Source of the DNA: an uncultured Pelagibacteraceae bacterium
Lineage (GTDB): Bacteria > Pseudomonadota > Alphaproteobacteria > Pelagibacterales > Pelagibacteraceae
Direction: 5' to 3'
NCBI GenBank assembly: GCA_902586125.1
Contig: CACIGI010000005.1
Span: forward strand, 1-64,000
DNA length: 64,000 nt
Below are positions 1 through 64,000 of the stretch, one piece after another. Both the position numbers and the translations under genes were made by a program. Below the pieces are notes generated by a model. It was given only the letters and a program-made list of their open reading frames with translations, had not been told where the DNA came from and searched no databases. Each line of letters begins with the position of its first letter. Position 1 is the stretch's first letter.

Positions 1-1
1 T

Positions 2-826
2 TTCAACGCCGATAATTTTATTGAGGACTTATTATCAAATTATGATGAAGGTTCAAAAATCGTAGATATAAGTAGTAATTTGAAGATCGATATTGAAAAA
101 ATTTTTTTAGATAGTGAGTATTATCTAACAGATTTTAAGGGAGATATTTTAATCAAAAATAGTGAAATACAAAAAGCTTCTTTAATAGGAAGTTTTTTAA
201 AAAATAAAAAACTCAAATTAACAATCAATAGTGTTGATAGTAATAAAATCACCACCTTGTTTGTTGATGAGGCAAAACCTTTTGTAAAAAGATATAAATT
301 TATAAAGGGTTTCGATGAGGGATCACTCGATTTTTATAGCTCAAAAAAATCAAAAAAATCTGTTTCGCAAGTAAAAATTTATGATTTCAAATTAAAAGAG
401 CTACCTATATTGACAAAAATTCTTACACTTGCATCCTTACAAGGTATTGCAGATATTTTATCTGGAGAAGGAATACGTTTCACAGAATTTGAGATGAACT
501 TTAGGAATGAGGGCAATTTGATGACCATTGATGAGATTTATGCAATTGGTCCATCAATATCTATTTTAATGGAGGGCTATGTTGAAAAAAATAAATTAGT
601 TAGTTTAAAGGGCACATTGGTGCCAGCCACAACAATTAATAATTTTATTGGTTCATTACCTGTGCTAGGTGAAGTATTAGTTGGAAAAAAAACTGGTGAG
701 GGAGTATTTGGAGTAAGTTTTAAGATCAAAGGCCCACCAAAAAATTTAAAGACTTCAGTAAATCCCGTCAAAACTTTAACACCCAGATTTATTACAAGAA
801 CATTGGAAAAAATTAAAAAGAATTAA
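2..826 (+). CDS. AsmA-like C-terminal domain protein (5'-truncated)
   Basis: The reading frame is open from base 2 with no start in the window, so this is the last 274 residues of a longer gene. The final 100 residues (GxxIxxxGxxVPA, then NNFIGSLPVLGEVLVG, GEGVFGVSFKIKGP and VNPVKTLTPRF) match the end of the DUF3971/AsmA_2 (YhdP-like) group. These are large inner-membrane-anchored periplasmic proteins thought to help carry phospholipids to the outer membrane. That role is family knowledge. The gene is convergent with tyrS and the two coding regions overlap by four bases. I am confident of the family, less so of the exact subgroup, because the N-terminus is outside the window. Confidence 0.8.
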   Translation, partial: FNADNFIEDLLSNYDEGSKIVDISSNLKIDIEKIFLDSEYYLTDFKGDILIKNSEIQKASLIGSFLKNKKLKLTINSVDSNKITTLFVDEAKPFVKRYKFIKGFDEGSLDFYSSKKSKKSVSQVKIYDFKLKELPILTKILTLASLQGIADILSGEGIRFTEFEMNFRNEGNLMTIDEIYAIGPSISILMEGYVEKNKLVSLKGTLVPATTINNFIGSLPVLGEVLVGKKTGEGVFGVSFKIKGPPKNLKTSVNPVKTLTPRFITRTLEKIKKN

Positions 827-2052
827 CTTAACTCAATTTTTAAATGTCTTTTTTTTCCCACAGAAAGCTTTAAATAATTTTGTCTGAATAATTCATAAGA
901 AATAATCAGATTTTCTTGAGATATAATTTCATCATTCAGTTTTATTGCATTTCCTTTAATAAGTCGTCTGATTTCGCTCTTTGAATTTTCTAATTTAGAT
1001 AAGATCACGAGATCTATAATACTCATTTTATTTTCAATATCAGTTTTCTTAATTTTAATTGAAGGTAAATTTGAACCAAGCGAAGTTCCTGAGAAAGCTT
1101 CTTTTGCCGCTTGCTCTGAACTTTTAGCAGCTTTTAGACCATGAAGCATAGCAGTCGTCTCATTAGCTAGCCTAATTTTAAGTTCATTAATGTTCTCATC
1201 CTTCATTTTATCAATTACTTCAATATCTAGATCAGTGAACATTTTTAAAAATTTTATTACATCTCTGTCATCAATATTTCTCCAAAATTGCCAATAGTCA
1301 TATGATGATAATAATTTATCATCTAACCAAATAGCACCTGACTCAGTTTTTCCCATTTTTGCTCCTGAGGATAGTGTAATGAGAGGGGTAGTTAAACCAT
1401 AAGCTTGTTTACTAGAATATCTTTTTATAAGTTCTGTTCCATTTACAATGTTTCCCCATTGATCAGAACCCCCTATTTGTAAGGAACAATTCTCTTTTTT
1501 ATTAAGCTCTAAAAAATCATAAGCTTGCAAAATCATATAATTAAATTCCATATAACTTAAAGATTGTTCTCTATCCAATCTCGTTTTAACACTTTCGAAA
1601 GTAAGCATTTTATTAATTGTAAAATGTTTTCCTATTTCTCTTAAAAATGAAATATAATTTAAATTTTTAAGCCAGGAATAATTATTTACAAAAATAGGTT
1701 TTGTTTTTGTATCGTTATTATTTAAAAATTTTTTTAATATTTTTTCAATATTTTTTGTATTTTTATCTATTTCTTTTTCAGTTAAAATTTTTCTTGTTTT
1801 GTCTTTGCCTGAAGGATCTCCAATTCTGGTAGTCCCTCCACCTAATAAGACAATCGGTCTGTGCCCATATTTTTGAAGAAGTCTAAGACACATGATTTGA
1901 AGCAAACTTCCAACATGAAGACTTTCAGCAGTACAATCGAAACCTATGTAACCTTTAATTTTTTCTTTATTTATTAATTTGGATAATTCGTTTTCATTTG
2001 TGCATTGATAGAAGTAGCCTCTATCTTTAAATTCTTTTAAAAATTTATCCAT
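823..2052 (-). CDS. tyrS: Tyrosyl-tRNA synthetase
   Basis: Class I aminoacyl-tRNA synthetase that charges tRNA-Tyr in the cytoplasm. The HIGH-type motif is HVGS at residues 46-49 (context FDCTAESLHVGS). The KMSKS-type loop is KMGKT. The binding-pocket segment GGSDQWGN and a C-terminal S4 RNA-binding domain (SEIRRLIKGNAIKLN) are present. The length of about 409 aa is normal. The frame extends six codons upstream to a TTG at 2070, but the ATG at 2052 gives the normal N-terminus and is preferred. The gene is divergent from anmK across about 47 bases. Confidence 0.97.
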   Translation of the reverse strand: MDKFLKEFKDRGYFYQCTNENELSKLINKEKIKGYIGFDCTAESLHVGSLLQIMCLRLLQKYGHRPIVLLGGGTTRIGDPSGKDKTRKILTEKEIDKNTKNIEKILKKFLNNNDTKTKPIFVNNYSWLKNLNYISFLREIGKHFTINKMLTFESVKTRLDREQSLSYMEFNYMILQAYDFLELNKKENCSLQIGGSDQWGNIVNGTELIKRYSSKQAYGLTTPLITLSSGAKMGKTESGAIWLDDKLLSSYDYWQFWRNIDDRDVIKFLKMFTDLDIEVIDKMKDENINELKIRLANETTAMLHGLKAAKSSEQAAKEAFSGTSLGSNLPSIKIKKTDIENKMSIIDLVILSKLENSKSEIRRLIKGNAIKLNDEIISQENLIISYELFRQNYLKLSVGKKRHLKIELS

Positions 2053-2099
2053 AAGTCTATAGTTCCACAATATACATTATTTAATAAAAAAAAATAAGA

Positions 2100-3245
2100 A
2101 TGGATGAGATTTATACAGCAATGGGTTTGATGAGTGGTACCTCATCGGATGGAGTAGATGTATCCATAATTAAGTCAGATGGTGATCAAGAATTTTCAGT
2201 ATTAATCGATAAATACTTTCAATATGATGAAGAATTAACTCAAAAAATACTTAAAATTAGGGATAAAATCTTAAATCCAGATGATTTAACCAAATATCAA
2301 GTTGAAATCAAAGATTTAGAAAGAGAAATAACTTTATTTCATTTTAAGGCCGTTAATAAATGCCTTGAACTATCAAAATCTGATGTTGATTTAATTGGTT
2401 TCCATGGTCAAACAATATTTCATGCCCCAGAAAAAAAAATTACAAAACAATTGGGTGACGGATTGCTACTATCTCAATTAACGAAAAAGAAAGTTATTTA
2501 TAATTTTAGACAAAATGATTTAGAAAACGGGGGGCAGGGTGCTCCTCTAGCGCCAATCTTTCATAATGCTCTAGCTAATGAATTAAATAAAAAATTTAAT
2601 TTAGGTTTTCCAATGAATATTCTTAATATTGGAGGTATTTCTAATGTCACTTCTACAATAGAATATAATAATTTGGGTTTAGAAGAAAAAATTTATGCCT
2701 ATGATATTGGACCTGGTAATTGTTTGATAGACGAATGGATGAGAAAAAATTCGAAAAAAGGGTATGACAAAGAAGGTTTAGTAGCAAGATCTGGAAAAAC
2801 AGACAAATTAATTTTAAATCAGGCTTTGGACAATTTTGTTGAACAATCTAATTTTGAAAAATCTTTAGATATTAAACATTTTGATATTTTTTTTGCAAAA
2901 GGACTTTCATTAGAGGATGGTGCTGCAACCATTACTGATTTCACCGCTAAATTAATTTCCAATGGAATGAATTTTATTGACAATAAGAATAATTCTCAAA
3001 AAAGTAAATGGTTAGTATGTGGGGGAGGAAGAAAAAATAAGTATCTCTTAGAAAGTATAAAAAATAATTTTGATGATATAAATCTTAATTCAATTGATCA
3101 ATATGAATTAGACGGAGACTTTATCGAGTCTCAAGCTTTTGCTTTTTTAGCAATAAGATCACTAAAAGGTATGCCCATTTCATTTCCAAATACAACTAGA
3201 TGTAAAAAACCGGTGACTGGTGGAGTTTTAGTAAAAAATTTTTAA
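2100..3245 (+). CDS. anmK: Anhydro-N-acetylmuramic acid kinase
   Basis: Phosphorylates and opens 1,6-anhydro-MurNAc to MurNAc-6-phosphate in peptidoglycan recycling. The 381-aa protein starts with the family signature GLMSGTSSDGVDV. It carries the ASKHA-fold motifs NIGGISNVT and AYDIGPGNCLIDEWM, and a C-terminal GGGRKN loop. It is divergent from tyrS, a pairing common in alphaproteobacteria, and overlaps the convergent hydrolase gene by four bases. Confidence 0.95.
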   Translation: MDEIYTAMGLMSGTSSDGVDVSIIKSDGDQEFSVLIDKYFQYDEELTQKILKIRDKILNPDDLTKYQVEIKDLEREITLFHFKAVNKCLELSKSDVDLIGFHGQTIFHAPEKKITKQLGDGLLLSQLTKKKVIYNFRQNDLENGGQGAPLAPIFHNALANELNKKFNLGFPMNILNIGGISNVTSTIEYNNLGLEEKIYAYDIGPGNCLIDEWMRKNSKKGYDKEGLVARSGKTDKLILNQALDNFVEQSNFEKSLDIKHFDIFFAKGLSLEDGAATITDFTAKLISNGMNFIDNKNNSQKSKWLVCGGGRKNKYLLESIKNNFDDINLNSIDQYELDGDFIESQAFAFLAIRSLKGMPISFPNTTRCKKPVTGGVLVKNF

Positions 3246-3898
3246 TACAAAGCTGTTTCTTTTTTTATGTATTTATCAAGAGATTTTGAAAGTGCGTTCT
3301 CATTTTTTGAAAAAAAATGATTTGCTTCTGAGATTGACTGAAATTCAACTTTAATACCTTTTTGCGCACTTAATCTTTTATTTAGTTCATTGATATGTTC
3401 AACAGGTACCAATTCATCTTTTTTTCCATAAATCATTATCCCAGAAGTTGGACACGGAGACAAAAATGAAAAATCATAAACATTTGGTTGGGGAGAGATT
3501 GCAACAAATCTATTTATCTCTGGTCTCCTCATTAAAAGTTGCATAGCAATCAGTGACCCAAAAGAAAAACCTGAAACCCAACACTGAGAATTGTCAAAAT
3601 TTTCTCTCTCTAACCAATCAAGAGCCGCTGCAGCATCCGCTAATTCACCTTGGCCATTGTCAAATTCTCCATCACTCTTTCCTACACCTCTAAAATTTAC
3701 TCTGCAAACCGAAAAATCATTTTCCATAAAAGTATGAAAAGTTTCCACAACAACTTTATTATTCATTGTTCCTCCATACTGAGGGTGTGGTTGTAAAACT
3801 AAAGCTATTGGTGAAGTGTTTTTTTTACTCTTATAATATTTGGCTTCAAGTCTACCTGCAGGTCCTGGAATAAATATTTCTAATATTTTATTTTCCAT
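3242..3898 (-). CDS. Alpha/beta hydrolase (COG2945-like)
   Basis: A 218-aa cytoplasmic alpha/beta-hydrolase. The nucleophile elbow is GFSFGS at about residue 110, with an upstream HPHPQYGGT loop carrying the oxyanion region. A likely acid lies in YGKKDELVP and the catalytic histidine in EANHFF near the C-terminus. This arrangement fits the COG2945 group of small hydrolases related to dienelactone hydrolase. The substrate cannot be told from sequence. Upstream of the start lies the iscR promoter region on the other strand. Confidence 0.8.
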   Translation of the reverse strand: MENKILEIFIPGPAGRLEAKYYKSKKNTSPIALVLQPHPQYGGTMNNKVVVETFHTFMENDFSVCRVNFRGVGKSDGEFDNGQGELADAAAALDWLERENFDNSQCWVSGFSFGSLIAMQLLMRRPEINRFVAISPQPNVYDFSFLSPCPTSGIMIYGKKDELVPVEHINELNKRLSAQKGIKVEFQSISEANHFFSKNENALSKSLDKYIKKETALY

Positions 3899-3980
3899 AA
3901 TTGTTATTGATTATTATTCTCAAAAAAAAATTAGGTTTATCACAACTGCGTGACAAAATGTTAGTTTTTTTTTACTCATG

Positions 3981-4012
3981 ATACTTGACTATTTTGGTCA
4001 GGTTTATATATA
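3981..4012 (+). promoter_or_regulatory. iscR-suf promoter with IscR-type operator
   Basis: A -35 box TTGACT (3985-3990) and a -10 box TATATA (4007-4012) are separated by 16 bases. Over the -35 lies ATACTTGACTATTTTGGTCA (3981-4000) followed by GGTTTAT, closely matching the known type 1 IscR consensus (GACT, five bases, AGTC, with flanking ATA and TAT). TGAC (3986-3989) and GTCA (3997-4000) form the core dyad. This suggests feedback repression by the product of the gene directly downstream. The boxes are visible; the binding is inferred. Confidence 0.65.
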
Positions 4013-4032
4013 CCCCAGTAAAATAAAGAATT

Positions 4033-4458
4033 ATGAGACTAACTTCTAAAGGCAGATATGCGGTAATGGCTTTAGTGGATCTGGCTAGGTTTGATGGAAT
4101 TAATCCAGTTTCTCTAAGGGATATATCTTTAAGACAAAGCATTTCGTTAGATTATTTAGAACAAATTTTTTCAAAATTGAGAAAAAAAGAAATTGTTCAA
4201 AGCGTTAGAGGAACTCAAGGTGGATATATATTAAATAGGAAAGCAAAAGAAATAAAATTAACAAATATTTTTGATGCAGTAGATGAAAAAGTAAAAACTG
4301 TCCAATGTAAAAAAGAGTCAAAAAAAGGATGCAATGGTAAATCTACAAAATGTTTAACTCACAATCTTTGGGATGAACTTGAAACTCACATCAATAATTT
4401 TTTTGATAAAAAAAGTTTAGACGACTTAGTAAAAGAAAATTTTGAAAGAAGATTATAA
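4033..4458 (+). CDS. iscR: Rrf2-family regulator, IscR-type
   Basis: A 141-aa winged-helix regulator. The N-terminus [18 protein letters not shown] is typical of IscR. The C-terminal half holds three cysteines and a histidine in [11 protein letters not shown]...KCLTH, spaced like the [2Fe-2S] ligands of IscR (C-x5-C-x5-C-x2-H). It is the first gene of the Suf operon, overlaps or abuts sufB, and has an IscR-like operator in its own promoter. The likely job is to sense Fe-S status and set suf expression. Confidence 0.9.
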
Positions 4459-4459
4459 A

Positions 4460-5902
4460 ATGGATACTAGAGAAAAAGATATAGAAAATTTAAAAGATTA
4501 TAAATACGGTTTTACAACTGATATTGAAAATATTAAAGCACCAAAAGGTCTAAATGAAAATATAATTAAGTTTATTTCAAATATTAAAAAAGAACCTAAA
4601 TGGATGTTGGATTTTAGATTAAAAGCATTTGAACGATTTAAGCTTCTCAAAGAACCTGACTGGCAAAAACCTAAGTATCCTAAAATTAATTATCAAGATT
4701 TATATTACTATTCGGCTCCGAAAAGCATGAAGGATAAACCTAAGAGCTTAGATGAATTAGATCCTAAACTTTTAGAAACTTATAATAAATTAGGAATTCC
4801 CCTTCAAGAGCAAGCAAGATTAAATGGAATAGCTGTAGATGCAGTATTTGATTCTGTTTCAGTAGCCACAACATTTAAAGGTGAATTAACAAAACATGGA
4901 ATTATTTTTTGTTCAATGTCAGAAGCAATACAAAAACATCCTGATTTAGTAAAAAAATATTTAGGAACAGTAATTCCAACAACAGATCATTTTTTTGCGA
5001 CATTAAACTCTGCAGTTTTTACCGATGGATCATTTGTTTATATTCCTGAGGGTGTAAAGTGTCCAATGGAGCTCTCGACGTATTTTAGAATTAATGCATC
5101 AGAAACTGGTCAATTTGAAAGAACTTTAATTATTGCTGATAAAGGAAGTTATGTGAGTTATTTAGAGGGCTGTACTGCACCGATGAGAGATGAAAATCAA
5201 TTACACGCTGCTAACGTTGAACTAATAGCTCTTGATGATGCAGAGATTAAATATTCAACTGTTCAAAACTGGTACCCGGGAGATGAAAATGGAAAAGGGG
5301 GAATTTATAATTTTGTAACTAAAAGAGGACTATGTAAGGGAAAAAATTCTAAGATTTCTTGGACACAGGTAGAGACAGGTTCTGCTATAACTTGGAAATA
5401 TCCTAGTTGTATTTTAAAGGGTGATAACTCAATTGGAGAATTTTATTCAATAGCAATTACAAATAATCATCAAAAAGCAGATACTGGAACAAAGATGATC
5501 CATCTTGGTAAAAATACTAAAAGCAAAATAATTTCTAAAGGTATTAGTGCTGGATTTTCTGATATGACCTATAGAGGATTAGTAGATATAAATTCAAAAG
5601 CAAAAAATTCTAGTAACTATACTCAATGTGACTCTCTTTTAATGGGAAATAAATGCGGAGCACACACTGTCCCTTACATAAAGAACAAAAATTTTGACTC
5701 AAATGTTGCTCATGAAGCAACAACGTCAAAAATAAGTGAAGAGCAATTGCACTATTGTCAACAAAGAGGATTAAATCCTGAGGAAGCTGTTGGGTTAATC
5801 GTTAATGGATTTTGCAAAGAAGTTCTTCAGCAATTACCAATGGAGTTTGCTGTAGAGGCACAAAAACTTGTTGGAATTAGTCTTGAAGGGAGCGTGGGTT
5901 AA
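4460..5902 (+). CDS. sufB: Fe-S cluster assembly protein SufB
   Basis: Core subunit of the SufBC2D scaffold that builds Fe-S clusters in the cytoplasm. The roughly 480-aa product has the expected family blocks, including [32 protein letters not shown], and C-terminal [23 protein letters not shown]. The frame is open back to an ATG at 4442 inside iscR. I prefer the ATG at 4460, one base after the iscR stop, because it gives the usual N-terminus and a cleaner gene junction. sufC begins at the last base of the stop codon. Confidence 0.95.
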
Positions 5903-6636
5903 TGCTGAAAATAAATAACTTAAACGCAAATGTTAAAAATAAGTCAATTTTAAAGGGATTTTCACTAAATATAAACCCAGGTGAGGTTCATGCAATAATG
6001 GGTCCTAATGGCTCTGGAAAAAGTACGTTATCTAATATTTTATCGGGAAAAAAAGGTTACGAGGTATCTGGAGAAATATTATTTGAAAATAAAAATTTAT
6101 TTGAACTTGAAACTGAGGAAAGAGCGCACAAAGGTATATTTTTAGCCTTCCAATACCCTTTAGAAATTCCTGGGGTAAATACTAATATTTTTTTAAAGAC
6201 TTCTCTAAATGCAATTAGAAAAGCTCGTGGACTAAAAGAACTTGATGCTATCGAGTTTTTAAAACTCGTAAAAGAAAAAGCTAAAGAACTGAAATTTGAT
6301 GAAGAAAAACTTAATAGGCAATTAAATGTAGGCTTCTCTGGTGGAGAAAAGAAGAAAAATGAAATTCTACAAATGTCAATGCTAGCGCCAAAACTTTCAA
6401 TTTTAGATGAAACAGACTCAGGTTTAGATATAGATGCTCTAAAAATAGTTGCAGATGGTGTAAACACATCAAGGAATAATGAAAATTCTTTTTTAATCAT
6501 TACTCATTATCAAAGACTATTAGATTATATTAAGCCAGATTTCGTTCACGTTTTAATGAATGGAAGGATTATCAAATCAGGTGGACCTGAACTTGCAGAA
6601 GAATTAGAAAAAAAAGGATATGAGAGTTTTAATTAG
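5902..6636 (+). CDS. sufC: Fe-S assembly ATPase SufC
   Basis: ABC-type ATPase of the SufBCD complex. The 244-aa protein has Walker A GPNGSGKST (about residues 34-42), a Q-loop in AFQYP, the ABC signature in FSGGEKKKNEIL and Walker B LSILDETDSGLD, all diagnostic of SufC. The start shares one base with the sufB stop (TAATG), and sufD starts at the next base after its stop, so the three subunits are probably translationally coupled. Confidence 0.96.
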   Translation: MLKINNLNANVKNKSILKGFSLNINPGEVHAIMGPNGSGKSTLSNILSGKKGYEVSGEILFENKNLFELETEERAHKGIFLAFQYPLEIPGVNTNIFLKTSLNAIRKARGLKELDAIEFLKLVKEKAKELKFDEEKLNRQLNVGFSGGEKKKNEILQMSMLAPKLSILDETDSGLDIDALKIVADGVNTSRNNENSFLIITHYQRLLDYIKPDFVHVLMNGRIIKSGGPELAEELEKKGYESFN

Positions 6637-7884
6637 ATGAAGGAACAATTAAAAATAGATTTTAACAAAATTAAAGAAGTTTCTAATTTTTCTAATAGAG
6701 ATATTGAGATAAAAAAATCTTACCTAAATAAATTCATTGAAAATGGTTTCCCAAATAGAAAACAAGAAAACTGGAAGTTTTTAGATATAAATCAAATAAT
6801 TAGTAATAATATTTCAGATTTGAGCTTTTATAATGATTATTCAATTGAAAATAAGATTGATTCATCAATTTTTATAGATGATTTAGAACATAATAAAATT
6901 ATTTTTATTAATGGAAGAATTGAAAAAATTGACTTTAGTTATGAGGATAAAAAACAGATTGAAATAATTGAGGATTCTTACACAAATGATAAGTCTGAAA
7001 ACAATAATTCATTAATTGATTTAAATATTGCATTAAGTAATAAACATTCTAAAATTTTAATTAAAAAAGGCTACTCATTTAAAAAACCCTTGATCATTTA
7101 TCATTTAACCAATGAGAAAATGAAATCAAAGAATATTAATTTAAGATTAGATTTTGAGCTTGAACAAAACAGTACACTAAAGTTAATTGATTTCTTCAGT
7201 GATGATAGTGAAAAAAATTTTATGAATATTTTTTACAATTTTAATTTGGATAAAGATGCGATTCTTAAAAATTATAAAATTGATAAGTCGTTGAATAAAA
7301 ATTTAAAATATTCATTTAATAATATAAATCAAAAACAAAATAGTATTTCTGAAACTTTTATTTTTTCTGCAGGCTCAGACTATTTCAAAAATGAGATAAA
7401 TTGTAATCTAAAAGGCGAATATTCTTCAGCATTTATAAATGGCATTTTTTCATTAGATGATAATAAACAGCACGAAATAAGAACTACTATAAATCATTTG
7501 GTTGAAAATACAAAAAGTTATCAGTTAATAAAAAGTGTGCTTGGAAAAAATACAAAGTCTGCTTATCAAGGAAGAATATATGTAGACTCAAAGGCTCAGA
7601 AAACAGATGGATATCAATTAAGTAAAGCAATTTTGTTAGATGAAACCTCAGAGTTTAACGCAAAACCTGAATTAGAAATTTATGCTGATGATGTTAAATG
7701 TTCTCATGGATCAGCATCTGGTAGTCTTGATGATAATTCAATTTTTTATTTAATGTCTAGAGGACTAAATTATAAACAAGCTAAAGGACTATTAATAAAT
7801 GGTTTTTTGCTTGATGTAATCGAAAAGATTACTGACGCTGAAATTAAAGATTTATTAAAAAAAATGATTGGTTTAAAAAAATGA
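6637..7884 (+). CDS. sufD: Fe-S assembly protein SufD
   Basis: Third subunit of the SufBC2D scaffold, 415 aa. The N-terminal two thirds is poorly conserved and very rich in Asn, Lys and Ile. The C-terminal third has the family core: YQGRIYVDSKAQKTDGYQ, then EIYADDVKCSHGSASG and a final YLMSRGLNYKQAKGLL block. It sits directly between sufC and sufS and overlaps sufS by four bases (ATGA). Confidence 0.93.
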   Translation: MKEQLKIDFNKIKEVSNFSNRDIEIKKSYLNKFIENGFPNRKQENWKFLDINQIISNNISDLSFYNDYSIENKIDSSIFIDDLEHNKIIFINGRIEKIDFSYEDKKQIEIIEDSYTNDKSENNNSLIDLNIALSNKHSKILIKKGYSFKKPLIIYHLTNEKMKSKNINLRLDFELEQNSTLKLIDFFSDDSEKNFMNIFYNFNLDKDAILKNYKIDKSLNKNLKYSFNNINQKQNSISETFIFSAGSDYFKNEINCNLKGEYSSAFINGIFSLDDNKQHEIRTTINHLVENTKSYQLIKSVLGKNTKSAYQGRIYVDSKAQKTDGYQLSKAILLDETSEFNAKPELEIYADDVKCSHGSASGSLDDNSIFYLMSRGLNYKQAKGLLINGFLLDVIEKITDAEIKDLLKKMIGLKK

Positions 7885-9101
7885 ACATAGATAATATTAA
7901 AAAAGAGTTTCCTATCTTTGATGAAAAGATACAAAACAATGATCTAGTTTATTTGGACAGTGCTAATTCTTCTCAAAAACCTAAAGTTGTTATTGATAGA
8001 ATAAATGAATTCTACACTAAAGAATTTTCAAATGTGGGCAGAAGTATTCATTATTTGGCAGTGGCAGCTACAAATTTATACGAAAATACACGATCTTCTG
8101 TCCAAAAATACATTAATGCAAAAGATAAAAATGAGATTGTATTTACTAAGGGTGCAACAGAAGCCCTCAATTTAGTTGCTAATACACTTGGCCAAAAGTA
8201 TTTGAATGAAGGTGACGAAATTTTACTCACTGAGTTAGAGCATCATTCAAATTATGTACCATGGCACTATTTGAGAAAATCAAAAAATATAAAGATTAAT
8301 TTTGCTGAAATAAATGGAGAGGGAGAAATTCCAATTGAAAATATTGAAAAAAAAATTACGCCAAAAACAAAGGTGATTGCCATTAATCATCTATCGAATG
8401 TCACTGGTGCAATCCTACCAATCAAAGAGATTACTGAGCTAGCACACGCAAAAGATATAATTGTTGTTGTAGATGGATGTCAAGGTGCACCACATTTAAA
8501 ACTTGATGTGCAAGATCTGGACTGTGATTTTTATGCAATTTCTTGTCATAAAATGTATGGACCGACTGGACTTGGAATTTTGTATGGAAAAAAAAAATGG
8601 CTTGAAGAATTACCACCTTATCAAGGTGGTGGTGGAATGATTAAAGAAGTTAAAAAAGATTGTATTACTTATGGTGATCTTCCAAATAAGTATGAAGCAG
8701 GCACTATGGCCACTGCACAGGTGATAGCTTTTGATAAGTCTATCAAATTTTTAGAAAGTATTGGGATTGAAAATATAATTAAACATGAAAAAGAATTAAT
8801 AGAATATGGTCAAGAAATTTTAAAGAAGAATAATTCAGTAAAAATAATTGGCAATCCAAAAAATAAAGGTGGTGTAATATCGTTTACGATTGAAGGGGTA
8901 CATCCACATGACATCGCGACAATACTTGACGAAGATGGTGTAGCTATTAGAGCTGGACACCATTGCTGTCAAATTTTACACGACAAACTCGAGATTCCTG
9001 CTAGTGCAAGAGCATCAGTAGGTGTCTATAATACTAAAAGTGATTTTGATCAATTAAATGAGTCTATAAATAAATGTAAAAAAATTTTTGATTTAAAATG
9101 A
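7881..9101 (+). CDS. sufS: Cysteine desulfurase SufS
   Basis: PLP enzyme that takes sulfur from L-cysteine as a persulfide and passes it to the Suf scaffold. The 406-aa protein shows the PLP lysine in AISCHKMYGPTGLG, an upstream ELEHHSNYVPW region and the catalytic cysteine loop RAGHHCCQ, which places it in the group II (SufS/CsdA) class. It overlaps sufD and sufU by four bases each. The presence of SufU rather than SufE as neighbour suggests SufU accepts the sulfur. Confidence 0.96.
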   Translation: MNIDNIKKEFPIFDEKIQNNDLVYLDSANSSQKPKVVIDRINEFYTKEFSNVGRSIHYLAVAATNLYENTRSSVQKYINAKDKNEIVFTKGATEALNLVANTLGQKYLNEGDEILLTELEHHSNYVPWHYLRKSKNIKINFAEINGEGEIPIENIEKKITPKTKVIAINHLSNVTGAILPIKEITELAHAKDIIVVVDGCQGAPHLKLDVQDLDCDFYAISCHKMYGPTGLGILYGKKKWLEELPPYQGGGGMIKEVKKDCITYGDLPNKYEAGTMATAQVIAFDKSIKFLESIGIENIIKHEKELIEYGQEILKKNNSVKIIGNPKNKGGVISFTIEGVHPHDIATILDEDGVAIRAGHHCCQILHDKLEIPASARASVGVYNTKSDFDQLNESINKCKKIFDLK

Positions 9102-9562
9102 ATTTAAAAGAATTATATCAAGAAATAATTTTAGAACATGGAAAAAATCCAAGGAATTTGAGGAAGACTGATAATTTTAATAAGGATGCGAAAGGGAATA
9201 ATCCTTTATGTGGGGATAATGTGCATGTTTATTTAAAACTGAACAATCAAAGAAAAGTTGAAGATATTTCTTTTGAAGGAAGTGGTTGTGCAATATCAAT
9301 GGCTTCAGCTTCAATAATGACAGATTTGATTAAAGGCAAAAGTGACAATGAAGCAAAGGAGATCATAGATGATTTTCTTGGAATGATAAAAGAAAATCCT
9401 GAATTAAAATCTTCGATTTTAGAGGAGGATGATAAAACAAAACTAATGTGTCTATCAGGAGTAAAACAATATCCTATGAGAGTAAAATGTGCTACTTTGT
9501 CATGGCATACTTTGATTTCTGCAATGGAAGATGATGGAAAGCAAGTGAGTACAGAAGATTAA
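9098..9562 (+). CDS. sufU: SufU / NifU-N family Fe-S assembly protein
   Basis: A 154-aa member of the IscU/SufU fold. Conserved cysteines appear as NPLCGDN, GSGCAIS and VKCATLSWH, with the SufU-type insertion between the second and third cysteines (DDFLGMIKENPELK region). In systems of this type SufU acts as the sulfur acceptor for SufS. It overlaps sufS by four bases and is followed closely by the DUF59 gene. Confidence 0.92.
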   Translation: MNLKELYQEIILEHGKNPRNLRKTDNFNKDAKGNNPLCGDNVHVYLKLNNQRKVEDISFEGSGCAISMASASIMTDLIKGKSDNEAKEIIDDFLGMIKENPELKSSILEEDDKTKLMCLSGVKQYPMRVKCATLSWHTLISAMEDDGKQVSTED

Positions 9563-9566
9563 TATT

Positions 9567-9863
9567 ATGGAAATAAAAGAAAAAATTATAAATGAAATTA
9601 GAAAAATTTATGATCCTGAGTTACCAGTTAATATCTATGAACTTGGTTTAATTTATGATATTCAGATTAAAGGAAAAAAAGCTGAAATTAAAATGACTTT
9701 AACTACACCAAATTGTCCTGTTGCAGAGAGTTTACCAAAAGAGGTAAAAGAAGGAGCTATGCAAGTTGAGGAAATTGATGATGTTGATCTTCAACTAGTT
9801 TGGAACCCACCTTGGAATAAAGATATGATGTCAGATGCTGCTAAGTTGGAGTTAAATTTATAA
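9567..9863 (+). CDS. sufT: SufT-like MIP18/DUF59 family protein
   Basis: A 98-aa one-domain DUF59 protein. Family marks are DPELPVNIYELGLIYDI near the N-terminus, then TLTTPNCPVAESL containing the conserved cysteine, and VWNPPWNKDMMSD at the end. SufT-type proteins help mature Fe-S proteins, perhaps as carriers; the biochemical role is not settled. It lies between sufU and the A-type carrier gene, with a one-base overlap with the latter, so it belongs to the operon. Confidence 0.85.
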   Translation: MEIKEKIINEIRKIYDPELPVNIYELGLIYDIQIKGKKAEIKMTLTTPNCPVAESLPKEVKEGAMQVEEIDDVDLQLVWNPPWNKDMMSDAAKLELNL

Positions 9864-10198
9864 TGAGTCCTATAATTAAACTAAGTGAAAATGCAGCAAA
9901 TAGAATTAAAGAAATCATGTCTAGTGCCGAAAAAGATGCTTTAGGAGTGAGAGTTTCAGTTAAATCTGGAGGATGCGCAGGCATGTCATATGTAATGGAA
10001 TATTCTAAACAAATTAATCCGAATGATGAGGTAATTGAACACAAAGGAGTTAAGGTATTTATAGATTCTGCTGCAGTGATGTATTTATTAGGTACTGAAA
10101 TGGATTACAAAAAAGAGGATTTTTCCTCAACTTTTGTGTTCAATAATCCCAATGAGACAGAGAGATGTGGTTGCGGGGAGTCCTTTAAAGTAGAATAA
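9863..10198 (+). CDS. sufA: A-type Fe-S carrier (SufA/IscA/ErpA family)
   Basis: A 111-aa HesB-like A-type carrier, last gene of the suf operon. The three cluster-binding cysteines are seen in SGGCAGMSY and in the C-terminal ERCGCGESF. It probably delivers clusters or iron to apo-proteins. The symbol is given by position in the operon; from sequence alone it could equally be called IscA-like. Confidence 0.88.
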   Translation: MSPIIKLSENAANRIKEIMSSAEKDALGVRVSVKSGGCAGMSYVMEYSKQINPNDEVIEHKGVKVFIDSAAVMYLLGTEMDYKKEDFSSTFVFNNPNETERCGCGESFKVE

Positions 10199-10264
10199 AA
10201 TTTAGTATCCCATAAGTTGCATAGCTGTATTGCTTAAAATGCATATCTAGTATATAATCATTAA

Positions 10265-10435
10265 ATGAACGTTTTTGAATTTAGAAATTTATTAGCGTCT
10301 GAAGACAGAAAAGAAAAAAGAAAAAACCTTCAAAGATCTTTAATCAAATCTGTTGAATCAGGAGCTAATGGAACTCAAGACTACGTTGTTAAAAAGGGTC
10401 CTGGCAAAAATAAGATTGCCACTACTAGACAATAA
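10265..10435 (+). CDS. 56-aa conserved-looking hypothetical protein
   Basis: An ATG at 10265 opens a 56-codon frame ending TAA at 10435, three bases before the glnA stop on the other strand. The product begins MNVFEFRNLLASEDRK, has a basic stretch KEKRKNLQRSLIKS and ends in a Gly/Lys-rich tail GPGKNKIATTRQ. It has no membrane segment and no motif I can name. Codon use resembles its neighbours. It lies 66 bases after sufA and could be a separate transcript. The function is unknown. Confidence 0.55.
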   Translation: MNVFEFRNLLASEDRKEKRKNLQRSLIKSVESGANGTQDYVVKKGPGKNKIATTRQ

Positions 10436-10438
10436 TTT

Positions 10439-11845
10439 TTAACAACTATAATACATGTCGAACTCTATTGGGTGTGGTGTGTGTTCGAAATTATGTATTT
10501 CCTCAAATTTTAAAGCAATGTAAGCATCAATCTGATCATCAGTGAAAACGTTACCTTGTTTTAAAAAATCTCTGTCTTTATCTAAACTTTCCATTGCTTC
10601 TCTTAAAGAACCACAAACGGTAGGTATTTTTTTAACTTCATTTTCAGATAAAGCATAAAGATCTTTATCGAAAGATTTACCTGGATCAATTTTATTCTTA
10701 ATACCATCCAGTCCAGCCATAAGCATTGCTGCAAAAGTTAAGTATGGGTTTCCAGCTGCATCACCAAATCTGATTTCACATCTCGCAGCCTTTTTACTTA
10801 GAGTAATAGGAATTCTGCATGAAGCTGACCTATTTCTTGCTGAGTACGCTAATAACACTGGTGCTTCAAATCCTGGGATCAATCTTTTGTAACTATTGGT
10901 TGTCGCGTTTGAAAAAGCATTTATAGCTTTTGCATGTTTTAAAATTCCACCAATATAGTTTAGAGCTAGATCGGATAAGCCAGCGTATTTATTTCCGGAA
11001 AATAATGCTGTATTTCCTTTCCATATTGATTGGTGTACGTGCATACCAGATCCATTATCACCTTTTACTGGTTTAGGCATAAAAGTTGCAGTTTTACCAA
11101 ATGAGTGTGAAACCATATGTACTGCATATTTATATAGTTGTAAGTTATCTGCTTGATCAACTAGAGTTCCAAAATACATTCCTAGTTCATGCTGACTTGG
11201 AGCAACTTCATGGTGATGTTTTTCAACCTTAATGCCCATGTCTTTCATTGCTTTTAAATACTCACTTCTCATATCTTGCGCACTATCAACTGGAGGAACT
11301 GGGAAGTAACCACCTTTGACACCTGGTCTATGCCCCATGTTTCCATTTTCATATTTTTTTCCAGTGTTGTATGGGCCTTCAGTGCTATCAATTTTAAAGC
11401 CAGTTTCGTTCATGTCATTTTTAAATCTTACATCATCGAATACAAAAAACTCCGCTTCTGGACCAAAAAATGCTTTATCACCAATTCCAGATTTTTTTAA
11501 ATATGCTTCAGCTTTTTTAGCTGTTCCTCTAGGATCTCTTTCGTAAGGATCTTTTTTAATTGCATCCAAAATATCACAAAAAATGTTCAATGTATTATGA
11601 GATGTGAATGGATCAACGACAGTTCTATTCAAATCGGGCTTTAAAATCATGTCAGACTCATTGATAGCTTTCCAACCTGCAATTGAGGAGCCATCAAAGA
11701 AAATTCCATCATTTAACATATCTTCGTCAACAACCTTTGTATCCATAGTAACATGTTGAAGTTTGCCTCTTGGGTCAGTGAACCTTAAGTCAACGTAATC
11801 AATTTCTTTATCTTTTATGACTTTTAATACATCTTTAGCACTCAT
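10439..11845 (-). CDS. glnA: Type I glutamine synthetase
   Basis: Makes glutamine from glutamate, ammonia and ATP. The 468-aa length fits the GSI-beta form. Visible motifs are [14 protein letters not shown] and FDGSSIAGW near the N-terminus, [11 protein letters not shown] and [12 protein letters not shown] in the catalytic core, and [10 protein letters not shown]. The segment [10 protein letters not shown] carries the tyrosine used for adenylylation in the family. A strong ribosome site, AGGAGATATAG, precedes the ATG at 11845 and fixes the start. Confidence 0.97.
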
Positions 11846-11987
11846 CTATATCTCCTAAGTAATTCAGTGGGTTGTGATACCAAATAAAGACTGATAAATA
11901 ATCCTCATTTACTTAATAACACCCATGCATTTTTTACATAAGTGTATAATTAAATGGCTTAAAATACTAACAATTCAGAGTTGAATA

Positions 11988-12467
11988 ATGACAATTCTAA
12001 ATAAAGAACCAGTTCAAAGAGTGAGTAAAAAAATTAGAGAATTCGATCAAAATTTAAGTGTTAGTGTTTTAGAAACTTCAGCTAGAACAGCTTTAGAAGC
12101 TGCATCTTCTTTAGGATGCAAGGTCGGAGCTATTGTAAAAAGCTTACTTTTTAAAACTGATGATAAGTTTACTTTATTTTTGATTGCTGGAGACAAGAAA
12201 GCTTCTCTAAAAAAAATTAAAAAGAATATTAAATTTAAAGATGTATTCATGGCAACTGCTGAAGATGTAAAAAACATTACCGGCTATACAATAGGTGGAG
12301 TTTCACCAGTAGGCCATTTAAAATATGTAGACATTTATATAGATAATTCTTTACAGAGGTTTGATTTTTTATTTGCTGCTGCAGGTCATCCAAATTGTAT
12401 TTTTAAAATCAATTTCTCAGATTTAAAGAAAATAACAAATGGAAAAGTTGAAGATATTATTGAATGA
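11988..12467 (+). CDS. YbaK/ProX-type aminoacyl-tRNA deacylase domain protein
   Basis: A 159-aa stand-alone YbaK/EbsC editing domain. It shows AxxLGCKVGAIVKSLLFK (lysine of the editing pocket), then IGGVSPVGHLK with the conserved Gly-Gly and Gly-His, and the C-terminal AAGHPNCIF. Such proteins hydrolyse mischarged Cys-, Ala- or other aminoacyl-tRNAs. Which one is corrected here cannot be told. It is divergent from glnA across 142 bases and overlaps the DMT permease gene by four bases. Confidence 0.85.
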   Translation: MTILNKEPVQRVSKKIREFDQNLSVSVLETSARTALEAASSLGCKVGAIVKSLLFKTDDKFTLFLIAGDKKASLKKIKKNIKFKDVFMATAEDVKNITGYTIGGVSPVGHLKYVDIYIDNSLQRFDFLFAAAGHPNCIFKINFSDLKKITNGKVEDIIE

Positions 12468-13363
12468 GACAACCAAAACTATTAGATTATTTTTTATTAA
12501 TTTTATTAGCTTTAATATGGGCATCAGCTTTTTTTAATATCAAAATTGCAACCTATTCATTTGGACCAATTACCATTGCATTTTTAAGAGTGTTTTTTGG
12601 AGCAATACCAGTTTTGTTACTTTGTTATTATAAAAAGATAAAGATCGAGGCTTTTTCAAAAGATTGGTATTGGTTTGCGATGATAGGATTTATAAATTTG
12701 GTAGCTCCTTTTTTTTTAATTGCGTACGGCGTACAGTCAGTTCAAAGTAATTTGGCTGCAATATTGATGTCAACTACACCATTAAGTTCAACTGTGCTTG
12801 GTCATTTTTATACAAAAAATGAGAAATTCAATTTTATTAAAACAATAGGAATCTTAATAGGGTTTTCTGGAGTCCTTTACTTATTTTCTGATAATATTTT
12901 GATTAATGAAAATAATTTTTTTTCAGCAATACTAATTCTATTAGGCTCAACTTGTTATGTAATAGGTGGTGTTTTAACCTTAAAAATTAGTAAAAAAAAA
13001 AATGAAAATGTAACAGGCTCAATATTAATTTGGGCAGTTTTGATTTTGATACCTATAGTAAGTATTATCGAGCAACCATGGAATGTCTCGCCAAGGCTAG
13101 ACTCTACAATATCCGTGATATATCTTGGCTTAGTTTCTACTGGAATTGCATGGTTATTGAGATTTAGAATTTTAGTTAATAATGGACTTATATTTCAGTC
13201 ACAAGTTTCATATTTTATTCCAATTTTTGGAACTATCTTGAGTTATATTTTTCTGAAAGAATTGATCACTTTTAAAGTTTTGATATCACTTATAGCTGTG
13301 TCAGTAGGAATTTATTTTGTAAGAAAAGCAGACAATAAAATTAATAAAATAAAGCTCGATTAA
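12464..13363 (+). CDS. EamA/DMT-superfamily permease
   Basis: An integral membrane protein of 299 aa with about ten hydrophobic segments in two EamA repeats. The N-terminal repeat begins FLLILLALIWASAFFNIKIA and the second repeat includes YLGLVSTGIAWLLRF. Members export amino acids, nucleobases or other metabolites; the substrate is not predictable. It is co-transcribed with the YbaK gene (four-base overlap). The C-terminus is basic and cytoplasmic, as expected. Confidence 0.85.
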   Translation: MRQPKLLDYFLLILLALIWASAFFNIKIATYSFGPITIAFLRVFFGAIPVLLLCYYKKIKIEAFSKDWYWFAMIGFINLVAPFFLIAYGVQSVQSNLAAILMSTTPLSSTVLGHFYTKNEKFNFIKTIGILIGFSGVLYLFSDNILINENNFFSAILILLGSTCYVIGGVLTLKISKKKNENVTGSILIWAVLILIPIVSIIEQPWNVSPRLDSTISVIYLGLVSTGIAWLLRFRILVNNGLIFQSQVSYFIPIFGTILSYIFLKELITFKVLISLIAVSVGIYFVRKADNKINKIKLD

Positions 13364-13455
13364 TACAATTCTTAGTTGAAAACATTATTGACCCATTTAC
13401 ATCATTCCCAAAAAGGTTTTTAATTAATTTATATAAATAACAAGAGGAGAAACAA

Positions 13456-15000
13456 ATGAGTGCAGAAGCAATGAAAGTGTCATCTGTATTAGATACTTCT
13501 CATTTAAAGGTTAAATTTCCGTTCAAAGCAAAATATGGAAACTACATTAATGGAAAATTTGTAGAACCAAAATCTGGAAAGTATTTTGATAATACATCTC
13601 CGATTTCAAATGAGATAATCTGTTCAGTTGCACGATCAAATGAAAAAGACGTAGATGCAGCATTAGATGCAGCTCACGCAGCTTTCCCGACTTGGGGTAA
13701 AACTTCAATTACGGAAAGATCAAACATTCTTCTTAAAATTGCAGATGTCATTGAGAAAAATCTTAATGTATTAGCAACAGCTGAATGTTTAGATAATGGT
13801 AAGCCAATTAGAGAATGTATGGCTGCTGATTTACCACTAGTAATAGATCATTGGAGATATTTTGCTGGAGTAATCAGAGCAGAGGAAGGTTCAGTTGCTG
13901 AAATCAGTAACAGTGAATATTCCTATCACATTCCAGAACCACTAGGTGTGGTTGGACAAATTATACCATGGAACTTTCCATTATTAATGGCAACTTGGAA
14001 ACTTGCTCCAGCTTTAGCAGCAGGAAACTGTGTAGTGCTAAAACCAGCTGAGCAAACACCAGCATCGATCATGTTACTTATGGAATTAATTGGAGATTTA
14101 TTACCTCCAGGAGTAGTTAATGTTGTAAGTGGCTTTGGTTTAGAAGCTGGAAAACCACTAGCATCATCAAAAAGAATCAAAAAGATTGCTTTCACTGGTG
14201 AAACAACAACTGGTAGGTTGATTATGCAATATGCATCTCAAAACTTGATACCAATTACGTTGGAGCTAGGTGGAAAATCTCCTAACATTTTCTTTGAGGA
14301 TGTCATGGCAAAGGATGATGACTTCTTAGATAAATGTTTAGAAGGTTTTGCAATGTTCACATTAAACCAAGGTGAAGTTTGTACTTGTCCGAGCAGAGTA
14401 CTAGTTCAAGAGTCTATCTATGACAAATTCATGGAGAAAGCTATTGCTAGAACAAAAGCTGTTAAGCAAGACAATCCTCTAAAAATGGAAACAATGATTG
14501 GAGCACAAGCATCATTAGAACAAATGGAAAAAATCAAATCTTATCTAGATTTAGGTAAGAAAGAAGGAGCCAAAGTTCTATGTGGTGGAAATGTTGCAAA
14601 AATCAACAGTGGTTTGGAAAAAGGAAACTATATTGAACCAACTATTTTTGAAGGTAATAACTCAATGCGTATCTTCCAAGAAGAAATTTTTGGACCAGTT
14701 GTATCAGTAACTAAGTTTAAAGATGAGGCAGAGGCATTACAAATTGCTAATGACACTCTTTATGGTTTAGGTGCTGGTGTTTGGACTAGAAATGGAAATA
14801 TTGCTTACAGAATGGGTAGAGAAATACAAGCTGGTAGAGTATGGACTAATTGTTACCATGCTTATCCTGCACATGCTGCATTCGGTGGATACAAACAATC
14901 TGGTATCGGAAGAGAAACACATAAAATGATGCTTAACCACTACAGACAAGTGAAAAATCTTCACGTGTCTTACAGTGAAAAGAAATTAGGCTTCTTTTAA
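13456..15000 (+). CDS. NAD-dependent aldehyde dehydrogenase (acetaldehyde/AldA-ExaC type)
   Basis: A 514-aa ALDH-superfamily enzyme that oxidises an aldehyde to the acid. Catalytic cysteine lies in [11 protein letters not shown], the glutamate in [10 protein letters not shown] and the cofactor loop in FTGETTTG. The long N-terminus and the CTCPSR context place it with ExaC/AcoD-type acetaldehyde dehydrogenases. The DUF779 gene behind it is a known companion of this subgroup. A good ribosome site (AGAGGAG) precedes the ATG. Confidence 0.93.
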
Positions 15001-15017
15001 AAATAATCTAATATATA

Positions 15018-15049
15018 ATGGTCTGCGAGGAATCGCAGGCCATATTTTT
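15018..15049 (+). terminator. Hairpin with T-run between the aldehyde dehydrogenase and DUF779 genes
   Basis: ATGGTCTGCGA (15018-15028) pairs with TCGCAGGCCAT (15033-15043) across a GGAA loop, with one G-U pair. ATTTTT follows, then immediately the ATG of the DUF779 gene. It looks like an intrinsic terminator or attenuator that lowers downstream expression. Confidence 0.7.
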
Positions 15050-15403
15050 ATGAAAGTAAAAGCAACTAGTTCAGCACTAAAATTAATTGAAGAGCTTAAA
15101 GCTCAACATGGTGAAGAGTTATTATTTCACCAGTCTGGAGGATGTTGTGATGGAAGTGCACCAATGTGTTATCCTAGAAATGAGTATATGGTTGGTTCTA
15201 GCGATGTGAAACTTGGAGAAATTGGTGGAGTACCTTTTTACATGAACGATGACCAATATGAAAAATGGAAACATACTGATTTAACAATAGATGCTGTTAA
15301 TGGCATTGGTGGAATGTTCTCATTAGATAATGGTACTGGAAAAAGATTTTTGACAAAATCTGAGATATGTTTGGTTGTGGATAACGACCCAAAAAAAAAT
15401 TAA
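15050..15403 (+). CDS. DUF779 family protein
   Basis: A 117-aa protein of DUF779. The family core is LLFHQSGGCCDGSAPMCYP with three cysteines, and a C-terminal SEICLVV. DUF779 genes are repeatedly found beside acetaldehyde dehydrogenases of the type upstream; the molecular role is unknown. No clear ribosome site is visible because the start follows directly on a hairpin and T-run, so translation may depend on read-through or on an unusual initiation. Confidence 0.85.
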   Translation: MKVKATSSALKLIEELKAQHGEELLFHQSGGCCDGSAPMCYPRNEYMVGSSDVKLGEIGGVPFYMNDDQYEKWKHTDLTIDAVNGIGGMFSLDNGTGKRFLTKSEICLVVDNDPKKN

Positions 15404-15420
15404 TTATTCATTAATTTTTT

Positions 15421-15894
15421 ATGTCTGTTTACTTAAGTTCTCAAAAAATTATTAAAGATTGGATAGATTATAATGATCATATGAACGTATCATATTATCT
15501 TTTAATTTTTGATAAATATGGTGCAGATACTTTAAATAATATGTTCCAAATGGGAGAGCATTCAGCAAAAACAACTGGCAAAAGCACCATGATTGTAGAG
15601 TCAAATATTACCTATAATCAAGAGCTCAAAGTTGATGATGAAGTTGATGTTAATTTAGTTTATTTTGATCACGATAGAAAAAGATTGCAATATAAAATAG
15701 AAATGGTTCATAAAGAAAAAAAGTTTCTTGCATCAACTATAGAAATACTTGCTTTATATGTTGACTTAAATAGTAGAAAAGTTTCTGAATTTGAAGATGA
15801 AAAAATTAAAATTATGGATGATTTCATTCAAAAACATTTTTCAAAATTTAATAATGAAAATTTAAAATTTTCTTCAAAATTAAAAAAAAATTAA
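15421..15894 (+). CDS. Hot-dog fold acyl-CoA thioesterase
   Basis: A 157-aa hot-dog domain protein. The motif DWIDYNDHMNVSYY near residue 15 resembles the active-site segment of 4-hydroxybenzoyl-CoA-type thioesterases. The DYNxHMN form recalls the betainyl-CoA thioesterase group of carnitine degradation. The substrate is not settled by sequence. The C-terminal 30 residues are Lys/Asn/Phe rich and look unconserved. It lies 17 bases after DUF779 and ends at a strong hairpin. Confidence 0.8.
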   Translation: MSVYLSSQKIIKDWIDYNDHMNVSYYLLIFDKYGADTLNNMFQMGEHSAKTTGKSTMIVESNITYNQELKVDDEVDVNLVYFDHDRKRLQYKIEMVHKEKKFLASTIEILALYVDLNSRKVSEFEDEKIKIMDDFIQKHFSKFNNENLKFSSKLKKN

Positions 15895-15925
15895 TATAAC
15901 TTCCAGTCCGTAGCTGGAAGTTATA
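15881..15925 (-). terminator. Intrinsic terminator between convergent genes
   Basis: TATAACTTCCAG (15895-15906) and CTGGAAGTTATA (15914-15925) form a perfect 12-bp stem with a seven-base loop. Read on the minus strand, the stem is followed by TTAATTTTTTTTT, a good U-tract, so it terminates the GYD gene. On the plus strand it may also stop the thioesterase transcript, though no T-run follows there. Confidence 0.85.
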
Positions 15926-15933
15926 CCAAAAGA

Positions 15934-16251
15934 TTATTGACCCGGAGCTTTGTAACCAATTTTGCTAGCTTTTGTTGTAGCTTTTGTAAAATCAATCGCC
16001 TCAAGCATTGTCAAATTTCTTACAGCACTAGATGCTTCAACAACCAATTTAATTGCTGCAAAATCATCAAAACTTGGAATATCAGCAACAACTACAAAAT
16101 CATAAGAACCTCTAACGATATCCATGCTATGCATTGTTCCACCCATAGCTTTTGTTAATTGTTCTACAACAGCTTTTCTATCACTTGTTGGATCTTTTAA
16201 AAAACCCTGAAAAGCTTTTTCAGTGTAATTACCAATTATATATGCTTTCAT
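15934..16251 (-). CDS. GYD-domain protein
   Basis: A one-domain protein of about 105 aa with the GYD arrangement: IIGNYTEKAFQGF, then MGGTMHSMDIVRGSYDFVVVADIPSFDD and a terminal LEAIDFTKA. The fold is ferredoxin-like; no activity is known. The frame runs upstream to 16290, but the ATG at 16251 has a clear ribosome site (GGAGTTCAAG) and yields the usual MKAYIIGNY start. It is divergent from the second aldehyde dehydrogenase. Confidence 0.85.
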   Translation of the reverse strand: MKAYIIGNYTEKAFQGFLKDPTSDRKAVVEQLTKAMGGTMHSMDIVRGSYDFVVVADIPSFDDFAAIKLVVEASSAVRNLTMLEAIDFTKATTKASKIGYKAPGQ

Positions 16252-16352
16252 CTTGAACTCCTTTTTTTGATAAGTGTAGCATCTAATCAAAGATAATTAA
16301 TGTGTAAAAATTACATAGTAGACACAACTTATAGTAATGCTAAATTAAATTT

Positions 16353-17795
16353 ATGTACGAAAAATTTGGACAATTTATCGATGGTAAATGGCAAAAATCA
16401 TCAGATGGAAGAACTTACGAAGTAATTAATCCAGCAAATGAAGAAGTTTTGGGAAAAGCCTCTAAAGCTACGCCAAAGGATGTTGATAGAGCATTAAAGT
16501 CTGCTGCAAAAGGATTGGAAGTTTGGAAAAAAACTCCTCCTTGGCAAAGATCTTACATCATCAGAAGAATTGCAGACAAAATAAGAGAGAAACAAGATGT
16601 ACTAGCAAAATGGATGACATTAGAAGTTGGTAAACCTTTTGCAGAAGCTAAGGGTGAGGTGAATGGAGCTGCAGATATTTTTGAATGGAACGCTGAAGAA
16701 ACTAAAAGAATTTATGGTCAAACTGTTGAAAGTAGATTTGAAGATACAAGGGTGCATGTTTACTATCAGCCTGTGGGTGTCGTAGCTGCTTTATCACCGT
16801 GGAATTTTCCCGCAGTATTATCGGCGAGAAAAATTTCTACAGCACTAGCTGCTGGGTGCTCGGTTATTATTAAGCCAGATGTCATTACTCCAGGAGTTGT
16901 AATGGAAATGGTAGATATATGTAGGGAATGTGGAGTACCAGCTGGTGTTGTAAATCTTTTATCAGGCGATCCACCAAGTATAGCTCAACAATTAATTTCA
17001 TCAGATATAATTAAAAAAATTTCAATAACGGGATCTTCTAGAGTTGGAAAACTAATATTAAAACAGGCGGCAGATAAAGTTCAAAGAGTAACAATGGAGT
17101 TAAGTGGTCATTCTCCATTTATAGTTTTCGATGATGCCGATATAAAAAAAGCAACAGATATGGCAATCGCAGCAAAATTTAGAAATAATGGCCAAGTTTG
17201 TATATCGCCAAATAGATTTTATATTCAAGAGAGTAAAAAAGATGAGTTTGTAAATTTATTTGTTGAAAAAACAAAAAAACTTAAAATTGGTGATGGAATG
17301 GATCCATCTACACAACTGGGTCCATTAACAACCAAGAAAAGATTAAATGAAATTGAGGAATTGGTTGAAAAAACTAAGCAAGAGGGTGCTAAAGTTTTAT
17401 TGGGAGGAAAAAGACCAGCTGGATTTAATAAAGGTTTCTTTTATGAACCAACAGTATTTGATAATGTTAAAGACAATTTTACAATAATGAAACAAGAACC
17501 ATTTGGACCACTGGTGCCTATGTTATCTTTTAAATCCTTCGATGAAGTTATAGAAAGAGCAAATAATCATGATCTAGGTCTTTCAAGTTATATTTGTACA
17601 AATTCTATGGAAAAAGCACATAAAGCATCTGAATTAATGGAAACAGGTACAGTTGCAGTTAATACTCCTCTGGTTGCAATTGCAGAAGCTCCTTTTGGTG
17701 GTATAAAACAAGCGGGCTATGGTAGGGAAGGTGGATCAATGGCCATTAAAGATTATTTAAATGTAAAATACACTCATTTGGGGTTAAAAGGTTAA
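16353..17795 (+). CDS. NAD(P)-dependent aldehyde dehydrogenase (GabD-like)
   Basis: A 480-aa ALDH. Catalytic cysteine in NNGQVCISPNRF, glutamate in MELSGHSPFIVF (histidine in place of the usual Gly-Lys pair), cofactor loop ITGSSRVGK. It resembles the succinate-semialdehyde/lactaldehyde branch rather than the acetaldehyde branch seen at 13.5 kb. It is followed after four bases by an FAH-family gene, so the pair may act in one sugar-acid or ring-fission-like route. The exact aldehyde is unknown. Confidence 0.9.
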   Translation: MYEKFGQFIDGKWQKSSDGRTYEVINPANEEVLGKASKATPKDVDRALKSAAKGLEVWKKTPPWQRSYIIRRIADKIREKQDVLAKWMTLEVGKPFAEAKGEVNGAADIFEWNAEETKRIYGQTVESRFEDTRVHVYYQPVGVVAALSPWNFPAVLSARKISTALAAGCSVIIKPDVITPGVVMEMVDICRECGVPAGVVNLLSGDPPSIAQQLISSDIIKKISITGSSRVGKLILKQAADKVQRVTMELSGHSPFIVFDDADIKKATDMAIAAKFRNNGQVCISPNRFYIQESKKDEFVNLFVEKTKKLKIGDGMDPSTQLGPLTTKKRLNEIEELVEKTKQEGAKVLLGGKRPAGFNKGFFYEPTVFDNVKDNFTIMKQEPFGPLVPMLSFKSFDEVIERANNHDLGLSSYICTNSMEKAHKASELMETGTVAVNTPLVAIAEAPFGGIKQAGYGREGGSMAIKDYLNVKYTHLGLKG

Positions 17796-17799
17796 ACTT

Positions 17800-18648
17800 A
17801 TGAAACTATTACGAATAGGCGAAAAAGGAAAAGAAAAACCCGCAGTAATTGACGATCAAAATAATTACAAAGACTTATCATCTATAATTGAAGATTTTAA
17901 TCCAAAAACTTTAAATTTTGAAACTTTAAAAAAAATAAAAAGTACAGATTTATCCAAGTTACCAACTATTGACTCAAATCAAAGAATAGGTGCGTGTGTT
18001 TCAGAACCCTCTAAGTTTATTGGAATAGGCTTAAACTTTAAAGATCATGCTGAGGAACAAAATTTACCAATTCCAAAAGAACCAATTATTTTTTCAAAGT
18101 TTACAAGTTGTATTACAGGACCAAATGATCCAATAGTTGTACCAAAAGGATCTAATCATACTGATTGGGAAGTTGAGATTGGTTTTGTAATTGGAAAAAA
18201 GGCTATAAATGTTAGTATTGATAACGCCCTAGATTATGTTCTTGGTTTTTTTCTAGTTAATGATGTAAGTGAAAGAGATTTTCAAAAGAACAGAGGTTTA
18301 ACTTGGGACAAAGGAAAGGGTTTTGATACTTTCGGTCCAATTGGCCCATTCATAGTTACTATAGATGAATTACCAGACTATCAAAATTTAGATATGTTTT
18401 TAGATGTAAACGGTAAGAGGATGCAAACTGGAAATACAAGTAAAATGATTTTTGATATCAAAACTTTAGTTTCTTACATGAGCTCGTGTATGAGTTTACA
18501 TCCTGGTGACATTTGTTGCACTGGGACACCCCCAGGTGTTGGAGAAAATATGAAACCACCTTACTTTTTAAAAGGAGGAGAGGAAGTTGTTTTGGGTATA
18601 GATAAACTTGGCACTCAAAAACACAAAGTAGTTTCATACAAAGATTAA
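17800..18648 (+). CDS. Fumarylacetoacetate hydrolase-family protein
   Basis: A 282-aa FAH-fold enzyme. The metal and substrate site is visible as GLNFKDHAEE, then DWEVEIGFVIGK (metal glutamates) and FFLVNDVSERDFQ, with C-terminal CCTGTPPGVG. Members act on 2-keto acids (acylpyruvase, 2-keto-3-deoxy sugar acid hydrolase or hydratase). It is co-transcribed with the GabD-like dehydrogenase, which would consume an aldehyde from the same pathway. I cannot choose among these substrates. Confidence 0.88.
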   Translation: MKLLRIGEKGKEKPAVIDDQNNYKDLSSIIEDFNPKTLNFETLKKIKSTDLSKLPTIDSNQRIGACVSEPSKFIGIGLNFKDHAEEQNLPIPKEPIIFSKFTSCITGPNDPIVVPKGSNHTDWEVEIGFVIGKKAINVSIDNALDYVLGFFLVNDVSERDFQKNRGLTWDKGKGFDTFGPIGPFIVTIDELPDYQNLDMFLDVNGKRMQTGNTSKMIFDIKTLVSYMSSCMSLHPGDICCTGTPPGVGENMKPPYFLKGGEEVVLGIDKLGTQKHKVVSYKD

Positions 18649-18665
18649 AAATTTTATTTTAAAAG

Positions 18666-21353
18666 ATGCAAAAAAGAGATCTTTATTATGAGAGAATTCC
18701 AACTAAACTTTTAAGAGAGGATGTCAAATACTTAGGAAACGTACTTGGAAAAGTTATTAAAGATCAAGAGGGTAAAAACTTTTTTGAACTAATTGAAAAA
18801 GTTAGAAAGCTATCAAAGGCTAATAAAAAAAAATCTAATTCAAAAAATACAAACAAAAAAGTTATTAAAGCTATTTGGGATCTAAACCCAAAAAATACTT
18901 TTAAATTAACAAGAGCATTTAGTCACTTTATGAACCTTATGAATTTGGCTGAATTGATCGATACCTCTCGTAATTTAAATGAATATGAAAATAATAAAAA
19001 AAAATTCAAAAATAATAATTTATTTATTGAAGAAGTTTTTGAAAATCTTTTTAATAACAAAAATATTTCAAATATTAAGATCTACAATACTGCTAAAAAG
19101 CTAAATATAGGAATTGTTTTAACTGCCCATCCAACTGAAGTTAAAAGAAGAACTTTAATTCAAAAATATCATAATATTATTGAAATTTTAGAGCAAAGAA
19201 ATCTACTGAAGAATTATCCTTCAAAGATGAAAATATTAGACAAAAAACTTTTTGATGAACTCACAATTATTTGGAATACTGACGATTTGAAAAGATTTAA
19301 ACCTTCTCCTTTTGATGAAGCAAAATGGGGCTTAGCTATTATTGAGGATAGTTTATGGGATACAATTCCAAAAGTTTACAGAAGATTAAATTCAATTTTC
19401 GTTCAGAATATGGGTAAAGGTTTACCAAAAAATTTCAATCCAATTGAGTTTGGTTCTTGGATGGGGGGTGATAGAGATGGTAATCCAAATGTAACAGCAG
19501 AAGTCACAAAAAAAGTAATTTTATTATCAAGATGGGAAGCAGCCAAATTATATGAAAAGTATTTAACAAAATTAATTAGGTCTTATTCTATGGAGAAATG
19601 CTCAAAAAAAATTAAGAGAAAGGTTGGAAAATCATTTGAACCATATCGTGTTTTTTTAAGACCTTTGAGAGATAAAATGAGAACTACACACAGATCAATT
19701 GAGCAATATCTAGTTAATAATAAACCCTTGGATAATAGAAAATTACTTAATTCAAGAGAGGAAATATTAAAACCGCTAAGAGTGGTGAGGGAGTCCTTAG
19801 AGCAAAATCAAAATGAAAATATTGCAAGCGGGGAATTATTAGATTTGATGAGAAGAGCTAAGTGTTTTGGTATTAATTTAGCAAGGCTAGATATAAGACA
19901 GGAATCATCAAGACATTGTCAATTAATATCCGAATATATAAAAAAAAAATATAACAAAGTTTATTTAAATTTTAGTGAAAAGGAAAAAATTTATTTTTTA
20001 AAAAAATTATTAATGTCGAAAAAAAAATATTTAAATAAATTTGAATTTAGAAATAAAGAAAATAAAGAGGTTTGGTCAACTTTTAAAGTTTTAGCCAATG
20101 AGCCTCCAGAAACTTTGGGCGCATATGTTATTTCTATGACGACTTCAGCATCTGATATTTTAACTGTTTATTTATTGCAAAAAGAGGCAAATATAAAACA
20201 TAAGCTAAGAGTTGTGCCTTTATTTGAGACTTTAGATGATTTGATTAACTCTAAAGAAGTAATGGAAAGTTTATTTTCTCAGTCTTGGTATAGAAAATTA
20301 ATTAAATCTCATCAAGAAGTTATGATTGGGTATTCTGACTCAAGCAAAGACGCAGGGAAAATTTGTTCTAACTGGCATCAATATAAAGCTCAAGAGTCCA
20401 TAATTAAGTTAGGTAAAAAATTTGATATTGAGGTTTCATTTTTTCATGGTAGAGGAGGGTCACCAGGAAGAGGTGGAGGCCCTATTCAAGCAACATTAAG
20501 ATCACTTCCCCCAAATTCAGTAAATGGAAAAATAAGAATTACTGATCAGGGTGAGGTTATACAACAAAAATATGGATACGAGCCTTTAGCTAAATATAAT
20601 TTGTGTAGTTATATAGGAGCAGTAACTGATGCTACATTAGATCCTCCACCTGTTCCAAAAAATAATTGGAGATCTTTAATAAGCAAAATGTCAGATATAT
20701 CAAAAAATTCTTACAGAAAAAATATTAATCAAAGTGCAGATTTTATAAAATATTTTAAAACTGTTACACCTCATAAAGCTTTAGGCAAGCTTTCTATAGG
20801 ATCTAGACCGACAAAAAGAAAGAATGTTGATAATATAAAAAGTTTAAGGGCCATTCCTTGGGTTTTTGCATGGACACAAATAAGGCTTATGCTGCCGGCA
20901 TGGCTAGGTAGTGCAGAGGCTTTAAGATATTCTTACATACGACAATTCAGAAAAACTCTCTACGACATGGAAAGAAATTGGCCTTTTTTTAACTCTATGA
21001 TGGATATGCTAGACATGGTTATTTCAAAAGCTGATCCTGAAATATCAAAAATATATGAACATTATTTAGCGGATAAAAGTTTAAAAAGAGTTGGTAAAAA
21101 ATTAAGATTTCAATTTGCTGTTATAAAAGAATTGAATAAGAAAATAACTCCTAAAGAAATATTAAATTCTAGAAAACAGTTTAGAACAACAATTATTGTG
21201 AGAAGTATATATTCTGAGGTTTTAAATATTATTCAGCCAATTGCTATCAACAAACTAAAGAATAAAAATAATGCTCAAAATAAAAAATATTTAAATGATG
21301 CTTTGTTAACCTCAATAGCTGGTATATCTGCAGCTATGAAAAATACAGGATAA
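18666..21353 (+). CDS. ppc: Phosphoenolpyruvate carboxylase
   Basis: Carboxylates PEP to oxaloacetate, feeding the TCA cycle. The 895-aa length is normal. Both signatures are intact: VLTAHPTEVKRRT with the catalytic histidine, and GYSDSSKDAGK with the catalytic lysine. The glycine-rich loop FHGRGGSPGRGGGP is also present. The C-terminus ends MKNTG, as in the family. Lys/Asn-rich insertions reflect the AT-rich genome. The stop shares one base with the ccdA start (TAATG). Confidence 0.97.
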   Translation: MQKRDLYYERIPTKLLREDVKYLGNVLGKVIKDQEGKNFFELIEKVRKLSKANKKKSNSKNTNKKVIKAIWDLNPKNTFKLTRAFSHFMNLMNLAELIDTSRNLNEYENNKKKFKNNNLFIEEVFENLFNNKNISNIKIYNTAKKLNIGIVLTAHPTEVKRRTLIQKYHNIIEILEQRNLLKNYPSKMKILDKKLFDELTIIWNTDDLKRFKPSPFDEAKWGLAIIEDSLWDTIPKVYRRLNSIFVQNMGKGLPKNFNPIEFGSWMGGDRDGNPNVTAEVTKKVILLSRWEAAKLYEKYLTKLIRSYSMEKCSKKIKRKVGKSFEPYRVFLRPLRDKMRTTHRSIEQYLVNNKPLDNRKLLNSREEILKPLRVVRESLEQNQNENIASGELLDLMRRAKCFGINLARLDIRQESSRHCQLISEYIKKKYNKVYLNFSEKEKIYFLKKLLMSKKKYLNKFEFRNKENKEVWSTFKVLANEPPETLGAYVISMTTSASDILTVYLLQKEANIKHKLRVVPLFETLDDLINSKEVMESLFSQSWYRKLIKSHQEVMIGYSDSSKDAGKICSNWHQYKAQESIIKLGKKFDIEVSFFHGRGGSPGRGGGPIQATLRSLPPNSVNGKIRITDQGEVIQQKYGYEPLAKYNLCSYIGAVTDATLDPPPVPKNNWRSLISKMSDISKNSYRKNINQSADFIKYFKTVTPHKALGKLSIGSRPTKRKNVDNIKSLRAIPWVFAWTQIRLMLPAWLGSAEALRYSYIRQFRKTLYDMERNWPFFNSMMDMLDMVISKADPEISKIYEHYLADKSLKRVGKKLRFQFAVIKELNKKITPKEILNSRKQFRTTIIVRSIYSEVLNIIQPIAINKLKNKNNAQNKKYLNDALLTSIAGISAAMKNTG

Positions 21354-22060
21354 TGATAGAATTTTTTATCGCTTTTGGAGCAGGATTAATCAGTTTCTTG
21401 TCACCATGTGTCCTACCTTTAATACCTGGATACATTTCTTATATTTCAGGAAGTTCAATTAATGAGTTAATTGAAAAAAAAAATATTAATTTAATTCCAA
21501 TTATTTTATTTACCATTGGTTTTTCTATTGTTTTTATAATTTTTGGAACAGCTTCAACTTTTTTAGGTAAAATATTTTTACAAAATTCTATTGAATTAAG
21601 AATTGCAGCAGGATTAGTAATAATTCTTTTCTCACTTCATATAATTGGGATAATTAATTTGAAATTTTTGAATTTTGAAAAAAGAATTGAAACTAAAACA
21701 AATAATAACTTTTACAGCCCAATTTTAATTGGTATGGCGTTCGCTTTTGGATGGACTCCTTGCATAGGTCCAATTTTAGGATCAATTTTGGTTCTTGCTG
21801 CAACTGAAGAAAATTTGACCAGGGGTATTTTGCTTCTCTTTTTTTATTCTTTTGGACTAGCTATTCCATTTATTTTATCGGGTTATTTAATACAAAAATT
21901 TTTGATTTTTTCTAAAAATTTTAAAAAAAATATTAACTTAGTATCTAAAGGTGGCGGAATAGTTCTTTTAATCACTGGTATTTTAATATTAACTAATCAA
22001 CTACAAGGTTTAGGATTTTACCTTTTAGGCATATTTCCTTTTTTACAAAACTTTGGATAA
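21353..22060 (+). CDS. ccdA: CcdA-type cytochrome c biogenesis / thiol transporter
   Basis: A 235-aa membrane protein with about six hydrophobic segments. The two redox cysteines appear in LSPCVLPLIPGY (segment 1) and WTPCIGPILGS (segment 4), the defining CcdA pattern. It moves reducing equivalents across the inner membrane for heme attachment or periplasmic thiol reduction. It overlaps ppc by one base. Confidence 0.92.
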   Translation: MIEFFIAFGAGLISFLSPCVLPLIPGYISYISGSSINELIEKKNINLIPIILFTIGFSIVFIIFGTASTFLGKIFLQNSIELRIAAGLVIILFSLHIIGIINLKFLNFEKRIETKTNNNFYSPILIGMAFAFGWTPCIGPILGSILVLAATEENLTRGILLLFFYSFGLAIPFILSGYLIQKFLIFSKNFKKNINLVSKGGGIVLLITGILILTNQLQGLGFYLLGIFPFLQNFG

Positions 22061-22066
22061 AAGATT

Positions 22067-22651
22067 ATGAAAATTTATCAAATTGATTCTAGTGCAAGAA
22101 AAGAAGGTTCAACCTCAAGAGCTTTAGCTAAAAAATTACTAGATAAAATAAAAAAACCCGGAGATGAAATTATATATAGAGACTTAGATGATGAAATGGT
22201 TTTTGTTTCTGGTCTGACTGAGTCAGGAATGAAAATTGATAAAAAAGATCAAACAGATCATCATAAAAAGATGTTTGAATTATCTGATAAGTTAGTAAAA
22301 GAACTTAAGGAAAGTGACATAATTATAATATCAGCACCAATCTATAATTATGGACCTCCTGCTACTTTAAAAGCATGGTCAGATTTAGCTGCTAGAATAG
22401 GTGAAACTTTTAGGTTTAAACCAAATGGCAGAAGAGAAGGATTACTTAAAAATAAGAAAGCATATTTAGTAATAACCTCTGGAGGCACGAAATTGAATAG
22501 TCCTGAGGATTTTTTAACACCTTGGTTAAAATTTATTTTAAATTTTTTTGGCATCAATCATGTAGAAATTATCAGTGCAGATCAGATGTCTTTAGATTAT
22601 GAAAAATCTATTAGAGATGCCGAAGCTCAAATTGATAAAATAAAAGCTTAA
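22067..22651 (+). CDS. Flavodoxin-fold NAD(P)H oxidoreductase (AzoR-like)
   Basis: A 194-aa FMN-dependent reductase. It has SSARKEGSTSRALA near the N-terminus for the FMN phosphate, SAPIYNYGPPATLKAW (family MYNFGIPSxLKxW motif) and TSGGTKLN. It resembles FMN-dependent NADH-azoreductase. The true role is probably quinone or related reduction. It begins six bases after ccdA. Confidence 0.85.
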   Translation: MKIYQIDSSARKEGSTSRALAKKLLDKIKKPGDEIIYRDLDDEMVFVSGLTESGMKIDKKDQTDHHKKMFELSDKLVKELKESDIIIISAPIYNYGPPATLKAWSDLAARIGETFRFKPNGRREGLLKNKKAYLVITSGGTKLNSPEDFLTPWLKFILNFFGINHVEIISADQMSLDYEKSIRDAEAQIDKIKA

Positions 22652-22727
22652 TGAATAGTTCAATTAAAACAATGGAAAGAATATGCAACCAAATGTATGA
22701 TTGAAATAATGGATAACAAAGTATAAA

Positions 22728-22802
22728 ACATCGATCAGGGGTGTCTTTGTAGACTGAGATTATACCCTAAGAACCTGTCCGGTAATTCAGAAAGGGATAA
22801 CA
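22728..22802 (+). ncRNA. TPP (thiamin pyrophosphate) riboswitch
   Basis: Conserved THI-box pieces occur in order: ATCAGGGGTG (22733-22742), CTGAGA (22754-22759), ATACCC (22762-22767), GAACCTG (22771-22777), GGTAAT (22781-22786) and AAAGGGATAACA just before the GTG start. GGGGT can pair with ACCC as in known TPP aptamers. Because the presumed ribosome site (AAAGGG) lies in the last conserved element, ligand binding should block translation of the symporter gene that follows. Confidence 0.93.
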
Positions 22803-24251
22803 GTGGATAAAACTTTTTTTTTAGGTCAATCTACATCACTTATATTACTTATTATTATAAATTTAATATTTGTTTTTTTTGGTTTATACAATTCAAAAAA
22901 ATATAAAGGTCTAAATAACTATCTAACTGCCAATAGAAATATTGGATTGTTTTCATTAACAACAAGTTTAATTGCCTCTGCTTTAGGTGCATGGATTTTA
23001 TTCGGCCCTGCCTCAGCAGCAACATGGGGAGGCATCGGGGCTATAATAGGTTATTCATTAGGTACAGCTTTTCCAATGTTTTTTTTAATATATTTAGGAA
23101 AAAAAATTAGAAAAGAATTTCCTAAAGGATCCTCTTTAGTTGAGTTTATGCGTAAAAAGTTTAATAAAAGTTTATTCAAACTAATTTTGTTAATGACAAT
23201 TTTTTATATGTTTATTTTTTTGTGTGCTGAAGTTACTGCAATAGCCGTATTAATTAATTATATTTCAGGCACCCAGCTTTGGATAACTGCTTTAATTGTT
23301 TTATTATCTACTCTTGTTTATACTTTATATGGAGGCTTAAGGGCTTCTATATTTACTGATAATATTCAAATGGTTGTTATAGGGGTTCTTTTGTTAGTTT
23401 CTCTGGCTTACATAAGCTCTTCTACAGGATCTGAATTTTCTTTTGATTTTATAAAAGAAAAAAATCCTCAACTATTAAGCTCGTCTTACTTACCAAACTA
23501 TACAGCTGGTTTAACTTTTTTTATTGCAGTAGCAGCAACTAATTTATTTCATCAGGGTAATTGGCAAAGAGTATATGCTGCTAAAAACTTTGAAACTCTT
23601 AAAAAAAGCTTAATTATATCTTTTTTTATTATTACACCTATCGTATTTTACATGGGATTTTCGGGAATGGTTGCTTTTTCTATAGATCCAACCACCAGAC
23701 CAGATCTTGGTTTTTTTACATTATTATTAAAAAAACAAACAGTACCACTTTCTATTGTAGTAATTATATTAGGTTTGGCATTAACCATCTCAACTGTAGA
23801 TACTTTAGTAAATGCTATATCAAGCTTAATTATTGTAGATGGTAAAGCAACATTTAATCTAGATAAAAAAATAAAATATTTAAATTTTTCTAAATATATA
23901 ATTTTATTTTTATCTTTTATTTCTTTTATAGTTGCATCCAAAGGATTCGATATATTATATTTATTTTTACTAGCTGATTTATTCTGTTGTGCATTTGTAC
24001 TTACCGTTTTTTACAGTTTTTATAATAAAAATATCAACGAAAGAAATGCATATATATCAATCATTATTGGACTTATATTTGGATTTTTATTCTTCCCTTC
24101 ACCGGATTTCTCAAAAAGTTTATTAGTTGGTATTTTGTTATCAAAAGAGATTTTTAGCCCGTTTATAATCCAATCATTATTATTTTTGTCATTTATGATT
24201 GCAACTTTTTTACCTTTTTTGGTTCTTAAAGCTCAAAAGATGAAATTTTAG
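22803..24251 (+). CDS. thiV: Sodium:solute symporter, putative HMP/thiamin-precursor transporter ThiV
   Basis: A 482-aa SSS-family permease with about 13 hydrophobic segments. Family marks include TANRNIGLFSLTTSLIASALG and TLYGGLRASIFTDNIQM. The start is GTG at 22803, placed directly after a TPP riboswitch. In SAR11 a symporter with this leader is known as ThiV and is tied to uptake of the thiamin pyrimidine precursor HMP. The substrate is thus taken from the regulatory context, not from the protein sequence itself. Confidence 0.88.
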   Translation: MDKTFFLGQSTSLILLIIINLIFVFFGLYNSKKYKGLNNYLTANRNIGLFSLTTSLIASALGAWILFGPASAATWGGIGAIIGYSLGTAFPMFFLIYLGKKIRKEFPKGSSLVEFMRKKFNKSLFKLILLMTIFYMFIFLCAEVTAIAVLINYISGTQLWITALIVLLSTLVYTLYGGLRASIFTDNIQMVVIGVLLLVSLAYISSSTGSEFSFDFIKEKNPQLLSSSYLPNYTAGLTFFIAVAATNLFHQGNWQRVYAAKNFETLKKSLIISFFIITPIVFYMGFSGMVAFSIDPTTRPDLGFFTLLLKKQTVPLSIVVIILGLALTISTVDTLVNAISSLIIVDGKATFNLDKKIKYLNFSKYIILFLSFISFIVASKGFDILYLFLLADLFCCAFVLTVFYSFYNKNINERNAYISIIIGLIFGFLFFPSPDFSKSLLVGILLSKEIFSPFIIQSLLFLSFMIATFLPFLVLKAQKMKF

Positions 24252-24292
24252 TTGATTGTATTAAGTGAATTAATAGTTATATAACTGACCGA

Positions 24293-25228
24293 ATGTCAGA
24301 AAATCAAATAGTAATAAACGATCTCTCAAAAGTTTATGATAACGGTTTTAATGCTTTAAAAAATATAAACCTCAATATTAAAAAAGGGGAAATTTTTGCG
24401 ATGCTTGGACCCAACGGCGCAGGTAAAACTACTTTGATTAGCATTATTTGTGGTATTGTAAAACCATCATCAGGAAAAGTTACAGTTGAAGACTTTGATA
24501 TCATTAAGGATTACAGGGAAACAAGATCACGTATAGGACTCGTTCCTCAGGAATTAACTTTAGAGCAGTTTGAAACTGTTTTTAATAACGTTTCATATTC
24601 AAGAGGTTTGTATGGGAAAAAACCAGATCCAAAACATATTGAAAAAGTCTTGAAACAACTCAGCCTTTGGGACAAAAAAGATTTAATCTTGCGAAAATTA
24701 TCAGGTGGAATGAAAAGAAGAGTTTTAATCGCCAAAGCATTGTCTCATGAGCCTAAAATTTTATTTTTAGATGAACCTACTGCTGGTGTAGATGTTGAAT
24801 TAAGACAAGAGATGTGGAAGGTGGTAAAATCATTAAGAGAAATAGGTGTTACAATTATTTTAACAACTCATTATATTGAAGAGGCCGAAGCGATTGCTGA
24901 TCGAGTAGGTGTTATTAATCAAGGAGAAATTATCATTGTAGAACAAAAGAAAGAACTTATAAAAAAAATGGGTCGAAAAGTTTTATCTGTTGAATTACAG
25001 GAGGAAATTCAAGATATTCCAGACTCATTAAAAAAATATAATTTGATTATTGGAAGTAATAAGATGTCTTTAGCGTATACTTATAACTTAGAAGAAAAAC
25101 AGACTGGGATTACAAATCTTTTACGAGATATAAAAGACTCAGGATTGAGATTGAGAGATTTGAAAACAGAACAAAGCAATTTAGAAAAAATATTTGTAAC
25201 TTTAGTGAGGGAAAATAATGAAAATTAA
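24293..25228 (+). CDS. ABC transporter ATP-binding protein
   Basis: A 311-aa ATPase of the CcmA/DrrA/YadG type. Walker [11 protein letters not shown]-loop LVPQE, signature LSGGMKRR, Walker [13 protein letters not shown] and switch histidine in [10 protein letters not shown] are intact. The C-terminal 80 residues form the extra domain of this exporter class. It overlaps its permease by 11 bases, so the two form one exporter. The substrate (drug, lipid or glycan) is unknown. Confidence 0.92.
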
Positions 25229-25985
25229 TTATTATGGATTTAAAGCTATTTATTTTCATGAAATGGATAGATTTAAACGAACTTTAGGTCAATCTCTTTT
25301 ATCACCAGTAATTTCAACTTCATTATATTTTATTGTTTTTGGTTCTGTGATTGGTGGCTACGTTCAAAAAATTGATGGCATTAGCTATGGATCATTTATA
25401 GTTCCAGGATTGTTAATGCTAACTCTATTAACTCAATCAATAAGTAACACTTCTTTTGGAATATTTTTCCCAAAATTTAATGGGACTATTTATGAAATTT
25501 TAGCTGCACCTATTTCCGCTTACGAAATTGTACTAGCATTTGTAAGTGCAGGTGCCACCAAAACACTGATTGTTGGTTTTGTAATTTTTTTGACAGCACA
25601 ATTTTTTGCTGATGTGCAAGTCCAATATCCATTATTAATGATTTTTTTATTAATTCTTGTTTCTTTCACATTTGCATTATTTGGGTTTTTAGTTGGTTTA
25701 ATTAGCAAGGACTTTGAACAGATGTCAATAATCCCTTCTTTTGTGATAACACCAATGGTATTTTTAGGTGGAAGTCTTTATTCATTAGATATGTTGCCTG
25801 AATTTTGGCAAGTGGTTACTTATTTTAATCCTGTTGTTTACCTAATTAGCAGCCTTAGATACTCCTTCTATGGTATATCAGATTTTAATATTTGGATTAG
25901 TGTTGGTTTAATGGTGTTATTCTTGTCAGTTTGTGTAATTATTGTCTCTATCTTACTTAAAAAAGGTTACAGCATAAAATCTTAA
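25218..25985 (+). CDS. ABC-2 type transporter permease
   Basis: A 255-aa inner-membrane permease with six hydrophobic segments. The early segments read [16 protein letters not shown] and [16 protein letters not shown], and [18 protein letters not shown] is the conserved loop of the YadH/ABC2_membrane family. The partner of the ATPase directly upstream (11-base overlap). Confidence 0.92.
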
Positions 25986-25990
25986 AAGAT

Positions 25991-26671
25991 TTATTTAAAA
26001 ATTTTTTTGAGTTTTTTGAGGTTATCTAAATTATCAACCGTGTACCATTTTTTTGGCATTACATCAGAAACGTATAATTGTCTGATTTTAATTAGTTTTT
26101 TCCATAGAATGTTAAAGTCATCAGTTGGTTTAATTTTATCATTAATCTTTTTTGGATTTAATATTTGAATACCAGTGCAGTAAATATCAGATTTTTGTTT
26201 TCTTGAAAGTTTTTGAACAATATTTTTTTTTCTAAAAATAAAGTCTCCTGTTAATCCTTTAATTGGTTTTGTTGGAATTAACATACACAATGGCTGACCT
26301 TTTTTATAATAATCTTTTTCAAGTTTTTTAAAATCAATATTAGTGACGTTATCACAAGTTAAGACATAAATTGGTGAGTTAAATGATTTAAATATAGAGT
26401 TGAATATCCACCAAGAATTACCTTTTTTATCTGTATTAATTATTGAAGAAACTTTCTCTTCAATTAAATGTTTAGCTAAAATAGGTCCTTTATAACCAAC
26501 AGAAATATGAACAAAATTTATATATTTTTTAAGTCTTTTGATACCTCTTGCTATTAATGAGGTTTGTTTAAATTTGACTAAACCCTTAGGTATTTTTTTT
26601 GTAATAGGCATTAACCTGGCTCCTCGACCAGCTGCCATTATAAAAGCATGATTTATTTTTTTATAAGTCAT
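25991..26671 (-). CDS. Sugar nucleotidyltransferase-like protein
   Basis: A 226-aa NTP-transferase. The nucleotide-binding signature AFIMAAGRGARLMPITKK and KGLVKF begin the protein, and YVLTCDNVTNIDF carries the metal aspartate. It probably activates a sugar phosphate or a small head group (for example a phosphocholine-type substrate, as in LicC) for surface polymers. It overlaps the SDR gene by 11 bases. Confidence 0.8.
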   Translation of the reverse strand: MTYKKINHAFIMAAGRGARLMPITKKIPKGLVKFKQTSLIARGIKRLKKYINFVHISVGYKGPILAKHLIEEKVSSIINTDKKGNSWWIFNSIFKSFNSPIYVLTCDNVTNIDFKKLEKDYYKKGQPLCMLIPTKPIKGLTGDFIFRKKNIVQKLSRKQKSDIYCTGIQILNPKKINDKIKPTDDFNILWKKLIKIRQLYVSDVMPKKWYTVDNLDNLKKLKKIFK

Positions 26672-27614
26672 TAGATTTCAGTCCAAATCTAATAATTTTT
26701 TCAATTTCAGACTGCGCTAATCTCTTTGCATTTTCAGAAGATACTATTTGTTTAAGTGGTTTTTTTAAGAAATTATTAAAATCAATTATAAAATATTTTT
26801 TGTTTTTAATTTTCATTTCTTTAGCATATCTCAACTCATCCTCGCCAATTAGATATTCATCTTGTCGATCACCTTTTCTGGATTGAATTATTTTATACTT
26901 ACCACCAAATTTTTTGGTCCAAACTTTTAAAAAATCAATCATTTTTGCAGATTTCATTTCTGCTGACAAAATTTTTCCATTTAATTTGTTTTTAAGTTTT
27001 AAGGCTTGATCAATTAAACTTACAGCTTCATTGACTGAGAAAAAAAATCGCCTCATGTAAGGACCAGTAGTAAATATAGTCTTATTTTTCTTATACATTT
27101 GTTTCCAAATTGGTAGAACAGAACCAGTGGACCATGTTACATTACCATATCTGACACAAATAAATTTAGTTTTGCTATAAGATTTTACCGATGAAAAAAG
27201 TCTTTCCATACAAGATTTACTTAAACCATAAATATTTTTTATTGGTGGTGATGCTTTATCAGTTGAGACACCGATAACAGTTGGAACTTTTTTGTTTATA
27301 CAAGCACGAACAACATTTGTAGATCCAAGTATATTTATATCAATACATTCAAATGGAAATCTTTCTGATAAATCTACAAATTTTGTAGCTGCTGCATGAA
27401 TTACAATATCAGGTCTAGTATAATTTAAACAATCATGTACAGACTCAATATTAGAAACATCTAAAGGCACCACTTCACAATTCGTTAAATTTTTCACTAA
27501 AAAATTTTGTTTGTTATTACGAGCACCAAGAAAAACTTTATATTTTTTCTTATAAAAATTAGCTAAATTTCTTCCGAGATAACCAGTGCCACCCGTTATT
27601 AGAATTTTTTTCAT
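26661..27614 (-). CDS. NAD-dependent epimerase/dehydratase (CapD/PseB-like SDR)
   Basis: A 317-aa extended SDR. The Rossmann motif is ITGGTGYLGRNL at the N-terminus. HAAATKFVDLSERFPFE and STDKASPPIKNIYGLSK match the CapD/FlaA1/PseB nucleotide-sugar 4,6-dehydratase group, and the active-site lysine is in GLSKSCMERL. With the nucleotidyltransferase it likely makes a modified nucleotide sugar for a surface glycan. Confidence 0.82.
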   Translation of the reverse strand: MKKILITGGTGYLGRNLANFYKKKYKVFLGARNNKQNFLVKNLTNCEVVPLDVSNIESVHDCLNYTRPDIVIHAAATKFVDLSERFPFECIDINILGSTNVVRACINKKVPTVIGVSTDKASPPIKNIYGLSKSCMERLFSSVKSYSKTKFICVRYGNVTWSTGSVLPIWKQMYKKNKTIFTTGPYMRRFFFSVNEAVSLIDQALKLKNKLNGKILSAEMKSAKMIDFLKVWTKKFGGKYKIIQSRKGDRQDEYLIGEDELRYAKEMKIKNKKYFIIDFNNFLKKPLKQIVSSENAKRLAQSEIEKIIRFGLKSNDL

Positions 27615-27655
27615 TATAAAATATTGTAAATTTGTTTATAATTTCAAATTAAATA

Positions 27656-28576
27656 ATGTCTATATCTATTCATATACCTTTTTACAATCCAAATCCTGAA
27701 AAAAAGGAGGGTCATAGAAATTTACGAAGATTTGATTATCTAAAAGAAAATATTGATAATTTAAAAACTCTTTCAATTAAAAATGATATTTTTGTTCACA
27801 CGCATAATGAGTTTTTAGATGATAAAAAATTAGATGCTAAGATAATAAAGCATCAAATAAACGATAGTGATTTAGATAAAGGTTATTTAACATGGAAATG
27901 CCGACCATTAATGGAAGAACAAAAAAATGATTATGAATATTTTTTATATTTAGAGCATGATATAAAATTTTCAGAGAATAATTTACAATATTGGCAGAAA
28001 CACCAAGAGCTGTTAAATAAAAAAAATTATCATCTTGGTTTTTTAATTTATGAGAAGAACCACGAAGACAAAGAAAATTATAGTATTCATATATTAAGGA
28101 AATTGAACAAATACATAGAGTTGGAGGGCAATAGATTTGTAGTAAATGATTGGGACAATTATTGTTGTTTTTGGATATATAACAAAGATCAATTTCTTAA
28201 ATTTTTGAAATCAAAATGGTGGTCTTTTAAAAAAAGAGCCCATAATTTCAAAATTAACTATGGTATAACAGAGAGATCATCAATAGGGTTTCATTCCTTT
28301 AACATGAATTATTTTAAAGCTACATTAATTCCTGATATAAATAATCAACCTGATCCAAATTGCTTTATAGAACATATGACTAATAATTATTTTGATAAAT
28401 TTCCTGAATTTAAAAATCAAAATTATTCAGATATTAGAGGCGTGTGTTCTTTAAAAATCAAAGATATTTTTGAGGAATCAAAAAATTTTAAAAAGGTTAA
28501 GGAGAACTTTATCTTAATAAAACTTTATAAATTATTTTTATGGAAGTTTAGATTTATTACTAGAAAATTCAACTGA
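27656..28576 (+). CDS. Putative glycosyltransferase-like protein of unknown family
   Basis: A 306-aa soluble protein. The start ISIHIPFYNPNP and the later YFLYLEHDIKFSENN resemble the first strand and the acidic DxD-like site of GT-A glycosyltransferases. The rest (VNDWDNYCCFWIYN, RSSIGFHSFNMNYF, PNCFIEHMTNNY) is not recognised. It is divergent from the sugar nucleotide genes across 41 bases, which supports a glycan role. The C-terminus is basic and hydrophobic and may bind the membrane. Confidence 0.55.
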   Translation: MSISIHIPFYNPNPEKKEGHRNLRRFDYLKENIDNLKTLSIKNDIFVHTHNEFLDDKKLDAKIIKHQINDSDLDKGYLTWKCRPLMEEQKNDYEYFLYLEHDIKFSENNLQYWQKHQELLNKKNYHLGFLIYEKNHEDKENYSIHILRKLNKYIELEGNRFVVNDWDNYCCFWIYNKDQFLKFLKSKWWSFKKRAHNFKINYGITERSSIGFHSFNMNYFKATLIPDINNQPDPNCFIEHMTNNYFDKFPEFKNQNYSDIRGVCSLKIKDIFEESKNFKKVKENFILIKLYKLFLWKFRFITRKFN

Positions 28577-28594
28577 CCCATTTCTGGGCCAGTT
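28571..28594. terminator. Hairpin between convergent genes
   Basis: AACTGACCCA and TGGGCCAGTT flank a TTTC loop and pair over ten positions with one mismatch. It lies between the ends of the 306-aa gene and aceA. No U-tract follows on either strand, so it is a weak or bidirectional stop at best. Confidence 0.5.
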
Positions 28595-28627
28595 AATAGA
28601 CTAATATATTTTAGAGGAATTGTTTTA

Positions 28628-29902
28628 TTAAAATTGTTCTGACTCGGTTGAGCCATCCATTGCTGTAGTTGAGCTGTTTCCACTACTTATTGTATTAGAA
28701 ACCGCATCAAAATAAGATGTACCTACTTCTCTTTGGTGTTTTACACTAGTATAACCATCTTTTTCACGAGCAAATTCTTGTTGTTGAATCTTTGAATAAG
28801 CAGCCATACCTTCTTTTTTATATTTTTCTGCTAATTCAAAAATTGCAATATTTTGTGTATGAAAACCAGCAAGCGTAATAAATTGAAATTTATAGCCCAT
28901 TTTACTTATTTCTTTTTGAAATGAGGCAATTTCTTCATCGGACAAATGTTTCTTCCAATTAAATGATGGAGAACAATTATACGCTAAAAGTTTTCCAGGA
29001 AATTTTTCATGAATTGCATCTGCAAATTTTTTAGCTTCTTCAAGATTTGGTGTAGCTGTTTCACACCAAATTAAATCTGAGTAAGGCGCATATGCTAATC
29101 CTCTTGAAATTGCTTGTTCAATTCCCGATTTTACATAATAAAACCCTTCTGGAGATCTTTCGCCAGTTAAAAAAGGTTTATCGTTTTCATCAAAATCATT
29201 TGTAATTAATTTCGCGGCATTTGCATCTGTCCTAGCTAAAATTATCAATGGAACATCAGCAATATCAGCTGCCAATCTTGCAGCTTTTAAATTTTTAATC
29301 ATTGTCCCTGTTGGTACGAGTACTTTACCACCCATATGACCACACTTTTTTTCACTAGCTAATTGATCTTCAAAGTGAACACCTGCTGCACCAGCTTTAA
29401 TAAATTTTTTTGTAAGTTCAAAAACATTTAATGGACCTCCAAAACCTGCTTCACCATCAGCAATGATTGGAAGCATATAATCAATTCTTTTCTCTTTTTT
29501 CATATCACCGTCTTTTAGTTCCATATGTTGAATTTGGTCTGCTCTTAACAAAGCATTATTCATTGACTCAACAAGTTTTGGAGCACTATCATATGGATAT
29601 AAAGATTGATCTGGGTACATTTCGCCAGCACTATTAGCATCTGCAGCTACTTGCCAACCACTTAGATAAATTGATTTTAGACCAGCTTTAGCATGTTGAA
29701 CTGCTTGATTTCCTGATAAAGATCCTAAAGTACTTATATAATTTTCTGTATTAAGAAGTTTCCAAAGTTTAACTGATTGTTGTTTACATAGGGAATATTC
29801 AATTTTTATTGAGCCTCTTAATCTTTCAACCTCATCATGGGTATAATCCCTTGTTATTCCTGCAAATCTTTTTAGTTCGTATGAGATGTTTTCTGCACTC
29901 AT
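28628..29902 (-). CDS. aceA: Isocitrate lyase
   Basis: Glyoxylate shunt enzyme that splits isocitrate into glyoxylate and succinate. The 424-aa length fits the bacterial form. The catalytic loop KKCGHMGGK is intact, and [31 protein letters not shown] and [12 protein letters not shown] are typical. GAGGTAAC lies 11 bases before the ATG. Malate synthase is not adjacent. Upstream is a spacer filled with TTTACAAA-like elements and a divergent ScfR/RamB-type regulator, which probably controls this gene. Confidence 0.97.
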
Positions 29903-29954
29903 AATTGGTAGTTACCTCAGAAGTTAAAATAAAAATGAAAAAGTAAAATTTGAT

Positions 29955-30116
29955 TTAGTTAGAGTCGTTAAGTGTCTCAACTAAATCTTTCATTCCACTT
30001 GAACCCCAATCACAATGATCATCTCTCATGTAAATACCTTTGCTATTATGTCTAGCAAGATCCTCATTTTTTATGATTTGAGCCTCATTTTCTGTGTTTT
30101 TTTGTTTATCAGTCAT
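29955..30116 (-). CDS. 53-aa hypothetical protein upstream of aceA
   Basis: An ATG at 30116 opens a 53-codon frame ending TAA at 29955, on the aceA strand and 52 bases before the aceA start. The product is hydrophilic and acidic in parts, with a C-terminal core IYMRDDHCDWGSSGMKDL holding one Cys, one Trp and two Asp. It has no membrane segment. It probably shares the transcript with aceA and is controlled by the operator array just upstream. The function is unknown. Confidence 0.55.
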   Translation of the reverse strand: MTDKQKNTENEAQIIKNEDLARHNSKGIYMRDDHCDWGSSGMKDLVETLNDSN

Positions 30117-30127
30117 GTAAATCTTAT

Positions 30128-30219
30128 AATTTACAAAATTTACAAAATCTACAAAAAAGTATAAAAAGCTTGTAAATTAAGGAAAATAATTGTAAATTTT
30201 AATTTACAAAATTTACAAA
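30128..30219. promoter_or_regulatory. Array of TTTACAAA operators between aceA and its regulator
   Basis: Three 9-base direct repeats (ATTTACAAA, ATTTACAAA, ATCTACAAA) run from 30129 to 30155 with no gap. Two inverted copies occur at 30169-30177 and 30189-30197, and two more direct copies at 30202-30210 and 30211-30219. TTGTAAATT and AATTTACAA (30190-30209) form a perfect 9-bp dyad with a 2-base centre. The motif resembles the TTTGCAAA-type sites of RamB/ScfR regulators. Likely the binding zone for the adjacent regulator. Confidence 0.7.
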
Positions 30220-30227
30220 TAGAAAAT

Positions 30228-31658
30228 ATGAGTCAAAATGATTTAAAAATAGGACCAAAAATCAAGGCTTTTAGACGTCAACTAGGTCTTCAAGCTAATA
30301 AACTTGCGCAAGAGATAAATATTTCACCAAGTTATTTAAATTTGATCGAGGGAGGAAAAAGAAAAATTGACGGGGATCTGCTTTTAAAAATTTGTGAAAA
30401 ATTAAATATCGAACTTTCTCAATTAACATCAAAAGATGATGTAAATTTAGAGAATACACTTTCAGAAATTTTAGATGATAAATTATTTGAGGATCTTGAT
30501 ATCTTGGGACCAGAGGTTAAAGATCTCGTGGGAACTAATCCAAAAATTGGCAAAGCAATCGTAAGATTAGGAGATATCTTAAAAAAAAAAGATCATGAGT
30601 TAGTAAATAAGATTGAAAAAATTTCTGGAAAAATTGTTGATAATAGAAAGAACTCTTTTCCAGGTGAGGTTATTTCTGACTTTCTTCAAGAAAATAAAAA
30701 TTATTTTCCGAAACTAGAGGATTTTGCAAATAAGGTTTTTGAAAAAGTTCAAAAAAATAATCGTACAAGATATGTTGCTCTTTGTGATCATTTAAAATCT
30801 GAGTATGACATTATTGTTAAAGATGTTATCCCTGAGGAAAATAAACCTTTTTCCAAAATTTATAACAAAAATAAAAAAGAACTTTTATTAAGTGATTATA
30901 GTTCTTTAGAAACAAAAAAACTTCATGCAGCTGCACAAATTGCACAAGAAGGAGCAATTAAAGAAATAGAGGATTATTTAACTAAATTTACTTTTCCGTC
31001 AGAGGAATCTAAGAAATTAACTAAAATTGCTTTACTTAATTATTGTGGTGCCGCAATATTAATGCCTTACAAACTTTTTCATTCAGAATGTAAAAAACTT
31101 AAATATGATCTTGAGTTATTACAAAATACTTTCGCAACATCTTTTGAACAAGTAGCTCATAGAGTAACCTGTTTGCAAGATCCAAAACTACCTGGAATTC
31201 CATTTCATTTTTTAAGGGTTGATATGGCTGGAAATATTTCTAAAAGATTTTCTTTGTCTGGAATTGAAATTCCACGATATGGTGGTGCGTGTCCAAGATG
31301 GAATGTTTATTCTGCATTCACAAGACCTGGAGTTATTCAAAGTGCTGTAAGTAAAATGACCAATGGAGAAAAATATGTTTGTATTGCACGAACTGTTGAA
31401 AAAGGGATTGGAAGATTTGGAAGAACGAAAAGTATTTTGTCCATTGGGTTAGGTTGCGAAGCTAAATATGCAAAAGATTTCGTATATACTGAAAATGTTA
31501 ATTTAAGTGAAAAGTCATCAGAAATTCCAATAGGTGTGTCATGTAGAACCTGCGATAGATTAGATTGTTCTCAAAGAGCCTTTCCTCCTTTACACAAAAA
31601 ATTTGATGTCGATATAAACCTGAGAGGAGTTTCGGTTTATGTAGGTGATAAAAATTAA
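30228..31658 (+). CDS. ScfR/RamB-type XRE regulator (DUF2083)
   Basis: A 476-aa transcription factor. Residues about 10-70 form an XRE helix-turn-helix (FRRQLGLQANKLAQEINISPSYLNLIEGG). A central ImmA/IrrE-like region follows, with AAAQIAQEGA and LLNYCGAAILMP. The C-terminal DUF2083 has a cysteine motif SCRTCDRLDCSQRAFPP that can bind metal. This family controls short-chain fatty acid, propionate or glyoxylate genes (RamB, PrpR, MccR). Its place opposite aceA and next to a repeat array fits autoregulation and control of the glyoxylate shunt. Confidence 0.88.
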   Translation: MSQNDLKIGPKIKAFRRQLGLQANKLAQEINISPSYLNLIEGGKRKIDGDLLLKICEKLNIELSQLTSKDDVNLENTLSEILDDKLFEDLDILGPEVKDLVGTNPKIGKAIVRLGDILKKKDHELVNKIEKISGKIVDNRKNSFPGEVISDFLQENKNYFPKLEDFANKVFEKVQKNNRTRYVALCDHLKSEYDIIVKDVIPEENKPFSKIYNKNKKELLLSDYSSLETKKLHAAAQIAQEGAIKEIEDYLTKFTFPSEESKKLTKIALLNYCGAAILMPYKLFHSECKKLKYDLELLQNTFATSFEQVAHRVTCLQDPKLPGIPFHFLRVDMAGNISKRFSLSGIEIPRYGGACPRWNVYSAFTRPGVIQSAVSKMTNGEKYVCIARTVEKGIGRFGRTKSILSIGLGCEAKYAKDFVYTENVNLSEKSSEIPIGVSCRTCDRLDCSQRAFPPLHKKFDVDINLRGVSVYVGDKN

Positions 31659-31663
31659 AAAAA

Positions 31664-31828
31664 ATGCTTAAATTTATAATTCCTGCAGTCATATTTTTTT
31701 TAATTGTCCTTTTTTGGGAAAAGATTAATGAGAAAATTTACCAAAAATTTAAGGTTAAAATTAATCTTGTTATTTTAATTGTAGCCTTATTATTTGTATT
31801 AGCTGTATTGATTTTATTATACTTTTAG
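31664..31828 (+). CDS. 54-aa two-TM mini-protein
   Basis: ATG at 31664 to TAG at 31828, five bases after the regulator stop. Residues 2-18 and about 34-53 are strongly hydrophobic and are joined by a basic loop (EKINEKIYQKFKVK), so a hairpin in the membrane is likely. No recognised domain. It lies between the regulator and a secreted TPR protein, five bases before the latter, so it is probably translated in one operon. Confidence 0.5.
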   Translation: MLKFIIPAVIFFLIVLFWEKINEKIYQKFKVKINLVILIVALLFVLAVLILLYF

Positions 31829-31833
31829 TTCTG

Positions 31834-32382
31834 ATGAAAAAAATTTTTATCATTTTTTTAATTGTTTTTTCATATTTGAATAATTCAATTGCAGATGAAA
31901 GAATTGAAAAACTTAATCAATTGTTTGATGATTTAAAAACTCAGAATTACTCAGTCGCATATAAAGTTGAACAAGAAATTTGGCAAATATGGAGCACGCA
32001 TCCAAATGATGAAAATTTGACAATGTTATTAAATAAAGGATCAAGTTTAGTAAATGAATCAAAATATAATCAAGCAATAGATTTATTTTCTAGAGCAATA
32101 AATTTGGATCCATTATGGGCCGAGGCATGGAATAAACGTGCAACTGTATTCTATTTATCTGGTAATTTCGAAAAGTCGCAAAAAGATATTGATAAAGTTT
32201 TAGAATTAGAAAAAAGGCATTTCGGCGCTCTTGCAGGACAAGGTCTTGTAAATATTCAATTAAAAAATTATAATAAGGCAATTAAGAGTTATGAAAAAGT
32301 TAAAGAAATACATCCTACAATGAAATCACCAGATACGATGATTAATCAAATTAAAGAATTAATTAAAAAACAATCCATCTAA
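31834..32382 (+). CDS. Secreted TPR-repeat protein
   Basis: A 182-aa protein with an N-terminal signal peptide (MKKIFIIFLIVFSYLNNSIA). About three TPR units follow from residue 65: YNQAIDLFSRAINLDPLWAEA, then FEKSQKDIDKVLELE and YNKAIKSYEKVKEIHP. It probably acts in the periplasm as a protein-binding adaptor. It is one base apart from rseP, which suggests an envelope role. Confidence 0.8.
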   Translation: MKKIFIIFLIVFSYLNNSIADERIEKLNQLFDDLKTQNYSVAYKVEQEIWQIWSTHPNDENLTMLLNKGSSLVNESKYNQAIDLFSRAINLDPLWAEAWNKRATVFYLSGNFEKSQKDIDKVLELEKRHFGALAGQGLVNIQLKNYNKAIKSYEKVKEIHPTMKSPDTMINQIKELIKKQSI

Positions 32383-32383
32383 G

Positions 32384-33496
32384 ATGATAGATTATATATT
32401 GCCATTTTTAATACTTATTATGATTGTGGTATTCATCCACGAATATGGCCATTATTATTTTGCAAAAAGATATGGTGTTGCAGTAACTGATTTTTCAATT
32501 GGATTTGGAAAAGAAATATTTGGTTGGCATGATAAATCCGGCACGAGATGGAAAATTTGTTGGATACCTCTAGGTGGATATGTAAAATTTTTTGGAGATC
32601 GAAATGTTTTTTCACAAGCTGATCAAGAGAAATTAATAGAAAAATACAACGAAGAAGACAGAAAAAAATTATTTGTTTTAAAACCTCTTTATCAAAGAGC
32701 TTTAATTGTTTTTGGTGGACCATTAGCAAACTTCTTACTCGCATTATTAATTTTCTTTTCTATTTATACCTTCGCAGGAAAAGATTTTACTCCTGCAATG
32801 ATCAATGAGGTACAAAAAGATAGTCCCGCAATGGCTGGTGGTCTTAAACAAAATGATATTATTTTAGAGATAGATGGAAATGAGGTTAAAAGTATTATGG
32901 ATGTTTCTAAATTTATAACTTTATCAACAGATGATTTTATAGATTTTAAGGTTAAACGTTCGTATGACGAAATATTATTAAAAGTAAAACCCAAAATGGT
33001 TTTAAGTGAAGATAATCTTGGAAATAAGATTAACAAAAGGATTGTAGGAATTAAATTAAGCGCTTACAACAATAAGATAAATCATGTAAAATTAGGACCC
33101 GCACAAGCTATATACCACGCAGCAAATGAGGTATATTTCGTGAGTATATCCTCACTTAAGTATATCGGTGCGATGATTTTTGGAAAAGCTGATACTTCAC
33201 AACTTGGTGGACCAATTAGAATTGCTAAAATTTCAGGTCAAGTTGCAGAGTTTGGTTTGTTGGCATTTGTCAGCATGATGGCTTACATCTCTATAAGTTT
33301 AGGATTAATTAATTTATTTCCGATACCAATGTTAGATGGAGGTCATTTAATGTTCTATGCTTTCGAAAAAGTGTTAGGACGTCCTTTATCACAAAAAACG
33401 CAAGAGGGTTTTTTTCGAATCGGGATGTTTTTGCTCTTAACTTTGATGATATTTACAACATTTAATGATCTCAAAGATCTTGGCTTATTTAATTGA
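32384..33496 (+). CDS. rseP: RIP site-2 metalloprotease RseP
   Basis: Intramembrane zinc protease of family M50. The zinc site HEYGH is at residues 19-23 in the first membrane segment, and the third ligand is in PIPMLDGGH near residue 320. A PDZ domain lies in between (VQKDSPAMAGGLKQNDIILEIDG). It cuts membrane-bound regulators and signal peptide remnants. In many bacteria rseP lies by bamA and dxr; here it follows a TPR gene and precedes HU. Confidence 0.93.
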   Translation: MIDYILPFLILIMIVVFIHEYGHYYFAKRYGVAVTDFSIGFGKEIFGWHDKSGTRWKICWIPLGGYVKFFGDRNVFSQADQEKLIEKYNEEDRKKLFVLKPLYQRALIVFGGPLANFLLALLIFFSIYTFAGKDFTPAMINEVQKDSPAMAGGLKQNDIILEIDGNEVKSIMDVSKFITLSTDDFIDFKVKRSYDEILLKVKPKMVLSEDNLGNKINKRIVGIKLSAYNNKINHVKLGPAQAIYHAANEVYFVSISSLKYIGAMIFGKADTSQLGGPIRIAKISGQVAEFGLLAFVSMMAYISISLGLINLFPIPMLDGGHLMFYAFEKVLGRPLSQKTQEGFFRIGMFLLLTLMIFTTFNDLKDLGLFN

Positions 33497-33516
33497 TAAA
33501 ATTTCTATCTTCAAAT

Positions 33517-33542
33517 AACCCTTTAAAATAGAGGTTTTTTTA
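33517..33542 (+). terminator. Weak terminator after rseP
   Basis: AACC (33517-33520) can pair with GGTT (33533-33536), with a few weaker pairs inside, followed by a run of T. The stem is short, so this is a tentative call. Confidence 0.35.
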
Positions 33543-33648
33543 CTATACCAGATATTGTGTATAACTTTGAGCTAGATACTAAAAAAAGGCTTGATTTATC
33601 AATACTTTTGATAAAGATAGTAAATAACCTAATAAAACCGGAGCTAAA

Positions 33649-33924
33649 ATGAACAAAAAACAATTAGTTGTCAAATTATCAGGCGCTTTAAACCTAAGTA
33701 AAGCTGATGCTGAGAGAACTTTTGACACGATTACCAACACTATTTTAGATGCACTAAAAGCTGATGATTCAGTCAAAATTGCTGGATTTGGTACATATAA
33801 AGTGGCTAAAAGAAAAGCGAGAGTTGGAAGAAACCCAAGAACTGGTGAGCAAATTCAAATTGCTGCATCGCAAAAGGTTAAATTCTTACCTGCTAAAGCT
33901 TTAAAAGAAGTATTCAATAAATAA
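33649..33924 (+). CDS. hup: HU-family DNA-binding protein
   Basis: A 91-aa nucleoid protein that bends DNA. The N-terminus KKQLVVKLSGALNLSKADAE and the arm signature GFGTYKVAKRKARVGRNPRTG are diagnostic. The C-terminus is KFLPAKALKEVFNK. It stands alone with its own ribosome site (GGAG) and a strong terminator, as expected for an abundant protein. The symbol is generic; the HU-alpha or HU-beta type is not decided. Confidence 0.95.
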   Translation: MNKKQLVVKLSGALNLSKADAERTFDTITNTILDALKADDSVKIAGFGTYKVAKRKARVGRNPRTGEQIQIAASQKVKFLPAKALKEVFNK

Positions 33925-33933
33925 CGTCTTTTT

Positions 33934-33970
33934 ACAGCCTTAACGAAACTCTCGTTAAGGCTGTTTCTAT
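33934..33970 (+). terminator. Intrinsic terminator after HU
   Basis: ACAGCCTTAACGA (33934-33946) and TCGTTAAGGCTGT (33952-33964) form a perfect 13-bp stem with a 5-base loop, followed by TTCTAT. Confidence 0.85.
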
Positions 33971-34058
33971 ATGCATATTCTGCATACCCAATTTTCCTAA
34001 TCAGCGTTAGTTATTAACATTTAATAAAATAAAAACCCTTTTTAACAGGGAGGTCTTA

Positions 34059-35357
34059 ATGACTAAATTATTAAAAAAAATAAGTGTGCCACTTGTTAGT
34101 TTAATTTTTTTATTAAACATGAGTAGTGCAGGATATGCAGAATCAACTGTTTCTGCAGAAGTAGGGTTTATTTTTAATACTCTACTATTTTTAATGTGTG
34201 GATTCCTGGTCTTTTTTATGGCTTGTGGATTTGCAATGTTAGAGTCAGGTATGGTTACATCGAAAAGTGTATCTGTAATCTGTGCAAAAAATATAGGTTT
34301 AGTATCTATTGGAGCAATAATGTTCTGGTTAGTTGGATACAACCTAGCATATGGTATCCCAGAAGGAGGATACATTGGAAAATTCATTCCATGGAGCGAC
34401 GCTAGTAAAATCGATACTGGTTACGCAGATGGATCAGATTGGTATTTCCAAATGGTATTTTGTGTAACAACAGTTTCAATTGTTTCTGGAACAATGGCTG
34501 AAAGAATTAAATTATGGCCATTCTTTTTATTTGCAGCAATTTTAGCTGGTGTTATTTATCCAATTGTAATGGGTTGGCAGTGGGGAGGCGGCTGGTTAGC
34601 TAAAGCTGGTTTCTCAGACTTTGCTGGTTCAACATTAGTACACTCAACTGGTGGAGCAGCTGCTTTAGCTGGTGCAATACTTATTGGGCCTAGATTAGGT
34701 AGATTTACTAAGTCTGGAGCCCCGGCACCACTTAAACCTTTTGCAGCATCGTCAATCCCATTAGTTACACTAGGTGTATTCATCCTATGGTTAGGTTGGT
34801 TTGGATTTAATGGTGGTTCACAATTAGCAATTGGAACTGCTCCTGATGCAATTGCTGTGTCAAAAATATTTATAAACACTCTATTAGCTGGTGCAGGTGG
34901 TGTAATGGCCGCTGCAGCTGTCACTAGATTATCTGGTAAAACAGACGTAGTGCAAATGCTTAATGGATGTATTGGTGGTTTAGTTGCTATAACTGCAGAG
35001 CCATTAATGCCTTCACCGTTTGCTTCAATTTTAATTGGTGCAGTAGGAGGTATAATAGTTGTTTATGGTACGAAGATGTTGTTTGCTTTAAAAATCGATG
35101 ACGTAGTTGGAGCAGTACCTGCTCACTTGTTTGCAGGTATCTGGGGAACATTAATAGTTCCTGCTACAAACTCGGGTGCAAATTTTGGTACTCAGTTACT
35201 AGGTGTAATTTCAATAAATGCATTTGTGTTTGTTGCTGCATTTATAGTCTGGTCATTGATGAAAGCTACAATGGGTATCAGATTGAGTAAAGAAGCTGAA
35301 ACGAAAGGAACTGACGTGTCAGAGACTGGAGTTATAGCTTACTCAATACGTGACTGA
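34059..35357 (+). CDS. amtB: Ammonium transporter
   Basis: An 11-12 TM ammonium channel of 432 aa with an N-terminal signal peptide (SVPLVSLIFLLNMSSAGYAES). The twin pore histidines are visible in STLVHSTGGAAAL and GAVPAHLFAGIWG. The DFAGS and GCIGGLVAITAEP regions match the Amt family. It has a strong ribosome site (AGGGAGG). No glnK is seen next to it, which differs from the usual glnK-amtB pair. Confidence 0.96.
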   Translation: MTKLLKKISVPLVSLIFLLNMSSAGYAESTVSAEVGFIFNTLLFLMCGFLVFFMACGFAMLESGMVTSKSVSVICAKNIGLVSIGAIMFWLVGYNLAYGIPEGGYIGKFIPWSDASKIDTGYADGSDWYFQMVFCVTTVSIVSGTMAERIKLWPFFLFAAILAGVIYPIVMGWQWGGGWLAKAGFSDFAGSTLVHSTGGAAALAGAILIGPRLGRFTKSGAPAPLKPFAASSIPLVTLGVFILWLGWFGFNGGSQLAIGTAPDAIAVSKIFINTLLAGAGGVMAAAAVTRLSGKTDVVQMLNGCIGGLVAITAEPLMPSPFASILIGAVGGIIVVYGTKMLFALKIDDVVGAVPAHLFAGIWGTLIVPATNSGANFGTQLLGVISINAFVFVAAFIVWSLMKATMGIRLSKEAETKGTDVSETGVIAYSIRD

Positions 35358-35370
35358 TTAAAAACAATAT

Positions 35371-35420
35371 GGGACTCTTTACTCTCTGTATATCTTTGCG
35401 ATTACTCATCGAAGGGTCCC
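35371..35420 (+). other. Stem-loop downstream of amtB
   Basis: GGGACTCTTT (35371-35380) pairs with GAAGGGTCCC (35411-35420) over ten pairs including two G-U pairs, with a 30-base loop. It lies 13 bases after the amtB stop and 27 bases before the terminator. It could be a 3' UTR structure or a small RNA. Confidence 0.45.
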
Positions 35421-35447
35421 TAAATCTCTCTTAAAGTTAGTTAAACG

Positions 35448-35477
35448 AAAAAAAGCCCCTCCCTCAGGGGCTTTTTT
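35448..35477. terminator. Bidirectional terminator between amtB and bcp
   Basis: AAAAAAAGCCCCT (35448-35460), loop CCCTC, and AGGGGCTTTTTT (35466-35477) form a GC-rich stem with A and T tracts on both sides. It can stop amtB on the plus strand and bcp on the minus strand. Confidence 0.92.
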
Positions 35478-35931
35478 ATTTCTTAGCAATATTCTGTAGT
35501 GTTTCTAAAACTTCTTTTGCGTGATCTTTAACTTTTACATCTTTCCACATTTTTATAATTTTACCTTTTTTATCAACTAGAAAAGTAGATCTAATAGTTC
35601 CCATAAATTCTCTACCCATAAATTTTTTTTTGCCCCATACTCCGTATTTTTTAAGAACTTTAAGTTCTTCGTCAGTTAGTAAATCAAATTTTATTTTATG
35701 CTTATTCTTAAATTTATTATGACTTTTTAAACTATCTTTTGAGATCCCAAAGACTTCACAATTAAGTTTTTTGAATTTTTGAAGTAGTTTATTAAAATCT
35801 TTTGTTTCAATTGTACATCCTGGAGTATCATCCTTAGGATAGAAGTATAGAACAACATATTTTCCAATAGACTCTTTTAAAGAATAATTCTTCCCGTTTG
35901 TTGATTGTAGCTTAAAATCCAAGGCTTTCAT
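35476..35931 (-). CDS. bcp: Thioredoxin-dependent peroxiredoxin, Bcp/PrxQ family
   Basis: A 151-aa peroxiredoxin that reduces hydroperoxides. Peroxidatic Cys39 lies in YPKDDTPGCTIETKDF. The resolving cysteine found five residues later in E. coli Bcp is absent (a lysine is there). A cysteine at about residue 58 (KLNCEVFGIS) is the only other visible one, so the enzyme may work as a 1-Cys type or with another partner. It is followed by GT9 upstream on the same strand with a 2-base gap. Confidence 0.93.
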   Translation of the reverse strand: MKALDFKLQSTNGKNYSLKESIGKYVVLYFYPKDDTPGCTIETKDFNKLLQKFKKLNCEVFGISKDSLKSHNKFKNKHKIKFDLLTDEELKVLKKYGVWGKKKFMGREFMGTIRSTFLVDKKGKIIKMWKDVKVKDHAKEVLETLQNIAKK

Positions 35932-35933
35932 TG

Positions 35934-36920
35934 TTATAAATTTGTAATTATCTTGTTTAATACTTCATCAGGTTTGAGCTTTTTCATTCCACTTCTATCT
36001 CTTTGCCAGACATTATCCACATAACCTTTTGGAACAATTGGAATAATCCTGCTATATTTTAGTTCACTTACAGGATCATTGGCTATTAAGCCAAATGATT
36101 TTATTCCAAGAGCTGATGCAAGATTTAATGGACCAGAATTGTTTCCAACAAAAAAATCTGAATTTTTTATTGCTAATATTATTCCTTTTAAATCTTTGTT
36201 AGAACAATCGATAAAATAATTTTTATTTGACTCAACAATTATTTTTTTTGCAATATGAGATTTTTCTGGGCTACAAACAAGATATATATAGTCAAATAAT
36301 TTTTTTTTGAACAAAAGATCTGCAAGTTTAATAAAATCTTCTTCATACCACATTTTGTAATCCTCAAAAGAGTCAACACCGAAAGCAATTTTTTTCCCTT
36401 CTAACAGAAGGTCTAAATTATTTTTTTTGAGATTCTCAATATCAATTTCTAAATTTGGATATTTATCCTCTACAGTTATTAAATTAATTTCAAGTAATTT
36501 TTGAGATCTTTCTGAATAATTTAATTTCAAATCATTTTGATCAAGAAAATTTTTTACAGTAAGCCATTTTTTTTGATTTTTAAATCCTGGTCCAATAATG
36601 TTCTTAATTTTTGCGATTTTAGCAGCTATGGCTGGTTTATTGACCTTATCTAATATATAAACAAAATCATATTTCTCAGATTTAAATATTTTCATTAATT
36701 TGAATACATCAACCCAATAAAATAAACCTTTTCTGAAATCATTGTAAAAAATTTGATTTATATGTTTTAGGTCTTTAAGTATATTTTGGGCTTGAGTTTT
36801 TTCTCTGACAATTAAATCTATGTTTGTTTGATGATGTTGACTGATAGCTTTTATGTAGGGTAATTGCCAGATTAAATCACCTAACTTATGATGAGTGTAA
36901 ACGATACAAATTTTATTCAT
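35934..36920 (-). CDS. Glycosyltransferase family 9 (heptosyltransferase-like)
   Basis: A 328-aa GT-B enzyme. The N-terminal HKLGDLIWQLPYIKAISQHH and the C-terminal SDFFVGNNSGPLNLASALGIKSFGLIAN blocks match GT9. Members add heptose or other sugars to the LPS inner core. It lies with bcp in a minus-strand pair. The acceptor sugar is unknown. Confidence 0.82.
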   Translation of the reverse strand: MNKICIVYTHHKLGDLIWQLPYIKAISQHHQTNIDLIVREKTQAQNILKDLKHINQIFYNDFRKGLFYWVDVFKLMKIFKSEKYDFVYILDKVNKPAIAAKIAKIKNIIGPGFKNQKKWLTVKNFLDQNDLKLNYSERSQKLLEINLITVEDKYPNLEIDIENLKKNNLDLLLEGKKIAFGVDSFEDYKMWYEEDFIKLADLLFKKKLFDYIYLVCSPEKSHIAKKIIVESNKNYFIDCSNKDLKGIILAIKNSDFFVGNNSGPLNLASALGIKSFGLIANDPVSELKYSRIIPIVPKGYVDNVWQRDRSGMKKLKPDEVLNKIITNL

Positions 36921-36967
36921 TTTTATTTATGTGATTTCAAAAAAAACTATATAATAAATTTAGTTTT

Positions 36968-37351
36968 ATGAATATAAAATCGTCAAAAACCTTAGTTACA
37001 GAAGCTTTAAGTGAAATCAAAACAATTTCACCAGACGAAGCATTATCTATGATGAATGAAGATAAGTGTAATCTAATTGATATTAGGGATATAAGAGAAC
37101 TTGAAAGAGATGGGAAAGTTGAAAATTCAAATCATATTCCTCGAGGCATGTTAGAATTTTGGTTAGATCCTGATAGTCCATATTTTAAAGATGGTAAATT
37201 AGATATGAATAAAGAGATGGTTCTTTTCTGTGCTGGTGGTATGAGATCAGCATTGGCTGCAAAAACTCTCAAAGATATGGGGTTTGAAAAAGTTTCTCAC
37301 ATTGATGGTGGGTTTGGAGCTATTAGAAATAGTAAATTTAAGATTATTTAA
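36968..37351 (+). CDS. Rhodanese-like domain protein
   Basis: A 127-aa single-domain rhodanese. The catalytic loop is LFCAGGMRSALAA, with the cysteine at about residue 87. NLIDIRDIRELERDGKVENSNHIPRG is the CH2A region. It moves sulfane sulfur; the acceptor is unknown. It is divergent from the GT9 gene, and overlaps the convergent isomerase gene by four bases. Confidence 0.9.
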   Translation: MNIKSSKTLVTEALSEIKTISPDEALSMMNEDKCNLIDIRDIRELERDGKVENSNHIPRGMLEFWLDPDSPYFKDGKLDMNKEMVLFCAGGMRSALAAKTLKDMGFEKVSHIDGGFGAIRNSKFKII

Positions 37352-37932
37352 GAAACACACTCCTCTAAAGCATATTCAAGTCTATCTTGTCCCCAAAAAA
37401 GTTTATTGTTGACTATAAAAGTTGGGGCACCAAATACATCTTTTTGAAAAGCTTTGTCAGTTAAACTTTTTAATTCATCTTTTACTTTCTGATTACTTAT
37501 ATCTTCAAAAAATTTTTTTTTATCAATTTTACAATTATCTAAAATTTCATTCACATTAGCTTCTATTGAAATATCTGTATTATTTTTCCAATAGGCATCA
37601 AAACAAATATCAAAGTATTCACCTTTTTTATTTGCATCAATTGAAATAAATCCTCTCATTAAATAAAGAGTATTAATTGGAAATTTTTCATTCCATTTAA
37701 ATGATATATTATTTTTGTAAGCTATAATTTCACAATCATTCCTCATATTTTTCATTTTACGTTCATTAAAAGCAGGAGCAGTTATGTTGCCTAATTTATG
37801 TAAACCACCAAGCAAAATAGGTTTGTAATTAAAATCGATCCCATTATTATTTTGCATTGATTTAATTTTTTTATAGGCGATGTAAGAATATGGACTAATA
37901 AAATCGAAGTAAAAATCAATAATTTTACTCAT
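37348..37932 (-). CDS. 2-hydroxychromene-2-carboxylate isomerase (DsbA/GST-kappa fold)
   Basis: A 194-aa thioredoxin-fold enzyme. YFDFISPYSYIAYKKI carries the conserved serine that activates glutathione, and GAPTFIVNNKLFWGQDRLEYA is the C-terminal family block. It probably uses glutathione in isomerisation or conjugation; an aromatic pathway is not evident here. It overlaps the ABA4-like gene by eight bases. Confidence 0.88.
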   Translation of the reverse strand: MSKIIDFYFDFISPYSYIAYKKIKSMQNNNGIDFNYKPILLGGLHKLGNITAPAFNERKMKNMRNDCEIIAYKNNISFKWNEKFPINTLYLMRGFISIDANKKGEYFDICFDAYWKNNTDISIEANVNEILDNCKIDKKKFFEDISNQKVKDELKSLTDKAFQKDVFGAPTFIVNNKLFWGQDRLEYALEECVS

Positions 37933-38398
37933 AAAGATTAATACTTTTTGCGTAAAATATTCTAATGAGCCAATAAATGAAGATGCCTAAAGGACCAATT
38001 AAATAAGTGATTATTAATGGGATGCCAACTAGAACTTTATTGATAAAAAATTTTTGTGAGTCTCTTACAATCCAGCCACCAACGAATAAATTAATTGATA
38101 CAAAGTGGATCCAAAATAACATTAAAAAAATATTACTCGAAAACAAACCTGATAAATTACTAATACTTAGATATAATTCAAAATTACTATCGAAATCATA
38201 AGCACTTAAATAAGCTTTATAAAGTACAAATATGTAAGCACCTCCTAATAATGTGATTGGAAAAATAGAAGTAATAAAATATTTGGTAAAGTTTGATTGT
38301 GGAAAAAATATTAATACTAACCAAAAAGGCAAAACTCCTAAATTCACCCAGAAGTAGAGAATTTCAATTGTAAAGTAAGCATAAATTTGTTCGATCAT
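37925..38398 (-). CDS. ABA4-like (DUF4281) membrane protein
   Basis: A 157-aa protein with four hydrophobic segments. The series WVNLGVLPFWLVLIFFPQSN, then WIHFVSINLFVGGWIVRDSQ and ITYLIGPLGIFIYWLIR matches the ABA DEFICIENT 4-like family. In plants ABA4 takes part in neoxanthin formation; the bacterial role is not known. It overlaps the isomerase gene by eight bases. Confidence 0.75.
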   Translation of the reverse strand: MIEQIYAYFTIEILYFWVNLGVLPFWLVLIFFPQSNFTKYFITSIFPITLLGGAYIFVLYKAYLSAYDFDSNFELYLSISNLSGLFSSNIFLMLFWIHFVSINLFVGGWIVRDSQKFFINKVLVGIPLIITYLIGPLGIFIYWLIRIFYAKSINLYE

Positions 38399-38426
38399 TT
38401 TAAATTATATTATATTAGATCTTACA

Positions 38427-38990
38427 ATGATTCCTATAAGAAATAAGAGAAAAACATTACAGGTGACTGTAGATGAAATGAGAAATTTTGCTTTAGTATA
38501 TGTTGAAAAATATGCCCCATCTAAACAACAATTAAGAACATATTTATTAAAAAAATATCTCAAATTATCTGTTCCAAATGTAAAAAAACAAGATGTGACA
38601 AATTTAATTGATATTGTTTTATCTGATTTAGAAAAAAATAAATTCATTAATGATAAATTTTATTCTGAAAGTAAAGCCAAAAGTATGATCCGAAGAGGAA
38701 GTTCGATTAATAAAATCAGAAATTACTTAATTGGCAAAGGTGTTAATGATGAATTTATAAAAGATACAGTCAATAAAATTAACGAAGATAATTCAGATCA
38801 AGATTTTTTTTCGGCAATTAAAATTTGTAAAAAGAAAAGAATTGGACCAGCTAGAATTGATGATAATAGACCACTTTTTTATAAAAAGGATATCTCTTTA
38901 TTGGCAAGAAATGGCTTCGACTTTGAGACATCAAAAAAAGTTATGGAATTAAAAAAAGATGATTATTTAAAAATTATAAAACTACTTTGA
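38427..38990 (+). CDS. recX: RecX-family regulatory protein
   Basis: A 187-aa helical protein. The three-helix repeats are visible: AYVEKYAPSKQQLRTYLLKK-type first unit, NKFINDKFYSESKAKSMIRRG (the most conserved RecX block) and a C-terminal KDISLLARNGFDFETSKKVM. RecX binds RecA and limits strand exchange. recA is not in this window. Its last nine bases overlap a 47-aa gene on the other strand. Confidence 0.78.
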   Translation: MIPIRNKRKTLQVTVDEMRNFALVYVEKYAPSKQQLRTYLLKKYLKLSVPNVKKQDVTNLIDIVLSDLEKNKFINDKFYSESKAKSMIRRGSSINKIRNYLIGKGVNDEFIKDTVNKINEDNSDQDFFSAIKICKKKRIGPARIDDNRPLFYKKDISLLARNGFDFETSKKVMELKKDDYLKIIKLL

Positions 38991-39125
38991 TTTTTTTTTC
39001 TTTTCTTCTTCAATTAATTGATTGATTTTACTTCTGATATAATTTTTGACATATACAAACACCAATAAGCCAAAAATAGAAACTGATACAATAATTATAA
39101 GTATTACTCTTAATTGCTCATCCAT
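38982..39125 (-). CDS. 47-aa single-TM mini-protein
   Basis: ATG at 39125 to TAG at 38982. A hydrophobic stretch (VILIIIVSVSIFGLLVFVYV) is followed by a basic and acidic tail (KNYIRSKINQLIEEEKKKK). It starts one base after the end of the inositol monophosphatase-family gene upstream, so it is likely co-translated with it. No known domain. Confidence 0.5.
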   Translation of the reverse strand: MDEQLRVILIIIVSVSIFGLLVFVYVKNYIRSKINQLIEEEKKKKSK

Positions 39126-39126
39126 A

Positions 39127-39897
39127 TTAAATATTTTTATTTTTTAAGATTAAACCTGGATTTTTAAAATTTTTTTTTCCATATTTAATTTCTTTGCCTT
39201 CTAAATCTGAAATTATTCCTCCAGCATGTAGTAAAATTGCATGACCAGCCGCTATATCCCATTCACAAGCTCTAGGCTCAGCCACATATCCATCATATTC
39301 ACCAGCAGCAATGACGCAAAATTTAAGAGAACTTTTCATTCTTACATATTTTTTTACATTAAATTTTTTATGTAATTTTTCTATTTCAGGTTTAATATTG
39401 TTTGAATAGGATACAAATTTTACGTCATTTTTATTAAAATTTTCGGAACAATTTAAATTCTTAGTTTTACCATTTGTAAACTCATAGGCGTTATTTGGAC
39501 CATAGGAATAAAACATTCTTTTTTTTGAAGGGGCATAAATTAATCCAGCTACAGGATTTTTGTTAATTATTAATCCAGCATTTATTGTAAATTCCTCTAG
39601 ATTATTTATGTAGTCGTAGGTGCCATCAATAGGGTCAATTAGCCAAAAGTTTTCAAGATTGTTTATTGATTTATTATCAGAGGTCTCTTCTGAAATGATG
39701 GGAAGTTCAGGTGTTAATTCTTTAATTTTTTGGGTAACTATTTTATTAACTTCTAAATCTCCATTACTAACAGGAGTGTTATCAGATTTAATTTTTTTTA
39801 TAAGTCCTTGTTTTCTTAAATCTAAAGAAATTTTTCCTGCTTGAATAAATGTATCAATTAATTTTTCGACAATCTCTTTTAAATTTAAATTATTCAT
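39127..39897 (-). CDS. cysQ: 3'(2'),5'-bisphosphate nucleotidase (CysQ-like)
   Basis: A 256-aa inositol-monophosphatase-fold enzyme. Metal sites are visible: SNGDLEVN, ISEETSDN and LIDPIDGTYDYIN, then CEWDIAAGHAIL. CysQ removes PAP made in sulfur metabolism; inositol monophosphatase is the alternative and cannot be ruled out. It overlaps the DUF3553 gene by eight bases. Confidence 0.85.
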   Translation of the reverse strand: MNNLNLKEIVEKLIDTFIQAGKISLDLRKQGLIKKIKSDNTPVSNGDLEVNKIVTQKIKELTPELPIISEETSDNKSINNLENFWLIDPIDGTYDYINNLEEFTINAGLIINKNPVAGLIYAPSKKRMFYSYGPNNAYEFTNGKTKNLNCSENFNKNDVKFVSYSNNIKPEIEKLHKKFNVKKYVRMKSSLKFCVIAAGEYDGYVAEPRACEWDIAAGHAILLHAGGIISDLEGKEIKYGKKNFKNPGLILKNKNI

Positions 39898-40060
39898 TGA
39901 TCTTTATTAATTCTATATTTTTAGTATTTATTACTTTTTTTCCAACATTTTCAAAATTAACTGTCACTTTTTCTTTTATAATTGATTGAACTTGACCTAA
40001 ACCCCAGTTTTTATTAGAGGGATTGATTACTTTGTCTCCTGGTTCAAAATCTAATATCAT
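39890..40060 (-). CDS. DUF3553 mini-protein (56 aa)
   Basis: ATG at 40060 to TAA at 39890. The product begins [20 protein letters not shown], continues [18 protein letters not shown], then VGKKVI. This is the compact DUF3553 pattern (PGDxVxHPxxxxWGxGQVQS, VTVNFE), a small barrel like the C-terminal domain of UvrD/PcrA. It overlaps the start of cysQ by eight bases. It may bind nucleic acid or RNA polymerase; this is inference. Confidence 0.8.
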
Positions 40061-40101
40061 TTAATTTAACTTATATTAGAAATAAGTATAAATACCATCA
40101 A

Positions 40102-41217
40102 ATGAATAAAGAATTAAATTCAATAGGATTAAATAAGAAACCATCTGACACAAAAGTAGTTGTTGCAATGTCTGGGGGTGTAGATTCATCTACTGTCGCA
40201 GGTATGATGAAAAAAGAGGGATATGACGTTATTGGTATTACTTTAAAACTTTATGACGACGCAAAGCAGGTCGCAGAGTCAAAGCAATGCTGTTCTGGTC
40301 AAGATATCATGGATGCAAAAAGAGTTGCTCAAAAATTAGATATAGAACATAAAATTTTATATTATCAAAATAAGTTTAAGCAAGGAGTGATAGATAATTT
40401 TGTTGATAGCTACTTAAAAGGAGAAACTCCAATACCTTGTGTGCGATGTAATCAAACAGTTAAATTTAAGGATTTATTTGAGGTTTCTAAAGATTTAAAT
40501 GCTGATGCTTTAATCACTGGGCATTATGTTAAAAGTGTTACTTCAAATAATAATACAAATATGTACAGAGCTATCGACGAAAATAGGGATCAAAGTTATT
40601 TTCTTTTTAATACTACTAGAAAACAACTTGATTATTTAAGATTTCCATTAGGTGGTCTTCATAAAAATGAAACACGTGAAATTGCAAAAAAACTGAACCT
40701 TAATGTAGCTGATAAACCAGACAGCCAAGATATCTGTTTTGTACCTGGTGGAGATTATGCATCAGTAATTCAAAAATTTAGACCAGACTCATTTAAAAAA
40801 GGAAACATAAAAGATCTCAAAGGTAAAGTCATTGGTGTTCACGATGGAATTATAAATTTTACTATTGGTCAAAGAAAAGGAATAAAAGTTTCTGATAAAG
40901 AAGCTTTATATGTCATAGAAATTAATTCCGAAAAAAATGAAATAATTGTTGGCCCAAAAGAATATTTAGGAAAGAAAAGCATCTTGTTAAAAAATGTAAA
41001 TTTATTAGGAGATGAACAAGAATTTAAATCCAGTATTTTTGTAAAAGTTAGATCTACTGGTAAGTTACTCGAAGCAAACGTTAATTTAAGTGTTAAAAAT
41101 GCTGCAAATGTAAATCTGAAAAATCCTGAGGATGGAATATCACCAGGTCAGGCATGTGTTTTCTATAATAAGGATGCTTTAGGTTATAAAGTATTAGGTG
41201 GTGGTTGGATTGCTTAG
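40102..41217 (+). CDS. mnmA: tRNA 2-thiouridylase MnmA
   Basis: A 371-aa enzyme that places sulfur on U34 of tRNA for Lys, Glu and Gln. The PP-loop is [15 protein letters not shown]. The catalytic cysteines are in [11 protein letters not shown] and [14 protein letters not shown]-terminal IVGPKEYLG and [11 protein letters not shown] complete the family pattern. The relayed sulfur normally comes from a cysteine desulfurase. Convergent with the Frag1-like gene by four bases. Confidence 0.95.
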
Positions 41218-41843
41218 TTTCTTAAATATAGATATGATAATAAAAAGTATGTTTGAATCAAAAGAAAATAATTCCATGAGATAATATTCTTAATTCCAGG
41301 CAAACTATCAATTTTTATTATTAAAATTGGAAGTAAAATTATACCCCCTATAAGTAAAGATAAACTTAAAATATATTTGTATTTTAAGAAAGATTTTTTT
41401 AAATTTTTGTTTTGATTATTTAAAAAATTTTTTTTACTTACTAAATATTGAGACAAAACAGTAAAAAAAATATAGATATAAATACCAACTCTTCTAAAAA
41501 ATGACGCATAAACTTTGCTCTCTCCTAAGAAAAGAACATATAGAATTAGACTTATTATTGAAAAAAAAATCATTATTTTTATAAAGGAAGTTTCTGTTTT
41601 TGTTAATTTTAAAAAATTATACCAGTAAAAAAATAGAGATAATGAATAAATAAGCATCATTGGTTTGAAAAAATAGTTTACTGGCGGGTATCTTCCTACT
41701 CTTGAAATTGAGGTACAACCCTCAAGATTTGGAATACATTTTGATACTAATCCAAAATGAATTGATAATAAGTATGAAATTATAACTGTGAAGATTGGCA
41801 AAAAAAAGCAGATGAAGGCTGCAATAATGCATTTATTCCTCAT
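41214..41843 (-). CDS. Frag1/DRAM/Sfk1-like membrane protein
   Basis: A 209-aa protein with about six hydrophobic segments. After the first segment comes [20 protein letters not shown], which resembles the cysteine-containing loop of the Frag1/DRAM/Sfk1 group, followed by FFKPMM. No activity is known for the bacterial members. It overlaps the mnmA end. Confidence 0.6.
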
Positions 41844-41857
41844 TTAAAGAATATATC

Positions 41858-41941
41858 TTATTTCTTTTTATTTTTCTTTCTTGCTCTTCTCTTTTTCGAC
41901 CCCATTTTTCTTCGGCCTCTATGTTTTTTTGGGTAACTCAT
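41858..41941 (-). CDS. 27-aa extremely basic peptide
   Basis: ATG at 41941 to TAA at 41858. Sixteen of 27 residues are Lys or Arg; the first part reads MSYPKKHRGRRKMGSKK, and the rest is Arg/Lys/Asn. The composition and the RRKMGSKKRR run recall small ribosomal peptides such as the bS22/AURKAIP1-COX24 group, but this is a resemblance only. It sits in the spacer between a membrane gene and metC, on the former's strand. It could also be a chance AT-rich ORF. Confidence 0.45.
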   Translation of the reverse strand: MSYPKKHRGRRKMGSKKRRARKKNKKK

Positions 41942-42014
41942 TAAATCCTTTTTATTAATTTATTGAATTTTTGATACGGATATAGCATTGTCCTTTAATC
42001 ATATCAATTTTTTT

Positions 42015-43190
42015 ATGGGCAAATCTTTTAAAACATTTTTAAAACATACCGCAAAAGATTTTCACAACCAATCAGTAAATCCACCAGTAGTCAGAGCATC
42101 AACAATTATTTTTAAGTCAATGCAGCATATAAGAAAAACTCAAAAAAAAGCTTTACGGAGTCCAACAGGTGGTCATTTTGATTACGCCAGACAAGGGACC
42201 TCTACTACTTATATATTACAAAAAATTTTAACAAAACTTGAAGAAAGTTATCATGTTTTTACGACACCAACAGGTTTTGGCTCAGTCTTTCTTGCAATAT
42301 TCAGCGTTGTTAGACCTGGAGATGAAATGTTAGTTGCAGATCCAGTTTACAGTCCTACACGAATTTTAACTGAAGATTACCTAAAAGATTTTAATATAAA
42401 GACAGTTTTTTATAATCCACATGACCTTAATACATTAAAAAATAATATTACTAAGAAAACAAAATTGATTTTTGTAGAAAATCCAGGGAGTAATACTTTT
42501 GATTTTCAAGACTTAGGTAAAATTATTTTGATTGCAAAAAAGCATAAGCTATATTCCGCAATTGATAATACGTGGGGTACCCCTTATTACTTAAAACCAA
42601 TTAAACTTGGTTTTGACATGTCAATCGTCTCTGCAACTAAATATTATTCTGGGCATTCAGATGTTATGGGTGGAAGTTTGGCCGTAAACAAAAGAGTATT
42701 TTCCAAAGTTAAAGCAGCAGAAAAAATTACAGGTCTGAGATTAGGGCCTGATGATGCTTATTTAATAACTAGGGGATTAAGAACGTTAGACGTGAGATTA
42801 GACAGACATAGAGAAAATGCTAAAAAAGTTGCAGCATTTTTATCAAAAAATAAAAGAATTAAATTGCTATATCCTTTCAAAAAAAATTCACAAAATTTTA
42901 GAATGTGGGAAAAATATTATTCTGGAGCGTCAGGTTTAATGGGATTAAAGATAAAAACTAAGAATATTAATTCTGTTAGAAAGTTTGTAAATTCACTGAA
43001 ATTGTTTGGCTATGGCTATAGTTGGGGTGGATTTGAGAGTTTAGTGCTTCATCAAGAATTTAGAGAAACTGGCAAAAGAAAATATATGAACTTACCAAAA
43101 GATGAACATTTAGTAAGATTACATATAGGTCTTGAAGATCCTAATGATTTGATTGCTGATATCAAACAAGCTTTAAGACATTTAAGATGA
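42015..43190 (+). CDS. metC: Cys/Met metabolism PLP enzyme (cystathionine beta-lyase type)
   Basis: A roughly 391-aa PLP enzyme that splits cystathionine or a related thioether. The PLP lysine is in SATKYYSGHSDVMGGS. RQGTSTTYILQ, FTTPTGFGSVFLA and EFRETGKRKYM are family blocks. The frame reaches an ATG at 41988, but the ATG at 42015 gives the usual N-terminus MGKSFKTFLKH. It overlaps the MFS gene by four bases. MetC and MetB/MetZ types are hard to separate from sequence alone. Confidence 0.88.
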   Translation: MGKSFKTFLKHTAKDFHNQSVNPPVVRASTIIFKSMQHIRKTQKKALRSPTGGHFDYARQGTSTTYILQKILTKLEESYHVFTTPTGFGSVFLAIFSVVRPGDEMLVADPVYSPTRILTEDYLKDFNIKTVFYNPHDLNTLKNNITKKTKLIFVENPGSNTFDFQDLGKIILIAKKHKLYSAIDNTWGTPYYLKPIKLGFDMSIVSATKYYSGHSDVMGGSLAVNKRVFSKVKAAEKITGLRLGPDDAYLITRGLRTLDVRLDRHRENAKKVAAFLSKNKRIKLLYPFKKNSQNFRMWEKYYSGASGLMGLKIKTKNINSVRKFVNSLKLFGYGYSWGGFESLVLHQEFRETGKRKYMNLPKDEHLVRLHIGLEDPNDLIADIKQALRHLR

Positions 43191-44407
43191 TTTCAGAAAA
43201 ATTTTTTCGTTCAAAAACAGCGATAGTAACTTTATTTGCTGCATGCTTTGTTGTTTTGATTTCTTTGGGTGTCAGACAAACATTTGGTTTGTTCTTTATG
43301 GACTTCAACGAGAGTTTAAAGATAAGTAACACCGCATTTGGTTTTGCAATTGGAATGCAGATGTTGATGTGGGGTATAACAGGTCCTATCTTCGGAGCTA
43401 TAGCAGATAAATACGGAGGACACATAGCTATAATCGGAGCATTTATTTTTTATACTTTAGGTGTTTATTTTCTATACACGGGTCCAAACACTGGAATATT
43501 TTTTCAAATCCATATGGGTTTATTAATCGGAATAGGTCTTGGTGGAACAGCAATAAGTATTCCTATGTCAGTTGTGGGGAAACATTTTCCATTATCTACA
43601 AGAACGATTGCAATGAGTTTTGTTACTGCTGTTGGATCATTTGGTTACTTTCTTTCACCAATTTTTACTAATTTTTCTCTCACAGAGTTTGGTTGGAACT
43701 ACACATTATTTGTTTTTTGCTTATTTTTGTTATCCGGTTTAGTTGCAGCATATTTTGTTAGATCTCCATCTAAAACGGAAAGTGTTGAAAAAACTTCAGA
43801 TCAATCTTTTAAGGAAGCTCTCTCAGAAGCTTTTAAAACTAAAAGTTATATTTTACTTGTATCAGGGTTTTTTGTATGTGGTTTTCATATAACTTTGGTT
43901 GGAACGCATGTACCTAAATATGTAATAGATAGAGGACTCGAGGATTGGACTGCAGCAGCAATTTTATCTTTGATCGGTTTATTTAATATTTTTGGTTCAT
44001 TATTAAGTGGCTACCTCTCTGCAAAAATTAGTAAGAAAATTATCCTAAGTGCAATTTACTTTTTAAGAGGTGTTTCTATAATTTTTTTTATATTTATGCC
44101 CGCAAGTAATATTAATGCATTTTTATTTGGTGCAAGTTTTGGTTTTTTATGGCTATCAACAGTACCTGCGACGAGTGGAATTGTAGCTCATCTTTTTGGT
44201 ACAAAGTATTTAGGCCTTTTGTATGGGATTGTTTTTTTAAGTCACCAAGTAGGATCTTTTTTTGGCGCTTATCTAGGGGGTTTATTTTATGATCTATATG
44301 GGTCATATGATTATGCGTGGTATTTAGCAATTGCATTATCAGTTTTTGCAGCAATAATTCATCTGCCAATAAGAGAAGAACCAGTTTTAAGACTAAAAAC
44401 AGAATAA
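43187..44407 (+). CDS. MFS transporter
   Basis: A 406-aa 12-TM permease. The first helices include VVLISLGVRQTFGLFFMDF and the cytoplasmic loop GAIADKYGGH. The central loop has charged residues (PSKTESVEKTSDQS). It resembles the OFA/monocarboxylate-like MFS branch. The substrate is unknown. The gene overlaps metC by four bases and is followed after one base by pabB. Confidence 0.87.
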   Translation: MISEKFFRSKTAIVTLFAACFVVLISLGVRQTFGLFFMDFNESLKISNTAFGFAIGMQMLMWGITGPIFGAIADKYGGHIAIIGAFIFYTLGVYFLYTGPNTGIFFQIHMGLLIGIGLGGTAISIPMSVVGKHFPLSTRTIAMSFVTAVGSFGYFLSPIFTNFSLTEFGWNYTLFVFCLFLLSGLVAAYFVRSPSKTESVEKTSDQSFKEALSEAFKTKSYILLVSGFFVCGFHITLVGTHVPKYVIDRGLEDWTAAAILSLIGLFNIFGSLLSGYLSAKISKKIILSAIYFLRGVSIIFFIFMPASNINAFLFGASFGFLWLSTVPATSGIVAHLFGTKYLGLLYGIVFLSHQVGSFFGAYLGGLFYDLYGSYDYAWYLAIALSVFAAIIHLPIREEPVLRLKTE

Positions 44408-44408
44408 T

Positions 44409-45560
44409 TTGAATAGATTAAATCAATTAACAGAGATACATCAGTCAGGAAAACCCTACATTATTTATAAATCTAAAAAAGGATTTAATCTTTATACTAA
44501 TTTTTCAAAAAAGATTATTTTAAATAATAAAAATATTAAAAGTTTTTTGTCTAAAAAAAATAAAAAGAAATCAAAAGATACTGACCTTTTTATTGGTTTC
44601 TTTGGATATGAGTTATTGAATAATCTGATTGATGTTAAAATCCCAAAACAGAAGAATTTAAATTTTCCCAAAGGTATTTTCTATAAACCAGAAAAAAAAA
44701 TCAAACTAAATAACAAGTTAAATTATGATTTTAAAAATTTTAAATCAGGTAATTTTAAAATAAATATTAATAGAAAAAATTATACAAAAATATTCAATAA
44801 ATTTAAAAAAAAAATAAAAAGTGGCGAAACATATCAAATTAAAATTTGCACTAAATATAAAACAAAGTCAAAAATTAATCCTTTAGATTTTTTTTCGAGG
44901 TTATCTAATACTAACCTAGCTCCTGAGGCTTTTATGATCAAAGATCATAATTATTCAATAATTAGCTGTTCCCCAGAAACTTTAATTGCAAAAAAGGGGA
45001 GTGATATATCCACAAAACCAATAGCTGGAACCGTAAAAAAAACGAAACATTTAAATAAAATGAAGGCATTAGATTATTTTAGAAAAAATTTAAAAGAAAC
45101 CAAAGAGCACAATATGATTGTTGATATGGAAAGAAATGATTTATCAAGAATTTGTAAAGTGGGCACTGTAAAATTATCTAAACAAAAAATCGTAGAAGAA
45201 TACAAAGACCTTTTTCATTATGTCAGCCTCATCAAGGGTAAATTAAAAAAAAATATAAATAATTTTGAAATCATTAAAGCAATGATGCCTGGTGGTTCAG
45301 TTATTGGGTGTCCAAAGATAAATACGCTTAATCTTTTAAATAATCAGGAAAAAGAAAACAGGAATATTTATACAGGTAGTTTTGGCTACATAAAATTCAA
45401 TGGTGATATGAGATTTAACATAATTATACGTTCAATTTTAAATTTTAAAAACATATCTGAAATTTCAGTTGCTTCAGGTGTTGTCGTCGATAGTAATGCT
45501 AATCATGAATTCAATGAGAATTTTCTTAAAGCTAAAGCGTTAATAGATTTATTTAAATGA
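44409..45560 (+). CDS. pabB: Aminodeoxychorismate synthase component I (PabB-like)
   Basis: A 383-aa chorismate-binding enzyme. It shows GETYQIKICTKYKTKS, EHNMIVDMERNDLSRI, MPGGSVIGCPKIN and GSFGYIKFNGDMRFN. The PGGS form is typical of PabB, but the motif around residue 200 reads PIAGT, as in TrpE, not the PIKGT lysine form. The pabA and pabC genes follow directly, so a folate role is likely. The start is TTG at 44409, one base after the MFS stop; no ATG lies near. Confidence 0.82.
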   Translation: MNRLNQLTEIHQSGKPYIIYKSKKGFNLYTNFSKKIILNNKNIKSFLSKKNKKKSKDTDLFIGFFGYELLNNLIDVKIPKQKNLNFPKGIFYKPEKKIKLNNKLNYDFKNFKSGNFKININRKNYTKIFNKFKKKIKSGETYQIKICTKYKTKSKINPLDFFSRLSNTNLAPEAFMIKDHNYSIISCSPETLIAKKGSDISTKPIAGTVKKTKHLNKMKALDYFRKNLKETKEHNMIVDMERNDLSRICKVGTVKLSKQKIVEEYKDLFHYVSLIKGKLKKNINNFEIIKAMMPGGSVIGCPKINTLNLLNNQEKENRNIYTGSFGYIKFNGDMRFNIIIRSILNFKNISEISVASGVVVDSNANHEFNENFLKAKALIDLFK

Positions 45561-46114
45561 TTTATGTAATTGATCACAACGACTCCTTTACTCATAATGT
45601 AGTTCATCAATTTGCTTTGTTTGATAAAGTTGAGTGCGATAACTATGATAAAATTAACGAAAATAAAATTAAGCAAGCATCTACAATAATTTTTTCACCC
45701 GGTCCAGGTAATCCAAAAAATTATCCAATCACTTCAAAGATTTATAAAAAATATAAAGGTAAAAAGAAAATCATAGGAATTTGTTTAGGATTTCAACATA
45801 TTCTATTTTGTGAAGGTGCAAAAATTGTTGAACAAAAAAAAATTTATCATGGTTTTCAATCAAATATAAAAGTAATCGCTAATAAATCTTTATTTAAAAA
45901 AGGAAAAATATTTAAAGTTGGCAGGTATCATTCTTTAAAATTAAAAGAACCTTTCAAATCTAATAATTTTGAGATAACTATGAGATGTTTAAATTCAAAA
46001 GTTGCAATGGCATTTGAAAATCAAAAGGAAAAAATTTATGGATTTCAATTTCACCCAGAATCTTTTTTAACTATCAATGGTAACCTACTTATTAAAAAAA
46101 TCTTATCAGCTTAA
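45557..46114 (+). CDS. pabA: Aminodeoxychorismate synthase glutaminase (PabA/TrpG)
   Basis: A 185-aa class I glutamine amidotransferase that supplies ammonia to PabB. The catalytic cysteine is in GICLGFQHI (phenylalanine where histidine is usual) and the His/Glu pair is in FQFHPESFL. VIDHNDSFTHNVVHQF starts the protein. It overlaps pabB by four bases and pabC by 38 bases. PabA and TrpG cannot be parted by sequence alone; the context supports PabA. Confidence 0.88.
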   Translation: MIYVIDHNDSFTHNVVHQFALFDKVECDNYDKINENKIKQASTIIFSPGPGNPKNYPITSKIYKKYKGKKKIIGICLGFQHILFCEGAKIVEQKKIYHGFQSNIKVIANKSLFKKGKIFKVGRYHSLKLKEPFKSNNFEITMRCLNSKVAMAFENQKEKIYGFQFHPESFLTINGNLLIKKILSA

Positions 46115-46850
46115 AGACTTAAAACAGATAGAATTCCAAGATCTTTGGGGGGATCATGGAATTTTTACAACGATGTGGATTTTTGGCAAACCTGCAAAAA
46201 TTTTATTTTTTGATAATCATTTAAAAAATTTAATTTTATCATTAAAAAAATATCAAATTAAAAAGAAATCATTAAAGTCGGATATTTTAGAAATAATAAA
46301 TAAAAATTTATCCAAAAAGAGGAAATATAATCACTTATTGAGAATTGCTATAAATAAAAAAGTTATTTCAATATCTTTAAGGAAAAGAGTTAAACCAAAA
46401 TTAAATTTTAATTTGAAGTTAGTAAAATTAAAAAGAGAAAAACCAGAGTTTAAAAATCTTAAATACAAAAAGATCTTATCTTATTTATCTAAAATGGATA
46501 ACTCCGAGTCAGATATTGCATTGGTATCTAATAAGAAATTATTAGAAACTGGAACCTCAAATTTATTATTTGTTAAAGATCAAAAATTTTTTACTCCCAA
46601 AAAGGATTATTATGAGGGAAATACTTATAAATTTTTCAAAACAAAGATAACAAAGATTTTTAAGAAAGATATTTTGCTTAAAGAGATAAAAAATTATGAT
46701 GAAATTTTATTGATAGGATCTGGGAAAGGGGTTGCCTCAGTTAGAACTATAAATGAGCTTAAATGGAAAAGAAAAAACCTAAAAAAATTTAAGTTTTTAT
46801 CAAAACAATATGATGCAGTCATAAATAAATGCAATTCTTATAGATTTTAA
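46077..46850 (+). CDS. pabC: Aminodeoxychorismate lyase-like class IV aminotransferase (PabC)
   Basis: A 257-aa PLP fold-type IV protein. The likely PLP lysine is in LKYKKILSYLSKM, and ETGTSNLLFVKDQKFF and GSGKGVASVRTIN match the family. PabC turns ADC into 4-aminobenzoate and pyruvate. The ATG at 46077 overlaps pabA by 38 bases; the next in-frame ATG would cut conserved residues, so the start is not sure. Substrate given from its operon. Confidence 0.8.
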   Translation: MVTYLLKKSYQLKDLKQIEFQDLWGDHGIFTTMWIFGKPAKILFFDNHLKNLILSLKKYQIKKKSLKSDILEIINKNLSKKRKYNHLLRIAINKKVISISLRKRVKPKLNFNLKLVKLKREKPEFKNLKYKKILSYLSKMDNSESDIALVSNKKLLETGTSNLLFVKDQKFFTPKKDYYEGNTYKFFKTKITKIFKKDILLKEIKNYDEILLIGSGKGVASVRTINELKWKRKNLKKFKFLSKQYDAVINKCNSYRF

Positions 46851-46853
46851 TAG

Positions 46854-47252
46854 ATGAAAGATCCAAACAATCCTTGTTTATTTTGTGACGTTAAAAAAAG
46901 TGGATATGCTCATGAAAATGATTTGGCATATGCAAGTTATGACTCTTATCCAGTTTCAGAACATCATTGTTTGATTATACCCAAAAGACACATAAAGGAT
47001 TATTTTGACCTATCTAATGATGAATTGGTTGCATGTAATGATCTTATAAAAATTGTTAAAAAAGAAATAACTAATAAAGATCCTTTAGTTAAAGGATTTA
47101 ATCTAGGCACCAATATAGGAATTGTATCTGGTCAATCTATTTTACATTGTCATTTTCATCTGATTCCCCGAAGAGAAGGAGATGTTGACAATCCCCAGGG
47201 TGGAGTACGATCAGTCATTCCAAACAAACAACATTATAAAAGAAATAATTAG
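46854..47252 (+). CDS. HIT-family nucleotide hydrolase
   Basis: A 132-aa HIT protein. The histidine triad is in SILHCHFHLIPRR, and the N-terminal NPCLFCDVKKSGYAHENDLAY includes two cysteines that may bind zinc. The nucleotide-binding PVSEHHCLIIPKRH strand is also present. It hydrolyses AMP conjugates or dinucleotide polyphosphates. It follows pabC after three bases and is the end of this operon. Confidence 0.9.
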   Translation: MKDPNNPCLFCDVKKSGYAHENDLAYASYDSYPVSEHHCLIIPKRHIKDYFDLSNDELVACNDLIKIVKKEITNKDPLVKGFNLGTNIGIVSGQSILHCHFHLIPRREGDVDNPQGGVRSVIPNKQHYKRNN

Positions 47253-47270
47253 CCTGTTATAAAAGACAAA

Positions 47271-47299
47271 TTGACCCCAGTTTGAGGTTGAACTATAAA
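47271..47299 (+). promoter_or_regulatory. Sigma70-type promoter of the aprMBA operon
   Basis: TTGACC (47271-47276), a 17-base spacer and TATAAA (47294-47299) make a near-consensus promoter 54 bases before the aprM start. It also marks the end of the pab operon. Confidence 0.75.
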
Positions 47300-47352
47300 T
47301 TCAACTAGATATAAAACTTTAAAATTAATTCAAAATTTAACAAAAGGCGGAA

Positions 47353-48147
47353 ATGTTAAGTAACAATCCATTTTCAATTTTATCAGAAACCATTTCACCC
47401 TTTGCAATGCAATCTTTTATCATTGCAATGGTTTTGTTAATTGCAATTGGAACTATTATTCAAATGATACATCACAAAAATTTGACTTATTTTTTTAACA
47501 ACGCAAAAAAAGCAAAGCTGTCAGCAACAAAAAAATTAGGGGTTGGAGAAAAAGTTTCTGTCATTGCTAAAACAACAGTGGTTGATATTGGCACAACTTC
47601 TGAATTAGGTTTTGGAAAAAGAAGACTGGCCCATGTTCTAGGAATGTATGGCACGATTTTATTTTGGGTGTCTTCAGCTATTTTAGTTTTTTGTTACACA
47701 GGTGCTGATAAACCAAGTTCTCAAACTTGGTCAATGATTTGGCATGCAGGAGCAATTTTAACATGTTTAGGAGGATATTGGTTTTGGTTTTTTTTAAGAG
47801 TTGATGTTTCAGCAGAAGCCCATCCTTGGTATAGAATTATAAAAGCTGATTTATTTGTTTTAGCATTACTTGCATGTTCAACTTTTGGGTTAGCTTGGTC
47901 ATTCACACAATTTAATGGGCAAATAGGTTTGTCTTATCTATTTTTAATTTTATTTGTTGCATCTAACTTAATTTTATTCGGTGGTGTTTATTGGTCGAAA
48001 TTCGCTCACATGTTTTATAAACCTGGAGCAGCTATTCAAAAAAATTTAGCAGAGGCAGATGGATCTAGGGATAATTTACCTCCCCCAGCTGATGCCCCAG
48101 AACAATTTGGCCTGGGTATAAAAAGAGAAGAGCCAAAACATTATTAA
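47353..48147 (+). CDS. aprM: Membrane anchor of adenylylsulfate reductase (AprM)
   Basis: A 264-aa protein with about six hydrophobic segments and scattered membrane histidines (AHVLGMYG, MIWHAGAILT). Directly upstream of aprB and aprA it fits the AprM subunit that links AprBA to the electron chain in sulfite-oxidising bacteria, as described for SAR11 and other aerobes. The assignment rests on position and membrane topology. The first part (ISPFAMQSFIIAM) forms the first segment. Confidence 0.88.
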   Translation: MLSNNPFSILSETISPFAMQSFIIAMVLLIAIGTIIQMIHHKNLTYFFNNAKKAKLSATKKLGVGEKVSVIAKTTVVDIGTTSELGFGKRRLAHVLGMYGTILFWVSSAILVFCYTGADKPSSQTWSMIWHAGAILTCLGGYWFWFFLRVDVSAEAHPWYRIIKADLFVLALLACSTFGLAWSFTQFNGQIGLSYLFLILFVASNLILFGGVYWSKFAHMFYKPGAAIQKNLAEADGSRDNLPPPADAPEQFGLGIKREEPKHY

Positions 48148-48180
48148 TATGTTAATAGAAAAGGGAGAAAAATAAAAATT

Positions 48181-48651
48181 ATGTCAACTTTTGTATATAT
48201 GACAAGATGCGATGGCTGTGGTCATTGCGTGGACATATGTCCTTCAGATATCATGCACATTGACGAAAATATAAGAAGAGCAAAAAATATTGAACCAAAC
48301 TTTTGTTGGGAGTGTTATTCGTGTGTTAAAGCATGTCCTAATCATGCAATTGATGTGAGAGGGTATGCTGATTTTGCTCCAATGGGTCACAGCGTCAGAG
48401 TTAGAAGAGAAGAAGAAAAAGGGACTATATCTTGGAAAATTAAATTTAGAAACGGAACCGAGAAAAACTTCGTTTCACCTATAACAACAAAACCTTGGGG
48501 AAAATTTATTCCAAAACTTGCTGAAGGTGATACTCCTAACCAAGGAGAAATTAATTCACAAAGATTATATAGTGAGCCAGAAGGATTAAATACCAATAAA
48601 GAATTACCATCGGTTCCAAAAGAGTCTTTTAAAAAAGGTGTTTATTATTAA
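48181..48651 (+). CDS. aprB: Adenylylsulfate reductase subunit beta
   Basis: A 156-aa iron-sulfur protein. Two [4Fe-4S] motifs are intact: RCDGCGHCVDICPSDIMHI near residue 10 and NFCWECYSCVKACPNHAI near residue 42. The C-terminal tail (FKKGVYY) wraps AprA in known structures. It passes electrons between AprA and AprM. It shares one base with aprA (TAATG). Confidence 0.96.
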   Translation: MSTFVYMTRCDGCGHCVDICPSDIMHIDENIRRAKNIEPNFCWECYSCVKACPNHAIDVRGYADFAPMGHSVRVRREEEKGTISWKIKFRNGTEKNFVSPITTKPWGKFIPKLAEGDTPNQGEINSQRLYSEPEGLNTNKELPSVPKESFKKGVYY

Positions 48652-50510
48652 TGGCTAAGCACAAAACACATTATGAGGAGTGTGATGTATTAGTTGTTGG
48701 TGGTGGAATGGCCGGCACAGGAGCAACATTTGAGGCCAGACATTGGGGAAGAGATTTAAAGATTGTTTGTGTTGAAAAAGCAAACATTGATCGAAGTGGT
48801 GCAGTCGCACAAGGTTTATATGCAATCAATTGTTATATGGGTATGCAATGGGATGAAAATCAACCTGAAGACCATGTAAGGTATGCCAGAAATGATTTAA
48901 TGGGAATGGTTAGAGAAGATTTAGGTTATGATATGGCTCGTCATGTAGACTCAACCGTTCATATGTTTGATGAGTGGGGTCTTCCAATGATGAAAAATGA
49001 AAAAACTGGAAGATATTTAAGAGAAGGTAAATGGCAAATAATGATTCATGGCGAAAGTTATAAGCCAATTGTTGCTGAGGCAGCAAAAAAATCTGCAGAT
49101 AAAATCTACAACAGAATAATGATTACTCATTTGTTAATGGATGAGTCTCAAGAAAATAGAATTGGTGGTGCAGTTGGTTTTAATATGAGAACAGGTGATT
49201 TTCATGTGTTCAGAGCAAAAGCAGTTATAGTTTCAGCTGGTGGAGCATCACATATTTTTAAACCAAGAGCGGTTGGAGAAGGCATGGGAAGAACTTGGTA
49301 TGCACCATGGAGTAATGGATCTGCTTATGCTTTACCTATTGCAGCAGGTGCAAAGATGACCCAAATGGAAAATAGAATTGTATTGTGCAGGTTTAAAGAT
49401 GGTTATGGACCGGTTGGAGCATACTTTTTACATTTAAAAACATATACACAAAATGCTAATGGCGAAAATTATGAGAAAAAATGGTACGAGCAAACTAAAG
49501 AATTAGTTGGAGAATATATTGATCATCATCCAACTCCTACTTGTTTGAGAAACCACGCATTTATTCAAGAAGTTGCTGCAGGTGGTGGACCGATACATAT
49601 GGTTACCAAAGAAGCTTTCCAAGATCCTCATTTAGAAACAGTAGGTTGGGAAAACTTTTTAGGAATGACAGTTGGGCAAGCAGTAGTTTGGGCATCACAA
49701 AATATTGACCCCAAATATACAAATCCTGAATTAACAACTTCTGAGCCTTACGTTATGGGATCACACGCAACTTGCTCTGGAGCTTGGGTAAGTGGACCAG
49801 AGGACCTATCTCCACCAGAATATTTCTGGGGTTATAACAGAATGCTCACAATCGATGGACTTTTTGGTGCTGGAGATACCGTTGGTGGTAGTGCTCATAA
49901 ATTTTCATCAGGTTCTTTTACAGAGGGAAGATTAGCTGCAAAAGCAGCAGTTAAATATATAGAGGATAAAAAAGCAGAAGGAATTAATGTTACGGATAAA
50001 CAATGTGAGGATTTTAAAAAAGCAGTTTACAAACCCTTAGAGACCTACACTGTAGCTCAAAACGAGATCACTGGTGGAACTGTTTCACCAAGTTATATTT
50101 CCCCAATACAAGGATTACAAAGACTTCAAAAAATTATGGATGAGTATGTCGGGGGAATTACTTCAAATTACATGACGAATGGCAATATGCTTAAGAGAGC
50201 TCTCGAACTTCTAGAATGGTTACAGGAAGATTTGGAAAATGTAGGAGCTGAGGATTATCATCAATTAATGAGAGCCTGGGAGCTTAAACATAGAGCTCTA
50301 ACCTCACAATGTGTAACAGAGCACACATTATTTAGAGAAGAAACTCGTTGGCCAGGTTATTATTACAGAGGCGATCATATGAAACTTGATGATGAAAATT
50401 GGCATTGTTTAACAGTTTCTAGAAGAGACCCTAAAACAGGAAAATTTACTCTAGAGAAAGTACCAGTTTATCATATCGTTGACGAAAAAGAGAAGAAGAA
50501 GGCTTCGTAA
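48651..50510 (+). CDS. aprA: Adenylylsulfate reductase subunit alpha
   Basis: The FAD-containing catalytic subunit of APS reductase, 619 aa. The FAD motif is VVGGGMAGTGATFEA at residues 14-29. It also has DRSGAVAQGLYAINCYMG, GAKMTQMENRIVLCRFKDGYGPVGAYFL and SSGSFTEGRLAAKAA. In aerobic oceanic bacteria the enzyme runs toward APS formation from sulfite and AMP, to detoxify or use sulfite from organosulfur compounds. No Sat or dsr gene is in the window. Confidence 0.97.
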   Translation: MAKHKTHYEECDVLVVGGGMAGTGATFEARHWGRDLKIVCVEKANIDRSGAVAQGLYAINCYMGMQWDENQPEDHVRYARNDLMGMVREDLGYDMARHVDSTVHMFDEWGLPMMKNEKTGRYLREGKWQIMIHGESYKPIVAEAAKKSADKIYNRIMITHLLMDESQENRIGGAVGFNMRTGDFHVFRAKAVIVSAGGASHIFKPRAVGEGMGRTWYAPWSNGSAYALPIAAGAKMTQMENRIVLCRFKDGYGPVGAYFLHLKTYTQNANGENYEKKWYEQTKELVGEYIDHHPTPTCLRNHAFIQEVAAGGGPIHMVTKEAFQDPHLETVGWENFLGMTVGQAVVWASQNIDPKYTNPELTTSEPYVMGSHATCSGAWVSGPEDLSPPEYFWGYNRMLTIDGLFGAGDTVGGSAHKFSSGSFTEGRLAAKAAVKYIEDKKAEGINVTDKQCEDFKKAVYKPLETYTVAQNEITGGTVSPSYISPIQGLQRLQKIMDEYVGGITSNYMTNGNMLKRALELLEWLQEDLENVGAEDYHQLMRAWELKHRALTSQCVTEHTLFREETRWPGYYYRGDHMKLDDENWHCLTVSRRDPKTGKFTLEKVPVYHIVDEKEKKKAS

Positions 50511-50531
50511 CACCATATTTCAAACTTCTAT

Positions 50532-50882
50532 ATGGACCTTTTGGAAAAATCTGACGAGGAGATATTCGCGATAGCCAAGCCTTTTTGGGAAAATCTAGTA
50601 AGAGCGTCAAATATGAAAGATTATGGGGGCTTTACCAGAGATTTCTCTACCCAAATGCTGTTTGGGGCTAACGAAGTAGAGCTTGGAAAGCAATGGGCTA
50701 ACAACAAGATTATTACCAATTTAAATGAGACCTACGAACCATTTGGAACATTAAGAAGAGGCGATCATATTACTGTATTAATTAAGCAGACTAACAAGGA
50801 GGTGCCTGGAGAATTTTTAGGAAGGCTAGTTCTTGGAGTTGAGGACGGCGAAGTAAAAATTTTTGGAGCCACAATTTATTAA
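50532..50882 (+). CDS. Hypothetical protein in the apr operon
   Basis: A 116-aa soluble protein starting with ATG 22 bases after aprA. It has an acidic N-terminal helix (SDEEIFAIAKPFWENL) and a beta-rich part with GDHITVLIKQTNKEVPGEFLGRL. It is like a small alpha+beta barrel of the SnoaL/DUF4440 kind, but I do not recognise the family. The position suggests a role in sulfite or APS handling; no residue shows one. The codon use is slightly less AT-rich than its neighbours. Confidence 0.7.
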   Translation: MDLLEKSDEEIFAIAKPFWENLVRASNMKDYGGFTRDFSTQMLFGANEVELGKQWANNKIITNLNETYEPFGTLRRGDHITVLIKQTNKEVPGEFLGRLVLGVEDGEVKIFGATIY

Positions 50883-50889
50883 TTAAAGT

Positions 50890-50917
50890 TTGACAATTTT
50901 CCTGCTGGTGCTATTGA
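50890..50917 (+). promoter_or_regulatory. Possible promoter ahead of the 44-aa and TauE genes
   Basis: TTGACA (50890-50895) is a perfect -35 box. TATTGA (50912-50917) lies 16 bases downstream as a weak -10. A GAGG ribosome site overlaps its end, so a transcript from here would have a very short leader. Confidence 0.3.
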
Positions 50918-50925
50918 GGATATAG

Positions 50926-51060
50926 ATGCACCTTTCAAATATAAAAATTTTACAAAAAATCTTAAATTATAAAACAGCATTAATTAAAACAGGAATTTTT
51001 TCAGCAATACTAGCTTGCTGGGGTGTAATATTATTTGGAACTTTTTTAACTTTTAAATAA
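50926..51060 (+). CDS. 44-aa single-TM mini-protein
   Basis: ATG at 50926 to TAA at 51060, after a GAGG ribosome site. The basic N-terminus (MHLSNIKILQKILNYK) is followed by one hydrophobic segment (GIFSAILACWGVILFGTFL). No family known. It lies between the apr operon and tauE and may be a partner of either. Confidence 0.5.
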   Translation: MHLSNIKILQKILNYKTALIKTGIFSAILACWGVILFGTFLTFK

Positions 51061-51087
51061 ATCTTTTAAAAAAGTTAATTATTTTAA

Positions 51088-52173
51088 ATGGAAGTATTTT
51101 TACCAATAGCACAAGTACATGTTACTGCTATTGAAATCATTTTATTGAGTGCTTTAGTTGGAATTTTATCAGGACTATTTGGAGTAGGAGGTGGTTTTTT
51201 AATGACACCTTTTCTAATTTTTTTAGGTGTTCCACCAGCTTATGCAGTTGCCAATGAAGCAAATAATATTTTAGCTACCTCTGTCTCTGGATCTACTACT
51301 CATTATCTTAAAAATACGTTGGACTATAAAATAGGCTTTATGATTGTCATTGGTGGCGCAATAGGAACCATTATTGGAATTTATACATTCACTTACTTTA
51401 AAGATATAGGCAAAATAGATACTGTTATCTCTCTTGCTTACATGTATATCTTGGCAATTATTGGAACTTTAATGCTTGTTGAAAGTCTTGGTGAGATCGA
51501 TAAAGCTAGAAAAAATACAATTGTAAAACGAAAATTACACGTTCATTATTGGATACATGGTCTTCCGTTTAGGATGAGATTTCCTAAATCCAAATTATAC
51601 GAGAGTGCATTCACACCAGTTATCATTGGTTTATTTGTAGGTTTTATAGCAGCAATTATGGGTATTGGAGGAGCTTTTATATTAGTTCCTGCAATGATTT
51701 ATATAATAGGGATGCCTACAAAATTAGTTCCAGGAACTTCTTTGTTTGTAACTATTTTTGTAAGTGTCATCGTAACTTTTTTACATGCATTCAATTATGG
51801 ATCTATAGATTTAATTTTAGTTTTAATGTTGGTTATCGGTTCGATAATTGGAGTACAAACAGGTCAAAAAATTGGTCAGTCAATTGAAAGTTCTGGACTA
51901 AAAGCGTTATTAGCAGTTTTGTTACTAATTGTTGGTATAGCAATTGCGTATGATACTTTTTTTGTTGATCATACTATGAACGGCATTAATAAAGTTGCAG
52001 AAAAAGACTTAACACCATTATCAGTTTTAGTTCAAAAATTTTCAAAAGATATGCCAATTGTTTATAGTTTGTTTTCAATATTTTTTGCTATAGCGTTAGG
52101 TGTTGCTGCAGCATTTATTCGAAGATTTTTATCTGATTTAAAAAAAAAGCACTTTAGCAAACCAGCTAAATAA
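51088..52173 (+). CDS. Sulfite exporter TauE/SafE family (TSUP) permease
   Basis: A 361-aa permease with about nine hydrophobic segments. The duplicated TauE motif is seen in LVGILSGLFGVGGGFLMTPF and FVGFIAAIMGIGGAFILVPAM. Such TSUP proteins export sulfite, sulfoacetate or related anions. Beside apr, suyAB and xsc, a sulfite exit role is likely. It is convergent with suyB over a five-base gap. Confidence 0.92.
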   Translation: MEVFLPIAQVHVTAIEIILLSALVGILSGLFGVGGGFLMTPFLIFLGVPPAYAVANEANNILATSVSGSTTHYLKNTLDYKIGFMIVIGGAIGTIIGIYTFTYFKDIGKIDTVISLAYMYILAIIGTLMLVESLGEIDKARKNTIVKRKLHVHYWIHGLPFRMRFPKSKLYESAFTPVIIGLFVGFIAAIMGIGGAFILVPAMIYIIGMPTKLVPGTSLFVTIFVSVIVTFLHAFNYGSIDLILVLMLVIGSIIGVQTGQKIGQSIESSGLKALLAVLLLIVGIAIAYDTFFVDHTMNGINKVAEKDLTPLSVLVQKFSKDMPIVYSLFSIFFAIALGVAAAFIRRFLSDLKKKHFSKPAK

Positions 52174-52178
52174 AAATT

Positions 52179-53345
52179 TTAAGCGCTTCGGTATAATTTG
52201 GTCATTACAAATTCTCTATGTCCTAAAGCTTCAGCACAAGTAAGTCTACCGTTTGCGACTTTTAAAGTTGTTTTAATCAGTTCATCTCCAGCCTCAGACA
52301 AATTCATTTCTCTTGAGAGAATTTTTGAAACATCACAATCAATATGTTCTCCCATAGATTTAACTGTTAATGGATTTGCAGTTAATTTTATTACTGGTTC
52401 AATTGGGTTACCAACAATATTACCCTGACCTGTAGGGAATAAATGAATATTAAATCCTGCAGCTGCTTGTAGTGTTACACACTCCGCTGCAGCAGATGAC
52501 GTATCCATAAAATATAAACCCTTTCCCTTTTTTGGCTCTTCAGCCGGTTCTAAAACATCAACAAATTTACAATTTCCTATTTTTTGAAAATTTCCAAAAG
52601 CTTTTTCCTCAATAGTTGTTAAACCACCCGCTATATTACCAGCAGTTGGCTGACTTTCAGAAAGGTCATCAGTTGCTTCTTTTAAAATAAAATCGTTATA
52701 GGCACTCCAAGTCTTCATAAACTTATCTGAAGCTTCTTTTGTGGCACCTCTTGTAGCACAAACCTTTTCTGCTCCTGTAAGCTCTGATGTTTCTCCAAAA
52801 CATAAATGAACTCCAAGTGGTTCAAGTTTATCCATTAAATTTCCAACAGTTGGATTGGAAGCTAAACCAGAAGTGGTATCAGACTCGCCACATTTTACTG
52901 AAATCCATAAATCACTTATCGGGCATTCCTCTCTTTGTTTTTCAGAAGCCCACATAACAAATTCTTGAGCTTTCTTTGAAGCTTTCATTACAGTTCCAAT
53001 ATCGCCGGTACGTTCAATATGGAAACCCTCAACTGGTTTTCTAGTTTTTGCAATTCCATCGACAATTCTCTTAGTCCATTTAGGCTCAATACCAATCACA
53101 ATTACCGCTGCAACATTTGGGTTGCTACCAGTTCCAATCATTGTTCTAAAATGTAATTCTAAATCTGCCCCGAATTGTAATCTTCCATAAGAATGGGGAA
53201 GAGCTATTGTTCCTTTAATATTATTTGCAACTGCTTCAGCACATGCGTTTGAAATATCATCAACAGGTAAAATGATTACATGATTTCTTGTTCCTGCTCT
53301 GCCATTTTCTCTTTTATAACCTAAAAAACTTTTTGGAATATCCAT
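52179..53345 (-). CDS. suyB: UxaA-family lyase, probable (2R)-sulfolactate sulfo-lyase beta subunit
   Basis: A 388-aa protein of the altronate/galactarate dehydratase superfamily. Conserved parts are [40 protein letters not shown] and FFPTGQ-type [13 protein letters not shown]. The length and the split from the small subunit upstream match SuyB. SuyAB turns sulfolactate into pyruvate and sulfite. Sugar-acid dehydratases are the alternative, but the sulfite-oxidising neighbours favour SuyB. Confidence 0.82.
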
Positions 53346-53349
53346 CTAA

Positions 53350-53634
53350 TTACCACTTTTTAGTTTTGACGTTATGAACGTGCACGTGTTGACCTTTTTT
53401 AATTGCTTTGACCACTTTACCTATATCGTGACCATATTTTAAAATTGTGTCTCCCTCTTTTAAATCAATCATTGCAATTTTATGGCCTAGAGGGATTTCA
53501 TCTGCTGATTGAATATTAACTGAGCTGTCGTTCTCCATTATCCAGCATTTACAATCTTGTTTTGGAGTTATTTTTTCTATTACAACCACACCAACATTGT
53601 CTTTTTTTTCATGAATTATAATATCTGTTGACAT
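53350..53634 (-). CDS. suyA: UxaA N-terminal (SAF) domain, probable sulfolactate sulfo-lyase alpha subunit
   Basis: A 94-aa SAF-domain protein. IPLGHKIAMIDLKEGDTILKYG and the terminal GQHVHVHNVKTKKW are typical of the small UxaA/SuyA subunit. It forms the active site with SuyB, whose gene starts four bases later. In sugar-acid lyases the two parts are often fused; the split form is the one known from SuyAB. Divergent from xsc over 115 bases. Confidence 0.82.
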   Translation of the reverse strand: MSTDIIIHEKKDNVGVVVIEKITPKQDCKCWIMENDSSVNIQSADEIPLGHKIAMIDLKEGDTILKYGHDIGKVVKAIKKGQHVHVHNVKTKKW

Positions 53635-53653
53635 TTATATAGTGTCGATTTGT

Positions 53654-53681
53654 TTGTTTGAATTTTCTAAAATCTTATATA
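53654..53681 (+). promoter_or_regulatory. Possible xsc promoter
   Basis: TTGTTT (53654-53659), 16 bases, TATATA (53676-53681), in the spacer between suyA and xsc. The -35 is poor. A ribosome site (AAAGG) lies before the xsc ATG. Confidence 0.35.
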
Positions 53682-53749
53682 TTAATCGCAAAAATTAACA
53701 ATTAATTTTTAAAAAAATTGTTCTAATGTAATTTAGAAAGGTTCTACAA

Positions 53750-55534
53750 ATGACGAAAATGACAACAGAAGAAGCTTTTGTAAAAGTTTTACAAATGCAT
53801 GGTATCGAACACTCTTTTGGAATTATTGGTTCAGCGTTCATGCCTATATCTGATATTTTCCCAGATGCAGGAATTACATTTTGGGATGTAGCACACGAAA
53901 CAAATGGTGGTTTGATTGCAGATGGTTACACAAGAGCTACAGGAAAAATGTCAATGGTTATTGCACAAAATGGTCCGGGTATAACAGGATTAGTAACACC
54001 AATTAAAACTGCTTATTGGAACCACACACCTCTATTATTAGTAACCCCACAAGCTGCGAATAAAACTATGGGGCAAGGTGGTTTTCAAGAAGTAGAACAA
54101 ATGAATTTGTTTAAAGACATGGTTTGTTATCAAGAAGAGGTAAGAGATCCCTCAAGAATGGCTGAAGTTTTAAATAGAGTAATAGAAAAAGCAATAAGAG
54201 GTTCAGCACCAGCACAAATAAACGTTCCAAGAGATTATTGGTGTCAAGTGATTGATATAGACCTTCCTCCAATCGTCAGATTAGAAAGACAAGGTGGAGG
54301 TGCTGATGCAATTGCTAAGGCAGCAGATTTATTATCTAAAGCGAAATTTCCAGTGATTTTATCTGGAGCAGGTGTTGTTATTGGTGGTGCAATTGAAGAA
54401 ACAAAAAAACTTGCTGAAAAACTTGATGCACCTGTTTGTTCGGGTTACCAACACAATGATAGTTTTCCAGGAAGTCACCCTTTAGCAGTTGGGCCATTAG
54501 GATACAATGGATCAAAAGCTGCGATGGAATTAATTTCTAAGGCTGATGTCGTTTTAGCTTTGGGAACAAGATTAAATCCTTTTTCAACTCTACCAGGTTA
54601 TGGAATTGATTATTGGCCAAAAAATGCAAGTATAATTCAAGTTGATATGAATCCAGATAGAATTGGACTAACTAAGAAAGTTACAGTTGGAATTAGTGGA
54701 GACGCAAAATTAGTTGCAAAGCAGATTTTAGAAAAATTATCATCAAATGCAGGCGATACAGATAGACAAAAAAGAAAAGATTTAATTCACCAAACAAAGT
54801 CAGCATGGTTACAAAAATTATCAAGTTTAGATCATGAAGATGATGATAAAGGAACAGTTTGGAATAAAGAGGCTAGAGAAAGAGATAAAGATAGAATGTC
54901 ACCAAGACAAGCTTGGCGAGCTATTCAAGCTGGTATGCCTGAGGATGTAATTATATCAAGTGATATTGGAAATAATTGTGCAATCGGCAATGCCTATCCA
55001 ACATTTGAAAAACCAAGAAAATATTTAGCGCCAGGTTTATTTGGTCCTTGTGGTTATGGTTTCCCATCAATTTTAGGTGCGAAAATTGGTTGTCCAGATA
55101 CACCTGTAATTGGTTTTGCGGGAGATGGAGCTTTTGGAATAAGTATGAACGAAATGAGTTCTTGTGCACGAGAGGAGTGGCCTGCAATTACAATGGTAAT
55201 TTTTAGAAACTACCAGTGGGGTGCTGAAAAAAGAAATACAACTCTTTGGTTTGATAATAATTTTGTTGGAACAGAACTTGATCCAGAATTAAGTTTTGCA
55301 AAAGTTGCAGAAGCCTGTGGTTTAAAAGGAGTTACTGTTAAGACTATGGAAGAGACTACAGCTGCCATTAAACAATCTTGTGCAGATCAAAAGAAAGATA
55401 TTACAACATTTATTGAAGTGATATTAAATCAAGAATTAGGTGAACCTTTTAGAAGAGATGCTATGAAAAAACCAGTAAGAGTAGCTGGTATTAAAAAAGA
55501 GGACATGAAGAAACAGCCCTCTTTAAATTCATAA
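53750..55534 (+). CDS. xsc: Sulfoacetaldehyde acetyltransferase
   Basis: ThDP enzyme, 594 aa, that turns sulfoacetaldehyde and phosphate into acetyl phosphate and sulfite. The N-terminal glutamate is in WDVAHETNGGLIADGYTRATGK. The ThDP/Mg motif is GFAGDGAFGISMNEMSS, followed by FRNYQWGAEKRNTTLWFDNN, a strong Xsc mark. It is the sink for taurine and isethionate carbon. Its usual neighbour pta is absent here; acetyl phosphate must be used elsewhere. Confidence 0.96.
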   Translation: MTKMTTEEAFVKVLQMHGIEHSFGIIGSAFMPISDIFPDAGITFWDVAHETNGGLIADGYTRATGKMSMVIAQNGPGITGLVTPIKTAYWNHTPLLLVTPQAANKTMGQGGFQEVEQMNLFKDMVCYQEEVRDPSRMAEVLNRVIEKAIRGSAPAQINVPRDYWCQVIDIDLPPIVRLERQGGGADAIAKAADLLSKAKFPVILSGAGVVIGGAIEETKKLAEKLDAPVCSGYQHNDSFPGSHPLAVGPLGYNGSKAAMELISKADVVLALGTRLNPFSTLPGYGIDYWPKNASIIQVDMNPDRIGLTKKVTVGISGDAKLVAKQILEKLSSNAGDTDRQKRKDLIHQTKSAWLQKLSSLDHEDDDKGTVWNKEARERDKDRMSPRQAWRAIQAGMPEDVIISSDIGNNCAIGNAYPTFEKPRKYLAPGLFGPCGYGFPSILGAKIGCPDTPVIGFAGDGAFGISMNEMSSCAREEWPAITMVIFRNYQWGAEKRNTTLWFDNNFVGTELDPELSFAKVAEACGLKGVTVKTMEETTAAIKQSCADQKKDITTFIEVILNQELGEPFRRDAMKKPVRVAGIKKEDMKKQPSLNS

Positions 55535-55562
55535 ATTTTAATTATAAAGAATCCCCTAACAT

Positions 55563-55943
55563 TTATTTGTGGCTACCTTTTTTGGCAAATTCCTCTAATT
55601 CTTTATTTAATTGTTTTTTAGATGATAAAAAACTGCAATTATATTCTTTTCTACCTTTAGTGTGTATCAAAATTAAATTATTTTTATCTATTTCACCAAC
55701 ATATCTTATTTCAATAATATCTGATTTTAACTCTTCATAGTTCAAATTAAGAAACTTAATTTCGTCTGTTTTATCTATGAAATAACTTTGGACGTTATCT
55801 AAATCTTTAAAAAAAAAGTAAAATGGATAACCTCTTATTGTCTCTATATTAGTTTCACATTTCATATACTTCCCTACTATTTCATCACCAAAAGAATTTG
55901 AAGAAATCATCACGCAAACTAATATTAGAAAAAGTTTTTTCAT
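55563..55943 (-). CDS. Secreted hypothetical protein
   Basis: A 126-aa protein with a signal peptide (MKKLFLILVCVMISSNSFGD). The mature part has two cysteines (YMKCETNIET and EYNCSFLSS) that could form a disulfide in the periplasm. No family recognised. It follows the 39-aa gene by one base. Confidence 0.65.
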   Translation of the reverse strand: MKKLFLILVCVMISSNSFGDEIVGKYMKCETNIETIRGYPFYFFFKDLDNVQSYFIDKTDEIKFLNLNYEELKSDIIEIRYVGEIDKNNLILIHTKGRKEYNCSFLSSKKQLNKELEEFAKKGSHK

Positions 55944-55944
55944 T

Positions 55945-56064
55945 CTATAAACTCATATCAGGCCAGTCTTTGTCATTATATCTATCAAGTTCTTTTTTTG
56001 TGATTGGTCTAAACAATATCCACCCAATAACAATTACTAAAGCTAGTAGTATTAATGTTTGCAT
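55945..56064 (-). CDS. 39-aa single-TM mini-protein
   Basis: ATG at 56064 to TAG at 55945. The first 17 residues are a membrane segment (LILLALVIVIGWILF) followed by RPITKKELDRYNDKDWPDMSL. It lies three bases after the end of the M23 peptidase gene and may be co-translated with it. The polar tail has a possible conserved DWPDM. Confidence 0.5.
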   Translation of the reverse strand: MQTLILLALVIVIGWILFRPITKKELDRYNDKDWPDMSL

Positions 56065-56067
56065 GAT

Positions 56068-56871
56068 TTAATTTATTACAGACATAGGATCTAGTCTAGT
56101 CTGAAACCAGTTTACTCTAAAATCCAGATGTGGGCCAGTCGATCTTCCAGTTGAACCAACAGTTCCAATGATATCTCCTTGATTAATTTTATCTCCAACA
56201 GAAACCATTACATTTTCAAGATGTGAATAAATAGTTGAGATGCCATGACCATGATCCATAATTATTGTTCCACCCGTATAATAAAGATCATCTTCAGCCA
56301 TGGTAACAATACCCGATCCAGATGACTTGATCATAGTTCCTTGTTTAGCAGCAATATCAATTCCATAATGAGGCCATTTCGGTTTACCATTTAAAATTCT
56401 CTGGCTTCCATAAACACCACTGATAATACCTTCAACTGGCATAATAAATTGATTTTTGAAAAAGGATAAATCAGAATTAATTGCTCTTGCTTCACCAATT
56501 TTATTATTTTCTTCTTTTATTCTTTTATAAACAGACTCTGGAGGTGTGACTTTACTTTCTTCTAAACCATCTATTCTTTGAATATTATATTTTCTTTTAA
56601 GAACTTTCTTAATAATTTTATCTTTTTTTCCACCTATAATTTTTGTAATTATTAAATCAAATTTTCTATCTCTATCTAGCCCAAAAACAAAAAAACCATC
56701 CTCTGATACTTTAACTTGTTTCTTATCTATTATAATTTTTGCTGTTGGATCAGTCTTACCAATAATAAAGTGTCCTTGTAGAAATTTTCCTGTAAATTCT
56801 ATTGCTATTGAGTGAGTTGGTAAAAAACAGAAAATTAAAAAAAATAATTTACTTATTATCTTGCAGTCCAT
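56068..56871 (-). CDS. M23 family metallopeptidase
   Basis: A 267-aa secreted protein with a signal peptide (FFLIFCFLPTHSIAI). The N-terminal half is a beta domain with charged repeats. The LytM/M23 core follows: PHYGIDIAAKQGT holds the first zinc His and Asp, IMDHGHGIST a catalytic His, and GPHLDFRVNW the HxD-type ligand. It cuts peptidoglycan or acts as a cell division activator. It overlaps the SDR gene by 16 bases. Confidence 0.92.
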   Translation of the reverse strand: MDCKIISKLFFLIFCFLPTHSIAIEFTGKFLQGHFIIGKTDPTAKIIIDKKQVKVSEDGFFVFGLDRDRKFDLIITKIIGGKKDKIIKKVLKRKYNIQRIDGLEESKVTPPESVYKRIKEENNKIGEARAINSDLSFFKNQFIMPVEGIISGVYGSQRILNGKPKWPHYGIDIAAKQGTMIKSSGSGIVTMAEDDLYYTGGTIIMDHGHGISTIYSHLENVMVSVGDKINQGDIIGTVGSTGRSTGPHLDFRVNWFQTRLDPMSVIN

Positions 56872-57623
56872 CCACCATCAACCAATAATGAAGTTCCTGT
56901 AATCATCGATGCAGCATCAGAGGCAAGAAAAACGGCTGCACTTGAAACATCAGAAAGTTCAGCAAATTTTCCTAACGGAATATTTCCTAAGACTTCTTTT
57001 TTAAATTTTTTACTTTTAAGAAATTTTTTTGTCATTGGAGTAACCACAAATGTAGGGCATACAGTGTTAACTCTTATATTATATTTAGCAAGATCAATAG
57101 ACATTCCTTTTGTTAATCCCTCCAAACCAAATTTTGTCATGTTGTATACGCTTCGAATAGGACCCCCAACATGACCCATTTGTGATGACATGTTGACAAT
57201 TGAACCACCAATTTTTTTTCGATTTTTTGACTTGATCATCTTAAGAGCACACAGCTGAGCAAGGTTAAAAGTTGCAATCGTATTTATTTTTACAAGATAT
57301 TCCATATTTTTAGTTTTCACTTTTGTAAAATGTTCAGGAATATTATTGCCAGCATTATTAATCAAAATATCTATTCTTGGTTGTTTAATAATAATATCTT
57401 TAATTTCATTATAATTTGTGATGTCACAAACATAAGATTTACATTTTGACTTTAATTTTTTAATCTTTTTGGAAACTTCATCTAGATCTTTTTTAGTTCT
57501 ACTAATTATAATCAAATTTGCTCCAGCTTCTGCAAGTGCTATAGCACAAGCTCTTCCAATTCCTTTGCCAGCACCAGTGACAACTGCCGTTTTATTCTTT
57601 AAGTTATAATTTTTTAAATACAT
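56856..57623 (-). CDS. Short-chain dehydrogenase/reductase
   Basis: A 255-aa classical SDR. The cofactor site TGAGKGIGRA is at residues 17-26, NNAGNN at about 90, the catalytic Ser region NMSSQMGHVG, the YNMTKFG Tyr-Lys pair and a C-terminal TGTSLLVDGGWTA. It oxidises or reduces a hydroxy group; its place near xsc, suyAB and the GMC gene allows a role with sulfonate alcohols, but that is inference. It shares one base with terC. Confidence 0.9.
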   Translation of the reverse strand: MYLKNYNLKNKTAVVTGAGKGIGRACAIALAEAGANLIIISRTKKDLDEVSKKIKKLKSKCKSYVCDITNYNEIKDIIIKQPRIDILINNAGNNIPEHFTKVKTKNMEYLVKINTIATFNLAQLCALKMIKSKNRKKIGGSIVNMSSQMGHVGGPIRSVYNMTKFGLEGLTKGMSIDLAKYNIRVNTVCPTFVVTPMTKKFLKSKKFKKEVLGNIPLGKFAELSDVSSAAVFLASDAASMITGTSLLVDGGWTAR

Positions 57624-58219
57624 TATAAAAACAATATTTTAATATCTGTGTAAATCAATTCAATAGCAACAACTAATATTGCAATCAAACCTGCCCATGC
57701 AATCCATTTATATTTCTTAATCCAATTTGATATTAAAGTTGCTGCAAATGCCATTAATACAATTGATAGAACTAAACCAAATACTAATAATCCATAATTA
57801 TCCCCAGCTGCCCCTGCAACTCCTAAAACATTATCTAAGCTCATTGTAAAATCTGCTAGTAGAATTGTCCAAATAGCTTTAAAAAAATTAGAATTATCAA
57901 CTTTTATATCATTGTGATTTTCAGAACCTTTAATAACATCAACATACAATTTGTAGACAATATAAAGAAGAAGCAAACCTCCAAAAAGCCTTAGCCCAGT
58001 TATTTGAAGTAAATATGCAGTCAGTAAAGTTAAAATAATTCTTAAAACAACCGCACCACCAATTCCAAAAATAATAATTTTTCTTCTTTGTTCTAAAGGA
58101 AATTTTGATGCAACCATACCAATTATTATTGCATTGTCTCCTGCAAGTACTAAATCGATTAAAATAATTTGAGTTAATATAGTTAATTGTTCTGGCGTAA
58201 ATAATTCAGCAAACATCAA
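57623..58219 (-). CDS. TerC-family integral membrane protein
   Basis: A 198-aa protein with about seven hydrophobic segments. The two TerC acid motifs are in LVLAGDNAIIIGMV and TMSLDNVLGVAGAAGDN. Members (Alx, YjbE) export manganese or other cations. It overlaps the GMC gene by four bases, so the two are in one operon. No direct link to sulfonate use is visible. Confidence 0.9.
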   Translation of the reverse strand: MMFAELFTPEQLTILTQIILIDLVLAGDNAIIIGMVASKFPLEQRRKIIIFGIGGAVVLRIILTLLTAYLLQITGLRLFGGLLLLYIVYKLYVDVIKGSENHNDIKVDNSNFFKAIWTILLADFTMSLDNVLGVAGAAGDNYGLLVFGLVLSIVLMAFAATLISNWIKKYKWIAWAGLIAILVVAIELIYTDIKILFL

Positions 58220-59811
58220 TGGGTAAGTATCATATCTGCACCTTTTTCTGCAATCATTATTGTGGGTGCATTGGTATTACCTGATGTAATGTTTGGCATT
58301 ATAGAAGCGTCAATTACTCTTAAATTTTTAATTCCTTTTACTTTTAGTTTTTCATCAACTACAGCCATATCATCTTGGCCCATTTTACATGTGCCAACTG
58401 GATGAAAAATTGTTTGTGCAAAATCTGAACCAGCTTTTACAAGTTCCTCGTCATCATTAATGTCAATACCTGGCCTGTATTCCTCAGGTTTATATTTTTT
58501 AAATGTTTCAGACTCCATGACAATTTTTCTTGTAAGTTTTAATCCTTTAGCTGCAACAATTCGATCGTGATCAGTTGAAAGATAATTCATTTTTATTTTT
58601 GCATATGTTCTGGAGTCTTTATTTACGATACTCACATGACCTCTACTAGTAGGTCTAATATTTGAAACAGTAGGTGTGAAAGCATGAAAATCATGATTTT
58701 TAGTTGCTCCCAAAGTATCCATGCTCATTGGTTGTACGTGCCATTGTAGATCTGGTAATTCTAATGATGGATCACTTTTAGCAAACATACACATTTGGCT
58801 CGCTCCCATGGTCATTGGTCCACTTCGATTAAAAATATATTCCAGACCAATCATTAATTTTCCGAATAAACTATTAATTTTTTTATTTAAAGATTTAAGT
58901 CCTTGAATTTTATATATAGGTCTAAACATTAAGTGATCCTGTAAATTTTCACCTACACCTTTTAATTCTTGTACTACATCTATACCTAAATCCTTTAATT
59001 TTTGAGAATTTCCTATTCCAGAAGTTTGCAATATTTGAGGTGAACCTATCGAACCAGATGATAAAATTATTTCTTTATTACAAGTTAATTTTTTAAGCTT
59101 ATCACCCTGCCAGTATTCAATTCCTTTTGCAGTTTTACCTTCAAAATTAATTTTTTTTACATGGGCATTAGTTATGGTTTCTAAATTTTTTCTATTTTTT
59201 ACTGGGTTTAAATATCCAACCGCAGTGCTACATCTAAAGCCATCTTTTTCAGTAACTTGAAAATAACCACATCCATGGTTATTTCCTGTGTTAAAATCTT
59301 TTGTTTTGGGGATACCAAACTCTTCGGCGGCATTTTGAAATTCGTTTAATAATGGTAACTGAATTCTTTGATCAGAAACTGAGAGAGGCCCTCCAATACC
59401 ATGAAATTCATTTTTTCCTCTTTCTTGGTTTTCTGCTTTTTTAAAATATGGCAGAACATCATCCCAACCCCAACCAGTATTTCCTAATTGTCGCCAAACA
59501 TCATAATCTCTACTTTGTCCTCTAATATACAGTAGTCCGTTGATTGAAGAGCTGCCACCTAATGTTTTACCTCTTGGATAACGAATTGATCTATTGTTCA
59601 TTGAAGCATCCGGCTCAGTTTTATAACACCAATCGACAGAGGAATTGTGCATTGTTTTAAAATATCCAACAGGAATATGTATCCATGGATAATTATCTTT
59701 CCCTCCAGCTTCAATTAATACGACTTTATTATTTGGATTTTCAGAAAGTCTATTTGCTAGAACACACCCTGCTGATCCAGCACCAATAATTATAAAATCA
59801 AAATTTTCCAT
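58216..59811 (-). CDS. GMC-family flavin alcohol dehydrogenase (choline dehydrogenase-like)
   Basis: A 531-aa FAD enzyme. The dinucleotide site FIIIGAGSAGCVLANRL is at the N-terminus, the GMC signatures are at RGKTLGGSSSINGLLYIRGQ and SSGSIGSPQILQTSGIG, and C-terminal HPVGTCKMG with SGNTNAPTIMIAEKGA carries the catalytic His and Asn. It oxidises a small alcohol to the aldehyde. The divergent TRAP genes and nearby xsc make isethionate (IseJ-like) one candidate; choline is another. Confidence 0.88.
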   Translation of the reverse strand: MENFDFIIIGAGSAGCVLANRLSENPNNKVVLIEAGGKDNYPWIHIPVGYFKTMHNSSVDWCYKTEPDASMNNRSIRYPRGKTLGGSSSINGLLYIRGQSRDYDVWRQLGNTGWGWDDVLPYFKKAENQERGKNEFHGIGGPLSVSDQRIQLPLLNEFQNAAEEFGIPKTKDFNTGNNHGCGYFQVTEKDGFRCSTAVGYLNPVKNRKNLETITNAHVKKINFEGKTAKGIEYWQGDKLKKLTCNKEIILSSGSIGSPQILQTSGIGNSQKLKDLGIDVVQELKGVGENLQDHLMFRPIYKIQGLKSLNKKINSLFGKLMIGLEYIFNRSGPMTMGASQMCMFAKSDPSLELPDLQWHVQPMSMDTLGATKNHDFHAFTPTVSNIRPTSRGHVSIVNKDSRTYAKIKMNYLSTDHDRIVAAKGLKLTRKIVMESETFKKYKPEEYRPGIDINDDEELVKAGSDFAQTIFHPVGTCKMGQDDMAVVDEKLKVKGIKNLRVIDASIMPNITSGNTNAPTIMIAEKGADMILTH

Positions 59812-59944
59812 CCCAAGTTGAATAGTTTTTTTTATCTTTGTAATTAAATCATCTTTACACTCATATTAATCAATTGTCACTTGTGTAGAGTTTGTTTTTC
59901 TGATTGAATTGATATGTTAAATTTAACTAACAAGAGGAAAAATA

Positions 59945-61039
59945 ATGAAAAAAATCATTTCAATGTTATTTGCATCAATTTTAGTTCTTGGATTTACTTC
60001 CAGTGCTAATGCTGCAAAAACATTAAAGTGTCAAACTGTTCTAAACACCAAAGCTGATGAAGTGAAAATGTTAAAGGACTTTACTGACACAGTAACTGAA
60101 TTAACGAGTGGCTCTTTAAAATTTGAAATATTACCAGCTGGTGCAGTTGTGGGAGTGAAAGAAACTCTAGATGCTGTTGATAAAGGTTTGATTGATTGTG
60201 GTTTCGCATGGACTCACTATTGGTCAGGTGATCACCCTGCTGCTATGTTATTTGGTTCGCCAGTAGCTGGTGGTGGAGTAGGTATCGACAATATCGCATT
60301 CCTATCATGGTTCCAATATGGTGGTGGTAAAGAGTTATACGACCAACTTTGGAAAGAAATGGGAAGAGATATTAAAGGATTTATGATTCAACCAGTTGGC
60401 CCAGAAGCTTTAGGTTGGTTTCCAAAACCAATTAAAGATATGGCTGACTTTAGAAAATATAAGTTCAGAACTCCTCCAGGAATTCCAGGACAAACTTATA
60501 AAGACATTGGTATAGCGTCTGTTGCAATGGGTGGTGGAGATATTCTTCCAGCTCTTGAAGCAGGAACTATCGATGCTGCTGAGTGGTGTTGTCCAAAACC
60601 AGACTTAACATTTGGTTTTCAAAAAGTGTTAAAGCATTATTACTTACAAGGTTTACACCAAGTAGTCGTAAATGCTGACTTTTATATTACTGGAAAAACA
60701 TACAATGCTATGAGTGCTCATGAGAAAAAGTCACTTGAAGTAGCTGCTAATGCTTCATTAGCAAAATCTTTAAGTTACAGAATCTATGAGAATGGTAAAG
60801 CTTTAAGAGAGCTAACTACTAAACATGGAGTAATTCTAGAAGATACACCTTCAGATTATTTCACAGAATATATGGCTGCAGCTAAAGCATCTTTAAATAA
60901 GAATGCTAAAAATAATAAATTTTTTAACGAAGTTTACACTTCAATGAAAAATTTTGCTGATGTTGCTGTTCCTTTCTGGAGTGGTGCTCAAATGTCTAAT
61001 GCGAAGCTAGGAATGGCTCACGCAGCAACATTAAAGTAA
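59945..61039 (+). CDS. TRAP transporter substrate-binding protein (DctP/FcbT type)
   Basis: A 364-aa periplasmic protein with a signal peptide (IISMLFASILVLGFTSSANA). The TRAP fold is clear: LKFEILPAGAVVGVKETLDAV, LGWFPKPIKDMADFRKYKFRTPPG with the conserved arginine, and LPALEAGTIDAAEWCCP. It resembles the mannitol/chloroaromatic-type subset. A good ribosome site (AAGAGGA) precedes it. A strong hairpin follows it and precedes the two membrane subunits. Confidence 0.93.
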   Translation: MKKIISMLFASILVLGFTSSANAAKTLKCQTVLNTKADEVKMLKDFTDTVTELTSGSLKFEILPAGAVVGVKETLDAVDKGLIDCGFAWTHYWSGDHPAAMLFGSPVAGGGVGIDNIAFLSWFQYGGGKELYDQLWKEMGRDIKGFMIQPVGPEALGWFPKPIKDMADFRKYKFRTPPGIPGQTYKDIGIASVAMGGGDILPALEAGTIDAAEWCCPKPDLTFGFQKVLKHYYLQGLHQVVVNADFYITGKTYNAMSAHEKKSLEVAANASLAKSLSYRIYENGKALRELTTKHGVILEDTPSDYFTEYMAAAKASLNKNAKNNKFFNEVYTSMKNFADVAVPFWSGAQMSNAKLGMAHAATLK

Positions 61040-61060
61040 TCAGTAATCAATCTTGATTTT

Positions 61061-61097
61061 TTAGAGCGGACTTTTAAAGTCCGCTCTAATTTTTTTT
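61061..61097 (+). terminator. Terminator/attenuator between dctP and dctQ
   Basis: TTAGAGCGGACTTT (61061-61074) and AAAGTCCGCTCTAA (61076-61089) form a perfect 14-bp inverted repeat followed by eight T. It would let binding protein mRNA exceed that of the membrane subunits. Confidence 0.92.
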
Positions 61098-61108
61098 ACT
61101 AAAATTTT

Positions 61109-61723
61109 ATGGCAGACGAACCTGGTAAACTAGATATCTCTGATGAAATGATTGCCGAAAGGCGAGGTGGATCAGGTAAAATGCCAACAGATATGCCATC
61201 ATGGATGGCTAAATCTATTGTTAATATTGATAAATTCAGTAAGTGGATTGGTAGTATTGTTTGTTGGATATTGATGCCACTCATTTTTGCAATGACCTAT
61301 GAAGTTCTTGCAAGAAAATTATTTTTAGCACCAACAATTTGGGCTTACGACATAAGCCGTTTTCTTTATGGTGCATTATTTATGCTTGGTGCAGGATATG
61401 CTCTTTCTAGAGGAGTGCATATAAGAGCAGATTTTTTATACAGAAATTTTAAAACTAAAACTCAAGGTCTTATTGATTTCTGGTTATATCTTTTATTTTA
61501 TTTTCCAGGACTAATTGTTTTTCTTTATATGACTATAGGTTTTGTTGAAGAGTCAATTAGAAGAGGCGAACGAGGGATGGATACTACTTGGATGCCTTAT
61601 ATGTGGCCTATTAAAACGTGTTTGTTACTTGGAATTATTTTTTTATTAATTCAAGGTTTTTCAGAATTACTAAAAAGTTATTGGGCAGCTAAAAAAGGTG
61701 AGTGGCCAGGAGAGAAAAAATGA
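61109..61723 (+). CDS. TRAP transporter small permease (DctQ)
   Basis: A 204-aa membrane protein with four hydrophobic segments after a polar N-terminus of about 45 residues. PLIFAMTYEVLARKLFLAPTIW and SRGVHIRADFLYRNF are DctQ-type. It forms the membrane complex with DctM, which overlaps it by four bases (ATGA). Confidence 0.9.
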   Translation: MADEPGKLDISDEMIAERRGGSGKMPTDMPSWMAKSIVNIDKFSKWIGSIVCWILMPLIFAMTYEVLARKLFLAPTIWAYDISRFLYGALFMLGAGYALSRGVHIRADFLYRNFKTKTQGLIDFWLYLLFYFPGLIVFLYMTIGFVEESIRRGERGMDTTWMPYMWPIKTCLLLGIIFLLIQGFSELLKSYWAAKKGEWPGEKK

Positions 61724-63054
61724 TATCAGAATTCATTGATCCAGCTATTTTAGGTTTCATTTTAGTTGGTGTGATGCTATTTGCAATATTTATAGGATTT
61801 CCAATTTCATTCACTTTAATTTTTTTAGGATTTGTATTTGGTTATCTTGGTTTTGGAAAATTAGTTTTTTATTTAATGACCCTTCAATTCTCAATGGTCA
61901 TGACCGAACAAACGCTCGCCGCCGTCCCGCTCTTTGTTTTTATGGGTATTATGATGGAACAAGCTGGATTGATGGAGAGGTTGTTTTCAGCATTTCAAAT
62001 GATGCTAGCAAAAGTTAAGGGGTCTTTATATTACGCAGTTTTATTTGTTTCAGTTATATTTGCTGCAGCAACAGGAATTGTTGGTGCATCAGTCACAATT
62101 CTTGGAATTATGGCTGCAAAATCCATGAATAGATCTGGTTATGATGTAAAACTTGCTGCTGGTACTATTACTGCTGGCGGTACTTTAGGAATTTTAATTC
62201 CACCAAGTATTATGCTTGTTGTAATGGGACCTATTATGGAAATTCCAGTAATAGATTTATTTGCAGCTGCAATCTTACCAGGAATTCTTCTCGCTAGTTT
62301 GTACGCAGCTTACACAACAATCAGATGCATGATTAATCCAAAACTTGGACCTGTTTTACCTGATGATATGAGAGCTGCAAGTATGAGAGAAGTATGGATA
62401 GAATTTTTCTTAGGTTTAGTTCCCCCAGCAGCTTTAGTATTTGCTGCATTAGGAAGTATTTTATTTGGATTTGCAACTCCAACAGAAGCAGCAGGCTGTG
62501 GAGCTATGGGTGCTTTATTACTCTCTTTAGCTTATAAAAAATTAACTCTTTCAAAACTTCAAGAAGCATTAGTGAAAACATTAGAGATTACTGCTTTAAT
62601 AATGGTTTTAGTTGCGGCATCAAATTTTTTTGGTGCAGTTTTTGCAAGACTAGGAACCCCAACTCTTTTGACTGAATTTTTATTAGGCTTAGAAATGAAC
62701 AAGTATTTAATTCTAGCGATGATAATGGTTATGATTTTTTTATTGGGTTGGCCGTTAGAATGGGTACCCATTGTGATGATTATTATTCCAATAATTTTAC
62801 CATTGGTAGAGGCATTAGGATTTAATTTAACTTGGTTTGCAATTTTAGTTGCCGTTAATTTACAGACCGCCTGGCTCTCACCTCCAGTAGCACTCTCAGC
62901 TTATTTTTTAAAAGGAGTTGTTCCTGAATGGGATTTAAAAGATATTTATTATGGAATGATGCAGTTTATGGTTCTTCAAGTGATAGGATTAGTTTTGATC
63001 ATTATATTTCCTAAAATTGCACTTTGGTTACCAACTCTCTTATATGGACAGTAG
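61720..63054 (+). CDS. TRAP transporter large permease (DctM)
   Basis: A roughly 444-aa permease with about 12 hydrophobic segments. The start ISEFIDPAILGFILVGVMLF, TAGGTLGILIPPSIMLVVMG and PTEAAGCGAMGALLL are DctM marks. The frame reaches a GTG at 61702, but the ATG at 61720 has the GGAGAG ribosome site and the four-base overlap with dctQ. It drives solute uptake with the sodium gradient. Confidence 0.94.
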   Translation: MISEFIDPAILGFILVGVMLFAIFIGFPISFTLIFLGFVFGYLGFGKLVFYLMTLQFSMVMTEQTLAAVPLFVFMGIMMEQAGLMERLFSAFQMMLAKVKGSLYYAVLFVSVIFAAATGIVGASVTILGIMAAKSMNRSGYDVKLAAGTITAGGTLGILIPPSIMLVVMGPIMEIPVIDLFAAAILPGILLASLYAAYTTIRCMINPKLGPVLPDDMRAASMREVWIEFFLGLVPPAALVFAALGSILFGFATPTEAAGCGAMGALLLSLAYKKLTLSKLQEALVKTLEITALIMVLVAASNFFGAVFARLGTPTLLTEFLLGLEMNKYLILAMIMVMIFLLGWPLEWVPIVMIIIPIILPLVEALGFNLTWFAILVAVNLQTAWLSPPVALSAYFLKGVVPEWDLKDIYYGMMQFMVLQVIGLVLIIIFPKIALWLPTLLYGQ

Positions 63055-63079
63055 AATATTAAAGTTTTATATTGTCTAA

Positions 63080-64000
63080 GTGAGTCAACAAAAAACAAAA
63101 AAAACTCTCATTAACTGGGATTTAGTAACTGTAAACCCTAACAATAAAACTTGGGACTGGAAGGACTTATTTTGTTTTTGGGGGGTTAATATACAAAGTG
63201 TTATTGGATTTTCACTGATTGCATCTTTGTACTTAATTTATAATTTAAATACTGCTGTAGTTCTTTTTGGAACAATTTTAGGAACTTTTTTTGTTTACAT
63301 ATTTTCTTATCTAATAGGCAAACCCTCTCAGAAATTTGGATTACCATTTGTTGTTTTGTTAAGATCTTCATTAGGATTTAGAGGTGCTCAATTTTTTGGA
63401 TTATTGAGGAGTATTGTTGGAATATTTATGTTTGGTATCCAAACATATTTTTTATCAAAAGCGATTGGTTTTCTTATTAGAGTTTTAATGTATTCAGTTG
63501 ATAATTCAATTTTACAAAAAGAAATTTTATTAGTTTTTTTTATAGGACTTAATATTATTGATTGGGCTGCCATTATAATATCTATTACTTTGCAAACATA
63601 CTTATTTAGTGTGGGCATGAACTTTAATAAAAGATTAATTAAGTTTTCAGCATTATTAATTTATGCGGCAATGGTAATGTTTTTCTTTATCGTTTTTTTA
63701 TCTGATGTAAAATTAACTGCTAAATCATTTATTAATGTACTTGATTTTCAAAATATATTTAATGTTAATAATGTAGGCCCTATATTAACAGTTGCTGGCA
63801 CAACTTTTACTTTTTTTTCTATCGTAATCTTGTCGTTTGGTGATTTTTCTAGATACGTTAAAAATGAACAAGAGCTAAGAAAAGGCAATTTAAGCTTAAT
63901 TTTAAATCTAATAATTTTTTCATTTTTTTCATTATTTATTGTTACCGGTGCTGATGCATTTCAAAATTTAAATCAACAAAACATAGAGATGATTTTAACT
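63080..64000 (+). CDS. NCS1-family permease (3'-truncated)
   Basis: A GTG at 63080 opens a frame of at least 307 codons that runs off the window. The N-terminus INWDLVTVNPNNKTWDWKDLF is followed by about eight hydrophobic segments so far. LLRSSLGFRGAQFFGLLRSIVG and FGIQTYF match NCS1 permeases for nucleobases, hydantoins or allantoin. The substrate is unknown. It starts 25 bases after dctM and may belong to that operon or to the following genes. Confidence 0.8.
   Translation, partial: MSQQKTKKTLINWDLVTVNPNNKTWDWKDLFCFWGVNIQSVIGFSLIASLYLIYNLNTAVVLFGTILGTFFVYIFSYLIGKPSQKFGLPFVVLLRSSLGFRGAQFFGLLRSIVGIFMFGIQTYFLSKAIGFLIRVLMYSVDNSILQKEILLVFFIGLNIIDWAAIIISITLQTYLFSVGMNFNKRLIKFSALLIYAAMVMFFFIVFLSDVKLTAKSFINVLDFQNIFNVNNVGPILTVAGTTFTFFSIVILSFGDFSRYVKNEQELRKGNLSLILNLIIFSFFSLFIVTGADAFQNLNQQNIEMILT

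Follow-up and report, generated by a model that had tools for sequence, protein, structure and literature searches.

A conserved operator-like array over the divergent promoters of an ScfR-family regulator and the aceA unit in SAR11 bacteria

The window, that is the whole stretch of 64,000 nucleotides of Pelagibacteraceae DNA analysed here, contains a promoter spacer of 111 bp (30117-30227) with a transcriptional regulator gene on one side and a unit made of a small ORF and aceA, running leftward, on the other. The ScfR-family regulator (30228-31658, + strand) is 476 aa long and combines an XRE helix-turn-helix, an IrrE-like/GAF-like core and a ScfRs C-terminal domain, while aceA (28628-29902, - strand) encodes an isocitrate lyase of 424 aa, as identified with NCBIfam PRK15063 (725.6 bits, cut-off 562) and PF00463 (E 3.5e-113). 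The first gene of the aceA unit is an ORF of 53 aa (29955-30116, - strand), and the earlier note on this DNA, which placed its repeat array between aceA and the regulator, was therefore right about the adjoining regulator but not about aceA, which lies beyond the small ORF. Purifying selection acts on this ORF (pN/pS 0.20 from 84 distinct sequences), which has a near-invariant RGIYMRDDHCDWGSSGM core and adjoins aceA in almost every relative of the genus. It matched no Pfam or NCBIfam family and was absent from the class-wide sample except for weak matches; it is apparently restricted to SAR11, and is possibly a small partner of isocitrate lyase. The gene aceA is present in every genome with the regulator, and the two are divergent wherever the neighbouring contig is readable. 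The gene order in genome G026 (azlC, sfuA, sfuB, sfuC, an unknown gene, aceA, the small ORF and the regulator) matches the locus of P. ubique, in which the small ORF is likely SAR11_1241. In the window, the region downstream of aceA (25991-28576), which in P. ubique is occupied by the sfu iron transporter, contains genes of glycan type (nucleotidyltransferase, polysaccharide synthesis) and an ORF of 306 aa with no Pfam match; it looks like the edge of a variable region.

Within the spacer, TTTACAAA occurs exactly four times on the + strand, starting at 30130, 30139, 30203 and 30212. The four copies form two pairs of the type TTTACAAA-A-TTTACAAA, one on the aceA side (30130-30146, cores 30130-34 and 30139-43) and one beside the regulator start (30203-30219, cores 30203-07 and 30212-16), and the two outer pairs start 73 bp apart. 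Three further copies carry one mismatch: a third head-to-tail copy, TCTACAAA (30148-30155, + strand), and two inverted copies on the - strand, which read CTTGTAAA (30169-30176, GTAAA core 30172-30176) and ATTGTAAA (30189-30196, GTAAA core 30192-30196) on the + strand. The latter lies in the left arm of a perfect 9-bp dyad with a 2-base centre (30190-30198 / 30201-30209), which had been reported before and which we confirm. The earlier count did not include one more GTAAA core (30117-30121, - strand), which immediately precedes the start codon of the small ORF and is kept in 94% of 98 spacers. As a building block we propose two TTTAC (GTAAA) cores on the same strand at a distance of 9 bp; each start codon has one such pair next to it, and two inverted single cores lie between the pairs. 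The spacer holds four exact 8-mers, seven TTTAC/GTAAA cores and two 9-bp-spaced core pairs, and not one of these counts was equalled in 20,000 dinucleotide shuffles (means 0.09, 0.91 and 0.00, respectively), so the array is real and denser than chance allows. No 9-bp-spaced core pair was found outside the array in the 64 kb of the window. Lone TTTACAAA is near chance there (21 versus 16.7 expected), and only the paired form is informative, since isolated copies are close to background.

Among 98 distinct spacers of the genus, which are related, so that invariance overstates the independent evidence, six cores are 97-100% invariant (TTTAC at 30130, 30139, 30203 and 30212; GTAAA at 30172 and 30192) and linker positions go down to 42-60% conservation. 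The cores of the aceA-side pair are 97% invariant, the remaining 3% being alignment gaps, those of the regulator-side pair 99-100%, and the inverted cores 99% (30172-30176) and 100% (30192-30196). The third head-to-tail copy reads TCTAC, TCTAT or TCCAC among relatives and keeps its C in 57% of the spacers, against 97-100% for the six cores, and is therefore not a box of the same kind. Thus the seven copies originally counted are all there, four exact and three with one mismatch, but they are not equivalent, the third head-to-tail one not being conserved as a box. The regulator-side pair is TTTAC-TTTAC in the window's genus and mostly GTAAA-GTAAA in sister SAR11 genera and other alphaproteobacteria (upstream regions L035-L048 and L049-L058 versus L009-L033); its orientation has therefore been flipped while its place was kept. 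In genome G137 (L031 / L062), a partial second copy of the regulator's N-terminal part precedes the gene in the same frame (E 4.8e-23), the open frame is 575 aa long and the array lies ~280-350 bp from the homologous start, which may represent a tandem partial duplication of the HTH domain.

The boxes had been taken for an AT-shifted form of TTTGCAAA, a view that is not borne out by comparison with 24 alphaproteobacterial loci outside SAR11 (50-68% GC, aceA divergent from this regulator type, 160 bp upstream). GTAAA/TTTAC is strongly enriched in these loci (82 versus 15.7 expected, z 17), whereas GCAAA/TTTGC is not (22 versus 18.1 expected). Because GTAAA is enriched in GC-rich loci, TTTAC is the core that regulators of this type normally have in the class, not a product of the AT-rich genome of SAR11. 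Nine bp is also the commonest same-strand spacing outside SAR11 (10 versus 0.9 expected under random placement, with a maximum of 7 in 2,000 trials), and in many alphaproteobacteria GTAAA cores with this spacing are again found at regulators of this type. No TTTGCAAA was found within the spacer of any genus relative shown.

The array overlaps two promoters, which we assigned from conservation and position. On the aceA side, a -10 element TATAA(A/G) (30123-30128, - strand) stands exactly 6 bp before the ATG of the small ORF, TATAAA being found in 50 and TATAAG in 40 of the 98 spacers at -12 to -7 (90/98 together). Since this -10 is six bases away, standard promoter geometry would put the transcript start on the ATG itself, making the small-ORF transcript leaderless. 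The -10 is good and the -35 (TAGATT) poor; a conserved AATCTA (30146-30151), which overlaps the third copy, coincides with the -35 position. For the regulator, TTGTAA (30190-95) and TACAAA (30214-19), each with 4/6 matches by inspection, make up a weak candidate promoter (30190-30219, + strand), and it may be that this promoter is built from the boxes themselves; a sigma-70 promoter scan gave nothing above shuffles and did not call it. On the aceA side the boxes overlie the promoter from about -14 to -31, and on the other side they cover the stretch directly upstream of the regulator gene. The earlier link between an operator-like array, the ScfR/RamB-type regulator and aceA is thus upheld, and because the conserved array lies over both promoters, control of the glyoxylate shunt together with autoregulation is the natural reading; the tight control predicted earlier is an inference.

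The array is also nearly exclusive to this locus. Exact TTTACAAA-N-TTTACAAA was found at 40 sites in 147 SAR11 genomes, 35 of them within 200 bp upstream of the regulator, and the reversed-pattern control had three matches only in the whole table. TTTAC-N4-TTTAC was not above its reversed control in five genomes, and the window's genome (82% complete) has 11 such sites, of which the two in the array are intergenic and the other nine lie inside ORFs. The two outcomes that the earlier note had named as adverse to it did not occur: tandem sites were not found in unrelated spacers of the window's genome, and the array is kept in relatives with the same gene pair. We do not claim a wider regulon or a second target, since nearly all non-array sites checked are inside ORFs, but the missing part of the window's genome may hold one.

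In one sister genus, five genomes were found with aceA but no regulator. One of them is cut by a contig end; in the four readable ones the array has decayed or disappeared, although these are drafts of a single lineage and some of the losses may share one origin. Genome G050 keeps TATAGT before aceA and has TTACTATATTTATAAA at the position of TTTACTATATTTACAAA in its relatives; in G034 both TTTAC cores are missing and the inverted CTTGTAAA is altered, and in G002 and G108 the array is entirely lost. In G050 (L213), from which both the regulator and the small ORF have disappeared, aceA starts directly at the old promoter; its ATG follows TATAGT by ~7 bp, which would fit an aceA transcript without a leader.

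As for the protein, the ScfRs domain PF09856 covers residues 316-471 (198.7 bits, gathering 24, E 6.8e-59) and the N-terminal XRE HTH residues 12-65 (HTH_3, E 2.7e-11), and the fold is settled by a solved homologue, phmmer giving E 4e-61 against the structures of Mycobacterium tuberculosis PrpR (MtPrpR). In the named genome collection, the nearest homologues of the regulator come from single-cell genomes of uncultured Pelagibacteraceae. The four [4Fe4S] cysteines C355, C439, C442 and C447 (C-X2-C-X4-C plus the GAF-domain Cys) are present, and are kept in 54/54 SAR11 and 39/39 other alphaproteobacterial homologues. The CoA-diphosphate basic residues K206, R330, K339 and K401 correspond to MtPrpR K217, R338, K347 and K410, with K206 and K401 varying in some relatives. 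The acyl-selectivity residue Phe155 of MtPrpR is Gly in 54/54 SAR11 proteins and Arg159 is Ser in most, so neither MtPrpR nor MtRamB can serve as a guide to the ligand. Against the NCBIfam RamB equivalog NF038139 the protein scored 363.9 bits over the full model length, below the cut-off of 700, and the regulator is accordingly not filed as an actinobacterial RamB equivalog. The best reading is a predicted member of the [4Fe-4S]/acyl-CoA ScfR (ScfR/IsaR) family, with which it shares the trait of adjoining an acyl-CoA assimilation gene, here the divergent aceA.

Taken as a whole, the array is very probably best explained as a putative operator shared by the divergent promoters; the ScfR-family regulator encoded next to it would bind it and probably controls the aceA unit and its own gene together in this way. 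A regulator tetramer carrying a [4Fe-4S] cluster and a bound CoA ester would occupy the outer pairs, whose starts lie 73 bp apart, close to seven helical turns. It would thereby cover the small ORF-aceA promoter from -10 to -35 as well as the region where its own gene starts, repressing both. If the CoA ligand or the cluster were lost or changed, reflecting C2/acyl-CoA status and perhaps iron shortage, the repression would be relieved; alternatively, this could lead to activation via the inner inverted cores, as in Paracoccus denitrificans RamB, a class 2 ScfR reported to act as an activator (on acetate) and a repressor (on succinate) of its own target operon, mainly activating it (PMC10370305). 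With regard to iron, a microarray study of P. ubique under iron limitation found aceA (SAR11_1240) up 1.58-fold (P 0.091) and the regulator (SAR11_1242) up 1.60-fold (P 0.054) (PMC2864753), a small co-induction that hints at shared repression. It is conceivable, though we hold it only tentatively, that the regulator reads both acyl-CoA and iron and that the array switches the glyoxylate shunt on under iron limitation, cluster loss freeing both promoters.

The main competing reading is that the regulator on the array only activates aceA, by bringing in RNA polymerase or realigning it where the promoter has a poor -35. That -35, set against a good -10, speaks for it, as does the Paracoccus system, in which both boxes are needed for reporter expression on acetate and deletion of RamB abolishes induction (PMC10370305). 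However, the boxes lie across the promoter core and across the region where the regulator starts, which is a repressor-like position, and the regulator-less G050 keeps its -10 although its boxes have decayed, suggesting a promoter that is active without the protein. Pure activation is consequently possible but the less likely option, and repression as the ground state is somewhat favoured over it.

The remaining alternatives fare worse than a shared operator of the ScfR regulator. Binding of that regulator to the array is a prediction, which leaves some room for a global DNA-binding protein or another regulator as the true binding protein, the ScfR gene being an incidental neighbour; but a global protein would have many sites, whereas the tandem sites are near-exclusive to the region upstream of the regulator, decay where the regulator is lost and match the reported architecture of the MtPrpR site, and we consider this improbable. 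An RNA element such as a riboswitch or attenuator in a 5′ leader is more doubtful still: pairing between the inverted repeats is feasible and riboswitches occur elsewhere in P. ubique, yet the window has no Rfam match, the aceA-side transcript would start at the small-ORF ATG and have no leader, and the repeats are arranged in same-strand pairs that span the two divergent promoters. That the repeats are functionless, the product of chance or of AT-rich low complexity, might be thought of in a window of 30% GC where the lone 8-mer is near its expected frequency, but is refuted by the clustering never reached in shuffles, by cores more conserved than their linkers and by the enrichment of the same core in GC-rich relatives.

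In the literature searched, no regulator is named for the glyoxylate shunt of P. ubique. The array and its Fe-S-type regulator give the shunt of SAR11, a lineage among the ocean's most abundant bacteria, a concrete and testable switch with a possible link to iron; in P. ubique it would consist of SAR11_1242 with its operator. Among known systems, RamB of Corynebacterium glutamicum (class 1) belongs to the same family and likewise regulates acetate/glyoxylate genes; this archetype uses TTTGCAAA-type boxes. The SAR11 protein differs in falling far below the NCBIfam RamB equivalog cut-off, and where class 1 calls for a TTTGCAAA box its spacer carries TTTACAAA.

PrpR of M. tuberculosis is closer in architecture, being a homologous regulator with the same four Fe-S cysteines and a 9-bp start-to-start step. 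Its site, reported upstream of icl1 too, consists of two 8-bp boxes one base apart (8-1-8), TTTGCAAA-N-TTTGCgAA (PMC6765138), so that the box centre is GC there and AC here, and each site has one pair, compared with two pairs and two inverted cores in SAR11. Paracoccus RamB is, like the present regulator, an alphaproteobacterial ScfR protein divergent from glyoxylate-cycle genes with paired boxes upstream. The oligonucleotides used with it contain the boxes TGACAAACCTTACAG and TGACAATACTGACTG (PMC10370305), each of which, in our reading and not that of the authors, may be seen as two TKAC cores 9 bp apart. Its target operon comprises malate synthase and icl, whereas that of SAR11 comprises the small ORF and aceA without malate synthase. 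The ligand pathway of Paracoccus RamB is the ethylmalonyl-CoA pathway. Moreover, its boxes are 18 bp apart and its action is mainly activation, so that, by this analogy, the 73-bp arrangement of the SAR11 pairs and the proposed repression would not transfer directly. The kind of system, an acyl-CoA/iron-sulfur-dependent ScfR switch, is therefore already known, and it is the SAR11 version that is new.
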